Part shown: piece after piece, positions 1-64,000 of the stretch
Numbering within the stretch: the first letter of the stretch is position 1
Layout: each line of letters starts with the position of its first letter
Origin: Actinostola sp. cb2023
Taxonomy: Eukaryota > Cnidaria > Anthozoa > Actiniaria > Actinostolidae
DNA length: 64,000 nucleotides
NCBI GenBank assembly: GCA_033675265.1
Contig: JAUJYZ010000976.1
Coordinates: 1 to 64,000 of the forward strand
Direction of reading: 5' to 3'
Translations under genes and position numbers: made by a program
The notes under the pieces: model-generated
Told to the model about the DNA's origin: nothing
The model's input: only the letters and a program-made list of their open reading frames with translations
The model's database searches: none

Positions 1-2426
1 TTTGGTTTTTCTGACGGATCTCTTCTGGGTTACTGACAAGTATTACCTAATTCTCTCCTCTACATTGTCGTTCGTGTTCTAGTTCTGCTTCCACCAGTTT
101 CCTTTTTTGTACTGACAAAACTCTCATATTGGTACAGATGCCATTGTCACTCAGGCTGCCGGACCGTAATTATCGGTCCCCGGACTGAGTCATCGGGACG
201 AGTGCCTCCAAAAAAATACACAACGCCTGACATACAGCAATCAAGGCTTAGGCTGCTTGGTGCGACCATACTCGAGTATCCCTAGCGGTTTTGTGCCCGG
301 CGGCCCGAACATGCAAAAACCGCCTGGATCCTCGGACATGCCTGTGGACTTGTACAGTAAGCATTCTATTTTTTATTTCCCAGTGACGAGTCCCTGAACG
401 TACCCCATTAACATTTGGCAACCATCAACGGTTCAAGAAATGTATGGACTGTATTCTTATAAAGCAATCCCGATTGTCTGAACTTCGTGGACGATGATCA
501 GGTAACCATGGTAACTGGTACTATTCTACGGGGGGTGTAATGGGTGTTGGTGTAGGGGGAGATATTCGATAATAACTTCTTACCTTCCCCTCCCTCCTGC
601 GACTTGAGTGAAGACGTGCAATATTGAGGTCACCATTGATGGTTTTCACAGCGTGTGTCCACCACTGCAATTTGTGGACGCGCTGACATTGCAAAAGTAG
701 ATGGTCTCCTTGTACCTTTGTACTAAAGGCGAAGATTTTAGGTATCCCATGATGCTTGCTTTGTCACGCTTCGCGGCGTGACGAAAACAACAATGGCGAA
801 GGAATGTGCACGTTTTTAACAGAGACCTGTTTCAGACGAAATTATCTCCTTTGGTTGTAACTCTAGAATGACCTTCTTAAATCCTTGCGGCCCTGCATGG
901 GCAATGTACGAGTTGGTCGATAACTGATGTCCGAGAGCCAACCACGAAATTCTCATGAAACAATTTCAACCAAACGCATTGGAATATCCGCCATCAAGAC
1001 GGAAAGACATACGTTTGCTATGACGAATATCTAATCACGGGCAGTAGGGGGGAGGGGAGGGAAGGAGGGTAATGGGAGGTTAGGGGAAAGACGAATGGAT
1101 AGACTGGTACAGGAAGAGAGGAAGAGAAGGATGAACACCTGCAGGTGAAGGAATCTGCTGGTGTGGCTGGAAAGAAGATGTAATGATGGAATGGAAGTGA
1201 TGGTAAGAAAGGATTGGAAGGAGTATGAAGGTAGAACGTCGGGAAGGATGGAAGGAAGGATGGAAGCGATGAAGGATTTGGAAAATAAGGATGTAATAAA
1301 GGATGGAAGAAAGGATGGAAGAAACGGATGGAAGAAAGGATGGAACAAGGATGGAAGAAAGGAGGAAAGAAGATGAAGGAAGAACGAATGAAGGATGAAA
1401 GGACGGATGAAGGAAGATGGAAAGGATGGAAGAAAGGATGGAGGAAGAATGGAAGTGAAGACATCCAGAGAGCAGTATACAACGTACGTTACACATATTT
1501 AACACGTTATCTGTTTCTTCTGGTAGAGGGAGACGACTTTATGGAACACATCATCTCCTGGTGGACCTGGGTCAGATGAAAGGTATTGCTGGTCAAACTG
1601 CCTGATGTCGCAGAGGTAATAAAGTTTACCACATACATGACTTTGTTGCACCGCTTCCCAAGGAGAGAGAAAGTGAACAGTCAAAGAGAAGTGTCTTATG
1701 AAGCCGCGCAATTGAAATTAGAAAAAGACCAGACAGATCAGACAGACAGACTGAGGCCATGTCAACCCCAGTATACTATTGGTTTGTATGGCGCTTTATC
1801 ACAAACTTAGAGCCAATTGAATATTTCTCTTTTGTCCCATAGCTCGTAAGTCTTGATCGGTTGCATCATCAACGATGGAGATTCCACTGACACAATACTA
1901 TCGGGTAAATTTATACTAAAATAGAACTCACCTGGCTAAAGAGAGAGTTATTCAAAGATACCTATGTAAACAGTAATCGAATTGCATCTCTCCCAAACCA
2001 CACCATCATTTCACCACAGACAATGGCTGCAAAGCGTCGTGATCGCTGCATGGTACACCCCGTTACTTTTAAACTGATGAATATGAAATGGTGAGTGCTA
2101 TGTGATCCTTTAATTTACCCCAGTCACACTCCACGAACTATTGTTCTCATACACGGTGCTTGTAACCTCAAGGGGCGGTCATTTCATGACAAGCGGGATG
2201 AACGACTAAGCACCGGGTGTGGGCTAGGGCCAGGCGTCTCATCCCTTTGTCCAATGGAAAGAAAAGAAACTAGTAACGAAGTCGTTGAAGGTTGAACAAG
2301 ATCGAACAAAAATTCGGATTGTCTGGTCCTTAGGGTTTTTTAGTCTTTATGGGGGAGGGGGTCGGGGACAACACTGTATCTTCTCACGAAAGCTCCACCG
2401 AAGTGTACTATCTTTTTTTACTGCAG
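1..2426. other. No gene recognised; left flank, probably TRPA intron
   Basis: I find no convincing coding exon here. The first recognisable TRPA exon opens at 2427 in phase 0 and encodes the first membrane helix, so the ankyrin-repeat half must lie further left. This stretch is therefore probably intron, although a small divergent pre-S1 exon could be missed. The open frames at 1018-1505 come from the purine-rich repeat and are not genes. Confidence 0.5.
1223..1455. repeat. GGAT/GGAA-rich purine microsatellite
   Basis: The plus strand is almost pure purine plus T, built from degenerate GGATGGAAGAAA-like units. It opens long low-complexity frames on both strands (Ser/Phe/Pro-rich on minus, Lys/Glu/Arg-rich on plus) that resemble no protein. 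Confidence 0.85.
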
Positions 2427-5400
2427 GCTAACATATGGATGGTTTCTCTATCATTGAATATTTTATTGTATCTTTGCTACTTATTACCGCTGACCACGCT
2501 CGCCGTCCACATCAAGACACATGAGAATGAACTTTGTAAATTTAACGCGTCGATACCAAAGCTGGTAAGTTTGATCACTGACAGATAAATCAACGAATAT
2601 ATTCAGACTTATTCAGACTCGTTCCCAGTCTCTTCCGTGGGACAGAGAGCGCGCGGAGCTCCATTACGCGCAGTAAGTAAGGACTGGGAACAAGTGTATC
2701 GTTTGGATCGGAGTTGCCACCTTGATGCACACACACATGCAGAGAAAACGTTTTGCATCCCCAAAAATACTAGATCACATGTTTGCAGTGAAAACAACAC
2801 TTCAGTTATTTATTTTCTCTCTCAAGGAATATATAGACGCTGATATCCCATGCACAACGGATGACAAGGTATGGTGACTGGTGAGCGGTAACTGGGGTTT
2901 AGAGACAAGTACATACAAGACGCTCTATAAGCGTTTACTCGCCGGGTGGGCTTCAGCAACGAGCCTGCGGTTTCCTCAGCGGCACAGAGCGCATGCGCCT
3001 TGGTACCCAGTCGGCGATTTGTGGCCATAAGAAAAAGAAAGCCATTTTTCAATTCGGCGTGTCACAGGCAGCCCGCCGAGTAATAATGACTTGTATGAAT
3101 TACAATATCTCCACTATTATCTCACGCTAGCCTTGCGCGAACATTATATTTGTAGAGGGTTGTTTATTGGACTACCGTTAGCTGTTCTACATGTTTGGTA
3201 GGGGCGCTTATTAGAAGAGGCAGCCGCTTATCTGAGACCCGGCAGTCAATAGAACATTTATAGCAAATGTTTCCACTTTTTTCCAGACTGCCCAACTGCT
3301 TCACTACGTCGTCATAACTATGACAGCAATCCAAGTTCTTAGAGAATTCGTTCAAATATATACCAATGTAAGTCATCTTTCATTGTTCGTTTTCTTTCCG
3401 GTCTTTCCTCACCCTTCCCTCCCTAACCATGAATTTTGCTCGCTTTACAGAGAATGCTGTACTTCCGGTCTCTGTCCAACTACCTAGAGTGGACATGCTA
3501 CATCTTTACATTGTTGTTCGTCATCCTTCCCTGCGATTGCAAGTGGGGCTCGCAGCACAAGTTTGGTGCAGCAACGCTGTTCATAAGCTGGATGAATCTC
3601 ATTCTTTACTTTCGAAAGTAAGTCATTCTCGTAGCCAGAGCCCTCTCATCATTGGGAAAAAAATCGAGGACTCATGTGGGCTCTGGGGAATCCCAGAGCC
3701 CTCTCATCATTGGGAAACATTTCGGGTTCGAGAATGGGAAGTATCTCTATGACAGACTAGTACCCAGTCGCTTTCGAGCTGTTCGGAGAGAACGGGAACC
3801 GGTAGGAGGAGATTTAAGAAGAGATTCGAACGAAGACAAGGAAGTGATGTTGCTCTTTCTCTCTCTTCCGAGAGCCGAAGCATAGATTAAGGACGCAGCG
3901 ATACGACTATTCAATTTCTGATCTTGTTTATGATCCCCAGGTTGTCGTTCTACGGTCAATACGTCATCATGTTGTACACCATGTTTGTGACGCTCTTTAA
4001 GGTATTAGCAATGAATATGCGTTATACATTTTTTTATTATGTATATTATTATTACTTTATTATTATTTTATTAATTACATTAATAATTAAATTTAATATG
4101 CGCAATATGATATACATAATACAGGCTTGCGTAGGTTTGCAAATTCCTACACGAAATGTTCGATAATCATCGCGTTGAATGTGTACAATTCCTGTTTGTA
4201 TAGGTGTTGATGTTGTTTTTCTTATTTGTGATGGCTTTTGGGGTAACGTTTTATTTCCTACTGGATAATAAGGTATACTGCATTCATCGATAACTCTTTC
4301 CCTCATTCCATTCTACTTTACCTTTCTTTTATGTAAAGTGCAAATAAAGTCTTCTTCTTCTTCTCTGTCTCTCCCTTCCTCCCTCTCTCTTTCCTTCCTT
4401 CCTTCCTTCTCCCCCTATCTTCCTTCCTCCCTCCTCCTTCTTTCCTTCCCTCTCTTTCTTCCTTCCTTCCTCCATCCTTCCTCTTTTCCTCCCTCCCTCC
4501 TTCCTTCCTCTCTCTCTCTCTTCCTTCCTTCTCTCTCTTTTTCCTTTCTTCCTTCATTCCCTCCTTCCCTTTGCGGATACGTCTGATAGACATCAATATA
4601 CGTTGTCCTCCGTCCTTTGTGCGCTTTTCATCCGTTGTTATTCTTTATCGTTCTCGAAGGATTCATTCTTACGGCTGGATCACTCACTGATGACAATGTT
4701 CGTCATGACACTGGGTGAGATGAACTACGCTGAAACCTTTATGCCGTGGAAAGACCTGCCCCACCCTACTCTGACCAATGTCTTGTTCCTTCTATTCGCG
4801 CTTGGAATGCCTATTATTCTCATGAACATGTTGGTAAGTTGTTGGATTTGCGTGCTTTATGTAACTTAGTTTGTATCTCTCGGGTTACCTGTGGCAAATT
4901 AGGTTGGATTGATCACATATATACAAGTGTAAAGCCAGTGTTTTACTTTGATAACGCGAGAAGTGGTTGCCCAATCTCCCGAGCCAGGGGCTCGTGTATA
5001 AAGTGCTCGAAGGTGCGCCGTTTACCCCCTCCCTCCATCAGTGCTCCGTTCTACGGGTATTTCAGTAAAGCTGCACTGAGCTACACGGATTAGACGAATC
5101 GAACCGGGCACCTCTCGCTTAGAAGGCCGCGCACTAACCAACTAAGCCATCCTTGCTCCTGTGTCAGAGGGGGAAGGGTGTGGGGGACGGACTAGACAGT
5201 CATAAATGTTAATAAACTGAGCTCTGTGTTATATTACTGATGTTGATAGGTTGGTCTTGCTGTTGGTGATATTGATAGTATTATGAAAAATGCAGCAATG
5301 GATCGCTACGTAATGCAGGTACAAGTTTACAAATTAATTGCTTGGTAGCGAATGAGGTTTAAACACCGACCCCTCCCCCTCCCCCCCCCCCCCCCTTGTC

Positions 5401-6589
5401 TCCCCCCCCCCCCCCAACACAGCCCCCATGTGCTATCAAGTAGAGAGTATTCTATTAGCCATTTCAAAAACGAGTGGAGGACTGGGAACGGGTGCAATAT
5501 TCCTCACAACGACCGGAAATGGCGTCTATTGATGCCAACTATTTCTCATTCGGAATGATAACAAATTATCACGTGATTATGTTATTTGTCTCTGTTTGTT
5601 AGATCGAAATGCTGCTGGATACCGAGGATACTTTACCATTAAGAATTCGACGCCGTTTCAAATTCGACAAAATGTTCGAGTTCCCAAACAGAAAAGTGAA
5701 ATTAAGGAGCAAGGTAGGATTTAGCGCGCATGCGTCACTATATTGGAGGAGAGATCAAGAGAGTTTGAATATGAAAACGGAGCACGCACAACTAATAACA
5801 TTCATATAGTAAATAATAAGCATACCTTTAAAATATTCGAGTTCTTAAACAGAAGAGTGAAATTAAGGAGTAAGGTAGGATTTAGCGCGCCTGCGTCACT
5901 AAATTGGAGGAGAGATTAAGACTAGAGTTTGAGTTTGAAAACGAAGCCATTACTAACAACATTCATAGACATAGAGTAAATAATACCTTTAAAATGTTGT
6001 TCCTTGTTGATGGTATGTCGTCGGAGTGGTTTGGTTGAGCTAATGTAGTAAGCGTGCCTTCTTCTTGTTGGCCAATAGATATACCATGCAATATTTGGCT
6101 TCACGCACCCTGGGGAAGACAAGGTAGAAAATACTGAAGAAGATAAGATGGAACAGATTAAAGACAAACTAGAGGAACAGGAAAACAAGTAAAAACATTA
6201 TCTGAAACCCCGAAAAGAGACGTTAGATGCTCAGTTTGATGCCCAAACATATTTACAGTTTATTTACCGGTTTTTCTTGCCGTTCTATAACTTAAAAAAC
6301 TCAAACTACCTGGAATTTATACTGTGCATAAAATGCAGCGTTTGTAGATAATTTTCGAAACCTGTATTTTCCCGCCAAAACACTGTTTGGGTAGCCGCGC
6401 GCGCGCGTGGTATCTCTGATTGTGGTCACCCTGTGTTGATTCAATGATCTTCTTTTCTGTTGCAGGATTCAGCAGATTTACGACCTTTTACAGTTCCAAT
6501 CTCAAGTTTTGTTCAAAATTAACAAGGAAAATGTTGATGCTGATGGTGAAACCTCGAAACCCTCCAAACGAAAGAAGTTCTTCTTATAA
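2427..6589 (+). CDS. TRPA-type cation channel, C-terminal transmembrane half (partial, 11 exons)
   Basis: This is the pore half of a TRPA channel, a plasma-membrane non-selective cation channel gated by chemical or thermal stimuli. Exons: 2427-2564, 2827-2868, 3287-3367, 3451-3617, 3941-4001, 4204-4272, 4660-4833, 5250-5318, 5603-5713, 6079-6188, 6466-6589 (TAA); together 381 residues, phases closing throughout. The order is S1 (ANIWMVSLSLNILLYL), a short extracellular loop, S2, S3, an S4-S5 region, then the pore exon 4660-4833 with TLGEMNY in place of TRPA1 MLGDINY. S6 runs into the family signature VGLAVGDI at 5250. The last two exons give a charged coiled coil (KLEEQENKIQQIYDLLQ), as in the TRPA1 tail. 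The ankyrin repeats are outside the window. Reading through at 6189 would give a stop at once (TAA 6190-6192); I prefer splicing at 6188 because exon 6466 continues the coiled coil in phase. Family call strong, subtype unknown. Confidence 0.88.
4364..4575. repeat. CTTCC/CTCC polypyrimidine tract in TRPA intron
   Basis: About 210 bp of nearly pure C/T on the plus strand (CCTTCCTTCCCTCC-type), in the intron just before the pore exon at 4660. It may extend the pyrimidine signal of that acceptor, whose own AG (TCTCGAAG) is weak. Confidence 0.85.
5085..5156 (-). repeat. tRNA-derived SINE head in TRPA intron
   Basis: The minus strand has an A-box-like TGGCTTAGTTGGTTAGTGC (5149-5131), an anticodon-loop-like CTTCTAA (5125-5119) and a B box GGTTCGATTC (5105-5096). 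The acceptor, anticodon and T stems do not pair, so this is not a working tRNA. The loop and spacing suggest an Arg(UCU)-like ancestor. The element probably continues to about 4965. Confidence 0.5.
5366..5415. repeat. Poly-C tracts
   Basis: Two long C runs within CCCTCC-rich sequence, in the intron after the TRPA S6 exon. Such runs are prone to length errors in sequencing. Confidence 0.8.
5669..5990 (+). repeat. 161-bp tandem duplication covering the 3' half of a TRPA exon
   Basis: The unit from about 5669 (second half of exon 5603-5713 plus its donor and about 115 bp of intron) is repeated 161 bp downstream. The second copy keeps the frame (KIFEFLNRR instead of KMFEFPNRK) and the donor AAG/GTAGGA. 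It has no strong polypyrimidine acceptor of its own; AG at about 5819 is the only nearby candidate. Confidence 0.85.
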
Positions 6590-7377
6590 AACACATGTAT
6601 TAACTATTAAAAGTGACTTATTTCAGTGAATATTAACTTCAGCTTTAATATGTCCATTGTTACAGCTATTTTTAGAAAGCGGCGCATTATGGGAAATATT
6701 ATTGGAAGTTCAAATGTATTCAATTTTTTTTAAAGTTAGTAGGAGGTCAGTAGGAGGCTACTTTAATAAGCCAGATATTTTACAGAATAAAAACTCGTTG
6801 CCAGATAAAATTGTTTTTTGTCTAAATTGGTAAGTTCAGTACAGACAGTAGAAATGAGCTGAAGATACAAATATAGATAGCACTTGGTCTAGCGATGAAT
6901 CAAGATGATGATGATGATGATGATGTATACAATGATGATGGTGGTTTTTGACGATGACAAACGTTAGTTTTTAAAATCATGTTATTTTCATGGAGGCTTG
7001 GCTACTCGGTATGCATGAAATAACTAGAACCTGAATTGAAAAAAATATATTGTAAATATGATCACAATTAACATACATACCTGACAGCCCTTTACATTTC
7101 ACATTCAACTTTGGAATAGAAGAACGAAAAAAACTAGATGGGAGGGGTCCAAGCAGTAAACTATAAAATATTACCCACAATCCTATCTGAATCTTCCCAG
7201 AGTTCATTAGGAGTGTGGCGAGCCCGCGATGCTTTGTACGTCGGCATATAAATACAGACGCGGTATGACGTCAAGCAGCCCATAATATAATACGAGGAGC
7301 TTGAGCGAGAGCCGTCATGTCCAGCACTGAGTCGCATGGCGTTTTCCGAAAGTGGGAAACTACACCATTAATACTCC
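6590..7377. other. TRPA 3' UTR and MED26 upstream region
   Basis: No coding exon seen. AATAAA at 6786-6791 is a candidate TRPA polyadenylation signal about 200 bp after the stop. A (GAT)n run lies at 6904-6925. The frame at 6977-7207 on the minus strand has no recognisable product. Confidence 0.6.
7247..7273 (+). promoter_or_regulatory. Candidate MED26 core promoter: TATA-like box and CRE
   Basis: TATAAATA at 7247-7254 is followed by a perfect TGACGTCA palindrome at 7266-7273, about 105-130 bp upstream of the MED26 start codon. The spacing fits a core promoter. A short upstream ORF (ATG at 7336, stop before 7378) would lie in the leader. Confidence 0.4.
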
Positions 7378-10300
7378 ATGCAGCACTCTCCACAAGAGAT
7401 CAAATCCAGACTAGACAAGGCAGTAGATCCTGAAGGCAATGTAGGTCCATTTAGAGTGCTCTTTTGGGCGTTTATCGGGCGCATTTTCAAGATTTCCACA
7501 CGCTAAACTTTTTGATTTTCGTCCTTGTGGATTTTAGGTTTTGGATATGGCGGCGGTTTTGGAGCTCGTAAGCACATTAGAGCGACTGCCTTTGACGAGA
7601 GAAGCTCTAGAGGTAGGCTAGATACACTAGTGGGCTTAAATGTCTATCTGGTTTAGCCATTCTGTCGTTGTTCGGCGTTCGGGGGAAGATTTCTGACGAA
7701 ATCGTTGTCGACGTACACTGTATCTTGTACATACGAAGATTCCAAGTTGTACAGTATATTGTATTTTTGTCTGATATGTTTTGTACATGTTCTGATATCG
7801 TGGAACTGTCTGGGCTATATGTTAAAGAAGCTCATATTTTGAGAGTGGCTGTTCTTTATTCACCACCATCGTAAGCTTTAGGTGTCTTTACTGGTACATG
7901 AACAACTAACAAGTGAACCAACGACGATCAAAATATAAGCTTAACAAAGTCTGTTGTTTGTGTACTTTCTCGGTACATAAATTACGGTTTTTTCATTCGG
8001 ATATTATGTATTCCCGAAATCCTAACGTATCTTTCGACCCTGTTTTTATAATTTTGAAGGAAAATAGTCGTTGGATTCAATACGATTCTACATGTAATTC
8101 CCAGCTATCGTTTTCATTTTGAATCCTTTGACTTTCATTCTTTTGCCAGACCACAAAGTTGATATTCTTCATCATGATTGTTTAGTAATTTCATTGAACA
8201 TTGCCATCTTTAATCCCGTTCTTTTATATGATCTATCTATATTTGAAAATAAAAAAACTTCCTAATTTATTTGCCAATTTTCAAAGTTATACAGGTAAAA
8301 ATAGTCACAAAATAACAACTAAACCAGTTGTGGTTACTTATATATACAGCTCCAGTGAGGATGAATATTGCTTTGTTAAGCTTGAAAAGAACAATTGTTG
8401 TTTCTACAAAGCTGTGTCAATGTGGTTGTTTTTTCTTAGAAATTTGAAATCAATCTCGTGTGTGGATTTTTGCTTTCATTACAGTGAAACTTTTTGTAAT
8501 AGTTGGATCTATTGCAACATTCAAGCTATCATTTTAAAGTTCTATAAGTTGGATTTTGATCCTATTTCGCTTGATTTTACATAAAAAATTTCCTGCCGCT
8601 GAATTGGTACTAACTAATATTGTTACCACTTGTATACATTGTAACTTTGTGTAGTCAGTTGCTCGTAGTAATGTTTTTTTGGACATCCTCGAATTCATAT
8701 AATCCATGAGTCTCTAAAGTTGAAAGGACAGGAAATAAAATAGACAATTATTGTCTACAGACATAAAAGCCCATGTGTTAAATGCTGGTCAGTTAGTTTA
8801 ATATCAAATACAATTATTGTTCTACAAAATACAGAGCTGCTCATTTAGAATAGAAAAACATTTAGAATCGTCTGCATAAATTCTTTGTCTCACGTTGAAT
8901 AGAAACAATCCAAAAAAAATTGTTGTTGTTGTTAAAGATTCGGTCAAGATTGTTTGCAAACATGACACTCTCAAGTGCTGTATATATGTACTTTTATCAA
9001 ATAAGGTGCAATACCTCTCGTGTGCCCAGTCAGGCTGTACGGTGCTGTGAATTTGGCTGTTGTTATTGTATATTCAAAATGGATCCTCAGACAATGAAGA
9101 CAGGTCTAGTCTGGTAACCTGTCTCCATACATGGAGCGAGAAAGATCAAAATAAACTATTGTTTTCCTTGGTGCTAATTGAGGCTTTGTTGTACCAGAAT
9201 GTTTAGTAAACAAGTTATAAGATCAAAGTCCTTTAAGTGATCCGAAGCTGATCCAAATCCAAATTCTCCTCAAGATTATTTGAATTTCGAAGGAGAGTTT
9301 GTATGTAAACTACTCGTACTAAAATAAAGTCTATGTCTATGAGTTTGGATTTTGATCACACGTCACTTACTCTGTTCTTGCAGGGACCCCTTCAATTATA
9401 TTACAAGAGGAAGAAAAATCCCTTGTAAAATGCCAGCTGATTTTTGCTTGAAAGCACTGACAAGCAGTAGTAGACATTGTACAATATATATCAATAATTA
9501 ATTCCTGTAGTTACTTGCTACTAGTAGCAGGTTCAGTAAACAGATGTGGTTGTTTGTTTATTTAGTTGTTTGTTTGTTTACAGATCTATATATCAAAACC
9601 ATTGTCGAAATGATAAATAAATAAAATCAGCATTGAAGACAATAATATACTACCCATGTATGAGTGGTTTCCCTTCGTCTTTTATGGTTGTGTATTTTTC
9701 TTATCAATCCATGAGTTGTTCTAGATAGCTAGTAGCTGAGTTGATCAGACAGAACAAAGAGCAAAACTTTGTATAGGCAGTCACGTAATGGTCTGTCATG
9801 ACAGAGCTATGACAGATCATTAGGTACCTGCCTACATGAAGCAACATAATCAGACAGAATGTCAATCACAATCCTTTGCAAATCTAAATCATTCAAATGT
9901 ACAAACTCACTCACATGTTCACACATCAATAATAATAATAATAACCAACTATATTTACCGAGGGTAAAACACTTAACAGTCATAGACTGATAAACCAGGG
10001 CTGTCGTACATAACCCAAAATTCAAGGGGGGGGGGGGGGGGCAATACATATTTAACAGCAAAAAAAATATATAACAATAGTACAGTTATCAGTACTTTTT
10101 GGTATCTTTTTCACATTGCTAGGGGGGGCAACTGCCCCCCCCCCCCCCCCCCCCCCCCCTGTGCTGTGTACGGCCCTGTAAACTGATCAAGCTGGCAACA
10201 GCTTCATACTGATAAATTTTATGTGTATTTATGTTATGAGTTAGTGTTATGGGTAAATAATTAAGGTAAAATGTATAGATTTGCTCCTTTGCTGTTGAAT

Positions 10301-11655
10301 GTCAATGTCTACTGTATGAACTACATGTAAGTGATACAAATTTCTATTTTTGAATTTTATTTTTATTTCAGACAACAAGAATAGGAAAAACCATTAATTT
10401 GCTGCGCAAGAAGACCAACAATGACGACTTGGCTAGACGAGCCAAAAAACTTGTTAAAAAGTGGCAAAAACTTGTTATTAATCAATTAGAGGCATCTCGA
10501 AGTGTTGATTCCCCTTTAAATGGCAGTCGCATTTCGTCGCCACAGATCAATGGTGCCTTCCGCGATAACAAATCCATAATACCATCTGTTATCGACAGGA
10601 CAGTGAAGGCAAGAGTTAATGATGGTGGTAAAAAGGGTTTGAAAAGAAAGCATAGCACATCTAGTCTGAGTAATTCACCGTTAACATTGTCCCAAGACAC
10701 TATGAGTCCCTGCACACCGAGTGACAATTCCAGCGATCCGTCATCACCCTTCACAACTACTGAAATCTCACAACCAAAAGAAACTCTACTTTTAAGTGAA
10801 AGCAAAAGACCTAAACTAACGGTAGATTTAAACGACAAGAATGGCAGTATGTTATCGGTTCAAACTGAAGGGCTTCAGCGACCGGACTGCGGTGGCAAAA
10901 ATACTGTAAACAAACCAATCAACTCGAATAATCAAGATGTAAATATAAATATAAATGCAGAAACGACACGAGATATGTGTGGCCGTACCAGCGGGGAGAC
11001 CAACTCACCAAAAAATAATTTAAGTCAAAGTTTGGATAGTTTTTATAATGACAGTGGCATAGACTCCCTTGGAAGTAATGTAAATACAAGTGCATATTCG
11101 CAACAACTTACTCCTGACCAAGAAACAGATAATAAAAACAGCTGCACAATCCTTGATTCTCAGAAATCTACTGTACAGGAAGAAATCGCAATTGAATGTA
11201 AAGATAATCGGACAGATGTTCAACCCGCAAATTTGCTAGTGAAAAATGGAACTAGTCTATTGAACAATGAAACTGTTGGAGAGTTGAGCGATAGCACTGC
11301 TTTGGAGACAAGGATTACAAGTGTCGAAAATTCACTCTCTCCAAATCTGGAATCTAGTCGATCTATTAAAAGTGAAGCAGACTCCTCAATTGGCATCGAT
11401 GTAACAGAGTCGAAGGACTTAGAACGACTGGAAGGTACATCGGAAATAACTGAAGTAATGAAAAATGACGAAGAGTCTATGACGATGGAGGAGGAGGAGT
11501 CATCGGAACCTAAGGTACTTATACTGGATCTAAGCCAGGAAGCAAGTGGTATTAATGGCCGGTTTAATGACCAAGGCAAATGGTACCCTTGGTTGGATGT
11601 GATGCCTTATAATGATGGAAACTTGAACATTCTGCCCTATGTTATTCTTGACTAA
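7378..11655 (+). CDS. MED26: Mediator complex subunit 26 (CRSP70-like)
   Basis: MED26 is a nuclear subunit of the Mediator coactivator. In vertebrates its N-terminal domain recruits TFIID and the super elongation complex. Exons: 7378-7440, 7538-7612, 10372-11655; 473 aa in total, all phase 0. Residues 1-85 or so make a TFIIS N-terminal (LW) domain split over all three exons: SPQEIKSRLDKAVDP, then VLELVSTLERLPLTREALE, then RKKTNNDDLARRAKKLVKKW, all close to the human protein. A Ser/Asn/Thr-rich low-complexity middle follows, with a basic patch GLKRKHS. The C terminus WYPWLDV...LNILPYVILD matches the conserved Mediator-binding tail, so the gene is complete. It is shorter than the human protein (600 aa), mostly in the middle. 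ATG 7378 is chosen because the upstream ATG (7336) runs straight to a stop. Confidence 0.93.
7613..10371. other. MED26 intron 2: AT-rich, repeat fragments, homopolymer runs
   Basis: This 2.76 kb intron shows no coding exon; the 127-codon frame at 8201-8584 is AT-rich and matches nothing I know. It holds one end of the CTTCAAT-terminated MITE family (about 9365-9402, CACTTACTCTGTTCTTGCAG), a poly-G run near 10026-10041 and a poly-C run near 10134-10159. Confidence 0.7.
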
Positions 11656-11757
11656 TAATTTATCAATTCATTTGGTTATTGTGTTATTATACTGTATTTG
11701 ACATTCAAAGAATAATTATTGTTTACCATGATGTATTTTCAGACTTGAGCATATTAA

Positions 11758-12169
11758 AGTGCCTATAAACCCAATTTTTTTATATTGAAAATTTATTCTG
11801 TGTAAGGTGAATAGTTGCAGGATTTTGATACTTTGTGATTTGGGGCTTCGCATCTGTGAGAAGGGTTTGAAATCTCAAAATGCATCATACCCTACTGCAA
11901 ATTACTGACATTTTACTGCAGAAACTTTTCTTAGTTTTCATTGGACAAAATTCCAGACTTTTTGAATATTGTAGTTCAAAGTGCTAATTGAAAAACACTT
12001 GATAAATTATGGCAAATACCTACTTTGACGTCACCAAATTCGCATATGATTTAAAACCTCTATAACTTGGTAATGCGAAGCTCATATAATATTATATAAC
12101 ACTGAACCACCCAATATTTACTTCACATTGCACTGATTTCCAAAATAAAAAAATAGGCTTATAGGCACT
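11758..12169. mobile_element. TTAA-flanked foldback MITE, copy A
   Basis: The ends AGTGCCTATA and TATAGGCACT are inverted, and each is bordered by TTAA (11754-11757 and 12170-12173), a target duplication typical of piggyBac-like transposition. Internal arms share GAAGCTCA-, ACTGAACC- and TGACGTCA-containing sequence with the copies at 49057, 49801 and 53853. No ORF, so non-autonomous. Confidence 0.7.
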
Positions 12170-12299
12170 TTAAATTTCATTAACTTAAATGTAATTGCAT
12201 TGCAATGGTATGCTAGTGGCAAAGTCTTATTACTTTGACATGACTGTGGATAGCCTTTTGCGTGGATGCCAGTAGTGGGAAATTTATGGTGCCATGCGG

Positions 12300-12420
12300 C
12301 ATTGAAAGAGTTTGATTGGATGAGATGCATCTGCATGCATTTTGATTGGTTCAGAAAGGAAGCCAATTTGATTGTCATGGTACCATAGGTTTCCCACTCA
12401 TATGAAAACAACTATATCTG
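12300..12420. repeat. Dispersed repeat (TTTGATTGGATGAGATGC family)
   Basis: Shares long stretches with 62068-62345 (TTTGATTGGATGAGATGCAT, GGTTCAGAAAGGAAGCCA, GTGGGAAACCT) and, at its end, with 42700-42840 and 48240-48310. Probably a partial MITE copy. Confidence 0.6.
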
Positions 12421-12478
12421 CTGTAGCACAGCAATAGAGTAAATTACCAACGAGGAGTTCATGTAACTACCAGTAATA

Positions 12479-12905
12479 TAAGTGCCTGTAACCCTCACTT
12501 GTTTGTTTCAAAAATGGATTCAATATAAACTGAATGGTAACAATGTTCAGTTTTTTTTTTGCAATTCGAACCTTTCGGTTGAGTTATAGAGGTTTGAAAA
12601 TCTCAATAGAATACTGCAAATAAGATGACGTCAACCCAGGCTCGATTTATTATACGGAAATGCCCTTGTGCTGATTATTGACATTTGAAAACTTGCAGAA
12701 TATTTTCAGTCTGTATCAATGATTTTATAATTTTTCCCAATATCAGAAAAAAAGCTCTTGTACTAAAAATACATAAGTTATGGCAACCGCCTGGATGATT
12801 TGTATGTTAGGCTTTCAAACCTCTATAACTCATAAACACAAGGTTCAAATCCCAAAATACTGAACCCTCTATTCAGTTTAAAATCGATTTTGAAATTAAC
12901 AAATA
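12479..12905. repeat. Foldback related to the TTAA family, copy B (degenerate)
   Basis: It starts with AAGTGCCTGTAACCC and has inverted arms (GAGTTATAGAGGTTTGAAA / TTTCAAACCTCTATAACTC) and a TGACGTCA site. The right terminus is not clean, so its limits are approximate. Confidence 0.5.
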
Positions 12906-13089
12906 AGCCAGGTGATAGACGTCGTTTTGGTTATTTTCTGTTGTGTTTGTGTTCATACTCACGATGGCATGTGCTGTTGACTCACCAAGACTTGATCATG
13001 GAGTGTCAACAGCACAGATGCCATCCATAGTACATCTGCACAGAAGTTAGTCCTAAGAACCTTTCAAGGGTTTGTAGAGGTTATCAGAA

Positions 13090-13336
13090 TACTCCCGTTT
13101 CAAGTTGTTTAGACACTGCTGTACTCCTTGACAAAAGATTCGTTTGCTCAGGCTCGGCCTCAATTCAGTGAAAATTATGCACAAATACTGTCGGACGAAA
13201 ACGTGAAAAAGTGTTGGCATTCAACGATAGAAACAATTTTTAATTGCACGGGTTGTTCTCTGGATTGAGGCTAAGCCTGAGCAAACGCGTCTTGTCAAGG
13301 AGTACAGCGGTGTCTACTCAAAACTGGAGTATTTGA
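13090..13336. repeat. Inverted repeat, arms about 75 bp
   Basis: Arms around GTACTCCTTGACAA...GTTTGCTCAGGCT (13123-13157) and AGCCTGAGCAAACG...CTTGTCAAGGAGTAC (13273-13307), extended outward by GACACTGCTG / CAGCGGTGTC. A MITE-like foldback with no clear target duplication. Confidence 0.6.
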
Positions 13337-13651
13337 ACATTGTAGGTACAGAGTTCAAAGTAGATTTTGAAACTGCTGCTTCAAAACGTGTATAATGATG
13401 ACATTTTTATAGAAGTTGATGCACAACGGCACATTTTATAGCTATACAACAGGTGCTGTTGACAGACAGTGGAATTAGTTGCAATCTTCTACTGAGGACC
13501 ATTGTGTAGCTTAAGAGAGGTTTTCATAAACTGAATATTGGACATCTGTAGATGTAGATTGCTGGTAATCGCACAATATTGGAGTGTGTACACCTGTGCA
13601 ATGAAGTAGAATCAAATTTAGTGTACTTCAATAGCTTTGGTCAACAATAAT

Positions 13652-13946
13652 ATTGAAGGGCTCCCTGCAAGAATGGTGTAAGTGACTTGCAGGGGTAGAT
13701 CCAGGATATTTTTTAGGAGGGGGTGCACCATCTTTTAGGTTGAGGTGCATTAATGATCAGGACGTACACAAACTCGAGCACCAATAAGCTCATCCAGTGG
13801 GGGTGCGCACCCCCTGCACCCCTCGCCTAGATCCGCCCCTGACTTGTGATCAAAACCCAAATTCTCCTTTGAAAATCAAAGAATGTACATTTAGAAATTG
13901 AAAGAATGTACATTTAAAACTCTGTTATTGCAAGGAGCCCTTCAAT
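13652..13946. mobile_element. CTTCAAT-terminated MITE containing a nested element
   Basis: Termini ATTGAAGGGCTCC and GGAGCCCTTCAAT are inverted. The family also appears at 19514-19656 (intact) and as ends near 9400 and 27830-27872. The copy here is interrupted at 13690-13841 by a second element. Confidence 0.7.
13690..13841. mobile_element. Nested CAGGGG MITE with 5-bp duplication
   Basis: Termini CAGGGGTAGATCCAGG and CCTAGATCCGCCCCTG are inverted and resemble hAT-type MITE ends. ACTTG is duplicated on both sides (13685-13689, 13842-13846). The uninterrupted related element at 19514-19656 carries the equivalent empty site with a single ACTTG (on its minus strand). hAT elements usually give 8 bp, so the superfamily is uncertain. 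Confidence 0.7.
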
Positions 13947-14689
13947 TACAGAGGTGGACACATGCTGCAATCATATAGCCAGCAACTAATTCCAGTTCTC
14001 TTATTTTCGCGCCTTTATGAAAACCACCCTATCTTCAATGCCTTGTGCTATTATAATATTTAGAGTGAATTATTGAAGTATTGTTTGATGTCAGGAAATG
14101 CGTTAATACAGAATAGTATTGTAGGTACTGGAAACTAATGTGCAAACTCTTAATCAATATTCAAAGACAAATATGTAGTTAATATTAAAAGTGAACTACC
14201 TGAATTGTCAATTGTTATTTTCAAGACTACATGTTGTATACATACATGTACACCCCCTCCAAAGTATATATTTTGGCCTTCAGGTTAGTGGGTTGATTTG
14301 TAGGGACCTTTTAGGCTCTCATTCATGGCAGTATCAGTGCAAAGGCCTGTGATCCTCATATATTCTGACATTTTAAGCCCAAGTCTGAATACTGATCCTG
14401 TCACTTCCTCTCGGTCACTCGCCTGTTTTTTTATGCAAAGGCAATGCAATGGTCCAGCTAGGGCCAGTAACACGCAGCTAAGGAGGTAACCATGGCAACC
14501 AAGCCACAGGTCTACTCCCGGCATACATACTTAAGTTAATCCTGTGAGCACCCATGGAGGGTGGAGCAAGCAAACGCAAGCAAGCTGAACAATGGCGTCT
14601 GCTAACAGAAATTCCCTTCCGGTTAGAAGCAACCACCCTCCTCCCCTCCCCAAGTCATCTGAGTTGTTATTATTATGCATGGCAATATA

Positions 14690-14954
14690 CACCTATTCCA
14701 AATATCGTTGTCCGGGCCGAAAGCAACAAGCAACAAGCTGACGACCGCAAAGGACTTTGGGAATCTCCTAATTAATTTATTTATCTGTGGTCCCTACGGA
14801 CGTTGAATAGCAATCATTTGGAACTATTCGGCAATTTGAAAATGCATGTTGTCAAAATGTCTATGGATGAATAAATGAATAAGGAGAAAGCCACAGTCCT
14901 TTGTGGTCGTCAGCTTGTTGCTTTCGGCCTGGACAACGATTTTTGGAATAGGTG
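14690..14954. mobile_element. TA-flanked MITE with CACCTATTCC ends, copy 1
   Basis: Inverted ends CACCTATTCCAAATATCGTT and ACGATTTTTGGAATAGGTG, flanked by TA on both sides, as for Tc1/mariner-type insertion. The interior is about 90% identical by eye to 39239-39528. No credible ORF. Confidence 0.75.
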
Positions 14955-15240
14955 TACATATTTAAAAAAATACAAATCTATTGAGATTGTTTTAATCAAT
15001 TTTAATGCTTTAAAAATAAAAAATATCTATTATTTTACATCCACTGGAAAGATCAACAGCAAATAGCTGGCTTACTGAGATAACAATGATTCATAGTAAT
15101 TACCATTTTTTCTTATTCATGACAAGTTTTGAATGGTTCGAGTGGTTTCCATAAACCTGTGAGACTAGTACCGGTAGTTAGTGTGTAATAGTCAAATAAA
15201 AACAAAAGAACACAATGGAAGTAGAGTGTACTTAGTATGG

Positions 15241-15356
15241 GTTAAACAATGAACTCAAGTGGTTTATGGAATTTAGAGTGTCGAGCATTTAGAGCATTCT
15301 ATCTAATAATGCGAGACACTCTAAATTCCATAAACCACGAGTGTATATTGTTTAAC
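15241..15356. repeat. Foldback, arms about 43 bp
   Basis: GTTAAACAAT...GGTTTATGGAATTTAGAGTG faces CACTCTAAATTCCATAAACC...ATTGTTTAAC. The sequence just to the left (15130-15235) resembles 52577-52719 (ATAAACCTGTGA, TTAGTGTGTGATAGTCAAATA). Confidence 0.65.
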
Positions 15357-15584
15357 CACCTTATAATATGGTATAGCCATGAAGAATTTTATTCATTTTA
15401 ATTATGCATAGCGAGTACTATATAGTATGCCACTGGTGAGAATTTTGTTTTTCACTGTTTTACAACGTAGTGAAATATTATATAGTACTTCATGCCACTT
15501 GCCTAGGTAAGACACTATGGAATACAGTACAGAACACTGTCTAGTTGGTTTCTACTAATGTCCGGCAAGGTCTTCATGTAGCTG

Positions 15585-15640
15585 TACAAATTGTCCTGGC
15601 TATTGTTTTTATGTAAAAACAATACATAGCCAGGACTTTT
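15585..15640. repeat. Short perfect hairpin
   Basis: GTCCTGGCTATTGTTTTTA is followed by its near-exact reverse complement TAAAAACAATACATAGCCAGGAC. A strong hairpin of unknown role, probably a MITE remnant. Confidence 0.55.
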
Positions 15641-15915
15641 GTGTGTCTATTTCACAGTCTGGTTTATGAAAACTACTCTAAGACATAATTTCAATTTCAA
15701 AGTTAATAAAGAAGCTTACTTCCATATTAATAGAGAATAGAGAGCATAAGAGTTATAAAATCTCGTATTATTAATTATTAATTAAGGATGCTTCCATCTG
15801 ACCAGAACGGTTGAGCCAATGATGAAGACCCTGGGTCCGAGCCCATGATTCCTTGCTCCAAAATTTTGATTTTGTGTTTGCTAAAACTATATAATGTAGA
15901 CTTTAAAATAGAACA

Positions 15916-18368
15916 CTGTACTGTTTTGGACAAGGATGGCTGAGACAGATGTTAAATTATTCAGATTCTATTTTCTGATTTGGGCATGCAAGACAACATG
16001 GGCTTGGACGCAGGGCCTTTAAAGTAGGTGCCAATGCGCCCCAGATAAACACATGCTTTTCAAGACATTCATATTGGCTCAGGGCAGCTTATTGACAGAG
16101 TATATAGCCACAACAACAAAATTCTGACAGATTGTTCTCTGAATCATGGCTAACCAGGGATGCACTTTTGGAAAAGGAGGCGCACTTTTGAAAATTCAAA
16201 TACCTTTTTTGCAAAAAAAAAAAAAAAAAAAAAAAGGGCTGAAACCAATGTAACAACCTGAATGGATCTGCCCCTGCTAACCCCGAGCAACCCAGTAGTT
16301 CAATTTTGATACATGGTTCACTTGCCATGCACAAACGTTTCAGTGCGACGCTCCAGGCAATAAATAAAATGTATTATTTTATCTATTCCCAAATCACTGA
16401 CCAATATCTTTTGCCAAAGAAATGGAAACTGGAGTAGTGAGATCTTGGCATTAATATGGTCACAGTGGGACAAAATGTTTTCAGTCTTTGTGTAGAGGTT
16501 GCCATTATGGGAAGGTTTCACCAACAATAAATGTACACGTGAGACTGGTCGTTACAGAGAGGTGGCCATTGTTGGGAGGAGGCCAGTCAGTAGAGGTGTA
16601 TTCAACATTGTACTTGCTGGATTTCAGTGATTATTATTATTAATAATAATTATTAATTATTAATAACAACATCAGCATACAGAATATACAATCTGGTCAA
16701 ACGGAAAGAACCTTACTTTTTAGGCCATTTATAAAAATTGACAGCATATACAACCTAAGTAATATCCCATTCGAACTTATAGAAATTATGCAATTAATAC
16801 ATCAGGAAGAATTGTTTCAATTGTAATGATTATGGATAGTAAAAGTAAAATATATATTTAGTTGTCTATATTTCATACTAATTTATTTTATAGTAAGCAT
16901 CTTAAGCTTGATATATATCCTTATTTTATTTATACAACTAAACATCAATTTAATGACACTTCTAGATTATTTACCATATCATATTTTCAAGATTGCACAA
17001 CGTAATCTAGAGTTCTTTTACGCAACGTAACCTACGTTGTATGTACATGTGTTAGTGCAATGCAACAGTTCCTCTATGCATTTAAGCTTACGTTGTACGT
17101 TTGCGCAACGTAATCTAAAGACTTCTTAAACGAAACGTAGCTGTACTGTTTTGGACAAGGATGGCTGAGACAGATGTTAAATTATTCAGATTCTATTTTC
17201 TGATTTGGGCATGCAAGACAACATGGGCTTGGACGCAGGGCCTTTAAAGTAGGTGCCAATGCGCCCCAGATAAACACATGCTTTTCAAGACATTCATATT
17301 GGCTCAGGGCAGCTTATTGACAGAGTATATAGCCACAACAACAAAATTCTGACAGATTGTTCTCTGAATCATGGCTAACCAGGGATGCACTTTTGGAAAA
17401 GGAGGCGCACTTTTGAAAATTCAAATACCTTTTTTGCAAAAAAAAAAAAAAAAAAAAAAAAAAGGGCTGAAACCAATGTAACAACCTGAATGGATCTGCC
17501 CCTGCTAACCCCGAGCAACCCAGTAGTTCAATTTTGATACATGGTCCACTTGCCATGCACAAACGTTTCAGTGCGACGCTCCAGGCAATAAATAAAATGT
17601 ATTATTTTATCTATTCCCAAATCACTGACCAATATCTTTTGCCAAAGAAATGGAAACTGGAGTAGTGAGATCTTGGCATTAATATGGTCACAGTGGGACA
17701 AAATGTTTTCAGTCTTTGTGTAGAGGTTGCCATTATGGGAAGGTTTCACCAACAATAAATGTACACGTGAGACTGGTCGTTACAGAGAGGTGGCCATTGT
17801 TGGGAGGAGGCCAGTCAGTAGAGGTGTATTCAACATTGTACTTGCTGGATTTCAGTGATTATTATTATTAATAATAATTATTAATTATTAATAACAACAT
17901 CAGCATACAGAATATACAATCTGGTCAAACGGAAAGAACCTTACTTTTTAGGCCATTTATAAAAATTGACAGCATATACAACCTAAGTAATATCCCATTC
18001 GAACTTATAGAAATTATGCAATTAATACATCAGGAAGAATTGTTTCAATTGTAATGATTATGGATAGTAAAAGTAAAATATATATTTAGTTGTCTATATT
18101 TCATACTAATTTATTTTATAGTAAGCATCTTAAGCTTGATATATATCCTTATTTTATTTATACAACTAAACATCAATTTAATGACACTTCTAGATTATTT
18201 ACCATATCATATTTTCAAGATTGCACAACGTAATCTAGAGTTCTTTTACGCAACGTAACCTACGTTGTATGTACATGTGTTAGTGCAATGCAACAGTTCC
18301 TCTATGCATTTAAGCTTACGTTGTACGTTTGCGCAACGTAATCTAAAGACTTCTTAAACGAAACGTAG
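15916..18368. repeat. 1.2 kb tandem duplication, nearly identical copies
   Basis: Copy 1 (15916-17140) and copy 2 (17141-18368) each begin CTGTACTGTTTTGG and end AAACGAAACGTAG. By eye they differ at one base (16319 versus the matching site near 17547, TTC/TCC) and in the length of an internal poly-A run. No gene lies within. Confidence 0.93.
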
Positions 18369-18818
18369 CAAAACAAAAACTTCCTTCTGTACAATGTAGC
18401 TTATATATCTCTATACATGACCTAGATTTTCTTTAGGTCTCTTCAAAACATGCGGGTATTACCTTTGCGGAATTATAGTACATGTACGTAAGCGTTTAAA
18501 ATTTTTGCAATTATTGAAAAACGTACATTATAAAATCCTTGAAAAAGCCGAAAATTTAAGGAATTACTAGAAACGACATTTACCTCATTGGCCTAGGTCA
18601 AGTGTAACCGCGTGCAATTTTGAATACATAATTTGACACGTGACTTGAAGTATATTTGGTCTTCTTCAAATCCTTTGATTTATTGAGCGAGGTCGACTTA
18701 CGGAATGCTACGGAAACGCAATTGACTGTGCGTTAATTGCGTTAACTGCACTGAACTTACCGCTCTTGTACAAATAACCATAACCGCGAAGGCTGTACTG
18801 CGCCAATCATTTCTAGCA

Positions 18819-18824
18819 TTTATT
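18819..18824 (-). other. Candidate DAB polyadenylation signal
   Basis: TTTATT on the plus strand reads AATAAA on the minus strand, about 175 nt past the DAB stop codon at 19001-18999. Confidence 0.45.
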
Positions 18825-18998
18825 CTCTATGTACACATTAAAACTGCACTTGGAAGTTGTAACCTTTCTAGCCAGCTACTGTAGCTCTCAAGGGAGACTC
18901 GAGTCTGAGGTAGAGTAGAGCCTCTCCCTACCCTCTCCACCCTCTTTACTCCTTAGTTTAGTTCGGAATATTACAGGTTGTCCACCTTTTGCTGAGCT

Positions 18999-21900
18999 TC
19001 ATGCGAACGAGTCAGCAAAATCTCCATCAGCGGAATTCTAAAAAAAATATTAACAAAACATTTACCTATAGGGAGCAGAGAGGAACGGATCAGGGAGGAG
19101 GGAGAAACAACCGGAAAAAAAATAGGGAGGGAGAAAAATGGCCTAAAAATATAGAGGGAGGAGTTAAAAACAATCAAAACAAACAGGGAGCAGGGAGAAA
19201 AATGACCTAAAACTTAGGGAGGGTGGATATTTAAAAAAATGCCTGTTCCTCTCTGCTCTTTAGGGTCATGAGAACAGGAGAGCGTCGTAGGAGGAGGTAA
19301 CCAACCCAAACATATTAGGAGCATGCATATGGTGCCAGGGAGTGAGGGAGGGAGGGAGGGAGGGAGGAGAGTTTGAAGGGGAGAAAAGGGAAGCAATCGT
19401 CCATGGGTGGTTATTGATGGAAAGAGACGTAGAAGTGAATAGTGGTAAAGCGTGGGGAAGAAGACCACAGGTCTGTGAAGTCACAACAATGTACATCACG
19501 CTCATCATTAACAATTGAAGGGGTTCCTGCAAGAACAACGTAAGTGATCTCTGAACAAAATCTAAACTCTCCTCGAGATTCTTTGAATTTCAAAGGAGAA
19601 TTTGGGTTTTGATCACAAGTCACTTACTCCGTTCAAGTTGCACAGACCCCTTCAATTCCTACCTTGCTCAAGTGAAAGGACGTGCCATCATTAGCATTTG
19701 TCTTGGGGCTTACAGCAAACGGATCGCTTCGAGTACTTTTTTCGGCAAATGGATCCATAGAATCATCAAATGGATCTTTACTGGTGGAGAACCCGGGAAA
19801 GACAACTGCTCCATCTGAGGCAAACGGGTCAATATTTGTATTGTTCGATGAGAACTCAGCAAAAGGATCCACTCCACCAAAATGAGCTTTAAACATGTCT
19901 TCTTCACCCTCTTTTGAAGCAAAAGGTTCAGAGAACAATTGGTGGTTGTCCTGAGCTGTCGAGTTTGTTTTATGGTCAGCGGTTTTTGCGGCACTAAAAT
20001 TAAAGTCAGTAAAAAAGTCATCGCCAAATGGATCTGGTGAATGTTTAGAATTACTCGAGTCTTTTTCCTTTTCGTTTGGAGTTTCACCAGACCACTTAGC
20101 CTGCCAAGAATTTTCCTTGTCAGGTGATATGGTTGTTTGAGGTGAACTGAATGGGTCAGAGTTCAATGTGCTTCCAGCAAAGACCGAGCTCGCACAGGCT
20201 TTACCCGCTTCAAGGTCAATCCTTGGAGGCAAAGCAGGGGGAAGGCGTTTGGGTGTTCCAGGTTTCAATGTGGGCGAAGTTATACATCCTGCAGGTTGTG
20301 GAGGAGTTGGTGGGATTTGGCCCATAACCGGACTTGAGTAAGTCCTGGGACGCGGCGGAAGCGATGGCAACGGAGCCATCGGTCTTGGGGGGAGGGGTGG
20401 TGGTACAGATGGAGACTCTTGCTCGTTGGTGGGTTTTGTTGGTAAGATTGATAAAGTAACTGGTCTGACTGGTTTGTCATCAGCATTATCACTGCTATCT
20501 TCATTATTCGGTTCGATTATCTGTGGTATTGTTTTACTCAATGTCTCGACATCTTCTGATATCATTTCACTGTCATTTGTGTCAGATTCTTTGTCAGAGC
20601 TCGACAAGTCCTCGTCGTCAGCTAACTTAGCTTTTCTTTCACTCTCAACAGATCCAGGCTCACTTGACTGACTCACCTCAGAACCGCCCTCTTCCTTGTT
20701 AGTTATGTCCTCTGGAGAATCCTTCCCCTCATTGCTTACGCTATGCTTATCTTCGGTGTCATTCACTGGTATATCTGCCTTGATAGGCGTCAAAAATGAT
20801 TCAAAGTGATTGGTGTGGAATGCATCAGCTCCTTCCACAGTAGACTCATTCTTTGTTTGAGGAACTTTAAAAGGTGTCGATGCAAAAGCATCACTGAACT
20901 TAATCTCGCCAAAAGCATTCTCTGTCAGTCCATCCTTGGTGTCTGTCTGTCCGCCAAACGCATCGTCCCATGAAAAAGTGACCTCTTTCTTAGGTTTATC
21001 GTCAAAGGCATTAGTCCAAGAGAAATCGGGCTCAGTTGCTACTTTGTCGGGCTGCTGTGCCTTGTCAACCTCTTCGGTATCAAACTTTGTCTCAAAGGAA
21101 TCATCCCACGTGAACGTGGCTTTCGACTCGTCACTCTTGGTAGGCTTGTTGTCTTCTTTGTCGTCATGCGTTTCGCTCTCTCCAAATGCAGTGCTCCACG
21201 AAAGCTCAGCTTTATGAGTGTCCTTTTCGTTTTCTTTTGGTTCGCTTTCCCCGAAAGCATTGCTCCAAGACAACTCTGGTTTGGGTTCCTCGGTTGAGGG
21301 TTTTTCATTGGTACACTCTTTATCGGAATCCTCTTCCGTCGCTTTAAACAATGGAGGTGGCATTTCACTAGAGCTAAATGCCGCGTCAAAAGCACTACTC
21401 GAAGCAAAGGCTTCACTTTTCTCTGATTCTTTTTCTCCAGTTTTATTCGAGTTGATATCTCCCTCAAATTCATCATGATTTTGTTCCAGTTCAAAAGGTA
21501 CAGGTGACATTCGACCAGGACCAAACGCAGACTCAAAAGCATCGCTTGACGCAAAAGCGTCACCTGACTGGAATTCCTTAGGAGGTGCATTCGATGTGGG
21601 AGCAAAGGGATCATCCACAGGGAAATCAGTGGACGGAGCATGCGCAGATTCAGCCTTGTCATCAAAATGACTAGAGAAGAAATCATCATTACCAAACACT
21701 GCTGAAGAAGGTGGACTTCCTTCTGATATTGAACTCTTTGCTTCAGGCTGGTCTGGAGACCTAAACGGGTCAACCATGACATCGCTCTTTTTCTCTGCAC
21801 TGTTGCTTTTAGCAAAATCCACAGGGAATGACTGATCGTCCCCAGCGAATGTTTCCTTAAAACTAAATCCTGCATAACCTGTTTTGGTCTCGGTTTTATT

Positions 21901-24900
21901 TGCTGTAGCCTTGGCGATCAAGTCAGAAGGAATGGTTTCATAATCCCGAGAGGAAGGAATGGTCTCATAGTCATGGTTCTCATCTTCAAGAGCAGGAGGA
22001 GTGAGTTTGATTTCACGAGTCTGTCCTGAGCTGCTTGGAGGAACAGGCCTTGCGCGCACTGCCGCTGGTGGGGTAGAGGTAGCCGTCACAGATTTCAAGT
22101 CCAAACTCCGCGTATCAAAGGATGCAGTTTCGGAAGACGATGAAACTGATGATGAAATGGAATCTTTACGAATGATGTCAACAGATGATAATGATACATT
22201 ATCAGCGGCTGTATGATCTGGCTGAGACAATACTGATGCACCGAAGAACTGATCGGAAGCTGACGAATTCACGACTGACTCTGAATCTACATTGTTTTCC
22301 TGAAAGAAAAGGATAGAAACAATTAGAACCCAGCTGGGGTAGGGTGGGGAGTACTCTCCCTCGCAACCGTCTTTAGTTCCGTCACGCAACATTCCCTGGA
22401 GCATTGCGTGATGGAACTAAAGACGAATGCGAGGGAGAATAGGTGGGGAGAAAAGCACCATATAAATATTTTAAATACAACAATAGTTTGTGTTCAACAG
22501 CGTAGTGCCACAGGGAGCCCAATCAAATGATATCCCACGCGCCATTCCACAGAAAACCAGTCAAAACAAGTCATACGTATAATATCTACAGATTAAATAG
22601 TTGGGCTGCCTGTGTGCATTATTTCATAATTCTGACAAAGTACTGTCATCGTCGTGACGCCATTGTCCACAGACATTGCGCACACAAATAAACACATCAA
22701 ACTTCAGACAAAATGATGTCACACATGGATATGCTGTAATTTTATAGAATCTTGCTTTATGAGTTTTGGATCTGGATGTACTGTGTACCTTGAGTTCTTG
22801 AAGTCCAGCTTGAGGACTTTCCTGGGAAGAAGCTGATGCGTATGGAGCCGGAGGCAAAGGTCTTGGTGTGGGAACCTGGAAGCAAAGTTGCAATAAACCA
22901 TCTCATCTTAAGGTACAGGACACATGGTGAAACATTGTGTGTAATAGTGTAATATTGCTGGCAATGTAATTGCAGCATGATTGCAACTCTGCAACTCTTG
23001 TGACCAAAATTATTGAAGTATAATGTGATCTTACTTCTGCAGAACAGAACATATTGCAGAGATAGACACATGCTGAAATCGTGCAATTGCTGGCATTATT
23101 GCATGCAATGTTGCACATAGCTTTACCTTTAATCTCAGAGGGAAAATAATTAAAGACTAGAGTTTTGAATGAAAATCAAACACTCTGGTACCCTGGGTTC
23201 CAGAGGGCGGAGAAAAGGCAAGGGAAGAGGCAGGGGAAGAGGCAGGGGAAGAGGCAGGGGAAGAGGCCAAGAGAGAAGGCAGGGGAAGAGGCCAAGAGAG
23301 AAGGCAGGGGAAGAGGCCAGGGAAGAGGCAGGGGAAGAGGCCAGGGAAGAGGCCAGGGGAAGAGGCCAGGGGAAGAGGCCAGGGGAAGAGGCCAGGGGAA
23401 GAGGCCAGGGGAAGAGGCCAGGGGAAGAGGCCAGGGGAAGAGGCCAGGGGAAGAGGCCAGGGAAAGAGGCCAGGGAAAGAGGCCAGGGAAGAGGCCAGGG
23501 AAGAGGCCAGGGAAGAGGCCAGGGAAAGAGGCCAGGGAAGAGGCCAGGGAAGAGGCCAGGGAAGAGGCCAGGGAAGAGGCCAGGGAAGAGGCCAGGGAAG
23601 AGGCCAGGGAAGAGGCCAGGGAAGAGGCCAGGGAAGAGGCCAGGGAAGAGGCCAGGGAAGAGGCCAGGGAAGAGGCCAGGGAAGAGGCCAGGGAAGAGGC
23701 CAGGGAAGAGGCCAGGGAAGAGGCCAGGGAAGAGGCCAGGGAAGAGGCCAGGGAAGAGGCCAGGGAAGAGGCCAGGGACAAAAGGCATTCTCTCCCGGCC
23801 TCTGGAACCCAGGGTAACACTGTGGAGAAAGGTATGTAGTAAATTTACTGAGGTTTAAGACGTTAGTCCTTTCTTGGTGGATTAATGTCCAAAATGTCAG
23901 TACTTTGTCACAGTGTTCAGTGTTCTCAAACTCATTAATAATTCATGAAGACAAGACAAAGGAAATCACTACCGTGAAGGAGGTCTGAAAATGTGATCTT
24001 AATTAGCATAAAATTTGGTCAACCTGAACTTCAAACTTCTCAGAAGCTACACCTATTTCAAAAAGGTTGTCGAGGACAGCAGTCCACAGGCAATAGGTTA
24101 TACGTCGTTCCAAGAACAAACTGCATTATGATAACAGCTTGAATGTCGTGGATGCCAGAGAAAATTCGATTCAAATTTTTTCTTGTCCTGTTTGAAATCA
24201 AATAGTTACAATATCATACAGCTTTTCATACAGAAAGTGCCAGTTTGGGCCATTCAAGCTGTTACCATAATGCAGTTCGGTCTTGCAACGATGTATAACC
24301 TATTGCCTATGGACTGATGTCCTCGACAACCTTCTTTGAAATAGGTGTATATCAAACACGAGAAAGAGTTGTTCCTCCAATATCCAAAGACCTTGAAGTT
24401 GGTAAAAAAATTGGCTGCACCTTGTTTTTCAACTCACTTCTTAGTGTGCTCATGTTGGTGTTTTGAAATCAGAGGATGAACTCTTTCTCGTGTATATTAC
24501 TTAAAGAACTAGTTGTAACTAGTACGTGTTAGTTGACTAACAGAACCAACCAAAAGACTTCTTGTAATTTACTAAAGATTCTCCTCCCAAGCCACTGACT
24601 GACTGTCCTATACAAGTTGATGAGGAGACATTACCTTGTAGTGTGAGGTGTCAGGATTACCATCTGATGAAGGTAATGAAGTTGATGATGTTGAGGGTTC
24701 CTACAAAACAAACAGACAATTTAATTAAAGATATCAGGAAGCCTCTGTAAATCACTATTTTGGTGATGTTTATAGACAACCACTGGATATGAGCAATCGC
24801 ACACGTCTGTGATTGGTAGTCTCCCTTGCATCCATTTTTAGTTCCGTCACGCAACCCTCCCTGAGATGCCAGTTGGCGGCGTTGAGTGACGGAACTAAAA

Positions 24901-27900
24901 ACGAATGCAAGGGAGACTATCTGATTAGCCTGCGTAGCTTGGCGGTCTGGAAGGGGATTGGGGAGGGGGGAGGGGGAGGGGGAAAAGGATGGAGGAGAGG
25001 GGATTGGGGAGAAGAAGGGGGGAAAGACCGCCTGCCCGAAGACTATGGGTTTTTGAATTGCCCGACCGCTGGAGAACGGGAAATACTGATTGGCTAAAAA
25101 GTGACGTGTCTGTCAACGGGTGTCAACAACACTTATAATCATTCAAACTTTTCACGAGGCGGCGACACGCGACAGACGCGTGTATTGAAAAAGCCTTGGA
25201 ATTCTTAAATAATTCTCACAGAGATTTTACTTTCAAACCAGAGCAATTAGGCAGGCTGTTAAAGATTTGCTTCGAGGAAAAGATTGATGTTTTGGCTATT
25301 TTGCCCACAGGCTTTGTCAAAAGCATCAGTATATTTATAGTTTTCCTACTGGCAAGAAAAGCATTGGAACAGGACGATACACACTCAGTGAGTGTCGTTG
25401 TGATTTCTCCCTTGAAGAGTATCATTTTGGACCAGATTGCAGAGATACAATCTCTTAACTGTTCTGCAGTTGAAATCGAACTTTGCGAAAATATCGATGC
25501 CATTGTTAGTTCTCCTCCAGAGTTCATATAGTCGATAGCTGAGAGCGGCGTTTTCTCGTCTTCCTTTAGGGAAAAACAACAACAACAACAAAAAACAACC
25601 ACAGTACCTGCTCTACATCGAAGTGTTTCTGCAGTTGTCGTAGATGAGTGTCATACGATGGTGATGCCAAAGGTCAAATTGTAGGATTGGTTATTTTAAT
25701 TGGATTAGCAAAGAGGCGGTATTCAAAAACCTATAGTCTTCGGGCAGGCATTCTTTCCCCCCTTCTCCTCCCCAACCGCCGCTCCCCTCCCCTTCTCCTC
25801 CCCAATCCCCCTCCTCCTTCCTTTTCCCCCTCCCCCTTCCCAATCCCCTTCCAGACCGCCAAGCTACGCAGGCTACTATCTGATTGGTTCCTTTTCTCTC
25901 AATTTCTCAAGTTAAATACAGCGATTTGCAAAAATTATGTAAAAGCAATATATATCAATATATCAATATATTGGGTGCATTGTGGGTAATTTTCATTATA
26001 AAATTGCTGAATAAGCCCTCTAAAGTTCAAATTTATCAATTGTTTTTTCACATACATACTACAAATGTTAATTGGGTTTAGATTCAGGTTTAATAATAGC
26101 TAAAATCAAAGAATTAGGATTATGCAAATTACTATATATCGATATATCGATACATTAGGATTTTACAGAATTTTTGCAAATCGCTGTATGCAGTAATGTA
26201 AAATAGAAAAATAGAAAAACATTATTATGTCCTATAACCAATAATATTTGGAAAAAAAGGTTCCAGCATCACCACAATAAGCATCAGCCTCCTTGTCAAT
26301 ACACATACATAAACTTTATTAACGTGTCATGACTTCTAGCATACCACAAGTGGTACACTAATCGGGGACACTATTCTAATGTCCAATCATACCTCATAGA
26401 TGTTATTGTCATTGAAGCTACTTTCCTGACTTGGACCTAGAACAGAAGAAACAACTAGCCATTTCTCCTATTATAATATCATTATACTTTCGTCAGTCAG
26501 TCATTCTATACATTACAAGTAAGTACTATGATCATTTCTCCAGCAGAAATACCATTACGACTCCATTAAAATATTTATAAAATACATTCAGAAATCTCTG
26601 TGATCTGATTGGCTGTTACACTCGTTTGCATCAGGCTATGCAAACACGGTAATGATGTCCCAACTGTATTTATTTTATAAAAGAAATGTAAAACGTTTTT
26701 CTGTGTTTGCATACACCGAATCTCTACACCGAATCGAGATATGGCGTCCAATTTGAACTGCCAAAGTTCTGGACTGACTAGCCTCGTGTTCATGTGGAAA
26801 CACAAAAGCGTTTTCACATGAATGAGAGGCTAGTCAGTCCAGTACAATAAATTGGTCGCCATATTTTGATTCGGTGTATAGCCTGGCCATGGTGCAAACA
26901 CTCTGGGGTTTGGGAGAAGTCGAGAGCTCTGCGTAATGTGGCTCGGTTTTACACATCAGCTCTCAACTTCTCCCAAACTCCCCCTCGTGTGTGTGTACCA
27001 GGCTATGCAAACATGGAAACTGTTTTATATTTCTTAAACCAGGCCATTAACATGGCCAAGCCATGCTTTCACACCCAAACAAAGTCCACTACTGGTCATC
27101 ATTCAGATAAAACAGCAATGTTATGTGCAATGAATTTCAGCCTACCATTAGAAACTATAGCTGTGCTTGCTTGGGATATGTTGTCTGGAGTAGGTGGCTT
27201 TAGTGGAGTCTTTCTTTGCTTCAGAGCTGCTGCTTGTCTTAGTTTATAGACAGTTTGAAACAACTCGTAGAGAGTTGACGTTACAATACCAGCCTAGAAA
27301 TACACATGTATAGTGCACATTTATTATAGTGCAAGAAAAGTGTACATGTATATGTACATGTAGTTGATCAACATCCAAATTCTCCTTTAGGCCCCATTCA
27401 CACAATACCAGACGAATTTTTAAACTTTCAAAAATTTGACCAGTATACACCATTTACATGGAACCGTCTCTTTAATTACCGGTATATAAAAGAATGTCAT
27501 GTTCACACGGAACCGGATCAATATGGTAAGGTCAGTGGTTTTACCATCTGATCATGCACAGAGCCTGCCTAGTCAGCCACGCCAAAATACAGCTTGCAGT
27601 ACGAAAACTTATCCGGACAAGGTGTTTACATGTACATGGTACCAATCAATTATTTTTATCTGTGCAAGTCAAAAATTTGACCTTGATTTTGCAGGTCCCA
27701 AATTTGCACGGCTAGGCGTACACATTTTTGTACGGATAGCACAGTTCAGTGTGAGCAGAACGCCGAAACATACAACATTTTGAAAGGTTAAAAATTTATC
27801 TGGTACCTAAAGGAGAATTTAGTTTTTAATCAGAGATCACTTACGTTGTTCTTGCATGGAACCCTTCAATTTATGACAGACCATGTGTTCCAACCCATGA

Positions 27901-30900
27901 TGCATTGTGCTAATGATTTGATTTGTGTAAACAATATAATGTACATGCATTACCGTTTTTTTTTTGCCAAGGATGATTCAAACTGACCCCAAATCTTTTA
28001 GAATTTTTTATATCTTCGAAATTTCTTTTTTCGTGGCTTCAAGGCATCATGGGTTCGGGACACAGCATCTGGAAGCGAATAGTGTACTCACCACTTTGTC
28101 ATACTTGATTGCATACATCATATGTCCTACGCTGCCAGCCGCACACTTTGCACTACTAATAAAGCTAAAGATTTTCTTATCCTCAGGATCGTGAGTAATA
28201 AAAGAAACCTTGTTTACAGGGTGTTCAAACAAGACATTCTGAAAACAAAATGAATACACATCAATAATAATAATAATAATAATAAATATTTTGAGGAGGC
28301 CTCCGTCACTCAACATTGGCATCCAAAGAATTACAGTATATGGGTGTAGAGGAAATTATAGTGCTCAAGTTAGTAAGGAAGTGAAATCTCAATGATTTAT
28401 TGACTCCTGATTAGTACCGTAAACATTGGTAGATAAGCTGCACTTGCAGAGAAGCCACACCCTAAATTTGGCAACTCAAATTATTTTGGGAAAAAAAGGT
28501 TTTTGGAAGTAATTGAAAACCAATTAAAATCAAGAAGAAAGCTGTATAACCATATAATGTACTGTAGTGCCATATTTGCCGGTGTTCCCACACATACATG
28601 TAAGCTACAAATTGTAGCTAACAATGTACACCCCTGATTTCAAACAAGGGTCTTAAGGGAAAAGGTGTGGCTTGTCTGCCAGTTTTTGCTGTACTTCAGA
28701 TTTGATTTGCAACGATTTACAACCAGTATAATAATAATAATAATAAACTTTATTAATGTGTCTTAATTTGTTAGCTTACATTTAAAAGTATGCTAATTGG
28801 GGACACCTATCTAGAAAAATTGAACTAAAAATAATAATTAAAAATATATCACCTAATATATATTATTGTATGTCAATACAAATAATATCAAATCTAAGAT
28901 CTAAAAGTTATATTAAAATAATTAAAAAATATATATATATTACTAAAAAAATTATAATATGTATATATAAAATGCATTAATTAACTAATTATTACATAAA
29001 AAACAAGCGTGACATGTTTCTTGTATTAAATCCTTAAGTTCTAATTTCCTTATATGTGATTTGAAAATATTAATAGTGCTAGACTTTCTTATGGTTTCAC
29101 TAAGTTTTGACCATAGAACAGGTCCAAAATATCTAAGACTATGTTTACCGTATGTAACTGTATTAAATCTAGGTATAGTGAAGTCAGAGTTTCTAAGATT
29201 ATACTGATTGCAAGTGTTTTTCTTGAAAAGTTCCTGTATATAGGAAGGGCAAAATTCATTTTTGACTTTAAACATTAGGATAGCAATGTCCTGCAATCTT
29301 CTGTTCTGTAGTGTAGGTAGTTTTGCCATGCTTAAAAGCTCTTCATACGTGTCGATCTTATTGTTGTAAACAGCTCTTAACGCTCTTTCTTGAATACGCT
29401 CAAGTTTTCTGTTGTCAGATGCTCGGCAGAAGTGCCATACAGTATGACAGTACGTTAGTTGAGGCAGTATAGCAGATTTGTAGATAGTAAGTTTAGCTTT
29501 GATTGGTAACATGTTCCTTAATCTCATTAATACTCCAACTTTTTTGGCTGTTTTTTTACATACTGCGCCAACGTGATTTGTAAAATTCAGATTTTCATCA
29601 ATCGTCAAACCTAGGAGTTTCAATTCTGTGTCTTGTTTGATAGGTATATTCGACATTACGATATTCATATCTTTGTCTTTTTTCCTTGGCCCCAAACTCA
29701 TGGTTTGGTATTTCTCAAAGTTTCCTTGTAATAGGTTACTATCATACCATTCTGAAATCAGCTTTCCCTCCTTATTAAGAGCCTCTTCAACTTCCTTAAT
29801 CGTTTCACCAGTGGAATGAAGTTGGTGGTCATCTGCATACATTTTTAAGTTACATTTACTGATTGTATATGTTAAATCGTTCTGGAAAATATTCCATAGT
29901 AACGGGCCAAATGTCGAGCCTTGAGGGCACCCTCTAAGTACTTCCTTCCATTCACTAGCGACTTGAGAGCCGATTCTTACTCTGCATTTTCTTTTGTCAA
30001 AATATGATCGCATTAGTTTGATGGTAGATTCAGAAAATCCATAAGCTTTCAATTTACTTAATAGAAGTGGAGGATGTAATGAATCAAAAGCCTTGGACAT
30101 GTCAGTTGATAGTACTCCTACCATTTTCTTTTCATCGATAGCACTTTTTCCATTTTTCCACAAGACTAATCAGAGTTGTTTCCGTGCTGTGTCTTTTGCG
30201 ATAGGCTGTGAGATTACTACTAAGGCGTGGTTCCATAAATGTTGTTACTTGTTTACTTAATAATTTTTCAAACACTTTATCGCTAGCAGTAAGCAACGTA
30301 ATAGGCCTATAGTTCTTTACATCCAAATTATTATCTTTCTTGAAAACTGGGATCCATTCCCCTTTCTTCCAATCAGCAGGCCAATAACTTGCTTCTATGC
30401 ATTTATTGTATATGGTAGTCAAAGATGGTGCTAGTTCTTGGTGTCCCATCTTGAGAATCTTGAGCGGCATCCGATCATAACCAACAGCCTTTTTCACATT
30501 TAGTTCACTAAGTGCTTTGGATACTTCTCCACAGCTGAATTTCTGAATTTCAAGTTGAGGACCATTTACTATTCTTCTGTTGTTATTTATGGTTTGTGTG
30601 CTAGAATGGCTTTTTAACTGGTCTTCAGTGAGCGCCAATATTTCAGGATCTCCAATGTTTTTAGCCACCGAGGCAAAGTAATTTACAAAGTGATTAGCAA
30701 CTGTTTTTTGATCGCCTATGATAGCGCCATCAATTTCCAAGGTTACACATTGTTTATCATTTCCTTTAGCCCTTGTATTTAACATAGGCTTAAAAACTTT
30801 GTAAAACTCTTTCGGATTGGTTTTAATCTCTTCTGTTTTTGTTTTCCAGTATTCCTTTATAGCTTTTCGACGAAGCTTTGTTGCTGTATTCCTCCACTTA

Positions 30901-33900
30901 TTCTTTAGTTCGCGATTTTCTTGCGTTGGATTATTTAAGAATATTTTTCCATATCTACGTTTCTTCCTGATAGCAGCTTTCCACTCTGTTGTCATATATG
31001 GGACATCAGTCTCTCTCACTCTCATCTTCTTAAGCGGTGCATGGTCATCCAAGATGTTATTAAGTAAGGATTCCCAGTAATGATACTGGTCGTCTATGGA
31101 GTCAAAAATATTTCCTACGTGCCACGGTGCTGTTCTTAAATCATTTAAGAAGTTTTCTTCATCCATCTTCTTAAAATTTCTGAAGGTAACAACTTTACGA
31201 GGATGATGGATGGCATTTCCAGTCATAATCCCAATTACCATTGCATGGTCACTAATCTCTGGGTTGTAGACATGCGCTTCTTTAAAAAGTTCAGGTTTAT
31301 TTGTTAGAATGACATCGAGTAAAGTTTGTGTGTTAATCTTGTGGGTTTCGTTATCAAACAAGTAAGTCCATGAACATCCTCAAGATCCTTCAATATTTTA
31401 CCTTCCCTAAGTTCAGGTTTCAGACGATCAAGGTTTAGATCTCCAGTTATTACAACGAATTGCGTCTGTAGTGATGCCCAGGAGACGATATCATTTAGAT
31501 ATTTTTCCAATCTGAGGTAGTAATCATTTCCAACAGCCTTCGGAGGCCTATATAGACCAATAACTATCACTTCGTGTTTGCCAAACTTGGATTTGATGAC
31601 AAGTGATTCAAAAGTGTTGTATTTCCTCTGAAGTTTTAGCCTTTTTGTAGGTAGATTAGACGAGAAATACGCCAAAATTCCACCTCCTCCTTTGATACGA
31701 TCCTGTCTGTACAAGTTGTAACCTTCTAAACTGAACTGACTGTTTGGATATGACGAATCAATTTTTGTTTCCGTCAAGAAAATGACTTGTGCTTTGAGTT
31801 GATTAACTAATATTTTGAATTCTTCAAATTTGTTCTGTATACTGTTTATGTTCAGATGCATCATTAGTAGTCCTCGATTGTTCTTTTGTCTTGAGGAAAC
31901 AATACGTGACAGCGATTCTCCCATGGGATCTTCTTCTTCGCTTCCGTCATTAGCATATTCAACTTCATTTGTATCTGTCAGTGAGTTCGCTGTTTCATTT
32001 AATAATAATAAAGATTCATCAGAAGCCGTACTAAATGGCAGCGTATGTAATAAATCAGTGACTGCTCCCTGTGCACATCGTACACAGGTCCAGGCTTGTG
32101 TATTTGCTGCAATAGTAGCATATTGCATGGGCGTAACTCCGCCACACTTGATGTGCCAAGGAAGGCTGCACTGACAACAAACAACAGCTCGATGATTTCT
32201 TGCAATAGTCCTTGAGCACTGTTGGCATTTCGGTTTTTCCTGAATTGGTCCTGGATTTACACTGATATCCCCACTTGTAGCCAAGCGAGTTAGTTGAAAG
32301 GTAGAGTCTGAGTTTGAATATCGGCTCACTCGCGCTTTGTAGTAGCCATTTTCTTTGATATTTAGGAAATTGAAATGGCGCCACCGACAGTACCACGGAG
32401 GTTCAGATAACAAGCGAACCAAAGCATCTTCTGATCTGAGGCTTCCACATAGCGTACTCCTGAAGCTATTGGTGTTTAAGTTGACATTTAAACTTGGTCT
32501 TCTCGTATAACAGATAATAGAGACGAGTAAAAGAACCCCAATTCTGGAGCTAGACTGATCAGGCGTCATCCTGATTGCATGATGAAAGCCTTACTATACC
32601 CGTGCTGCAACAGTATGACAAGTTTCCTACCCGTGATGAAACTTATGACAAGCCTTACTATATCCGTGATGCAACAGTATAACAAGATTACTATACCCGC
32701 GCTGCAACAGTATGACAAGTTTCTTACCCGTGATGCAAATTATGACAAGCCTTACTATATCCGTGATGCAACAGTATAACAAGATTACTATACCCGCGCT
32801 GCAACAGTATCCCAATCCTAAGCGTGTACATGTAATAAAGAAAGAAAGGGATTACCAGGGATTCAGGGGGGTATTCAGGTGTTACAATCCCCTCCCCCCA
32901 TGAGTATTTGCTGATAACTTTATCAATCTGTCCGTCCATAAGTCTGATACAATATTTGCATCCATACTCTAAAAATAGCTCAGATAAAAATAGAAATAGT
33001 TGAGTAAAAGTCCTGGTTTCCCAGCAGCTCTAACAAAGCCCCTGATGCATGTATGACTGAAAGGGGCTCCATGTTCTATAATTATCATATTTGGGCATTC
33101 AATTAAATATGCAGTGTTGTATTATGTGCGTCTGTGTGTCTGTTATCAAGTGGAATGTCAGACAAAATGTATACAAAATGTGTGCACTTTTATAATACTT
33201 ACCTTTGTTCGTTCTTCCAGTATTTTGATTCCCATAACAGTTACATTCAGGATAATCTTGGGCTTATGTTCACCACTCTGCTTTAAATGTTGCTGAGGTA
33301 GAAGAGGACAGAGAAGTGCCATCAAAAGACTATGGCAAAATGCATGACATATACTTTGATAGCTCATTTATTTAGGTACATGTAGCAGCATTTATTACAT
33401 GCTAAAAGTTGCAGAAGTGCTTCAACTTATGCATATAGCAAATATATGCCTACTTTGAGTTTCTTTAATGCCTCTAAACACATACTGTCTCCTCTAGGCC
33501 CATCGACTTCTGCTACACCAAGAAGCTAACAAAATAGAAACAACAGAAATGTTAGAACCAGACGAGTAAAACATCGGGTACATCGTGGCTGATTTTCGAT
33601 CACCTGACTACATGTAGTTCCGAACTCTATCCGAAGATTCTATTGTTACGTTACATTACATTATGGACTTACACACCCGATGGCATAGTGGCTATCATTG
33701 CTTTAAGCAACAGTAGCCACAAAAATGAATTCATATTCATTAGACAAATATTACATCAGACAACGTCTTACAACTACACCATTACAGTGCGACGATTTTA
33801 GCCAGGGCAATTTAGACAAAGAGAACCAATCACAATTCAGACGAAAATAGAGCTAATTTCAAAATTTGTGTACTTCAGCCAATCAGGAGATAGCATTCTC

Positions 33901-36900
33901 GTTATCTAAGTGGCCAAGGTCTCTACCCCCAGTATGGACTTTTCCTCTCTACTCTCTCCACCCCCAGTATAGACTTTTCCTCTCTACTCTCTCCACCCCA
34001 GTATGGACTTTTCCTCTCCACTCTCTCCACCCCCAGTATGGACTTTTCCTCTCCACTCTCTCCACCCCCAGTATGGACTTTTCCTCTCTACTCTCTCCAC
34101 CCCCAGTATGGACTTTTCCTCTCCACTCTCTCCATCCCAGTATGGAATTTTCCTCTCTACTCTCTCCACCCCAGTATGGACTTTTCCTCTCTACTCTCTC
34201 CACCCCCAGTATGGACTTTTCCTCTCCACTCTCTCCACCCCCAGTATGGACTTTTCCTCTCCACTCTCTCCACCCCCAGTATGGACTTTTCCTCTCCACT
34301 CTCTCCACCCCCAGTATGGACTTTTCCTCTCCACTCTCTCCACCCCCAGTATGGACTTTTCCTCTCCACTCCCCCAGTATGGACTTTTCCTCTCCACTCT
34401 CTCCACCCCCAGTATGGACTTTTCCTCTCCACTCTCTCCACCCCCAGTATGGACTTTTCCTCTCCACTCTCTCCACCCCCAGTATGGACTTTTCCTCTCC
34501 ACTCTCTCCACCCCCAGTATGGACTTTTCCTCTCCACTCTCTCCACCCCCAGTATGGACTTTTCCTCTCTACTCTCTCCACCCCCAGTATGGGACTTTTC
34601 CTCTCCACTCTCTCCACCCCCAGTATGGACTTTTCCTCTCCACTCTCTCCTCCCCATAGTATGGACTTTTCCTCTCCACTCTCTCCACCCCCAGTATGGA
34701 CTTTTCCTCTCCACTCTCTCCACCCCCAGTATGGACTTTTCCTCTCCACTCTCTCCACCCCCAGTATGGACTTTTCCTCTCTACTCTCTCCACCCCCAGT
34801 ATGGACTTTTCCTCTCCACTCTCTCCACCCCCAGTATGGACTTTTCCTCTCCACTCTCTCCACCCCCAGTATGGACTTTTCCTCTCCACTCTCTCCACCC
34901 CCAGTATGGACTTTTCCTCTCCACTCTCTCCACCCCCAGTATGGACTTTTCCTCTCCACTCTCTCCACCCCCAGTATGGACTTTTCCTCTCCACTCTCTC
35001 CACCCCCAGTATGGACTTTTCCTCTCCACTCTCTCCACCCCATGGACTTTTTTCCTCCTCTCCACTTTTCCTCTCCACTCTCCCCCAGTATGGACTTTTC
35101 CTCTCCACTCTCTCCACCCCTAGTATGGACTTTTCCTCTCTACTCTCTCCACCCCCAGTATGGACTTTTCCTCTCTCACTCTCTCCACCCCAGTATGGAC
35201 TTTTCCTCTCTACTCTCTCCATCCCAGTATGGAATTTTCCTCTCTACTCTCTCCACCCCCAGTATGGACTTTTCCTCTCTACTCTCTCCACCCATAGTAT
35301 GGACTTTTCCTCTCCACTCTCTCCACCCCCAGTATGGACTTTTCCTCTCCACTCTCTCCACCCCCAGTATGGACTTTTCCTCTCCACTCTTTCCACCCCC
35401 AGTATGGACTTTTCCTCTCCACTCTCTCCACCCCCAGTATGGACTTTTCCTCTCCACTCTCTCCACCCCCAGTATGGACTTTTCCTCTCCACTCTCTCCA
35501 CCCCCAGTATGGACTTTTCCTCTCCACTCTCTCCACCCCCATGGACTTTTCCTCTCTCTACTCTCTCCACCCCTAGTATGGACTTTTCCTCTCTACTCTC
35601 TCCACCCCCAGTATGGACTTTTCCTCTCCACTCTCTCCACCCCCAGTATGGACTTTTCCTCTCCACTCTCTCCACCCCCAGTATGGACTTTTCCTCTCCA
35701 CTCTCTCCACCCCCAGTATGGACTTTTCCTCTCCACTCTCTCCACCCCCAGTATGGACTTTTCCTCTCCACTCTCTCCACCCCCAGTATGGACTTTTCCT
35801 CTCTACTCTCTCCACCCCCAGTATGGACTTTTCCTCTCCACTCTCTCCACCCCCAGTATGGACTTTTCCTCTCCACTCTCTCCACCCCCAGTATGGACTT
35901 TTCCTCTCCACTCTTTCCACCCCCAGTATGGACTTTTCCTCTCCACTCTCTCCACCCCCAGTATGGACTTTTCCTCTCCACTCTCTCCACCCCATGGACT
36001 TTTCCTCTCCACTCTCTCCACCCCCAGTATGGACTTTTCCTCTCCACTCTCTCCACCCCATGGACTTTTCCTCTCCACTCTCTCCACCCCCAGTATGGAC
36101 TTTTCCTCTCCACTCTCTCCACCCCCAGTATGGACTTTTCCTCTCCACTCTCTCCACCCCCAGTATGGACTTTTCCTCTCTACTCTCTCCACCCCCAGTA
36201 TGGACTTTTCCTCTCCACTCTCTCCACCCCCAGTATGGACTTTTCCTCTCCACTCTCTCCACCCATAGTATGGACTTTTCCTCTCCACTCTCTCCACCCC
36301 CAGTATGGACTTTTTCCTCTCCACTCTCTCCACCCCCAGTATGGACTTTTCCTCTCCACTCTCTCCACCCCCAGTATGGACTTTTCCTCTCCACTCTCTC
36401 CACCCCCAGTATGGACTTTTCCTCTCCACTCTCTCCACCCCATGGACTTTTCCTCTCCACTCTCTCCACCCCCAGTATGGACTTTTCCTCTCCACTCTCT
36501 CCACCCCATGGACTTTTCCTCTCCACTCTCTCCACCCCTAGTATGGACTTTTCCTCTCTACTCTCTCCACCCCCAGTATGGACTTTTCCTCTCACTCTCT
36601 CCACCCCAGTATGGACTTTTCCTCTCTACTCTCTCCATCCCAGTATGGAATCTTCCTCTCTACTCTCTCCACCCCCAGTATGGACTTTTCCTCTCTACTC
36701 TCTCCACCCATAGTATGGACTTTTCCTCTCCACTCTCTCCACCCCCAGTATGGACTTTTCCTCTCCACTCTCTCCACCCCCAGTATGGACTTTTCCTCTC
36801 CACTCTTTCCACCCCCAGTATGGACTTTTCCTCTCCACTCTCTCCACCCCCAGTATGGACTTTTCCTCTCCACTCTCTCCACCCCATGGACTTTTCCTCT

Positions 36901-38432
36901 CCACTCTCTCACCCCCAGTATGGACTTTTCCTCTCCACTCTCTCCACCCCATGGACTTTTCCTCTCCACTCTCTCCACCCCTAGTATGGACTTCTCCTCT
37001 CTACTCTCTCCACCCCCAGTATGGACTTTTCCTCTCACTCTCTCCACCCCAGTATGGACTTTTCCTCTCTACTCTCTCCATCCCAGTATGGAATATTCCT
37101 CTCTACTCTCTCCACCCCAGTATGGACTTTTCCTCTCTACTCTCTCCACCCATAGTATGGACTTTTCCTCTCCACTCTCTCCACCCCCAGTATGGACTTT
37201 TCCTCTCCACTCTCTCCACCCCCAGTATGGACTTTTCCTCTCCACTCTTTCCACCCCCAGTATGGACTTTTCCTCTCCACTCTCTCCACCCCCAGTATGG
37301 ACTTTTCCTCTCCACTCTCTCCACCCCCAGTATGGACTTTTCCTCTCCACTCTCTCCACCCCCAGTATGGACTTTTCCTCTCCACTCTCTCCACCCCCAG
37401 TATGGACTTTTCCTCTCCACTCTCTCCACCCCATGGACTTTTCCTCTCCACTCTCTCCACCCCCAGTATGGACTTTTCCTCTCCACTCGCTCCACCCCAT
37501 GGACTTTTCCTCTCCACTCTCTCCACCCCTAGTATGGACTTTTCCTCTCCACTCTCTCCACCTCCAGTATGGACTTTTCCTCTCCACTCTCTCCACCCCC
37601 AGTATGGACTTTTCCTCTCTACTCTCTCCACCCCCAGTATGGACTTTTCCTCTCCACTCTCTCCACCCCCAGTATGGACTTTTCCTCTCTACTCTCTCCA
37701 CCCCCAGTATGGACTCTTCCTCTCCACTCTCTCTACCCTAGTGGGCAGTGGTGATATCATTAATATCTTCACATGTGAAGACATCATTTTACGAATAAAA
37801 AAAGAAAATCTATGTTTTCTACCACTGATTGTTATATGGAGATATGGAATTTATCTTCTCATGTTGAGAAATATCGCACTTGCGATATTATCTCACTCGT
37901 GAGATAAATTTTTCAACACTCAAATATAAATCCTGTATCTCCATGTGGCCATGTAATATCCTCTATATATTTCTTAAATGTCATATTTTATTAGTGATTT
38001 TTCAAATAATATTTTTCAAATTATTTGATCACAAAAAAAATATCAAAAATTAATGTGGCAGAAACTTGATACTTTTTCTAGGTATCATATTAGGAAAGGA
38101 AAGTTTTTCAATACATCTGTGAGCGAAATCTGGACAGAAAGATACATGCTCAATTCAGACAGCAAATTCCATGTCCATGTCCATGTCCATCGGTAACCCC
38201 CCTCCCCCTCCCCCTCAACCTAAGAAAGTGCCTCCGAGCACACTCAACTCATACTCATCTATTAATCCACAAGGGAGCTTTATTTTGTAAAAGGTTGTTG
38301 TGTAGATTAGAATCCTGTGAATTTCCTGTATTCTTGCAAACAGCAACACAGTATGAAAACAGTTATTGATGGTTTGTTTTTATTACTCGGGCCCAGGCCG
38401 CAGGCCGCCCGAGTTAGAAAATGCGGATTTCG

Positions 38433-38470
<38 letters not shown>

Positions 38471-40164
38471 TTTGTTCGGCTTCAAAATGACGAGTATGCG
38501 ACGTATTTAATCGTATCCGGAGTTTCAAGATTACTCCGCAGATTTGAAAAGATAAAGGAGACACAGGACTCAAGTAGATTATGAATCTTAGTTTTGAAAG
38601 CAGCTGTAGATCTTCAAGCTATTAAAAGGTCAGGATTCTAGTTCATCGTTCAATGACTAGAAGTGGTAAAAGGACTAGAAGCTCGCTTAAAATATATATT
38701 TTTTAAAACAAACGCGAGGCCGTTATCGGAACCATCTGACCTATGCAACCTCAAGACGTATCATGTTCGTACTCACCGGACTAATAGTCTCCCTCGTCAC
38801 TCAACTGTCACTGATTGTCATGACGTCAGAGAAATTATATTGTATTGAAGAAGATGTCCTTGTTTTATTCGACGTTCGAACCGTAACTCGAACCCGAACT
38901 CGATTCCAAACTCGACGTTTCGGGATCTGAAGCTAGAGAGGGGACCTTTACACAAACTCATCAAAATCAAATCAATTGAACTCAAAGTCAAAAGGTAATC
39001 AAATGAACTCAAAGGCAAATCAAATGAACTCGACACATACATAGTCTCCCTCGTCACGCAACTGTCAGTCATTGTCAGGTCTCTCCTCGCGCAGCTGACA
39101 TTGTCCTTGTTCTTCAACCAACTGGCATTCATTTTCAAGTACTTCCTCGAACAACTGACATTTTCCTTTTCACAATGCCCGAGTGAACGCTCATTGAGCG
39201 TCTTGTTATTTTTATTATTGATTCAAAATGACAATGTACACCTATTCCAAATATCGTTGTCCAGGCCGAAAGCAACAAGCAAAAAGCTGACGACCACAAA
39301 GGACTTTGGGAATCTCCTAATTAATTTTATTTATTCGTGGTACTTGAGAAGTTATCCCTACGAGCGTTGAATAGCAATCATTTGGAACTATTCGGCCATT
39401 TGAAAATGCAAGTTGTCAAAATGTCTACGGATGAATAAATGAATAAGGAGAAAATCCCAATGCCCTTTGCGGTTGTCAGCTTCTTGCTTGTTGCTTTCGG
39501 CAGGGATAACGATTTTTGGAATAGGTTGTATATAATACATGTATGTAGCTTGCATTGTACAGTGTAGTTGTAGAGTCTGTCACGTCTTCAAGTTCAACAT
39601 TCTGGAAACAATTAAAATTTTATACAAAGAAAGAGTATCTTATATTTACTTTACTGCTTTATCTATCCATTGAACATGGACATAACGAGAAAACCTAACA
39701 AACTTGTGGTTGCACTTGTAGTTGTAATGGATGTAAGTTGTAAGTTATCCAAATAAAGTTAGTGTACCTTGCATTTGAAGTTGACACCTTCGCCACGAAA
39801 TTTGTTCTCGTTAGCAGCCACCTCTTTTCCTCCTAACAGCAAAGGTGACTGATTAAAATCAACGCTACAGCTAAATGGTGGATGAATAACATTTTTAAAT
39901 ACTGCTAATATAATTACTCGGGTATTTCCTAACAAATGAAATGTAGCTGACTTGAATTGAAATCAACACCGTTTTGATTGTAAATACTTTTACACCGTTT
40001 TTGTTCTTAAATTGTTAAATCGTAGGTGAGCTAGAGTTATCGTTATACAAATCTAATAAACATAATACCCCCAAGGCTTTACCTTTAGCTGGTTTAGAGC
40101 TCCTTGGCACCGAGACTTTCTTGCTCTTTCCTTTGGCCTGTTTCTCGCTAGCAGGGGACGACAT
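18999..40164 (-). CDS. DAB: Disabled (DAB1/DAB2-like) endocytic adaptor, complete, 11 coding exons
   Basis: A cytoplasmic clathrin-adaptor and signalling scaffold that binds NPxY tails of lipoprotein-type receptors. Exons (minus): 40164-40083, 39832-39768, 33525-33454, 33292-33203, 28238-28092, 27293-27146, 26436-26393, 24700-24635, 22875-22789, 22299-19663, 19037-18999; 1158 aa, all phases consistent. A basic N terminus precedes a PTB domain at about 35-178: FRGEGVNFKCKLLGVAEV, GIKILEERTK, FEHPVNKVSFI, YAIKYDK, LYELFQTVYKLR, in DAB order. The long exon holds tyrosine motifs (DYETIP twice), proline-rich SH3 ligands (PPPLPPRP, LPPRPR), nine DPF motifs expected to bind AP-2, and five [LF][ST]Wxx[AS]F motifs. 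The last exon encodes 12 residues ending DFADSFA. The gene shares a 487-bp head-to-head interval with CDC16. Introns hold a LINE and large arrays. Orthology to DAB1 or DAB2 cannot be split; invertebrates often have one. Confidence 0.92.
19064..19262. repeat. Inverted-repeat element in last DAB intron
   Basis: TATAGGGAGCAGAGAGGAAC and GTTCCTCTCTGCTCTTTAGG are inverted ends. The interior repeats GGGAGGGAGAAAAATGGCCTAAAA-like units. It lies 27 bp upstream of the acceptor of the last DAB exon in transcript direction. Confidence 0.5.
19514..19656. mobile_element. CTTCAAT-terminated MITE abutting the DAB exon 10 donor
   Basis: Inverted ends ATTGAAGGGGTTCCTGCA and CCCCTTCAAT enclose arms (CAAAGGAGAATTTGG, GATCACAAGTCACTTAC) shared with 13652-13946. 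Its right end is 5 bp from the GT of the DAB donor at 19662-19661, so on the transcript the intron reads GTAGG and then enters the MITE. Confidence 0.7.
22343..22450. mobile_element. 90-bp foldback MITE with exact 9-bp target duplication
   Basis: Element 22352-22441 with inverted ends TACTCTCCCTCGCAACCG / CGAATGCGAGGGAGAATA, and GTTCCGTCACGCAA arms nearly meeting in the centre. GGTGGGGAG is duplicated exactly at 22343-22351 and 22442-22450. A 9-bp duplication suggests Mutator-like transposition. It lies in DAB intron 9. Confidence 0.85.
23180..23825. mobile_element. 628-bp TIR element enclosing a GC-rich 12/13-bp minisatellite
   Basis: Element 23189-23816 ends TACCCTGGGTTCCAGAGG / CCTCTGGAACCCAGGGTA and is flanked by ACACTCTGG and ACACTGTGG (9-bp duplication, one mismatch). 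The interior (23220-23777) is a minisatellite of CCAGGGAAGAGG with a block of 13-bp CCAGGGGAAGAGG units. The long Gly-Lys-Arg-Pro frames here are repeat artefacts. Confidence 0.85.
24049..24348. repeat. Inverted repeat, arms about 95 bp, in DAB intron 8
   Basis: ACACCTATTTCAAAAAGGTT...GATAACAGCTTGAA faces TTCAAGCTGTTACC...AACCTTCTTTGAAATAGGTGT. A second smaller inverted pair follows (ACACGAGAAAGAGTT near 24357 and AACTCTTTCTCGTGT near 24479). Confidence 0.75.
24808..24919. mobile_element. 103-bp MITE of the TAGTCTCCC family
   Basis: Element 24817-24919 has inverted ends TAGTCTCCCTTGCATCC / AATGCAAGGGAGACTA and internal GTTCCGTCACGCAA, related to 22352-22441. Its left flank is TGTGATTGG (24808-24816). 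Its right duplication TCTGATTGG is split by the larger element inserted next to it, so the two 9-mers match at 8 positions once that element is removed. Confidence 0.75.
24917..25884. mobile_element. 950-bp TIR transposon carrying a helicase fragment
   Basis: Element 24926-25875 has ends TAGCCTGCGTAGCTTGGCGG and CCGCCAAGCTACGCAGGCTA. The TIRs continue as a purine-rich/pyrimidine-rich pair for about 150 bp, including GCCCGAAGACTATGGGTTTT. CTATCTGAT is duplicated exactly at 24917-24925 and 25876-25884. The interior holds a decayed RecQ-like helicase ORF (25150-25674). No transposase is visible, so it is non-autonomous. It sits in DAB intron 7, antisense to DAB with respect to the ORF. Confidence 0.85.
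25150..25674 (+). pseudogene. RecQ-like DEAH/DECH helicase fragment inside TIR element
   Basis: The frame from about 25160 reads FTFKPEQLGRLLK, then LAILPTGFVKS (motif I, 25297-25326), then VVVISPLKSIILDQI (motif Ia), a TAG stop at 25529-25531, and in the same frame SAVVVDECHTM with the Walker B box DECH at 25643-25654. Motif I has Val where the P-loop Gly normally precedes Lys-Ser (PTGFGKS in the family). Nothing after motif II is present. With a broken P-loop, a nonsense codon and no C-terminal half it cannot be an active helicase. It looks like captured coding sequence rather than a transposase. Confidence 0.75.
26308..26384 (-). mobile_element. 5'-truncated CR1 tail
   Basis: AAACTTTATTAACGTGTC and AATCGGGGACACTATTCTA match the 3' end of the large LINE (28741-28812, AAACTTTATTAATGTGTC and AATTGGGGACACCTATCTA). 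Only the last 75 bp or so is present, as expected for abortive reverse transcription. Confidence 0.7.
26726..26877. repeat. Foldback in DAB intron 6
   Basis: ACACCGAATCGAGATATGG...CTGGACTGACTAGCCTC faces GAGGCTAGTCAGTCCAG...GATTCGGTGT. A second inverted pair follows immediately (26881-27005, GCCTGGCCATGGTGC and TACCAGGC with AGTCGAGAGCT / AGCTCTCAACTT). Confidence 0.65.
28985..30163 (-). pseudogene. LINE ORF 3' part: reverse transcriptase palm and thumb
   Basis: It carries LSTDMSKAFDSL, RGCPQGSTFGPLLW and the catalytic KMYADDHQL (YADD at 29839-29828), then the maturase-like thumb of CR1/Jockey-type elements (RIQERALRAVY) and a natural stop. The catalytic residues are intact; the disruption lies upstream. 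Confidence 0.88.
30132..31361 (-). pseudogene. LINE ORF middle part: end of endonuclease, start of reverse transcriptase
   Basis: It continues the endonuclease (TLLDVILTNKP, ISDHAMVIG) and, after a basic linker, enters the reverse transcriptase (WIPVFKKDNN, NYRPITLL, AYRKRHSTETTL). The frame is lost in an A-rich stretch near 30145. Confidence 0.85.
31304..32569 (-). pseudogene. LINE ORF 5' part: 2A-like motif, PHD finger, endonuclease
   Basis: A 421-codon frame. Residues 11-20 are hydrophobic (GVLLLVSIIC). GDISVNPGP (coding at 32272-32246) fits the 2A consensus D(V/I)ExNPGP except Ser for Glu. Next come paired Cys and His residues of a PHD-type finger (CQQCS, CCQCSLPWHIKC, WTCVRC), then endonuclease motifs LNINSI, LTETKID, GLYRPP and TGDLNLD. 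The frame is lost after ITKPTR near 31340 and the rest of the endonuclease continues in the next frame. Start 32569 is the first ATG; the true start is unknown. Confidence 0.8.
32581..32815. repeat. 97-bp tandem repeat, about 2.4 copies, next to LINE 5' end
   Basis: CTATACCCG(T/C)GCTGCAACAG recurs at 32594, 32691 and 32788. Each 97-bp unit contains three diverged sub-units around CCCGTGATGCAACAGTATGA. It abuts the 5' limit of the LINE and may be its promoter or 5' UTR repeats. Confidence 0.75.
33925..37740. repeat. 35-bp minisatellite, about 109 copies, in DAB intron 2
   Basis: The unit is CCCCCAGTATGGACTTTT plus CCTCTCCACTCTCTCCA (35 bp). Variants include a 5-bp deletion (CCCCATGGACT), CCCATAGTATGG and ATCCCAGTATGGAAT. 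No frame on either strand has a stop in the consensus unit, so long artefact ORFs appear in several frames. The plus strand is pyrimidine-rich; the DAB transcript strand is G/A-rich with GGGGGTGG blocks. Confidence 0.97.
38428..38472. repeat. (GTA)n microsatellite
   Basis: About 12 GTA repeats preceded by CCGCAGGCCGCCCGAGTTAG. Lies in DAB intron 2. Confidence 0.9.
39239..39528. mobile_element. TA-flanked MITE with CACCTATTCC ends, copy 2
   Basis: Same family as 14690-14954, with TA on both sides. It has a short extra segment (GTACTTGAGAAGTTAT) relative to copy 1, and its right end reads GGAATAGGTTG. Confidence 0.72.
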
Positions 40165-40651
40165 CTTGTAAGATGTGATTTGAAATCCACGTTATAGGGA
40201 GACTATCTCCCTAATACGACAACGCTACACAATTCCACTTCGAGTAGACTTCATTTAGAAAACACGACGAAAATAACCGGGGTCCATTTTGTACTAAAAC
40301 AACCTTCCTTTCTACAAAAGCATGTCGGGCACGAATATTGAGTTACAGCCGATGCTCTGAGTAGTTAGTTTAGGGACAAAACTCTACTTTGGGGAGGGAA
40401 GAGTAATTTGTAATTCTGTAATATTTATCGCCACTATAACTACTAAACCTTAAAATTCAAAGATAATAAACTTTTTATACAAACAACTAAATTCTTAAAC
40501 GCTATGTACTACTGAAAATAAGGTATTTTCAAAACGTTTAAGTATAAATGTGGTCGATACTTTTGTTACTTACTACCCTCCCCCTAAAACGTACGCAGTT
40601 CTACTACAACTTGAACAGCGGTTTCTCGTGTGAACGCCTTCCTGTTCCAAA
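40165..40651. promoter_or_regulatory. Shared head-to-head promoter interval, DAB / CDC16
   Basis: The start codons of DAB (minus) and CDC16 (plus) are 487 bp apart with no other feature between them. The interval must contain both leaders and probably both core promoters. I see no clear TATA box for either. Confidence 0.5.
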
Positions 40652-42307
40652 ATGGCGACTGGCGGGAAGGTTGATATATCTCAATTCCGAAATTTGATCC
40701 GCCATTATCTGGACAATCACCAGTACAAAACAGCACTATTTTGGGCCGATAAAGCTGTGTCTTTATCTAAAGGCGATGTCCAAGATGTCTACTGGTTCGG
40801 GCAAACTCTGTTCTTGACCGGTCAGTACCAACGTGCCTGCCATGCATTGAAGAGTAGAGGGTTGGTGGACAGCAATCTTGCTTGTCGTTACCTCGCTGCT
40901 AAGTGTCATGCTGAAAGCAAGCAACTGCAAGATGCATTGGATGTGCTAGATATTGAATCTAAAGATGGCGGGGAGAGAGCGTCTGTTTCTTTCAATGACA
41001 GCTTTCAAAGTTCAAGCAAACTGGAAAGTGCCGTTGCTTTGTTGAAGGGTACTGTGTATGAAGCCATGGATAACAGAAGTCTTGCTACTGATTGCTACAG
41101 AGAGGCGTTAAGGATTGATGTGCATTGTTTTGAGGCTTTTGACCTGTTAATATCCCATCATATGCTGACTGACAAGGAGGAAAGAGAGTTACTAGAGTCA
41201 CTGCCATATTTGGAACAGTGCACCCCTGATGAGGCAGAGCTTCTGAAATTCTTGTATGAAAGTCGACTCCAGAAGTACACGAAACCAGAGGACCCCAAGC
41301 TGCCGACAAGCTTGGACAGTCTTAATGATAACTTGGATGTTGTCGTCAACATGGCAGAGAGGCACTTTTATAACTGTAGCTTTCTAATGTGCCATAAGTT
41401 GACAAGCGCAGTTCTGAATTCCGATCCCTACCATGAAGCCTGTCTGCCAATCCACATCTCATGCCTGGTAGAGCTCAAAAAGTCGAACAGTCTTTTTTAT
41501 TTCGCACACAAGGTAGTGGACAATTACCCACAAAAGGCATTTGCATGGTATGCCGTTGGCTGTTATTATTACCTCATTGAGAAATACGAACAAGCACGCA
41601 GATATTTCAGTAAGGCGACATCTATTGAGAGGATGTTTGGTCCTGCCTGGCTTGGATTTGGCCACTCGTTTGCAGCAGAAGGGGAGCATGATCAAGCAAT
41701 GGCTGCGTACTTCACTTCATCCAAGCTGATGCCCAAATGCCACTTGCCACTTCTGTACATTGGTCTGGAATATGGCAAGACCAACAACATGAAACTTGCT
41801 GAAAGATTCTTTAGTCAAGCTCTCTCGCTATCTCCTAGTGACCCATTTGTACTGCAAGAAATGGGGGTAATAGAGTATCAAAATGGTGATTACCCAAAAG
41901 CTGAGAAACATTTCAGGAATGCTCTTCAGAAAGCACAAACTATCAGTGGTGAAGTTTTGTCAGAAACTTGGGAGACACTGCTCGGCAATCTAGGACATAC
42001 ATACCGCAAGTTGGGCAAGTATGAAGAGGCTATGGATTGCTACAGACAGGCTCTGGTGTTAGTACCAAACAAAGCGTCCACTTTCTCAGCTATTGGTTTT
42101 ATTCACAGTCTGAGAGGAAACCATTATGAAGCTATTGATTACTTCCATAAAGCACTCGGCATTCAAAGGGAAGACACGTTCAGTGTCCACATGCTGGGAC
42201 AGACACTCCAACAACTGACGTTTGAATCCCAACCAGAGATCCCACCCACTGAGACTGACACAGCAAGTATGGACATGGATAAAGGATCTGATGAAGATGA
42301 AGCTTAG
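40652..42307 (+). CDS. CDC16: CDC16 / APC6, anaphase-promoting complex TPR subunit (intronless)
   Basis: A TPR scaffold subunit of the APC/C ubiquitin ligase, which drives mitotic exit. The 551-aa frame is uninterrupted. The N terminus (IRHYLDNHQYKTALFWADK) matches the start of the human protein, and the body aligns through CHALKSRG, FDLLISHHMLT, LDVVVNMAERH, AVGCYYYLI, GPAWLGFGHSFA, HDQAMAAYFT, CHLPLLYIGLEYG and AERFFSQALSLSP to YSAIGFIHS-type TPRs ending at FSVHMLGQTL. The TPR superhelix is therefore complete. It is about 70 residues shorter than human CDC16, lacking only the low-conservation tail, and ends in an acidic DKGSDEDEA. There is no intron, unlike the many-exon vertebrate gene. 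ATG 40652 follows CAAA and begins the conserved region. Confidence 0.95.
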   Translation: MATGGKVDISQFRNLIRHYLDNHQYKTALFWADKAVSLSKGDVQDVYWFGQTLFLTGQYQRACHALKSRGLVDSNLACRYLAAKCHAESKQLQDALDVLDIESKDGGERASVSFNDSFQSSSKLESAVALLKGTVYEAMDNRSLATDCYREALRIDVHCFEAFDLLISHHMLTDKEERELLESLPYLEQCTPDEAELLKFLYESRLQKYTKPEDPKLPTSLDSLNDNLDVVVNMAERHFYNCSFLMCHKLTSAVLNSDPYHEACLPIHISCLVELKKSNSLFYFAHKVVDNYPQKAFAWYAVGCYYYLIEKYEQARRYFSKATSIERMFGPAWLGFGHSFAAEGEHDQAMAAYFTSSKLMPKCHLPLLYIGLEYGKTNNMKLAERFFSQALSLSPSDPFVLQEMGVIEYQNGDYPKAEKHFRNALQKAQTISGEVLSETWETLLGNLGHTYRKLGKYEEAMDCYRQALVLVPNKASTFSAIGFIHSLRGNHYEAIDYFHKALGIQREDTFSVHMLGQTLQQLTFESQPEIPPTETDTASMDMDKGSDEDEA

Positions 42308-43749
42308 ACAGAACAATAATAGAAAGAACAACATTTTTTACTAATTATTTTATACAAATCTCCCATAAGTGAACACTTTGGTACATGTACATGTAGGTGT
42401 CGCTAGTGGTTGTAGTTAAAAAGAAATTCTGCTGGTCATTATTTACTACTGTATTTCAGCCAGCGATTGCCTCTTTCTCAGCAGGAAACCTTTGCAGGCA
42501 GCTGACACTGAAGAACTTGTAACACGCTTCATGGCACATGCTTCATGAGGTGTCTGGTTATGTAGGAGTTTTGTATTTTCATAACATGTCGTCTTGTACA
42601 TTATTGTTGCTGTGCTCTTACTGCCAAACTGGATTATAAGTTTACTAAATCTAAGTACTAGCAAAGTACTAAATATGTACAGCACAGAGTTATGTTCATG
42701 GTACAGAATCAAAGACATCTATTCAACCAATCACAGCGTGCAAAATCATTGCTCAACCAATCGGAATGCTTGGACATGGCATGAACCATACCGTAACTAC
42801 TTCCCATTCATACAAAAATAACTCCAATGGGGAGTTTGCAGGTGTGACATTTTGTTGCATGACATTTTAAATTTTAATCCAACAAAAACAAAAATATAAT
42901 ATTTAATTTAATATTTTTGTTTTTGTTGGATTAAAATTTAAAATGTCACGCAACACCTACAAACTCCCCATTTACATGGTAATTAAAATCTGTATGGATG
43001 ACTTATCAGTTTTGTTTCCTCATTTTAATTTCAAATTTGCCATAAAATTAATAACCTGTAAAATCTGTTATCCAAATACCGGTACCAGCAGTCATTCTGA
43101 ATTTCGTAGCGTTTTTATGTAATGAAAATGACCCTGGCCACTCTTTGATCAACTGAACCTGAGAGCCCAAAGCCATTTCTACCCAGGCAAAACATTTTTG
43201 TTTCATTTTCAAGCAAATGACAACCATAATGTAGTCATATTTGCAGAGATGATGCAACAGTCCAAAATTGTCCAGTCACCAGAAATTAAATGAGTTGAAA
43301 TTTTCACAACAACTTTGCTCCATGCCTGAGCAGGCCAAAAATCTCCCATGTAGTAACACTAAAAAGAGAGACCCGCATTGCCCAATCAAATACAGTTGAA
43401 CCCCTATTAAGCCTCCACCCTAAATGGCTGCTTGATAGGGGTTGGCTGCTAATGGGGGTTGGCCACTTAATATAGGGTGTTTACACAGTAAACGGTAGTT
43501 TTGGAACTTTGTATCGTTTTTACAAATTGAGCTACACATATTGAATCAATGTCTTGGTACTCTTATGGAAATGAATGGAGAGTTCATTGTTAGAATGAAT
43601 GTTACAAACACAGTCGAGATAGGTCAGACCAACTAGCCTCACTTCCATGCATGTTTGTTTATCCACTGAAAATCATATTTCTGTCCTCAAGGCACCCCTA
43701 CAGTTTGCATTTGATATCTATTATTATTATTATCGAAATATAAACACAT
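42308..43749. other. Tail-to-tail interval CDC16 / COMMD2 with repeats
   Basis: No gene seen. It contains a partial copy of the ACTTCCCACTCATACGAAAA repeat family (about 42700-42826), the hairpin at 42826-42972, and 3' UTRs of both genes. Confidence 0.6.
42826..42972. repeat. 147-bp near-perfect hairpin MITE
   Basis: AATGGGGAGTTTGCAGGTGT and CACCTACAAACTCCCCATT are the ends, and the arms meet at an AT-rich centre (AAAATATAATATTTAATTT). It sits directly against the preceding dispersed repeat. Confidence 0.8.
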
Positions 43750-44352
43750 CTATTTTATATTCCTAACTATCCTCCTACAGTGAGCAGTCTTCATTTCATG
43801 CATTGCATTCTCAAGCGTTGCAGTCATATGAACCAAATTCACTGGATCGACTTGCAGAACGTCAGAAGACGTTTTATCTCCCTCTTTGGTGTGCAATTTC
43901 ATTAGCACCAAGGGATTTGTCTGGTGATGTAAAGATCTACTCGCTAACTCCACATCAAAGCGCCATTCCAGGTTATGATAGTGTGGTAACGTCACGGTCA
44001 TCTCTGACAGGATATTTCGGATCTCTTTACGATTGACAAGATAGATTTGTAGTAACGATTTGTTCACCTCTTCAGAAAATCCAAGAGTCATCACAGAGTC
44101 TTGGAAGTCTATTTCTCCAATCATAAGCCTCGAGCATTCAGTAAATAGATTCATGAGCCCGTTGATGCCATTTTTGATGGTTGGAACGTCGACTCCCAGC
44201 CTCTGTGCTGCGGCTTGAAAGATCTTGGCGTTTGGCGGTCCTTTTAAGATGAAATCCAAAGAAATTCGAACAAACTCGAGAATCACATCTGGTTCGAGTG
44301 ATGTTAAGAACTTCAGGTGTTCCTTTTGCTCCTGAGAGAGGATCAAAAGCAT
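43750..44352 (-). CDS. COMMD2: COMM domain-containing protein 2 (intronless)
   Basis: A COMMD family subunit of the Commander/CCC complex, which recycles endosomal membrane proteins. The 200-aa frame matches human COMMD2 (199 aa) end to end: LSQEQKEHLKFL at the start, LMIGEIDFQDSV and GFSEEVNKSLLQIY in the helical N-terminal domain, NLEWRFDVELASRSL at the start of the COMM domain (about residue 125), and HEMKTAHCRRIVRNIK at the very end. The signature Trp and the C-terminal basic HCRRIVRNIK are kept. There is no intron, unlike the vertebrate gene. It is divergent from JMJD7 with only 149 bp between start codons. Confidence 0.95.
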   Translation of the reverse strand: MLLILSQEQKEHLKFLTSLEPDVILEFVRISLDFILKGPPNAKIFQAAAQRLGVDVPTIKNGINGLMNLFTECSRLMIGEIDFQDSVMTLGFSEEVNKSLLQIYLVNRKEIRNILSEMTVTLPHYHNLEWRFDVELASRSLHHQTNPLVLMKLHTKEGDKTSSDVLQVDPVNLVHMTATLENAMHEMKTAHCRRIVRNIK

Positions 44353-44501
44353 TTTCGAAGCGAGAAAACTCCACCTTCGATTTAATCATGCGACGAGAGA
44401 GACTGAGAACGAGTCTTATTTAGTAGCCGAGCCTGCAAGAAATCAAAATGGCGGACGGACCGAAGTAAGAGTGTGACTGCGAAATAACTCCGTGTAACAC
44501 C
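44353..44501. promoter_or_regulatory. 149-bp bidirectional promoter, COMMD2 / JMJD7
   Basis: The two start codons face away from each other across 149 bp containing no other feature, so promoter and both 5' leaders must overlap here. AAAATGGCGG at 44445-44454 fits the YY1-type AANATGGCGGC element common in short TATA-less promoters. Confidence 0.55.
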
Positions 44502-45662
44502 ATGAATCTTCTGAAAGGCTTGACAAACGCCTTCCACAACCTTTCTACAGAGTCCAGAGAACTCTACTTGAGCTCTGAAGTTCCTGTAATATCAACACCG
44601 CCCAGCCCTTTGCAGTTTTACCGCAACTGGGTGACCCCAAATATTCCAGTAATTATACAAAATAATATCAACCATTGGCCGGCTCTCGGGCTGTGGGACT
44701 CGGACTACTTCAGAAAGAAGATAGGAGACAAAGAAGTCACTGTAGCTGTGACGCCAAATGGATATGCCGACGCTGTAGTTGGAGATCAGTTCGTCATGCC
44801 TGAAGAACGGACCATGAAAATGGGCCACTTTTTGGATATCCTTGACCATGAAGTGAACGAGAATGGCATCTTTTATATTCAGAAACAAAATTCTAATTTC
44901 ACCGAAGAGTTTAGTGAAATTATTCAAGATGCGGCTTTAGATATTCCTTGGGCATCTGAAGCATTTGGTAAACTGCCCGACGCAGTAAACTTTTGGATGG
45001 GAGACGGCAGGGCAGTGACGTCAATGCATAAAGATCACTATGAGAATTTATACTGTGTTGTGTCTGGGAGTAAGACATTCACTCTGATACCTCCTAGTGA
45101 TCTGCCATTTGTCACATACGGACTTTACAAACCTGCCAAGTACCAACTCGGTGCAAATGGAGACTTTGGAATTGTGGAGGAATTTCAGAGTGAAGAATCA
45201 AACGTTGCAGCTGCATGTGATGAGCATGAGAGAAGTGATGAGGGCAATGGTGGTGCTGTTGCTGTTGATAGTAGTGATGGTGCTATTGGTAGCAGTGGTA
45301 GTCGGCCTGTTGCTGGTGATACTTCTGTTTCTGACAAAGATAACAGGAGTGACGAACGGAGTGACAATGATGTTGTTGTTCATGGTGATGATGACAACAA
45401 AAACATCGAGAAATGTATCCCTTGGGTTTCAATAGACCCTTTAAATCCAGATTTCCAATCATACCCTGACTACGCCAAAGCACGGCCTATAACCTGTACT
45501 GTCAATGCAGGCGATACACTTTATCTGCCATCACTATGGTTCCATCATGTCCAACAAAGCCACAAATGCATTGCTGTTAACTTTTGGTACGACATGGACT
45601 ATGATATCAAGTACAGTTATTACAAGTTTTTGGAAAGTCTAACCAAATTAGTAAAACAATAA
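44502..45662 (+). CDS. JMJD7: JmjC domain protein 7, 2-oxoglutarate-dependent lysyl hydroxylase (intronless)
   Basis: An Fe(II)/2-oxoglutarate oxygenase; the human enzyme hydroxylates a lysine in DRG GTPases. The 386-aa frame aligns over its whole length: FYRNWVTPNIPVII, YADAVV, YIQKQNSNF, the iron motif MHKDHYENLYCVVSG (His176, Asp178), IPPSDLPF, CTVNAGDTLYLPSLWFHHVQQS (third ligand His348) and NFWYDMDYDIKYSYYKFLESLTK. Human JMJD7 has 316 aa. The excess is mostly one low-complexity Asp/Ser/Gly-rich insert at about 229-301, between the DFGIVEEF and IPWVSIDPLNPDF segments. The catalytic residues flank it and are intact. No intron. Confidence 0.95.
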   Translation: MNLLKGLTNAFHNLSTESRELYLSSEVPVISTPPSPLQFYRNWVTPNIPVIIQNNINHWPALGLWDSDYFRKKIGDKEVTVAVTPNGYADAVVGDQFVMPEERTMKMGHFLDILDHEVNENGIFYIQKQNSNFTEEFSEIIQDAALDIPWASEAFGKLPDAVNFWMGDGRAVTSMHKDHYENLYCVVSGSKTFTLIPPSDLPFVTYGLYKPAKYQLGANGDFGIVEEFQSEESNVAAACDEHERSDEGNGGAVAVDSSDGAIGSSGSRPVAGDTSVSDKDNRSDERSDNDVVVHGDDDNKNIEKCIPWVSIDPLNPDFQSYPDYAKARPITCTVNAGDTLYLPSLWFHHVQQSHKCIAVNFWYDMDYDIKYSYYKFLESLTKLVKQ

Positions 45663-46851
45663 CTAGTACTTGTCATCAAGTCAGTATTGGCAGGAAGGTG
45701 TCAATACATGATAGTATGTTACTTCACTGATACCAGTTAAATACAGGGAGGGTACTCTCACAAGGGTAACAAATTGTAATAATATATGTATGCATGTGAA
45801 GATAGATTCACGCATGCATGTGTGTCAGTGTCAGTGGAGTCGACAGCAAGACATCCTCGGGAACCCAGAGATATATAGTGTTTCTTGTTGGAAACGAAGT
45901 CTGTTGGAACTTGTTCTTTAGTCAAAATTCAATATGGCGGCTGTCCAACAAAGCAGAATATACTTGATACTAGTAAGGTTGACCAATCAGAAAACAAGAT
46001 GAATTTTGACTTCCGGAACAAGTTCCAACAGACTTCGTTCCCAGGGGTATTTCTGGGAGCAAAAAACAAGCAACAGAATATACCCCTGGGTTCTCCGAGG
46101 ATGACAGAGAGATTCTACAGCTTGTAAATGTACATGTATGTATTGACACAATGATTGTAACACAGTTCAATCAAGATATATCAAACCTCCCGAGGACAAG
46201 AAGCCTAACAGGGAAGTAAAGGTGGCTATGTGCACTGAGAAACACATCGGATGGTTTCTTGGTGTTGCAGAACACCAGATGACGTTAGACAATGAACACA
46301 AAGAACGAGCATACAAAGAAACCTAACCAAGAATACAATGCAGACTGTAGCACCAAGAAACACCCCATCTTTTGCACTGAAATAGAGTATGAAAACCAAC
46401 CCTTTGCACTAAAACAGGGTCAAAAGTTCCCATTCAAGCATATCCATTCGAGTCTGAAACAAAACATTGTGCCCAGTCTAATACCGACTAGGTTTTGTGA
46501 ATTCACTCTAATGCAAAAGCACAATATAAAATGTTGCAATTTTTATTTCAACATGTTCAAGCATACATGGTTTTGCTGTAGTTGTTTTTGTTGCTTTTGC
46601 AAATATGTGCTTACAAAAAATGCCTAGTAATACTTAGAAAGAGTGACAAAACAAATAGACGAGAATTAACATCACAATACTAACTAAATTAAGAAGAGGG
46701 GAAAGTCCTGAAAAAGCTCCACATCAACTTTCTACACCAAGAATGTCATACGTCTGAAGCAATCTGGCATTTTCAGTTTACGAAATTATAAATTGGAAGC
46801 TATGAAGACAGATTCAGAGACAACTAAAAATTTCTTTGAAAGTCTAAGGAA
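45663..46851. other. Tail-to-tail interval JMJD7 / calreticulin
   Basis: Holds the 45852-46103 TIR element and both 3' UTRs. TTTATT at 46542-46547 (AATAAA on minus) is a candidate calreticulin poly-A signal about 305 nt past its stop. The frames at 45885-46127 and 46292-46627 have no recognisable product. Confidence 0.55.
45843..46112. mobile_element. 252-bp TIR element, CATCCTCGG ends
   Basis: Element 45852-46103 ends CATCCTCGGGAACCCAGAG / CTGGGTTCTCCGAGGATG, with inner arms GAAGTCTGTTGGAACTTGTT / AACAAGTTCCAACAGACTTC. The flanking 9-mers ACAGCAAGA and ACAGAGAGA match at 7 positions, a possible decayed 9-bp duplication. Confidence 0.7.
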
Positions 46852-49800
46852 TTAAAGTTCATCTCTCTTGGTTTCGTCTGTCGTTTCATCCTCTTTCTTT
46901 TCTTCTTCGGGTTCATCTTCTTTCTTTTCATCTTTGGGTTCATCTTCTTTCTTTTCTTCTTCTTCAGGTTCATCTTCTTTCTTTTCTTCTTCTTTTGCAT
47001 CTTCAGTTGGTTCTTCTTTCTTTTCCTCTTCCTTGGATTCTTTCTTTTCGTCCTTCTTAGATTCTTCATCCTGTGGTTTAACAACAACAAAATATTTAAA
47101 ATCTCATTCTTCTGATTTGTATTGTAGTGATATGTTGGCAATAAAGGTAAACAGGATACATGTACATAGTGCAATACAGCATTCCATATAATATTGTTGT
47201 AGCAGTGTCCATCCACCCCTGCAATAAATTGTTGTGGCCAATTGAAGTACAATGTGATCCTACTTCTGTAACATTGCACACAATAAGCTGCAGAAGTGGA
47301 CGCATGCTGAAATCGTGCATATTGGTTGGTAATATTGAGTGACCATTTGTACCTTAACAACGATGAATATTGTAACATGTGAAAGCATTTGTGACAGTCG
47401 TGAAATAAAGTATATGTACGTAATGATGTCATGGAAATAGGAAAACATATGCCCAAGCTGAAAAGGCCCAGTGTACATGTACATGTACTGTATATTGTAT
47501 GTGGAAGTGACAATGGTGCACATGAGTACTGTCGATACACATCTACATTGTACATACAGAGGAACCACATAATATGACCACCACAATAGGCCAAAAAAGT
47601 CTGGCCATAATATCATCAAGAGTATGTATGTCTTAGTTGGTGTTCAGGCCAAAATCAAGTGGTCATACTAACAGCTGACCACATTTTTTCTACTGTATTC
47701 ACCTCTTCTTCATCTTCCTCATCCTCTTCTTCTGGTTTCTTCTTGTCGTCTTCCTCTTTCCTCGTCTTATCTTCTTCTTCTTGCTTCTTTCTATCTTCTT
47801 CATCTTGTTTATCTTTCATTTTCTTCTCTCCTTCCTTAGTCTTTTCAAATTCCTTGGCCATTTCCTCTGCTGCCTCAACAGAGTCAGATACTAGAACACT
47901 GTCAAAGATTGTACCAGATTTGACCTGCAACAAAAAAGCAACACCCTCAATAAATTTAATTACTTCAGGGACCTGTCTCAAAATATGTTTTATTTCATGC
48001 AAACATTTTGCATTCTAATTTTGATAACATGCACCATGGTTTATAAGAGGTGTCGATTGGTCCCCACAAAAAGTCAGTGTCGAAATCTCGTTTTTTTATA
48101 GCAAAAACCGTCTCAGAGTCGCCAATTTTGAAAACGACGGAAATCGGTGAAAAAGCGTCTCAGGCTCACAAACAAAATGCCTTGTATTGGAGTTTTGCAA
48201 AGTCTCGCCTTGACCATTCGATATCCCTTTTATACAAAGTCAGAAGAAAAATGGTCACTACATGGCACAAACTACTTCCCACTCATACGAAAATGGCTCT
48301 AATGGCAAAACAATTACCTTAAAAAATGTACTTATTTATAGTAATGTTTAACACTTATATAGTGCAAATATCTATATCTTAAAGTATCTCACCTGCCATA
48401 GATCAAATCCAATAACACCAATATCATCATGTTTGTATAACTTATCATCGGCAATGTAATCAGGATTGTCTATTTCTGGATGTACCCATTCACCTTTGTA
48501 GTTAGGATTGTCTATTTGCTTTGGTTTCCATTCACCCTAAAGAGAAATAAAATGACATGAGTAAAGCCACTTCTGTCAGATAGGGATAGAACTTGTAGAA
48601 AAGGCCTAGAAAGAGTTCTTTGTGTAAGAATGGACAATGTCTGGTAAAAACAGAGGGTTTTTTTCCTGGCAAAGAAGAAAGTTATATGGCATTATTCATT
48701 TCAATCTGAAAATTCAGTCAAACGTCTCCACAACAGCCCCCTTGGGAGAAAATTGTGGCAGTTGTGGGGGTCTATCAACACTCGTTGAGCCACCTACATC
48801 TTAACTAGAGCCCGCTACTCAAAAACCTAGCGACAACCGTGTGTGTATTAGAATTTATCCAAGTACAAATATGAAAGAGAAAATTTGTGCCTTGGCAGAA
48901 CTTGAACCCATGGCTTCATCATGCTACATGAAAGTACAAATATGTACTATGTGATGTGTTACCACTTCACCACTATACATCATTATGGCCAAGTTTCCAG
49001 CGTGGTTGTACCTTGTGGTGTAGTGACGTGGTAGCACATCAGACTAGCATCCTTAAAGTGCATATCAGGGTTATTTGTTTATTTTGAAAATCGATTACAT
49101 ATGAAGTGAATAGTGGGATGGTTCAGTATTTTGTGATTTGAGCTTCGCATTTGCGAGTTATAAACTTGACATTTTTAAACTGGCAAAAAGTTATTCTACA
49201 ACTTATATAAATGATGTTAAACTTTTTTTTCCATTTTAGAAAAGAGTGCTACTTGAAAAAATAAAAATAAGTTACGGCAAATGCCTGCGTTGACGTCACC
49301 TAATTAGCATATCACGATTTCAAACCTTCATAACTCGCAAATGCGAAGCTCAAATCACAAAATACTGAACCATCCCACTATTCACTTTATATGTAATCGA
49401 TTTTCAAAAGAAACGAATAACCCTGATATGCACTTAAGCCATGGATTTATACATCGACAGTGTATATCTTTCAAGTAATAATAATATGTGCTTATATCAT
49501 TTGAATATTCAAGTACAAATATTCTCACCTTATAGTCAGGATTGTCAATCATTGGTGCTTCCCATTCGCCATCAATCTCATCGTCCCAGTCCTCAGGCTT
49601 CTTAGCGTCTGGATCAGGAATGTGTTGAGGCTTGTCCCAGTCCTTAGGGGAAAAATAGACATTGATTAGTAAATATCTAATAGTAAGCACTTTCAAGCAA
49701 CAGCAACTGCCTAGTAGGTACAATGTATAAGAAAAAAAGGTTTGTGGTAACAAAGTACGGTAAACAGCTTCTATTGAAACTCCTGATCAAGACATGTTAA

Positions 49801-52800
49801 AGTGTATATGACACGAAATTTTTTCTTTTGAAAATCGATTACATATGAAGTGAATAGTGGGATGGTTCAGTATTTTGTGATTTGAGCTTCGCATTGGCGA
49901 GTTATAAAGGATTGAAATCGTGATATGGTAATTCGGTGACGTCAGAGTGGGTTTAATTTATTACACAAAAGCGCCATTGTGTAAATTATTGAAATTTTTT
50001 AATCTGGCAAAAAGTTTTCTACAATTGATATACATGATGTTCATTTTGTTTTTCTATTTTAGAAAAGAGTACTGCTTGGAAAAATACAAATAAGTTTCGG
50101 CAAAACCCACTCTGACGTCACCGAATTAGCATATCACGATTTCAAAGCTTTATAACTCGCCAATGCGAAGCTCAAATCACAAAATACTGAACCATCCCAC
50201 TATTCACTTCATATGTAATCGATTTTCAAAAGAAAAAATTTCGTGTCATATACACTTTAATTATGTTAATGTGAACCATATGCAAACTTGAATAAAGTTC
50301 ACAGACAGGTGGTCCGTTGTCAAGCAAAGCCAGACGAAATCAAGACTTTTTGAAGTCCAATTGTTCTAAAAACACCCAAACGTTTATATCTAAGATATAC
50401 GGGGGGAATTCTACATAACGGCAATTTTAGAACTGAAATATCAAGTTACTATTTGTGTCCCTTACTTCAGGCTTCTTGTCCTCAGGATCATCAATTTGCT
50501 TCTTGTCATCCCAGTCTTCTGGTTTCTTGGCTTCAGGGTCCTTGGTCTTCTTGGGTGGGAGGAAGTCCCAGTCCTTATCAAGCTCCCCACTTTCTACCTT
50601 CTCGTTGTCGATTCTTACTTCATAAGTGTTATCGGGTTTTACAATTAAAGTATAGAGATGGGTCATTTCATCGTCCTGCAGTGAAAATTATTGGAGTTAT
50701 GAAATGACAATTTTGCACAGGTTATCTACATGTACATTGTCTAGACCTTTTTTTAGAGGTACCGTTACTACCATATTCACCGGCGAATATAATATTTCAT
50801 TTTTCTGAAAATCGCGAGGCTTATCTGCGAGAACATCTGGAATTGGTACCAGAAATTTAATTAAACTATCATTTATGTTGCGCAGTATAATTAACATCAG
50901 TGGAGACTGATAGAAAGTGCCCTTTTAGTATTGCATGTTTTTTTTGGAAGAAACACATTGACATTATTTTACTAGTTACAAATGTATATACTGACCTTGC
51001 ATCTAATATCTTTCTTTGTTAGAAGGTTCTTGCCTTTGTAGTTGAAGATTACATGCACTTTCTTGGTCCCAGGGCCACATATATCAGGTCCTTTGGATTA
51101 ACAATAGAATTTATAACAATCTAGACATGTTGGACAAAATGAATGTGTTCGATTGCTTTAAAAGTAAAGTTCAAAGACATCATTGAATAAGTAAAGCAGT
51201 CTGTGTTGCTAGTATTGGATTTATTATAGGTACATGTAGGTAGCTATATATAGGTAAGCCCAGTAAGACTTCAGAGGAATGGCAAAGGGATCATTACCCC
51301 TAAGAGTTTTTCCTAGGGAGAGGGGGTTACACATACATGTAGCTCTCTACACTTTTACATTCTATATCTTATATATGTCTTTATATTATATCATTAGCCT
51401 GGGCCGCAATGTAAACTACAGGGTTACCCCCAACAAAGTTATTATTATTAATATTATACACATTTCTGTCCGAGATAACAGTCCATCTGTAACAAATGTT
51501 GGAAGACTGGGCAGAGTGTTTTGATTGGCTGAATTAGTTACAAGTTTTCCAAGGCATTTCCCCTTGATGAAAGACTAGTGGAAACATCACTTGAATAGAT
51601 TCAATGTTCCTTCTCCAGCACATTGGATAGGCTAGACAGTTTTTAAATTGCAAATAATATATTGTCAAAAATTATAAACTGCGACATCAATGATTATAAC
51701 ACTCGTACCCACTCTTCCAATGTACATGTATTTGCCACAGCCTGGCATAAAGGTTACTGCTACATGAATTATTAATTTTTTTAATAAAAAGTTAGCAACT
51801 GCAATGTTTGACATAATTTCTTGTATCAATAAAATGAATTATTCATAGTTACATCATTAAGACCAATGACTTGACAGCAACAATTAAAGCATAATGAAAG
51901 CCAAAACGAGAAGTGAATACCGCATTTTGATAGATGTTGAACTGGTACATTATATCGACTGCCAGCACAAGTGAACGTAATCAAATCATTATCAAGTGTC
52001 AGACGACTAAAGTCAACCACTCTCTTTTATAGGGCTTGTTATTTTATTTGTAAAATGATGTATATGATCTACAACCTCGCATTTTACTGAAAAACTGCCA
52101 AGCTTTTGGACTAAATGCCCATCATCAGGACCAAATGCTTTAAAATACATGTACATGTGATACAGTATTTTACAAGTAATGAATGATCTAACCTACAGTA
52201 GATCTAGTTCATTATTTTCATTAGTACGGATTGTAATACTCTTATCACTCTTAGACTACATGTACTTGCAATATATTTCTTGGTTTTTTATCCATCTTTC
52301 TGTGACCCCTACCCTGGGAATTTGCGATTCGTTACCTACTACTCTGCTACTATGATAAGGACTATGATTGTAAAGACTGATAAAGACCAATGAAAATATT
52401 GGGACTCAGTGGCAGCCTGTCTATATTAACGAGTGGTTTTACTTGACCCGTGAGATACATTCTGATAGATATTATTTAATACCCAAAAACAAACAATGCT
52501 TTTAAGCTAACTTATGTCTATTATGCTAATTTCTATTTTACGGGCTAAAATTAAACACTAATTAACATTAATGCGTAGAGTGATTGCAATAAACCTGTGA
52601 AATAAAAATTAGATGTTAGTGTGTGATAGTCAAATAGTCCCAAAAGAAAACAATGGAAATAAAGTCTACCAGTGTCTATTAGTCTACTAACTATTTCACA
52701 GGTTTATTGCAATCACTCTAATGTATTTATATCTAAATTTGGATGGCTGTCGTTATGAATGGACGATGATAAGAAATCACAGTGATTTCACTGAAATATT

Positions 52801-55212
52801 AAATATTTCTGATAAAACAGACACACTGTATTCATAAGCAGCTGGTTACATATTGGTTCGATATTACACGTTAAGAGGGTATTTATTTGAACATCGCGTA
52901 ATATCCGCGAAAAGCGCCAAAAACGAGCGCTTTTGAACAGTTTGACTTTCAATTTTCGCTTTGGATTAACACTCTAATTTTATTTTAACTAAGCACAAAC
53001 TATTGAAAACAAAGTAAATTGGCTGTTTACAAGCTCGCCGGCGAACTTCAAACATTCGTTTTAGTGTTGTAGTTCGAAAGCCAGTTCAAAACAAACTTCG
53101 GAACCGGAATAAAATGAGCGAGTAATCCTCGTCCCTGCTTTGTTGGCGGCAAAGTTCGTTATCAGTTCGAAGTTGAGTTCTTTGATGATCTCAGACAATC
53201 ATGAATTGTTTTTTTTGTTTAGACAACGGGTAATCGATGATTCAGATGGAACATTTTGCGGTAGACAAACGTTATTTTCAACGATACAACGATAGAAAAT
53301 TGAGCTAACAAAGTTGTTGATGATATTGGAAACAGTTTGCTTTGAAATGTTTAAAGATTTCCGATCTGTGCTCGACTTTGGCCTTCTAACCAACGATCGG
53401 GTACTTAGGAAGCCATTTTCCAGATCATCAAAGAACTCAACTAGCGAAACAAAGTTCCGAAGTTTGTTTTGAACTTGCCAAGTTCATTTCAGATCTAGTT
53501 TGAAGTTCGCCGGCCATGTGGACATCGTTTTCAAATCAAAATTTTCACTTTCAGGGATTAACACTCTAATCTTTCACTTTTACTTTGGATTAACAAAATT
53601 TCACTTTTACCGGTTACAAATAACTTGAATTCTTTGCTAAAGCAGTTTTAGCCTTGTACAAAACGTATTCTCCATGCTATTGGTTTTTGGCGCTCAATAC
53701 GCGCGTTCGTAAAAAATCTCCTCTTAATACATTACACATGTTTAAAAGTGAATATGAAACATGTGCAGTGTAAAAATAGTATACAATTATAAAATATTAA
53801 AAAAATAGATATATAATCATCATTAAAATGGATGTAGATGTCTGTCCCTTAAAGTGCTCCTACTTTACAATTGTATTAAAAATTGAATGTTCATGAACTG
53901 TTATAGAGTTAATGTTTTTTCATTTAGCTTCGCATTTAGGAGTTATAGTGCAAATCTCGATATCGTGACGTCACCCCGGGCTTTTTACTAAACTATTTCA
54001 TTGTTTTCAGTATCTCTTCCCCGTATGGGGGAAAATTTTATAATATCATTTATATAGTTTGTAAAACATATAGTTCAAAAATGTTAATAATGCACAAGGG
54101 CGTTTTTGTATAATAAATGAAGACGTCACTGATTTATATACAGATTTCAAACCTCCATAACTCCTAAATGCAATTTCACAAAGAAAAAACTTAATCCTAT
54201 AGCTGATGGTTTGTACATTCTAATACATGTCGTAGTAGCACTTTAAGCTTACAGAATGATAGAGCATGTTATTAATGTTTTATATGCTATACATGTCATA
54301 GTATATATCTTTAAATTCATTGTAAGTTTCAAATATAAATAAACAAATTGTATAGGAATTTGACATGAGGGGACAATAAGATATACACACTCACCAAACA
54401 TAATTAGATACGGAGTGTCTCCATGTAAATTTTTCTGGTCGATATCTTTAGCAAAAACCTGTGAAAAGGAAGAGAGGTTACTAACAATGCCCTACCCTAC
54501 CCCCCATTGCAGGAAATGCCACAAACTTACAACATATTGTATAAAGTCTCCACACTTATCCATTTAAGAAAACCTACTATTTTAAGTGTATTTATACTTA
54601 CTTTAAGATAACCACCACCACAATCTATGTTCTGTTCGTGTTTGACAGTAAACTGAACGACTAAGTCTTTGCCATCGTTGGAGAAAGCATTCTCGAATTT
54701 GGCCGAAATTCCATAGAACTTGGCGTCTTCGCTAGTTTGAATACCTACGAAAATAAACAAAATTGTGAGTTTGAAGGTCACGAAACAACTCAATAAACAC
54801 ACAAGCAGCTGATTCGATGCTCTGATTGTTTGAGGTGAGTTTTTCCAGCAATCACATGGTGATTTTCTGAGGAGAATCGGAGGATTTAGTGACATACAAA
54901 CCTTTGTCTTTCTCGGCATCTCCATAAAATTTCCCCGCAGTCCATTTGAATTTACCAGCTTGGCTGCCTTTGAAAGTAGAAGACACCCATCGATCTTCCC
55001 AGTTTTTATCTGTGGACAGAATTATGATGATCAAGTGTTCGAACGACAGTTCGTGCATTTCACAGAGAGTTCAAAATTCAATCCTGAATCAAGTTGAAGT
55101 CAGCACGAAAAATGCCTGAAAAAAGACACTAACCGTCGAATCTTTCTACAAAGTAATCTGTTGCAAACACACAAGACGCTAAACATAGTAGAACAAGTTG
55201 ATATAAAGCCAT
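46852..55212 (-). CDS. CALR: Calreticulin, complete, 10 exons
   Basis: A Ca2+-binding lectin chaperone of the ER lumen. Exons (minus): 55212-55134, 55009-54902, 54744-54602, 54458-54395, 51090-50996, 50675-50466, 49642-49529, 48536-48393, 47924-47703, 47070-46852; 465 aa. A signal peptide ([17 protein letters not shown]) precedes the globular N domain with [44 protein letters not shown] and [15 protein letters not shown]. The P domain has three copies of the type 1 motif (for example [12 protein letters not shown]) and three of type 2 ([14 protein letters not shown]). After [14 protein letters not shown] comes a Lys/Glu-rich acidic tail about 130 residues long, ending TKRDEL. RDEL stands where animal calreticulins usually have KDEL or HDEL. 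The acidic tail is longer than the typical family member (about 415 aa in total). Introns hold three TTAA foldbacks. Confidence 0.96.
48899..48985 (-). repeat. tRNA-derived SINE-like fragment
   Basis: The minus strand has A-box-like AGTGGTGAAGTGGTAACACA and B-box-like GGTTCAAGTTC about 55 bp apart. A second A-box-like stretch on the plus strand (GTGGTGTAGTGACGTGGTAG, about 49015-49034) follows. No foldable tRNA. Confidence 0.35.
49057..49433. mobile_element. TTAA-flanked foldback MITE, copy C, in CALR intron 7
   Basis: Ends AGTGCATATCAGGG / CCCTGATATGCAC with TTAA at 49053-49056 and 49434-49437 (one end T shared). The arms include CGATTACATATGAAGTGAAT and its complement, and a TGACGTCA site. 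Confidence 0.78.
49801..50256. mobile_element. TTAA-flanked foldback MITE, copy D, in CALR intron 6
   Basis: Ends AGTGTATATGACACGAAA / TTTCGTGTCATATACACT with exact TTAA at 49797-49800 and 50257-50260. The arms are almost perfect over about 130 bp and carry TGACGTCA on both sides. This is the best-preserved copy. Confidence 0.88.
52577..52719. repeat. Foldback with AGAGTGATTGCAATAAACCT arms
   Basis: Ends AGAGTGATTGCAATAAACCT and its exact inverse. The interior resembles 15130-15235, so this is a dispersed MITE family. Confidence 0.75.
53034..53516. repeat. Long inverted repeat with small internal ORF
   Basis: The left arm runs CTCGCCGGCGAACTTCAAAC to GAGTTCTTTGATGATCT (about 53190). The right arm (about 53421-53516) has GATCATCAAAGAACTCAACT and GTTTGAAGTTCGCCGGC. 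Between them a 64-codon minus-strand frame (53393-53199, [15 protein letters not shown]) is open but matches nothing I can name. Confidence 0.6.
53853..54242. mobile_element. TTAA-flanked foldback MITE, copy E, in CALR intron 4
   Basis: Ends AGTGCTCCTACT / AGTAGCACT with TTAA at 53849-53852 and 54243-54246, and a TGACGTCA site in the left arm. More diverged than copies C and D. Confidence 0.72.
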
Positions 55213-55331
55213 TTTCGCCTCCAGAGAAGCACGAATCCACAATCCTGACTATAAAAGAATGGCTTTCAAATGTAAATGTGAAGTTTTGTCAAACCATGTG
55301 AATGAAACAACGCTTTTCGGCCGGCCTTCTG

Positions 55332-55350
55332 CGTGGTGCCGTTTGATTGG
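55332..55350 (-). promoter_or_regulatory. ER stress response element (ERSE) upstream of CALR
   Basis: The minus strand reads CCAAT, nine bases, CCACG: an exact match to the CCAAT-N9-CCACG element bound by NF-Y plus ATF6/XBP1. It is 120-138 bp upstream of the calreticulin ATG. A second copy with one mismatch (CCAAT-N9-CCACA) is on the plus strand at 55408-55426, with further ATTGG/CCAAT boxes between. Confidence 0.78.
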
Positions 55351-56270
55351 TTGATTCCAAAATCAACCAATCACAGCCGCTTATTTCAATCACGTGGTAA
55401 GTTTTAACCAATCAAAATGCACCACACGTCTAGGCCGGGATTCGGGACGGCCTCGCTTCGAGACTCATATCCCGAGGGCTCAATTTCAAATTTGGCATAA
55501 AATTTTAAAAATTTAGATTTTTGAAAATGTATTTCTTTACTTCAAGTTGTAGCTCTACGTATTTTCATAACTATGTATTTTGAAAACAATGTTTTCGCGT
55601 GTTACATTTTAAATGTATCACAAAACATTACAAAAGACAAACATTGTGACAAAGAGTTGTATGAAAAAACTGTAAAAATCAACCAAACAACACTGTCATT
55701 TGCATTTAAATTAACTTTACAATAAAGACTAAAAGTTTTGAAGTAACACCCAGAAACCATGCCAACAAATGGATTTGAAAGATTAAAAAGAAATTGAGTA
55801 TCATTTTTTTTTCTGGTATATTCACACTCCACTGATTTCAGTGTTGTAAAAATAAATACCAGAAAGATTCCCCGAAGACTACACAAAACACAATGAAGCC
55901 TGATGAATATTAATGACCTATGCTATTACCCGTAAGGACGGGTATTTTTAAATTAACTCGGTTGTTAAACATCCAGTAATAGCTTTCCCGTTTATGCACT
56001 TTTCAGCTCATTCACGGTGACATCTGAGTGCATGTGTTCAACAATCAGGCAGCTGAGATGTGATAACCAATTTCTTGACAATTACCAGGCCTTTAGGCTG
56101 GGTCGGGGCAGGCTTGGGAGACTTGAAATTACAGGACAATCAAAGCAAAAAGGAGAATATTAGCTATGAATAATGCAGAGGAAAATATAAAGACACAATT
56201 AACAAGCGGAAGTTAAACAGAGTCCAAGGGCTAGATTAGCTTCTTGTTTATTGAGTGACTCTTGTGAGTC

Positions 56271-57038
56271 GGTTCGACCACAGGCAGCCCAAGCTGTGAT
56301 CTTGTGAATAATGGTAGAGAATGTATGTAGAATTACAAAATAACGTATAATGGCACTTTACGTTGTCAATAAAGGACTGAAAATTCACCACAGCGTTGAT
56401 AATTTACTGTTCTATTGCCCTGATGTGTTAGTTTTGCGTTTTAGGCCGTTTTTAATTTTTTTCTCCCTTACCCTGTAAAGGAAGAGAAGGCTGGAAACTA
56501 CGGACTCCTAATCTTGGCTACGGCGATCTTCGAGGCCTCGAAAAACCTACAAAAATTTGAAATGTTCGCAATTTTTTCACATAGGCCCTTTCTCACATTC
56601 CCTAGCACACATCCAATCGGTTCATCACTGTCCTACTCGCTTTTAAAGTTGTGTTGTAAAAGCGAGTAGGACAGTGATGAACCGATTGGATGTGTGCTGG
56701 GGGAATGTGAGAAAGGGATTATGCCGGTGAAAAAATTGCGAACATTTCAAATTTTTGTAGCCGGTTTTTCGAGGCCTCGAAGATCGCCGTAGCCAAGATT
56801 AGGAGTCCGTAGTTTCCAGCCTTCTCTTCCTTTACAGGGTAAGGGAGAAAAAAATTAAAAACGGCCTAAAACGCAAAACTAACACATCAGGGCAATAGAA
56901 CAGTAAATTATCAACGCTGTGGTGAATTTTCAGTCCTTTATTGACAACGTAAGTGTCATTATGCGTTATTTTGTAATTCTACATACATTCTCTACAATTA
57001 TTCACAAAATCACAGCTTGGGCTGCCTGTGGTTCGACC
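56271..57038. mobile_element. 750-bp near-perfect palindromic element with exact 9-bp target duplication
   Basis: Element 56280-57029 consists of two arms of about 365-375 bp (ACAGGCAGCCCAAGCTGTGA...) around an 11-bp centre (AAGTTGTGTTG). The arms differ only at scattered single bases and small gaps. GGTTCGACC is repeated exactly at 56271-56279 and 57030-57038. There is no ORF. Long TIRs with a 9-bp duplication fit a Mutator-like foldback element. Confidence 0.9.
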
Positions 57039-57045
57039 TAACGAA

Positions 57046-57200
57046 TGAACGGCCGAACGAATGAACGAACGAACGAATGAACGAACGAATGAACGAACGA
57101 ACGGATGAATTAATGAACGACCGAATGAATGAATGAACGTACGACCGAACGAATGAATCAACGATCGAACGAATGCCGAATGAATGAACAAATAAATGAA
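57046..57200. repeat. GAACGAAT-type tandem repeat
   Basis: Degenerate (GAAC/GAAT)n units of 4 and 8 bp. The same motif resumes at 58628-58752, suggesting that one array was split by the foldback insertions between. Confidence 0.85.
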
Positions 57201-57220
57201 CGAAAGATTAAATAGATTAA

Positions 57221-57780
57221 AGGGGGACTCTGATGAAAATCGTTCGCAATTTAATTTAGCTGAAACTTCACTGAAATAATCTCAAAGAGCCACACAATTA
57301 CTGGTTAAAGTGTTTTCTCAAAATTCGTAAGGGAAGTATTACATTTTTATGAATCTTTAGAAGTGTCAGTGACGTCATCTACTCAACCCAAACAATCAAC
57401 ACGGCTTCGCTCCATATATTTCTTTGTAATTAGTTTCTTGAATTATTTTATTTCTATGAAGCTAAAAGTTTGGGTGAAGTAGTTTTCTTACATTATTTGT
57501 GCTTAGGATTGATTGTCTGACCAGTTGTCTTCAATGCAGAGCTGTTATCTGAACAAAACATTGATATATTTTGACTCAAAAAATACAAAGAAATGTATGG
57601 AGCTGAATATTGGGTTGAGTAGATGACGTCACTGACACCTCTAAAGATTCATAAAAATATAGTACTTCCCTCTGGAATATCGAAAAAAGATTTTAACTAG
57701 TGATTATTGCACCCTTGAAGAATTATTCAATGAAGTTTCAGCTAAATTCAATTTCGAACAATTTTCATCAGAGACCCCCT
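57221..57780. mobile_element. 560-bp foldback, AGGGGGACTC ends
   Basis: Ends AGGGGGACTCTGATGAAAAT / ATTTTCATCAGAGACCCCCT, with TTAA just left of the first end. Both arms contain GTGACGTCA and ACTCAACCC / GGGTTGAGT. It shares the CRE-bearing design of the TTAA family but has different termini. Confidence 0.7.
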
Positions 57781-57893
57781 AACGAACAAATGAACGAGCG
57801 AATAAAATGAACTATATATAGAGACAACAGAACACGCCATACAGCTACGTAGATCTTCTTTTATATCAGAGGCCTTTCGGCTTAACAGCCCTC

Positions 57894-58577
57894 CTCAGGT
57901 GGTTTAAGGCTTGGTTTTATAGAGCAACATGTAAAATCACATTTTTACAATATCTCTCTCCATTTATAACGAATGATTATGGTGTTTGGTCCTTAGGAGG
58001 CATTTAGGTTTTGTAATATTTAAGTGCAATTATGTTAATTTCTAAAGGTCACGTGACCTTAAAATGAGAAAAAGAGAAAATTGAAAATGGGGAGTACAGA
58101 GACTTTTCTTAGGATAATAAAATAGGTGTTATTTGATGATATTTGAAGAGGTCTTCCTAAGTTAGCCTTTGCTCGTTGTCCCCAGCTAAACGGTAAAGAG
58201 AAAAATGAAAATATATAATTTTCAGCTTGGTCACGTGACCTATTTTGTCAATTATCTCCATAACTAACAATGATGGACAACGAGCAAAGGCTATTTTGGA
58301 AAGACCTATTGAATTGTCCTTATTTAATACACAATCTATTATTCTAAGAAAAGTCTCTGTACACCCCATTTTTTGTTGAGTCTTTCGTACATTTGTGACC
58401 ACGTGGTTTGTCACGTGATACGGCATGTCCAGTAGTTACCATATAATATTATCTGTTTCAACGAACTACAGCTACTAGCCGAGTTTCAGCTTGGTAGGTG
58501 AAATGCCTGACTCAATAATTCAAAAATTGTGATTTTATGAGTAATTAGTCTCTCAGCCAAGCCTTAAACCACCTGAG
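57894..58577. mobile_element. 684-bp composite foldback, CTCAGGTGG ends
   Basis: Ends CTCAGGTGGTTTAAGGCTTG and its inverse CAAGCCTTAAACCACCTGAG. An inner foldback (about 58095-58370) has arms GTACAGAGACTTTTCTTAG and AGCCTTTGCTCGTTGTCC. No target duplication was recognised. Confidence 0.65.
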
Positions 58578-59599
58578 TCGTCAGTGATACAGTGATATGA
58601 CTAAGAAAGCGTGGCAGCGAACACCTAATAAAATGAACGAATGAACAAATGAATGCATGAACGAATAAGCTAGTGAACGAATGAACGAACGAACGAAAGG
58701 ATGAATGCATGAACGAGCAAATGACTGATGACTAAATGAATGAAAGAACGAACCCATGACATTAATATATGGAAATGCGGTGGTCAGATCCTACCCCGAG
58801 TACCGATACCGAAAACAAATAAATACCCTCTTTACAGTACGAGAGTCAGATCCAGAGATCCAGGTTTTAGGCAATTTTAATAGAAAAAAATCCAGTAATC
58901 ATGGTAGTTAATCAACAACGTATATGCAGTTGCCAGACAACGGAAAAAGTGTCAGAAATTCTGCATACTACAGCTTCTACAAAGAATGAAGTCATTTATC
59001 ATCCAGGTGTTCAGGTGTGAAGACCTCAGCCAGTCATCGCACATACCGGCCATTTTCACCTGAGAAGACACGGTCTAAGTTTGTTGAGAAAGTTTTACTG
59101 TTATTAATAGTTCTGGATCTAAAGACTTCCAAGTCTAAAATCAATGCATATTCATATTCAATGATTACATTTCTGAGTCTGCGATTCAGCGGTTTCCTTG
59201 CGAGAATCACTCGAAATCGAGGCCATTATTAGGGGTCCATTATTATGTTTTCAACAATATAAATAAAAAACAAAGTGGCTCATTTATTTCAATGTAATTT
59301 TAGTTTTCTTGAGAATGTTGTGTTTATCGTTTCTATAAAATTGTCTATCAAAAGTCGCTCCTATCAAAATATTATTTTCGACCCATTAGCCTCGCTTTCG
59401 TGTTCCCTCGAAAGGCGACCGCTGAATTACGGGCTCAAACACAACAGTATCTAACTACATTCCAATGATACTGGAATGTTGCAATAATAATTATAACATT
59501 ATTCTCTTCATAAGAGCTTAATACAAAAATAACTATGATAGCAATGCACTCGCTACATTAGGGCTGGATGACGCGGTGCAACGAATTATGGGAAGAGCG

Positions 59600-59660
59600 C
59601 GAATATAAAAGAGAAGCCAAGAGCGTATCACGTGACCTATGACGTCACGTCAAAGAAGTA
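59600..59660 (+). promoter_or_regulatory. Possible plus-strand promoter: TATA, E-box, CRE cluster
   Basis: ATATAAAAG near 59603, CACGTG near 59629 and TGACGTCACGTCA near 59640 lie within 50 bp, an arrangement seen in regulated promoters. It is on the strand opposite p85, in its 3' flank, and no recognisable ORF follows. It could be chance or a MITE remnant. Confidence 0.25.
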
Positions 59661-60001
59661 CTAGTTCGAAATTCGTCATCGCTGCCTCAGACTCTTCACA
59701 CATATACAGTATACCCTTCCAAATAAGGCAAGAGAGAGGGAAGAAAGCCCGAGTCGGGCGGCATTGTGAGCCAGCGATACTATGAACTGCGGTATCAATT
59801 TCTTTCCGAGTTTTGCCTATTCTCCTTTGTAGCCCTTTGTGGCCTCGTAACGCCACGCCCCTACTTCACAAGCTCCAAAGGGGTCCGGGTATTACATGAT
59901 CACAATCCTGCATATAAGAAAAGGTATGCTTGGCTAATTGTAATTCAAATGTACATAGTACCGATATGTTGTAACGGTGTAATATGGACTAGACGATCAT
60001 T

Positions 60002-62810
60002 TTAAATATTCTTCTTGAAAAACCGTATTGGATAGACTAGTTTAGTGGCGAGATGACGGTTATGCTTTTGTAGAGTATTATTGTGATAATGTTCTACGAG
60101 ATCTTTTAACGTTGGATATATAGCATAGTCTGGATTAAAGCCATAGCCACGAAGACCTTTGATGATGTGGATGTGACGTGGCTCAAAGTCGAATCTGAAA
60201 TAGAACAAGAAACTTTAGTACAAGTATGGCCGGTAATACTTACGGATCAATGAATTACGAAAGAGTAACGAAAGAATTACGAAAGGATTACGAAAGAGTA
60301 ACGAAAGAACTTTGTTACGAAAGAGTAACGAAAGAATTATGAAAGAGTAACGAAAGAATTACGAAAGAGTAACAAAAGAATTACGAAAGAGTTACGAAAG
60401 AGTAACGAAAGAGTTACGAAAGAGTAACGAAAGAATTATGAAAGAGTAACGAAAGAATTACGAAAGGGTAGCGAAAGAAGTACGAAAGAATTACGAAAGA
60501 GTTGCGAAAGAGTAACGAAAGAGTAACGGAGTTGCGGAGTAACGAAAGAATTGGGAAAGAGTAACGAAAGCCGTACGAAAGATGAACGAAAGAGTAACGA
60601 AAGTAATACGAAAGAGTCGCCGAAGGGGAATTACGAAAGGGGAAAAAAAATAACGAAAGAACTTTGTTGCGAATGAGTAACAAAAGAATTATGAAAGAGT
60701 AACGAAAGAATGCGCATTCCGCGTGCGAAAGCCATCCAAAAGAGTAACGAAACTATGCCGATTAGCGAAAGAGTAACGAAAGAGTTACGAAAGAATAATG
60801 AGAATAATAACGAAAGAGTAACGAAAGAATTACGAAAGAGTAACAAAAGAATTACGAAAGTATTTGAAGAATTACGAAAGAGTAACAAAAAAAGAATTAT
60901 ACGAAAGAGTAACGAAAGAATTACGAAAGAGTAACGAAATATTACCACATTCTCATTGTTAGAATGCCCACTGATTGTCTCGAAAGGTTAAACAAGTTAT
61001 GGGAGGCGCGTAACGAAGCAATGACTGTAATATGAGGTAACAAAGCACTGATTACGAAGGGGGGTAACGAAATAATCTGCGGTCGTGCAGAGCTAGGGTT
61101 GCTTATGAGCCTTATCGGTAATTAATCCCAAGGGACTCAAACATGCGCATTCCGCGTGCTGTGCCATCCAAAGAGTAACTATACGAAAGACCATAACGAA
61201 AGATTTTACCAATGAAAATAATTACGAAAGGGTAACGAAAGAATTACGAAAGAGTAACGAATACGAAAGAGTAACGAAAGAATTACGAAACTGAGTAACA
61301 AAACACTGATTACGAAAGAGTAACGAATACGAAAGAGTAACGAAAGAATTACGAAACAGTAAGAAATACTTACGAAAGCGTGACGGAATAACTTCCACGG
61401 TGATTAATACTGTCTCTTATCAAAAACGTTCCATCCGGACAATCTTTTAGTAAAGCAGCTGCTTCATCTCTGAAATAATGAAACAAAATAGGGTTTATAC
61501 ACATGGTTCACCCCCAGTCTTCTTTGTTTCTCATCGACACAGGAAGCCCATCTAAAGACACTGACTAATGAAGAAAGTCTTACCTATGAATCATTCCAAA
61601 CTTCCAATTAGCTTCGCTCAAATCAGTGTCTGGTACTTGATAAATACATCCCTGGCGAATACTGGAAATAACGTTGGTCTGTTAGTGTTAGAGTGTAAGC
61701 ATCTGGTATACAGCTTATATACAGAATCTCCGTGCGTTTACGTTTAGGCTGACGTGCGTTTACGCTTAGGTAAACTTGCTTACGAGGTCTGACGGCTATT
61801 CTACTAACATTACGAAACATTTCAATTTAAAAACTCACCCTTCGTTGACTATTTCCTTAGCTTCGTCCTGTGTATATCCCTTCTCGTTTACTAGAATACT
61901 AAACAAATAAAAGAAAATGTCATTGATATATTCTGTGCTAATTACGGATGTTTCCAGTCCTCTTCCGGCAGGCGAAGGAACACCTTACGGTTTTCTCCTT
62001 CCTATCCAAACACCAACCATCCCCGAGTGGTTAAGTCACCGCACCGCGCCTTGCCGTATTCAGAAGAGTTTGATTGGATGAGATGCATCTGCACGCTTTT
62101 TGATTGGTTCAGAAAGGAAGCCATTTGAGTGTCACGGTACCACTCTATAGTGTCGTTTTCGTATGAGTGGGAAACCTACGGCACAGAGTTACGGTCACGG
62201 TACGGAATCGAAGAAATTCTATTCAACCAATCACAGCGCGCGAAATCATTGCCCAACCAATCAAAATACTTGGACACGGCACGATCACCGCACGGCACGA
62301 ACCGTACCATAACTACTTCCCACTCATACGAAAACGACTCTAACGGCTGTAACGTTAACAGAGATCTCGCGGTACTTACTCGATATAAGTCTGTTTCTTC
62401 GTCTGTAATTCAATAATCTGAGCACGCAATGTGTTCATCAGCTGGTCTGTCTGTCGACTCTTCTCTGACGTGTTGGATAGTTCGCGCTCGGACTCAAGCA
62501 ATTCAAATTGCGCATCGTTCAACCGCTGTTTCAACAACTCGAAATTCTCCCTCAGCCTGCAATCAGGAAAAATACAATTACAATCCGAGATCGGGGTCTA
62601 TAGTAAATTGCCCCAGGGGAGGGGTGAAGGGAGGCGATCGACGAAAGCAAATCGTGGTTACAATAAATTGTTGTTGATTGGTTCTACTTACACTGCACGT
62701 GACTGAGGTGGAGCTACTTTCTGGAATGTTTCGTGGATCCCCATTTGTTCTTCGATGACGGAGATAATCGAGTGTTGAGCGTCTTTGACCAACTGTAGCT
62801 CCTTTGTTGT
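60002..62810 (-). CDS. PI3-kinase regulatory subunit p85-type, C-terminal part (partial, 6 exons)
   Basis: A cytoplasmic adaptor that stabilises and inhibits the p110 catalytic subunit and recruits it to phosphotyrosine. Exons (minus): 62810-62692, 62556-62380, 61898-61839, 61661-61584, 61469-61374, 60194-60002; 240 aa with phases closing. The first three encode the end of the inter-SH2 coiled coil (QLMNTLRAQIIELQTKK aligns with the RMNSIKPDLIQLRK region). After a short linker comes the C-terminal SH2 domain: WKFGMIHRDEAAALL, GTFLIRDS with the phosphotyrosine-binding Arg, RHIHI, GYGFNPDYAIYPTLKDLVEHY and ending LVYPIRFFKKNI. The linker before the SH2 domain lacks the conserved WLTQKG/NEWLG signature. 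The N-terminal SH2 and upstream exons lie beyond 64000. PIK3R1/2/3 cannot be distinguished. Confidence 0.85.
60230..61390. repeat. ACGAAAGAGTAACGAAAGAATT minisatellite in p85 last intron
   Basis: About 1.1 kb of 11/22-bp units (ACGAAAGAGTA / ACGAAAGAATT), broken by unique sequence at about 60960-61180. It contains a duplicated GCGCATTCCGCGTGC segment (60712 and 61145). The right edge runs directly into the donor of exon 61469-61374. Confidence 0.93.
62068..62345. mobile_element. MITE-like element with GTATGAGTGGGAA inverted ends
   Basis: GTCGTTTTCGTATGAGTGGGAA near 62152 and TTCCCACTCATACGAAAACGAC near 62311 are inverted. Parts recur at 12300-12420, 42700-42826 and 48240-48310. It lies in a p85 intron; a tRNA-like CCGAGTGGTTAAG sits just left, at 62022-62034. 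Confidence 0.6.
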
Positions 62811-62879
62811 CTGTAAGGTGAAGCAACAACACCGTTTTAACACTATTTTTAGCAACACTATCACCAAGAGCTTCATCGT

Positions 62880-64000
62880 CAACATTATCATCATGGTCAC
62901 CACCAGTAACACGCGACTAACACACGCTAACGCACGACTATCACACGCTAACGCACGACTAACACATGCTCACACACGACTAACACACGACTAACACACG
63001 CTCACGCACGACTATCACATGCTAACGCACGACTAACACACGAATATCACACACATACACACGACTATCACACGCTAACGCACGACTAACACACGCTTAC
63101 GCACGACTAACACACGACTATCACACGCTAACGCACGAATAACACACGACTAACACATGCTCACGCACGACTAACACACGCTTACGCACGACTATCACAC
63201 GACTATCACACGCTTATGCACAACTATCACACGCTAACGTACGACTAACACATGCTAACGCTCGATTATCACACGCTTACGCACGACTAACACACGACTA
63301 ACAAACGCTCACGCACGATTATCACTAACACACGCTTACGCACGACTAACACACGACTAACACACACTCACGCACGACTAACACACGACTATCACACGCT
63401 TACGCACGACTAACACACGCTAACGTACGACTAACACACATGCTAACGCTCGATTAACACACGCTTCACACGCTTACGCACGCACGACTATCACACGCTT
63501 ACGCACGACTAACACACGATTAACACACCGCACGACTAACACAACGCACGACTAACACACGCACGACGCAACACACGCTTACGCACGACTAACACATGCT
63601 CACACACGACTAACACACGAAACGCTCACGCACGACTAACACTAACACACGACTATCACACGCTTACGCACGACGCACACAACTATCACACACGCTAACG
63701 TACGACTAACACACGCTAACGCTCGATTACGCACGACTCACACGCTTACGACACGACTAAACACACGACTAACACATGCTAACACATGTTCACGCACGAC
63801 TAACACACGCTTACGCACGACTATCACACGCTTACGCACGACTAACACACGACTAACACATGCTCACGCACGACTAACACGCATACGCACGACTAACACA
63901 CGCTTACGCACGACTATCACACGCTCACGCACGACTAACACACGACTAACACATGCTCACGCACGACTAACACGCTTACGCACGACTATCACACGCATAC
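62880..64000. repeat. CACGACTAACACACGCTTACG minisatellite, runs off the window
   Basis: Over 1.1 kb of 10/11- and 21-bp units alternating CACGACTAACA, CACGACTATCA, CACGCTTACG and CATGCTCACG. It lies in the p85 intron upstream of exon 62810-62692 and continues past 64000. Confidence 0.95.

Follow-up and report, generated by a model that had tools for sequence, protein, structure and literature searches.

How does a mobile element of 950 bp, among whose open reading frames no transposase is recognised, come to carry part of a helicase gene? The question is raised by a contig of the sea anemone Actinostola sp. cb2023 (JAUJYZ010000976.1), of which a stretch of 64,000 nucleotides, hereafter the window, was analysed. 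The original prediction saw in the helicase frame a RecQ-like fragment captured from the host, in the manner of plant Pack-MULEs, and left a larger autonomous parent as the alternative. Our analysis points to such a parent: the element is very probably a non-autonomous internal-deletion derivative of an AcademH-like transposon, in which genes for a RecQ-type helicase and for a DUF6589 protein, predicted to be of DDE type, converge between terminal inverted repeats (TIRs).

Structure and landing site of the element

The locus comprises the following features, in window positions:

24808..24816: left 9-mer of an older MITE, TGTGATTGG
24817..24919: the older TAGTCTCCC MITE, adjoining the element
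24917..24925: left 9-bp target-site duplication (TSD), CTATCTGAT, of which the first 3 bases also form the older MITE's end
24926..25875, plus strand: non-autonomous TIR element, 950 bp, very probably an internal-deletion derivative (type A, see below)
24926..25058, plus strand: left TIR, 133 bp, G-rich, starting TAGCCTGCGTAGC
25059..25138, plus strand: stretch containing the strings ATTGGCT and TGACGT that separates the left TIR from the helicase frame; judging by its position, probably the parental helicase gene's 5' region
25139..25528, plus strand: decayed helicase frame with motifs I (PTGFVKS) and Ia, matching the parent's RecQ-type gene over its 5' part
25532..25661, plus strand: helicase frame resumed after an in-frame TAG, running as far as motif II (DECHTM), the limit of the left part derived from the parent
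25661..25666: internal-deletion junction, position 961 of the C674 concat joined to 8880
25666..25875, minus strand: right end of the parent, made of the right TIR and of sequence that in the parent lies upstream of the DUF6589-type gene
25721..25875, minus strand: right TIR, 155 bp
25876..25884: right 9-bp TSD, CTATCTGAT, an exact match to the left copy
25879..25887: the older MITE's right 9-mer, TCTGATTGG, read past the element

The boundaries are those originally predicted: the outermost 30 bp of the two ends are identical (inverted), the arms, 133 and 155 bp long, share 79% identity across 156 columns, and the 9-bp duplication is exact on both sides. The proposed order of insertion also holds. 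When the element and one TSD copy are omitted, the MITE's right 9-mer reads TCTGATTGG, identical to the left TGTGATTGG at 8/9 positions; the element's target consisted of the MITE's last 3 bp and 6 bp of the MITE's own duplication, and since it combined the two, the MITE was there first and the element inserted later. At 22352-22441 lies a related MITE (75% identity) with a perfect 9-bp duplication, GGTGGGGAG; perhaps both MITEs were mobilised by the same or a related transposase. As for termini, the MITE at 24817-24919 has TAG..CTA ends, like the window element, and that at 22352-22441 has TAC..ATA.

Elsewhere in the window, two long repetitive stretches (33857-37902 and 23150-23858) have several open frames on each strand and look like tandem repeats, and large minus-strand frames at 28985-32590 resemble, by eye, a non-LTR retrotransposon encoding a reverse transcriptase and a PHD-type finger.

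Copies of the family

A genome search with the element gave at least 153 matches, a lower bound on copy number, with 40 of 677 first-look candidates scored. We fetched 28 copies (L001-L028), 8 from this first search and 20 from a later one. With an end pattern that tolerates substitutions only, 24 of the 28 could be paired and 17 of these have a 9/9 TSD; when indels are also tolerated and the pair with the best-matching flanks is chosen, the figures are 25 paired and 18 with a 9/9 TSD. All 18 perfect duplications differ from one another, and flank pairs assembled from unlike loci never agreed at 9/9 (0/306; maximum 5). Imperfect duplications were seen in L002 and L004 (8/9), L008 (8/8) and, poorly matching, L006, L021 and L024; no end pair was found for L009, L012 and L013, and L016 was paired with a false right end, being a full-length parent copy (see below). 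In L021 the flanks are mutually reverse-complementary (CATGATTAC and GTAATCATG) instead of directly duplicated, a pattern that resembles the outcome of an inversion or of an exchange between two copies.

The helicase fragment was detected by tblastn in 28/28 fetched copies, which were picked by a match to the whole element, so that copies without the fragment are under-sampled.

A full-length relative and the deletion junctions

Copy L016 continues into the remainder of a RecQ-type gene, and a further 8 kb of sequence revealed an element of 8,891 bp (G000:C674, positions 89774-98664) that has TIRs of the window element's family and a perfect 9-bp TSD, ATGTCTGCT at both flanks. Its RecQ-type gene has frames to about concat position 2520 and reaches the C-terminal helicase part (tblastn); convergent to it, three stretches match the DUF6589 protein P0036 at 35-38%. 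The C674 copy is probably dead, because its helicase exon 1 is divided between two frames.

The window element corresponds to the two ends of a C674-like parent with about 7.9 kb missing between them: its positions 1-736 align to 205-961 of the parent (78%) and its positions 741-950 to 8880-9095 (88.5% over 217 columns). It is tied to this 8.9-kb relative by a shared type of TIR, an equal TSD length and colinearity with both ends. Copies of the L022 type join parent 205-881 to 8860-9095, a junction distinct from that of the window element, and L002 and L007 deviate further near theirs. There are therefore at least two deletion junctions, each present in about a dozen of the compared copies: type A (n=12; L001-L008, L010, L011, L014, L015), to which the window element belongs, and type B (n=12; L017-L028), the counts excluding the three copies with no end pair and the parent L016. 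Over up to 475 columns, mean distances are 0.063 within type A, 0.017 within type B and 0.183 between them; to C674 they are 0.195 for type A and 0.043 for type B. From these distances, C674 stands near the type B master and type A derives from a sister subfamily, a full-length copy of which was not found among the elements opened.

We propose that a master copy first lost its interior, for instance when gap repair following its excision was interrupted, which would leave the helicase fragment as a remainder. The deleted copies may then have been moved in trans by the parent's transposase through the shared TIRs and inserted with a 9-bp stagger. The window copy landed at the older MITE's edge, across the boundary between this MITE and its TSD (3 and 6 bp, respectively).

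The helicase remnant

Motifs I, Ia and II (DECH) were correctly predicted for the frame, which one in-frame TAG (25529-25531) interrupts before it resumes at 25532-25681 and reaches DECHTM. RecQ (TIGR00614) is the top NCBIfam family: the window copy scores 5e-6 against it and 8.5e-5 against Pfam DEAD, both below the curated cut-offs, as expected for a fragment, and the better preserved copy L022 scores 3.7e-10 (below cut-off) and 1.2e-11 (above), with BLM as its best PDB match (2e-5). The V of the window's PTGFVKS is probably decay, since L022 and many further copies read PTGFGKS.

The fragment could in principle have been retained for a function, for example as a truncated regulator of transposition. 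Half of the type B copies (6/12: L018, L021, L022, L023, L024, L026) have neither a stop nor a net frameshift across 354 bases, as such a role would have it. Against this, only 1/12 type A copies (L007) is free of both, and a simple count with no tree puts the differences from the group majority at the neutral level in either type: type A has 133 nonsynonymous to 54 synonymous differences, 1.00 times the expected ratio, and type B has 34 to 12, or 1.08 times (from few differences). Retention for a function is accordingly highly improbable, and the remnant most likely has no present role. Separately, in the predicted Actinostola protein P0021 the element's helicase fragment lies close to the N-terminus and other sequence follows it; P0021 is either a fusion or a wrong gene model.

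Related elements and the search for a host donor

Longer helicase genes were found and opened at C509, C253, C763 and C64, all from the tblastn list, in addition to C674, reached via L016; two TIRs bound the gene in C509, C763, C64 and C674, and one was seen in C253. In each of C763 (8,340 bp, perfect TSD GACCGAAGG) and C64 (9,111 bp, perfect TSD TTTCCAGCT), a DUF6589 gene lies convergent to a RecQ-like frame. Their helicases were recognised by tblastn (1.6e-11 and 2.8e-4) and otherwise by motifs seen by eye, and the best DUF6589 exons score 1.6e-19 and 1.7e-22 (Pfam). The TIR of C64 (90 bp at 97%) has only its TAGCCT start in common with the window family. C509 (L059) has both TIRs within 2,740 bp, helicase domains (DEAD 2.1e-14, Helicase_C 5e-18) and, by eye, the start of a second gene; its flanking 9-mers (TGAGGAGAA and TGAGTTGGT) agree at just 5/9. 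In C253 (L060), with no second TIR in the 11 kb read, the helicase (DEAD 5.5e-19, Helicase_C 5.3e-16) is encoded by two exons as spliced here, 566 aa with no stops, and a DUF6589 piece scores 2.5e-5, slightly below the Pfam cut-off.

The whole-genome tblastn with the helicase frame (150 of 305 candidates scored) yielded copies of the derivative kind as well as RecQ-type genes of greater length. As a donor search it gave 30 loci (L029-L058), of which seven taken as new (L038, L040, L044, L045, L049, L053, L058) each hold parts of the element; among the loci opened, a minority of those listed, no free-standing host RecQ gene was seen near the fragment.

Several observations were made along the way. 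L040, L045 and L053 are element copies within a larger repeat (97% identity over ~3 kb) that has inverted arms of ~0.7 kb; no match to the left TIR was found in them. The C64 DUF6589 gene (L062, minus strand) appears to have an intron with a GC donor (AAG|GCAAGT). In C253, the minus strand of L061:1986-3449 has a 487-aa open frame that resembles a Rep-type replication protein by eye, and a nearby frame resembles the end of a Tc1/mariner transposase.

The second gene

DUF6589 is a Pfam family of unknown function, present in corals, soft corals and sea anemones. For models of two homologues, the P-element, Hermes and other DDE transposases rank at the top of the structural matches with moderate Z, giving a predicted DDE/RNase H-like fold and suggesting that DUF6589 may use DDE chemistry. 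ISCth4, which we take to be a relative of MULE transposases, is also among the matches. In Pfam scans of the second-gene exons of C253, C64 and C763, the hit is DUF6589 and no MULE model appears.

Discussion

The full-length elements bear on whether the helicase came from the host or from the transposon itself. Host capture would have a MULE-like element take part of a host RecQ gene and then spread; MULEs do fit a 9-bp TSD and long TIRs, as reported in PMC6446971, and the 950-bp element has no recognised transposase. Yet the claim of capture is unsupported, because C674, an element of the same family bounded by TIRs and a TSD, carries a longer helicase gene convergent with a DUF6589-type gene. 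The related C763, C64 and C509 likewise hold the longer gene, both derivative ends are colinear with the C674 parent, and the second genes that were scanned match DUF6589 and not MULE models. What defines a Pack-MULE, captured sequence of non-transposon host origin, is not what the element carries, its helicase being the parent transposon's own gene. Transduplication of a host gene is thus very unlikely here, and it would not have been the first animal case: Turmoil-1 of C. elegans had already been reported (PMC2572040). The alternative of a larger parent is the one supported: C674 supplies its helicase and DUF6589-type genes, although no intact parent emerged from the elements opened.

The internal-deletion derivative being the preferred reading, its parent must be placed. 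In Kolobok elements the target duplication is TTAA, which clashes with 18 unlike 9-bp TSDs. KolobokH elements do encode a RecQ helicase, but are reported solely from fungi (PMC9587614); a KolobokH-like origin is extremely improbable. AcademH, a lineage of Academ DNA transposons that citing papers attribute to Kojima 2020 (Mob DNA), is by report a much closer match: its TSDs are 9 or 10 bp, those of AcademX 3 or 4 bp (PMC10045372); its title, as cited in PMC10799480, places Academ with a helicase in animals and fungi; and PMC3627910 names a RecQ helicase in Academ. In our elements, the RecQ-type (superfamily II) helicase is found in C253 and C509 by Pfam, in C674 by tblastn, and in C763 and C64 by a tblastn match and motifs, the window copy retaining motifs I to II; TSDs of this length flank 18 of the 25 paired copies, C674, C763 and C64 (5/9 in C509); and TIRs bound the window element, C674, C763, C64 and C509. 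The RecQ + DUF6589 elements very likely belong to AcademH, which they fit in helicase, TSD length and host. That they form an undescribed lineage or superfamily outside AcademH could be argued from the name DUF6589, which does not occur in the PMC papers searched; this shows only that the name goes unused there, and the reports of a RecQ helicase, 9-10 bp TSDs and animal hosts make such a lineage unlikely. Equally unlikely is the combined reading in which DUF6589 is a P-element/hAT-like DDE transposase and these two-gene elements form a lineage separate from the known Academ transposons.

These results take away a case put forward for Pack-MULE-like gene capture in an animal, and suggest that a full-length parent should be looked for first whenever a TIR element holds a host-like frame. 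They also tie DUF6589, an unnamed Pfam family, to full-length, TSD-flanked RecQ-type elements and to a predicted transposase-like fold; some 'uncharacterized' and 'RecQ-like' predicted proteins of corals and anemones may therefore be transposon genes.

Comparison with known systems

With Pack-MULEs and MULEs, the window element shares non-autonomy, long TIRs, a 9-bp TSD and carried coding sequence; it differs in that this sequence is the transposon's own and that the parents have a DUF6589 gene, with no MULE model match in those scanned (C253, C64 and C763). Turmoil-1 is likewise an animal TIR element with coding sequence, by report unrelated gene fragments taken into its inverted repeats (PMC2572040), whereas the frame studied here belongs to the element's own gene. 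KolobokH shares with the window family a DNA transposon's RecQ helicase and differs in TSD and in its reported fungal hosts. AcademX, reported to be of the same superfamily as AcademH (PMC10045372), has by that report 3-4 bp TSDs and a nuclease, and the window family 9 bp and a helicase. AcademH as reported comes closest: like the window family, it is a DNA transposon with a helicase, a TSD in the 9-bp range and an animal host, from which the window copy differs in that its transposase is gone and only a minor part of its helicase is left.
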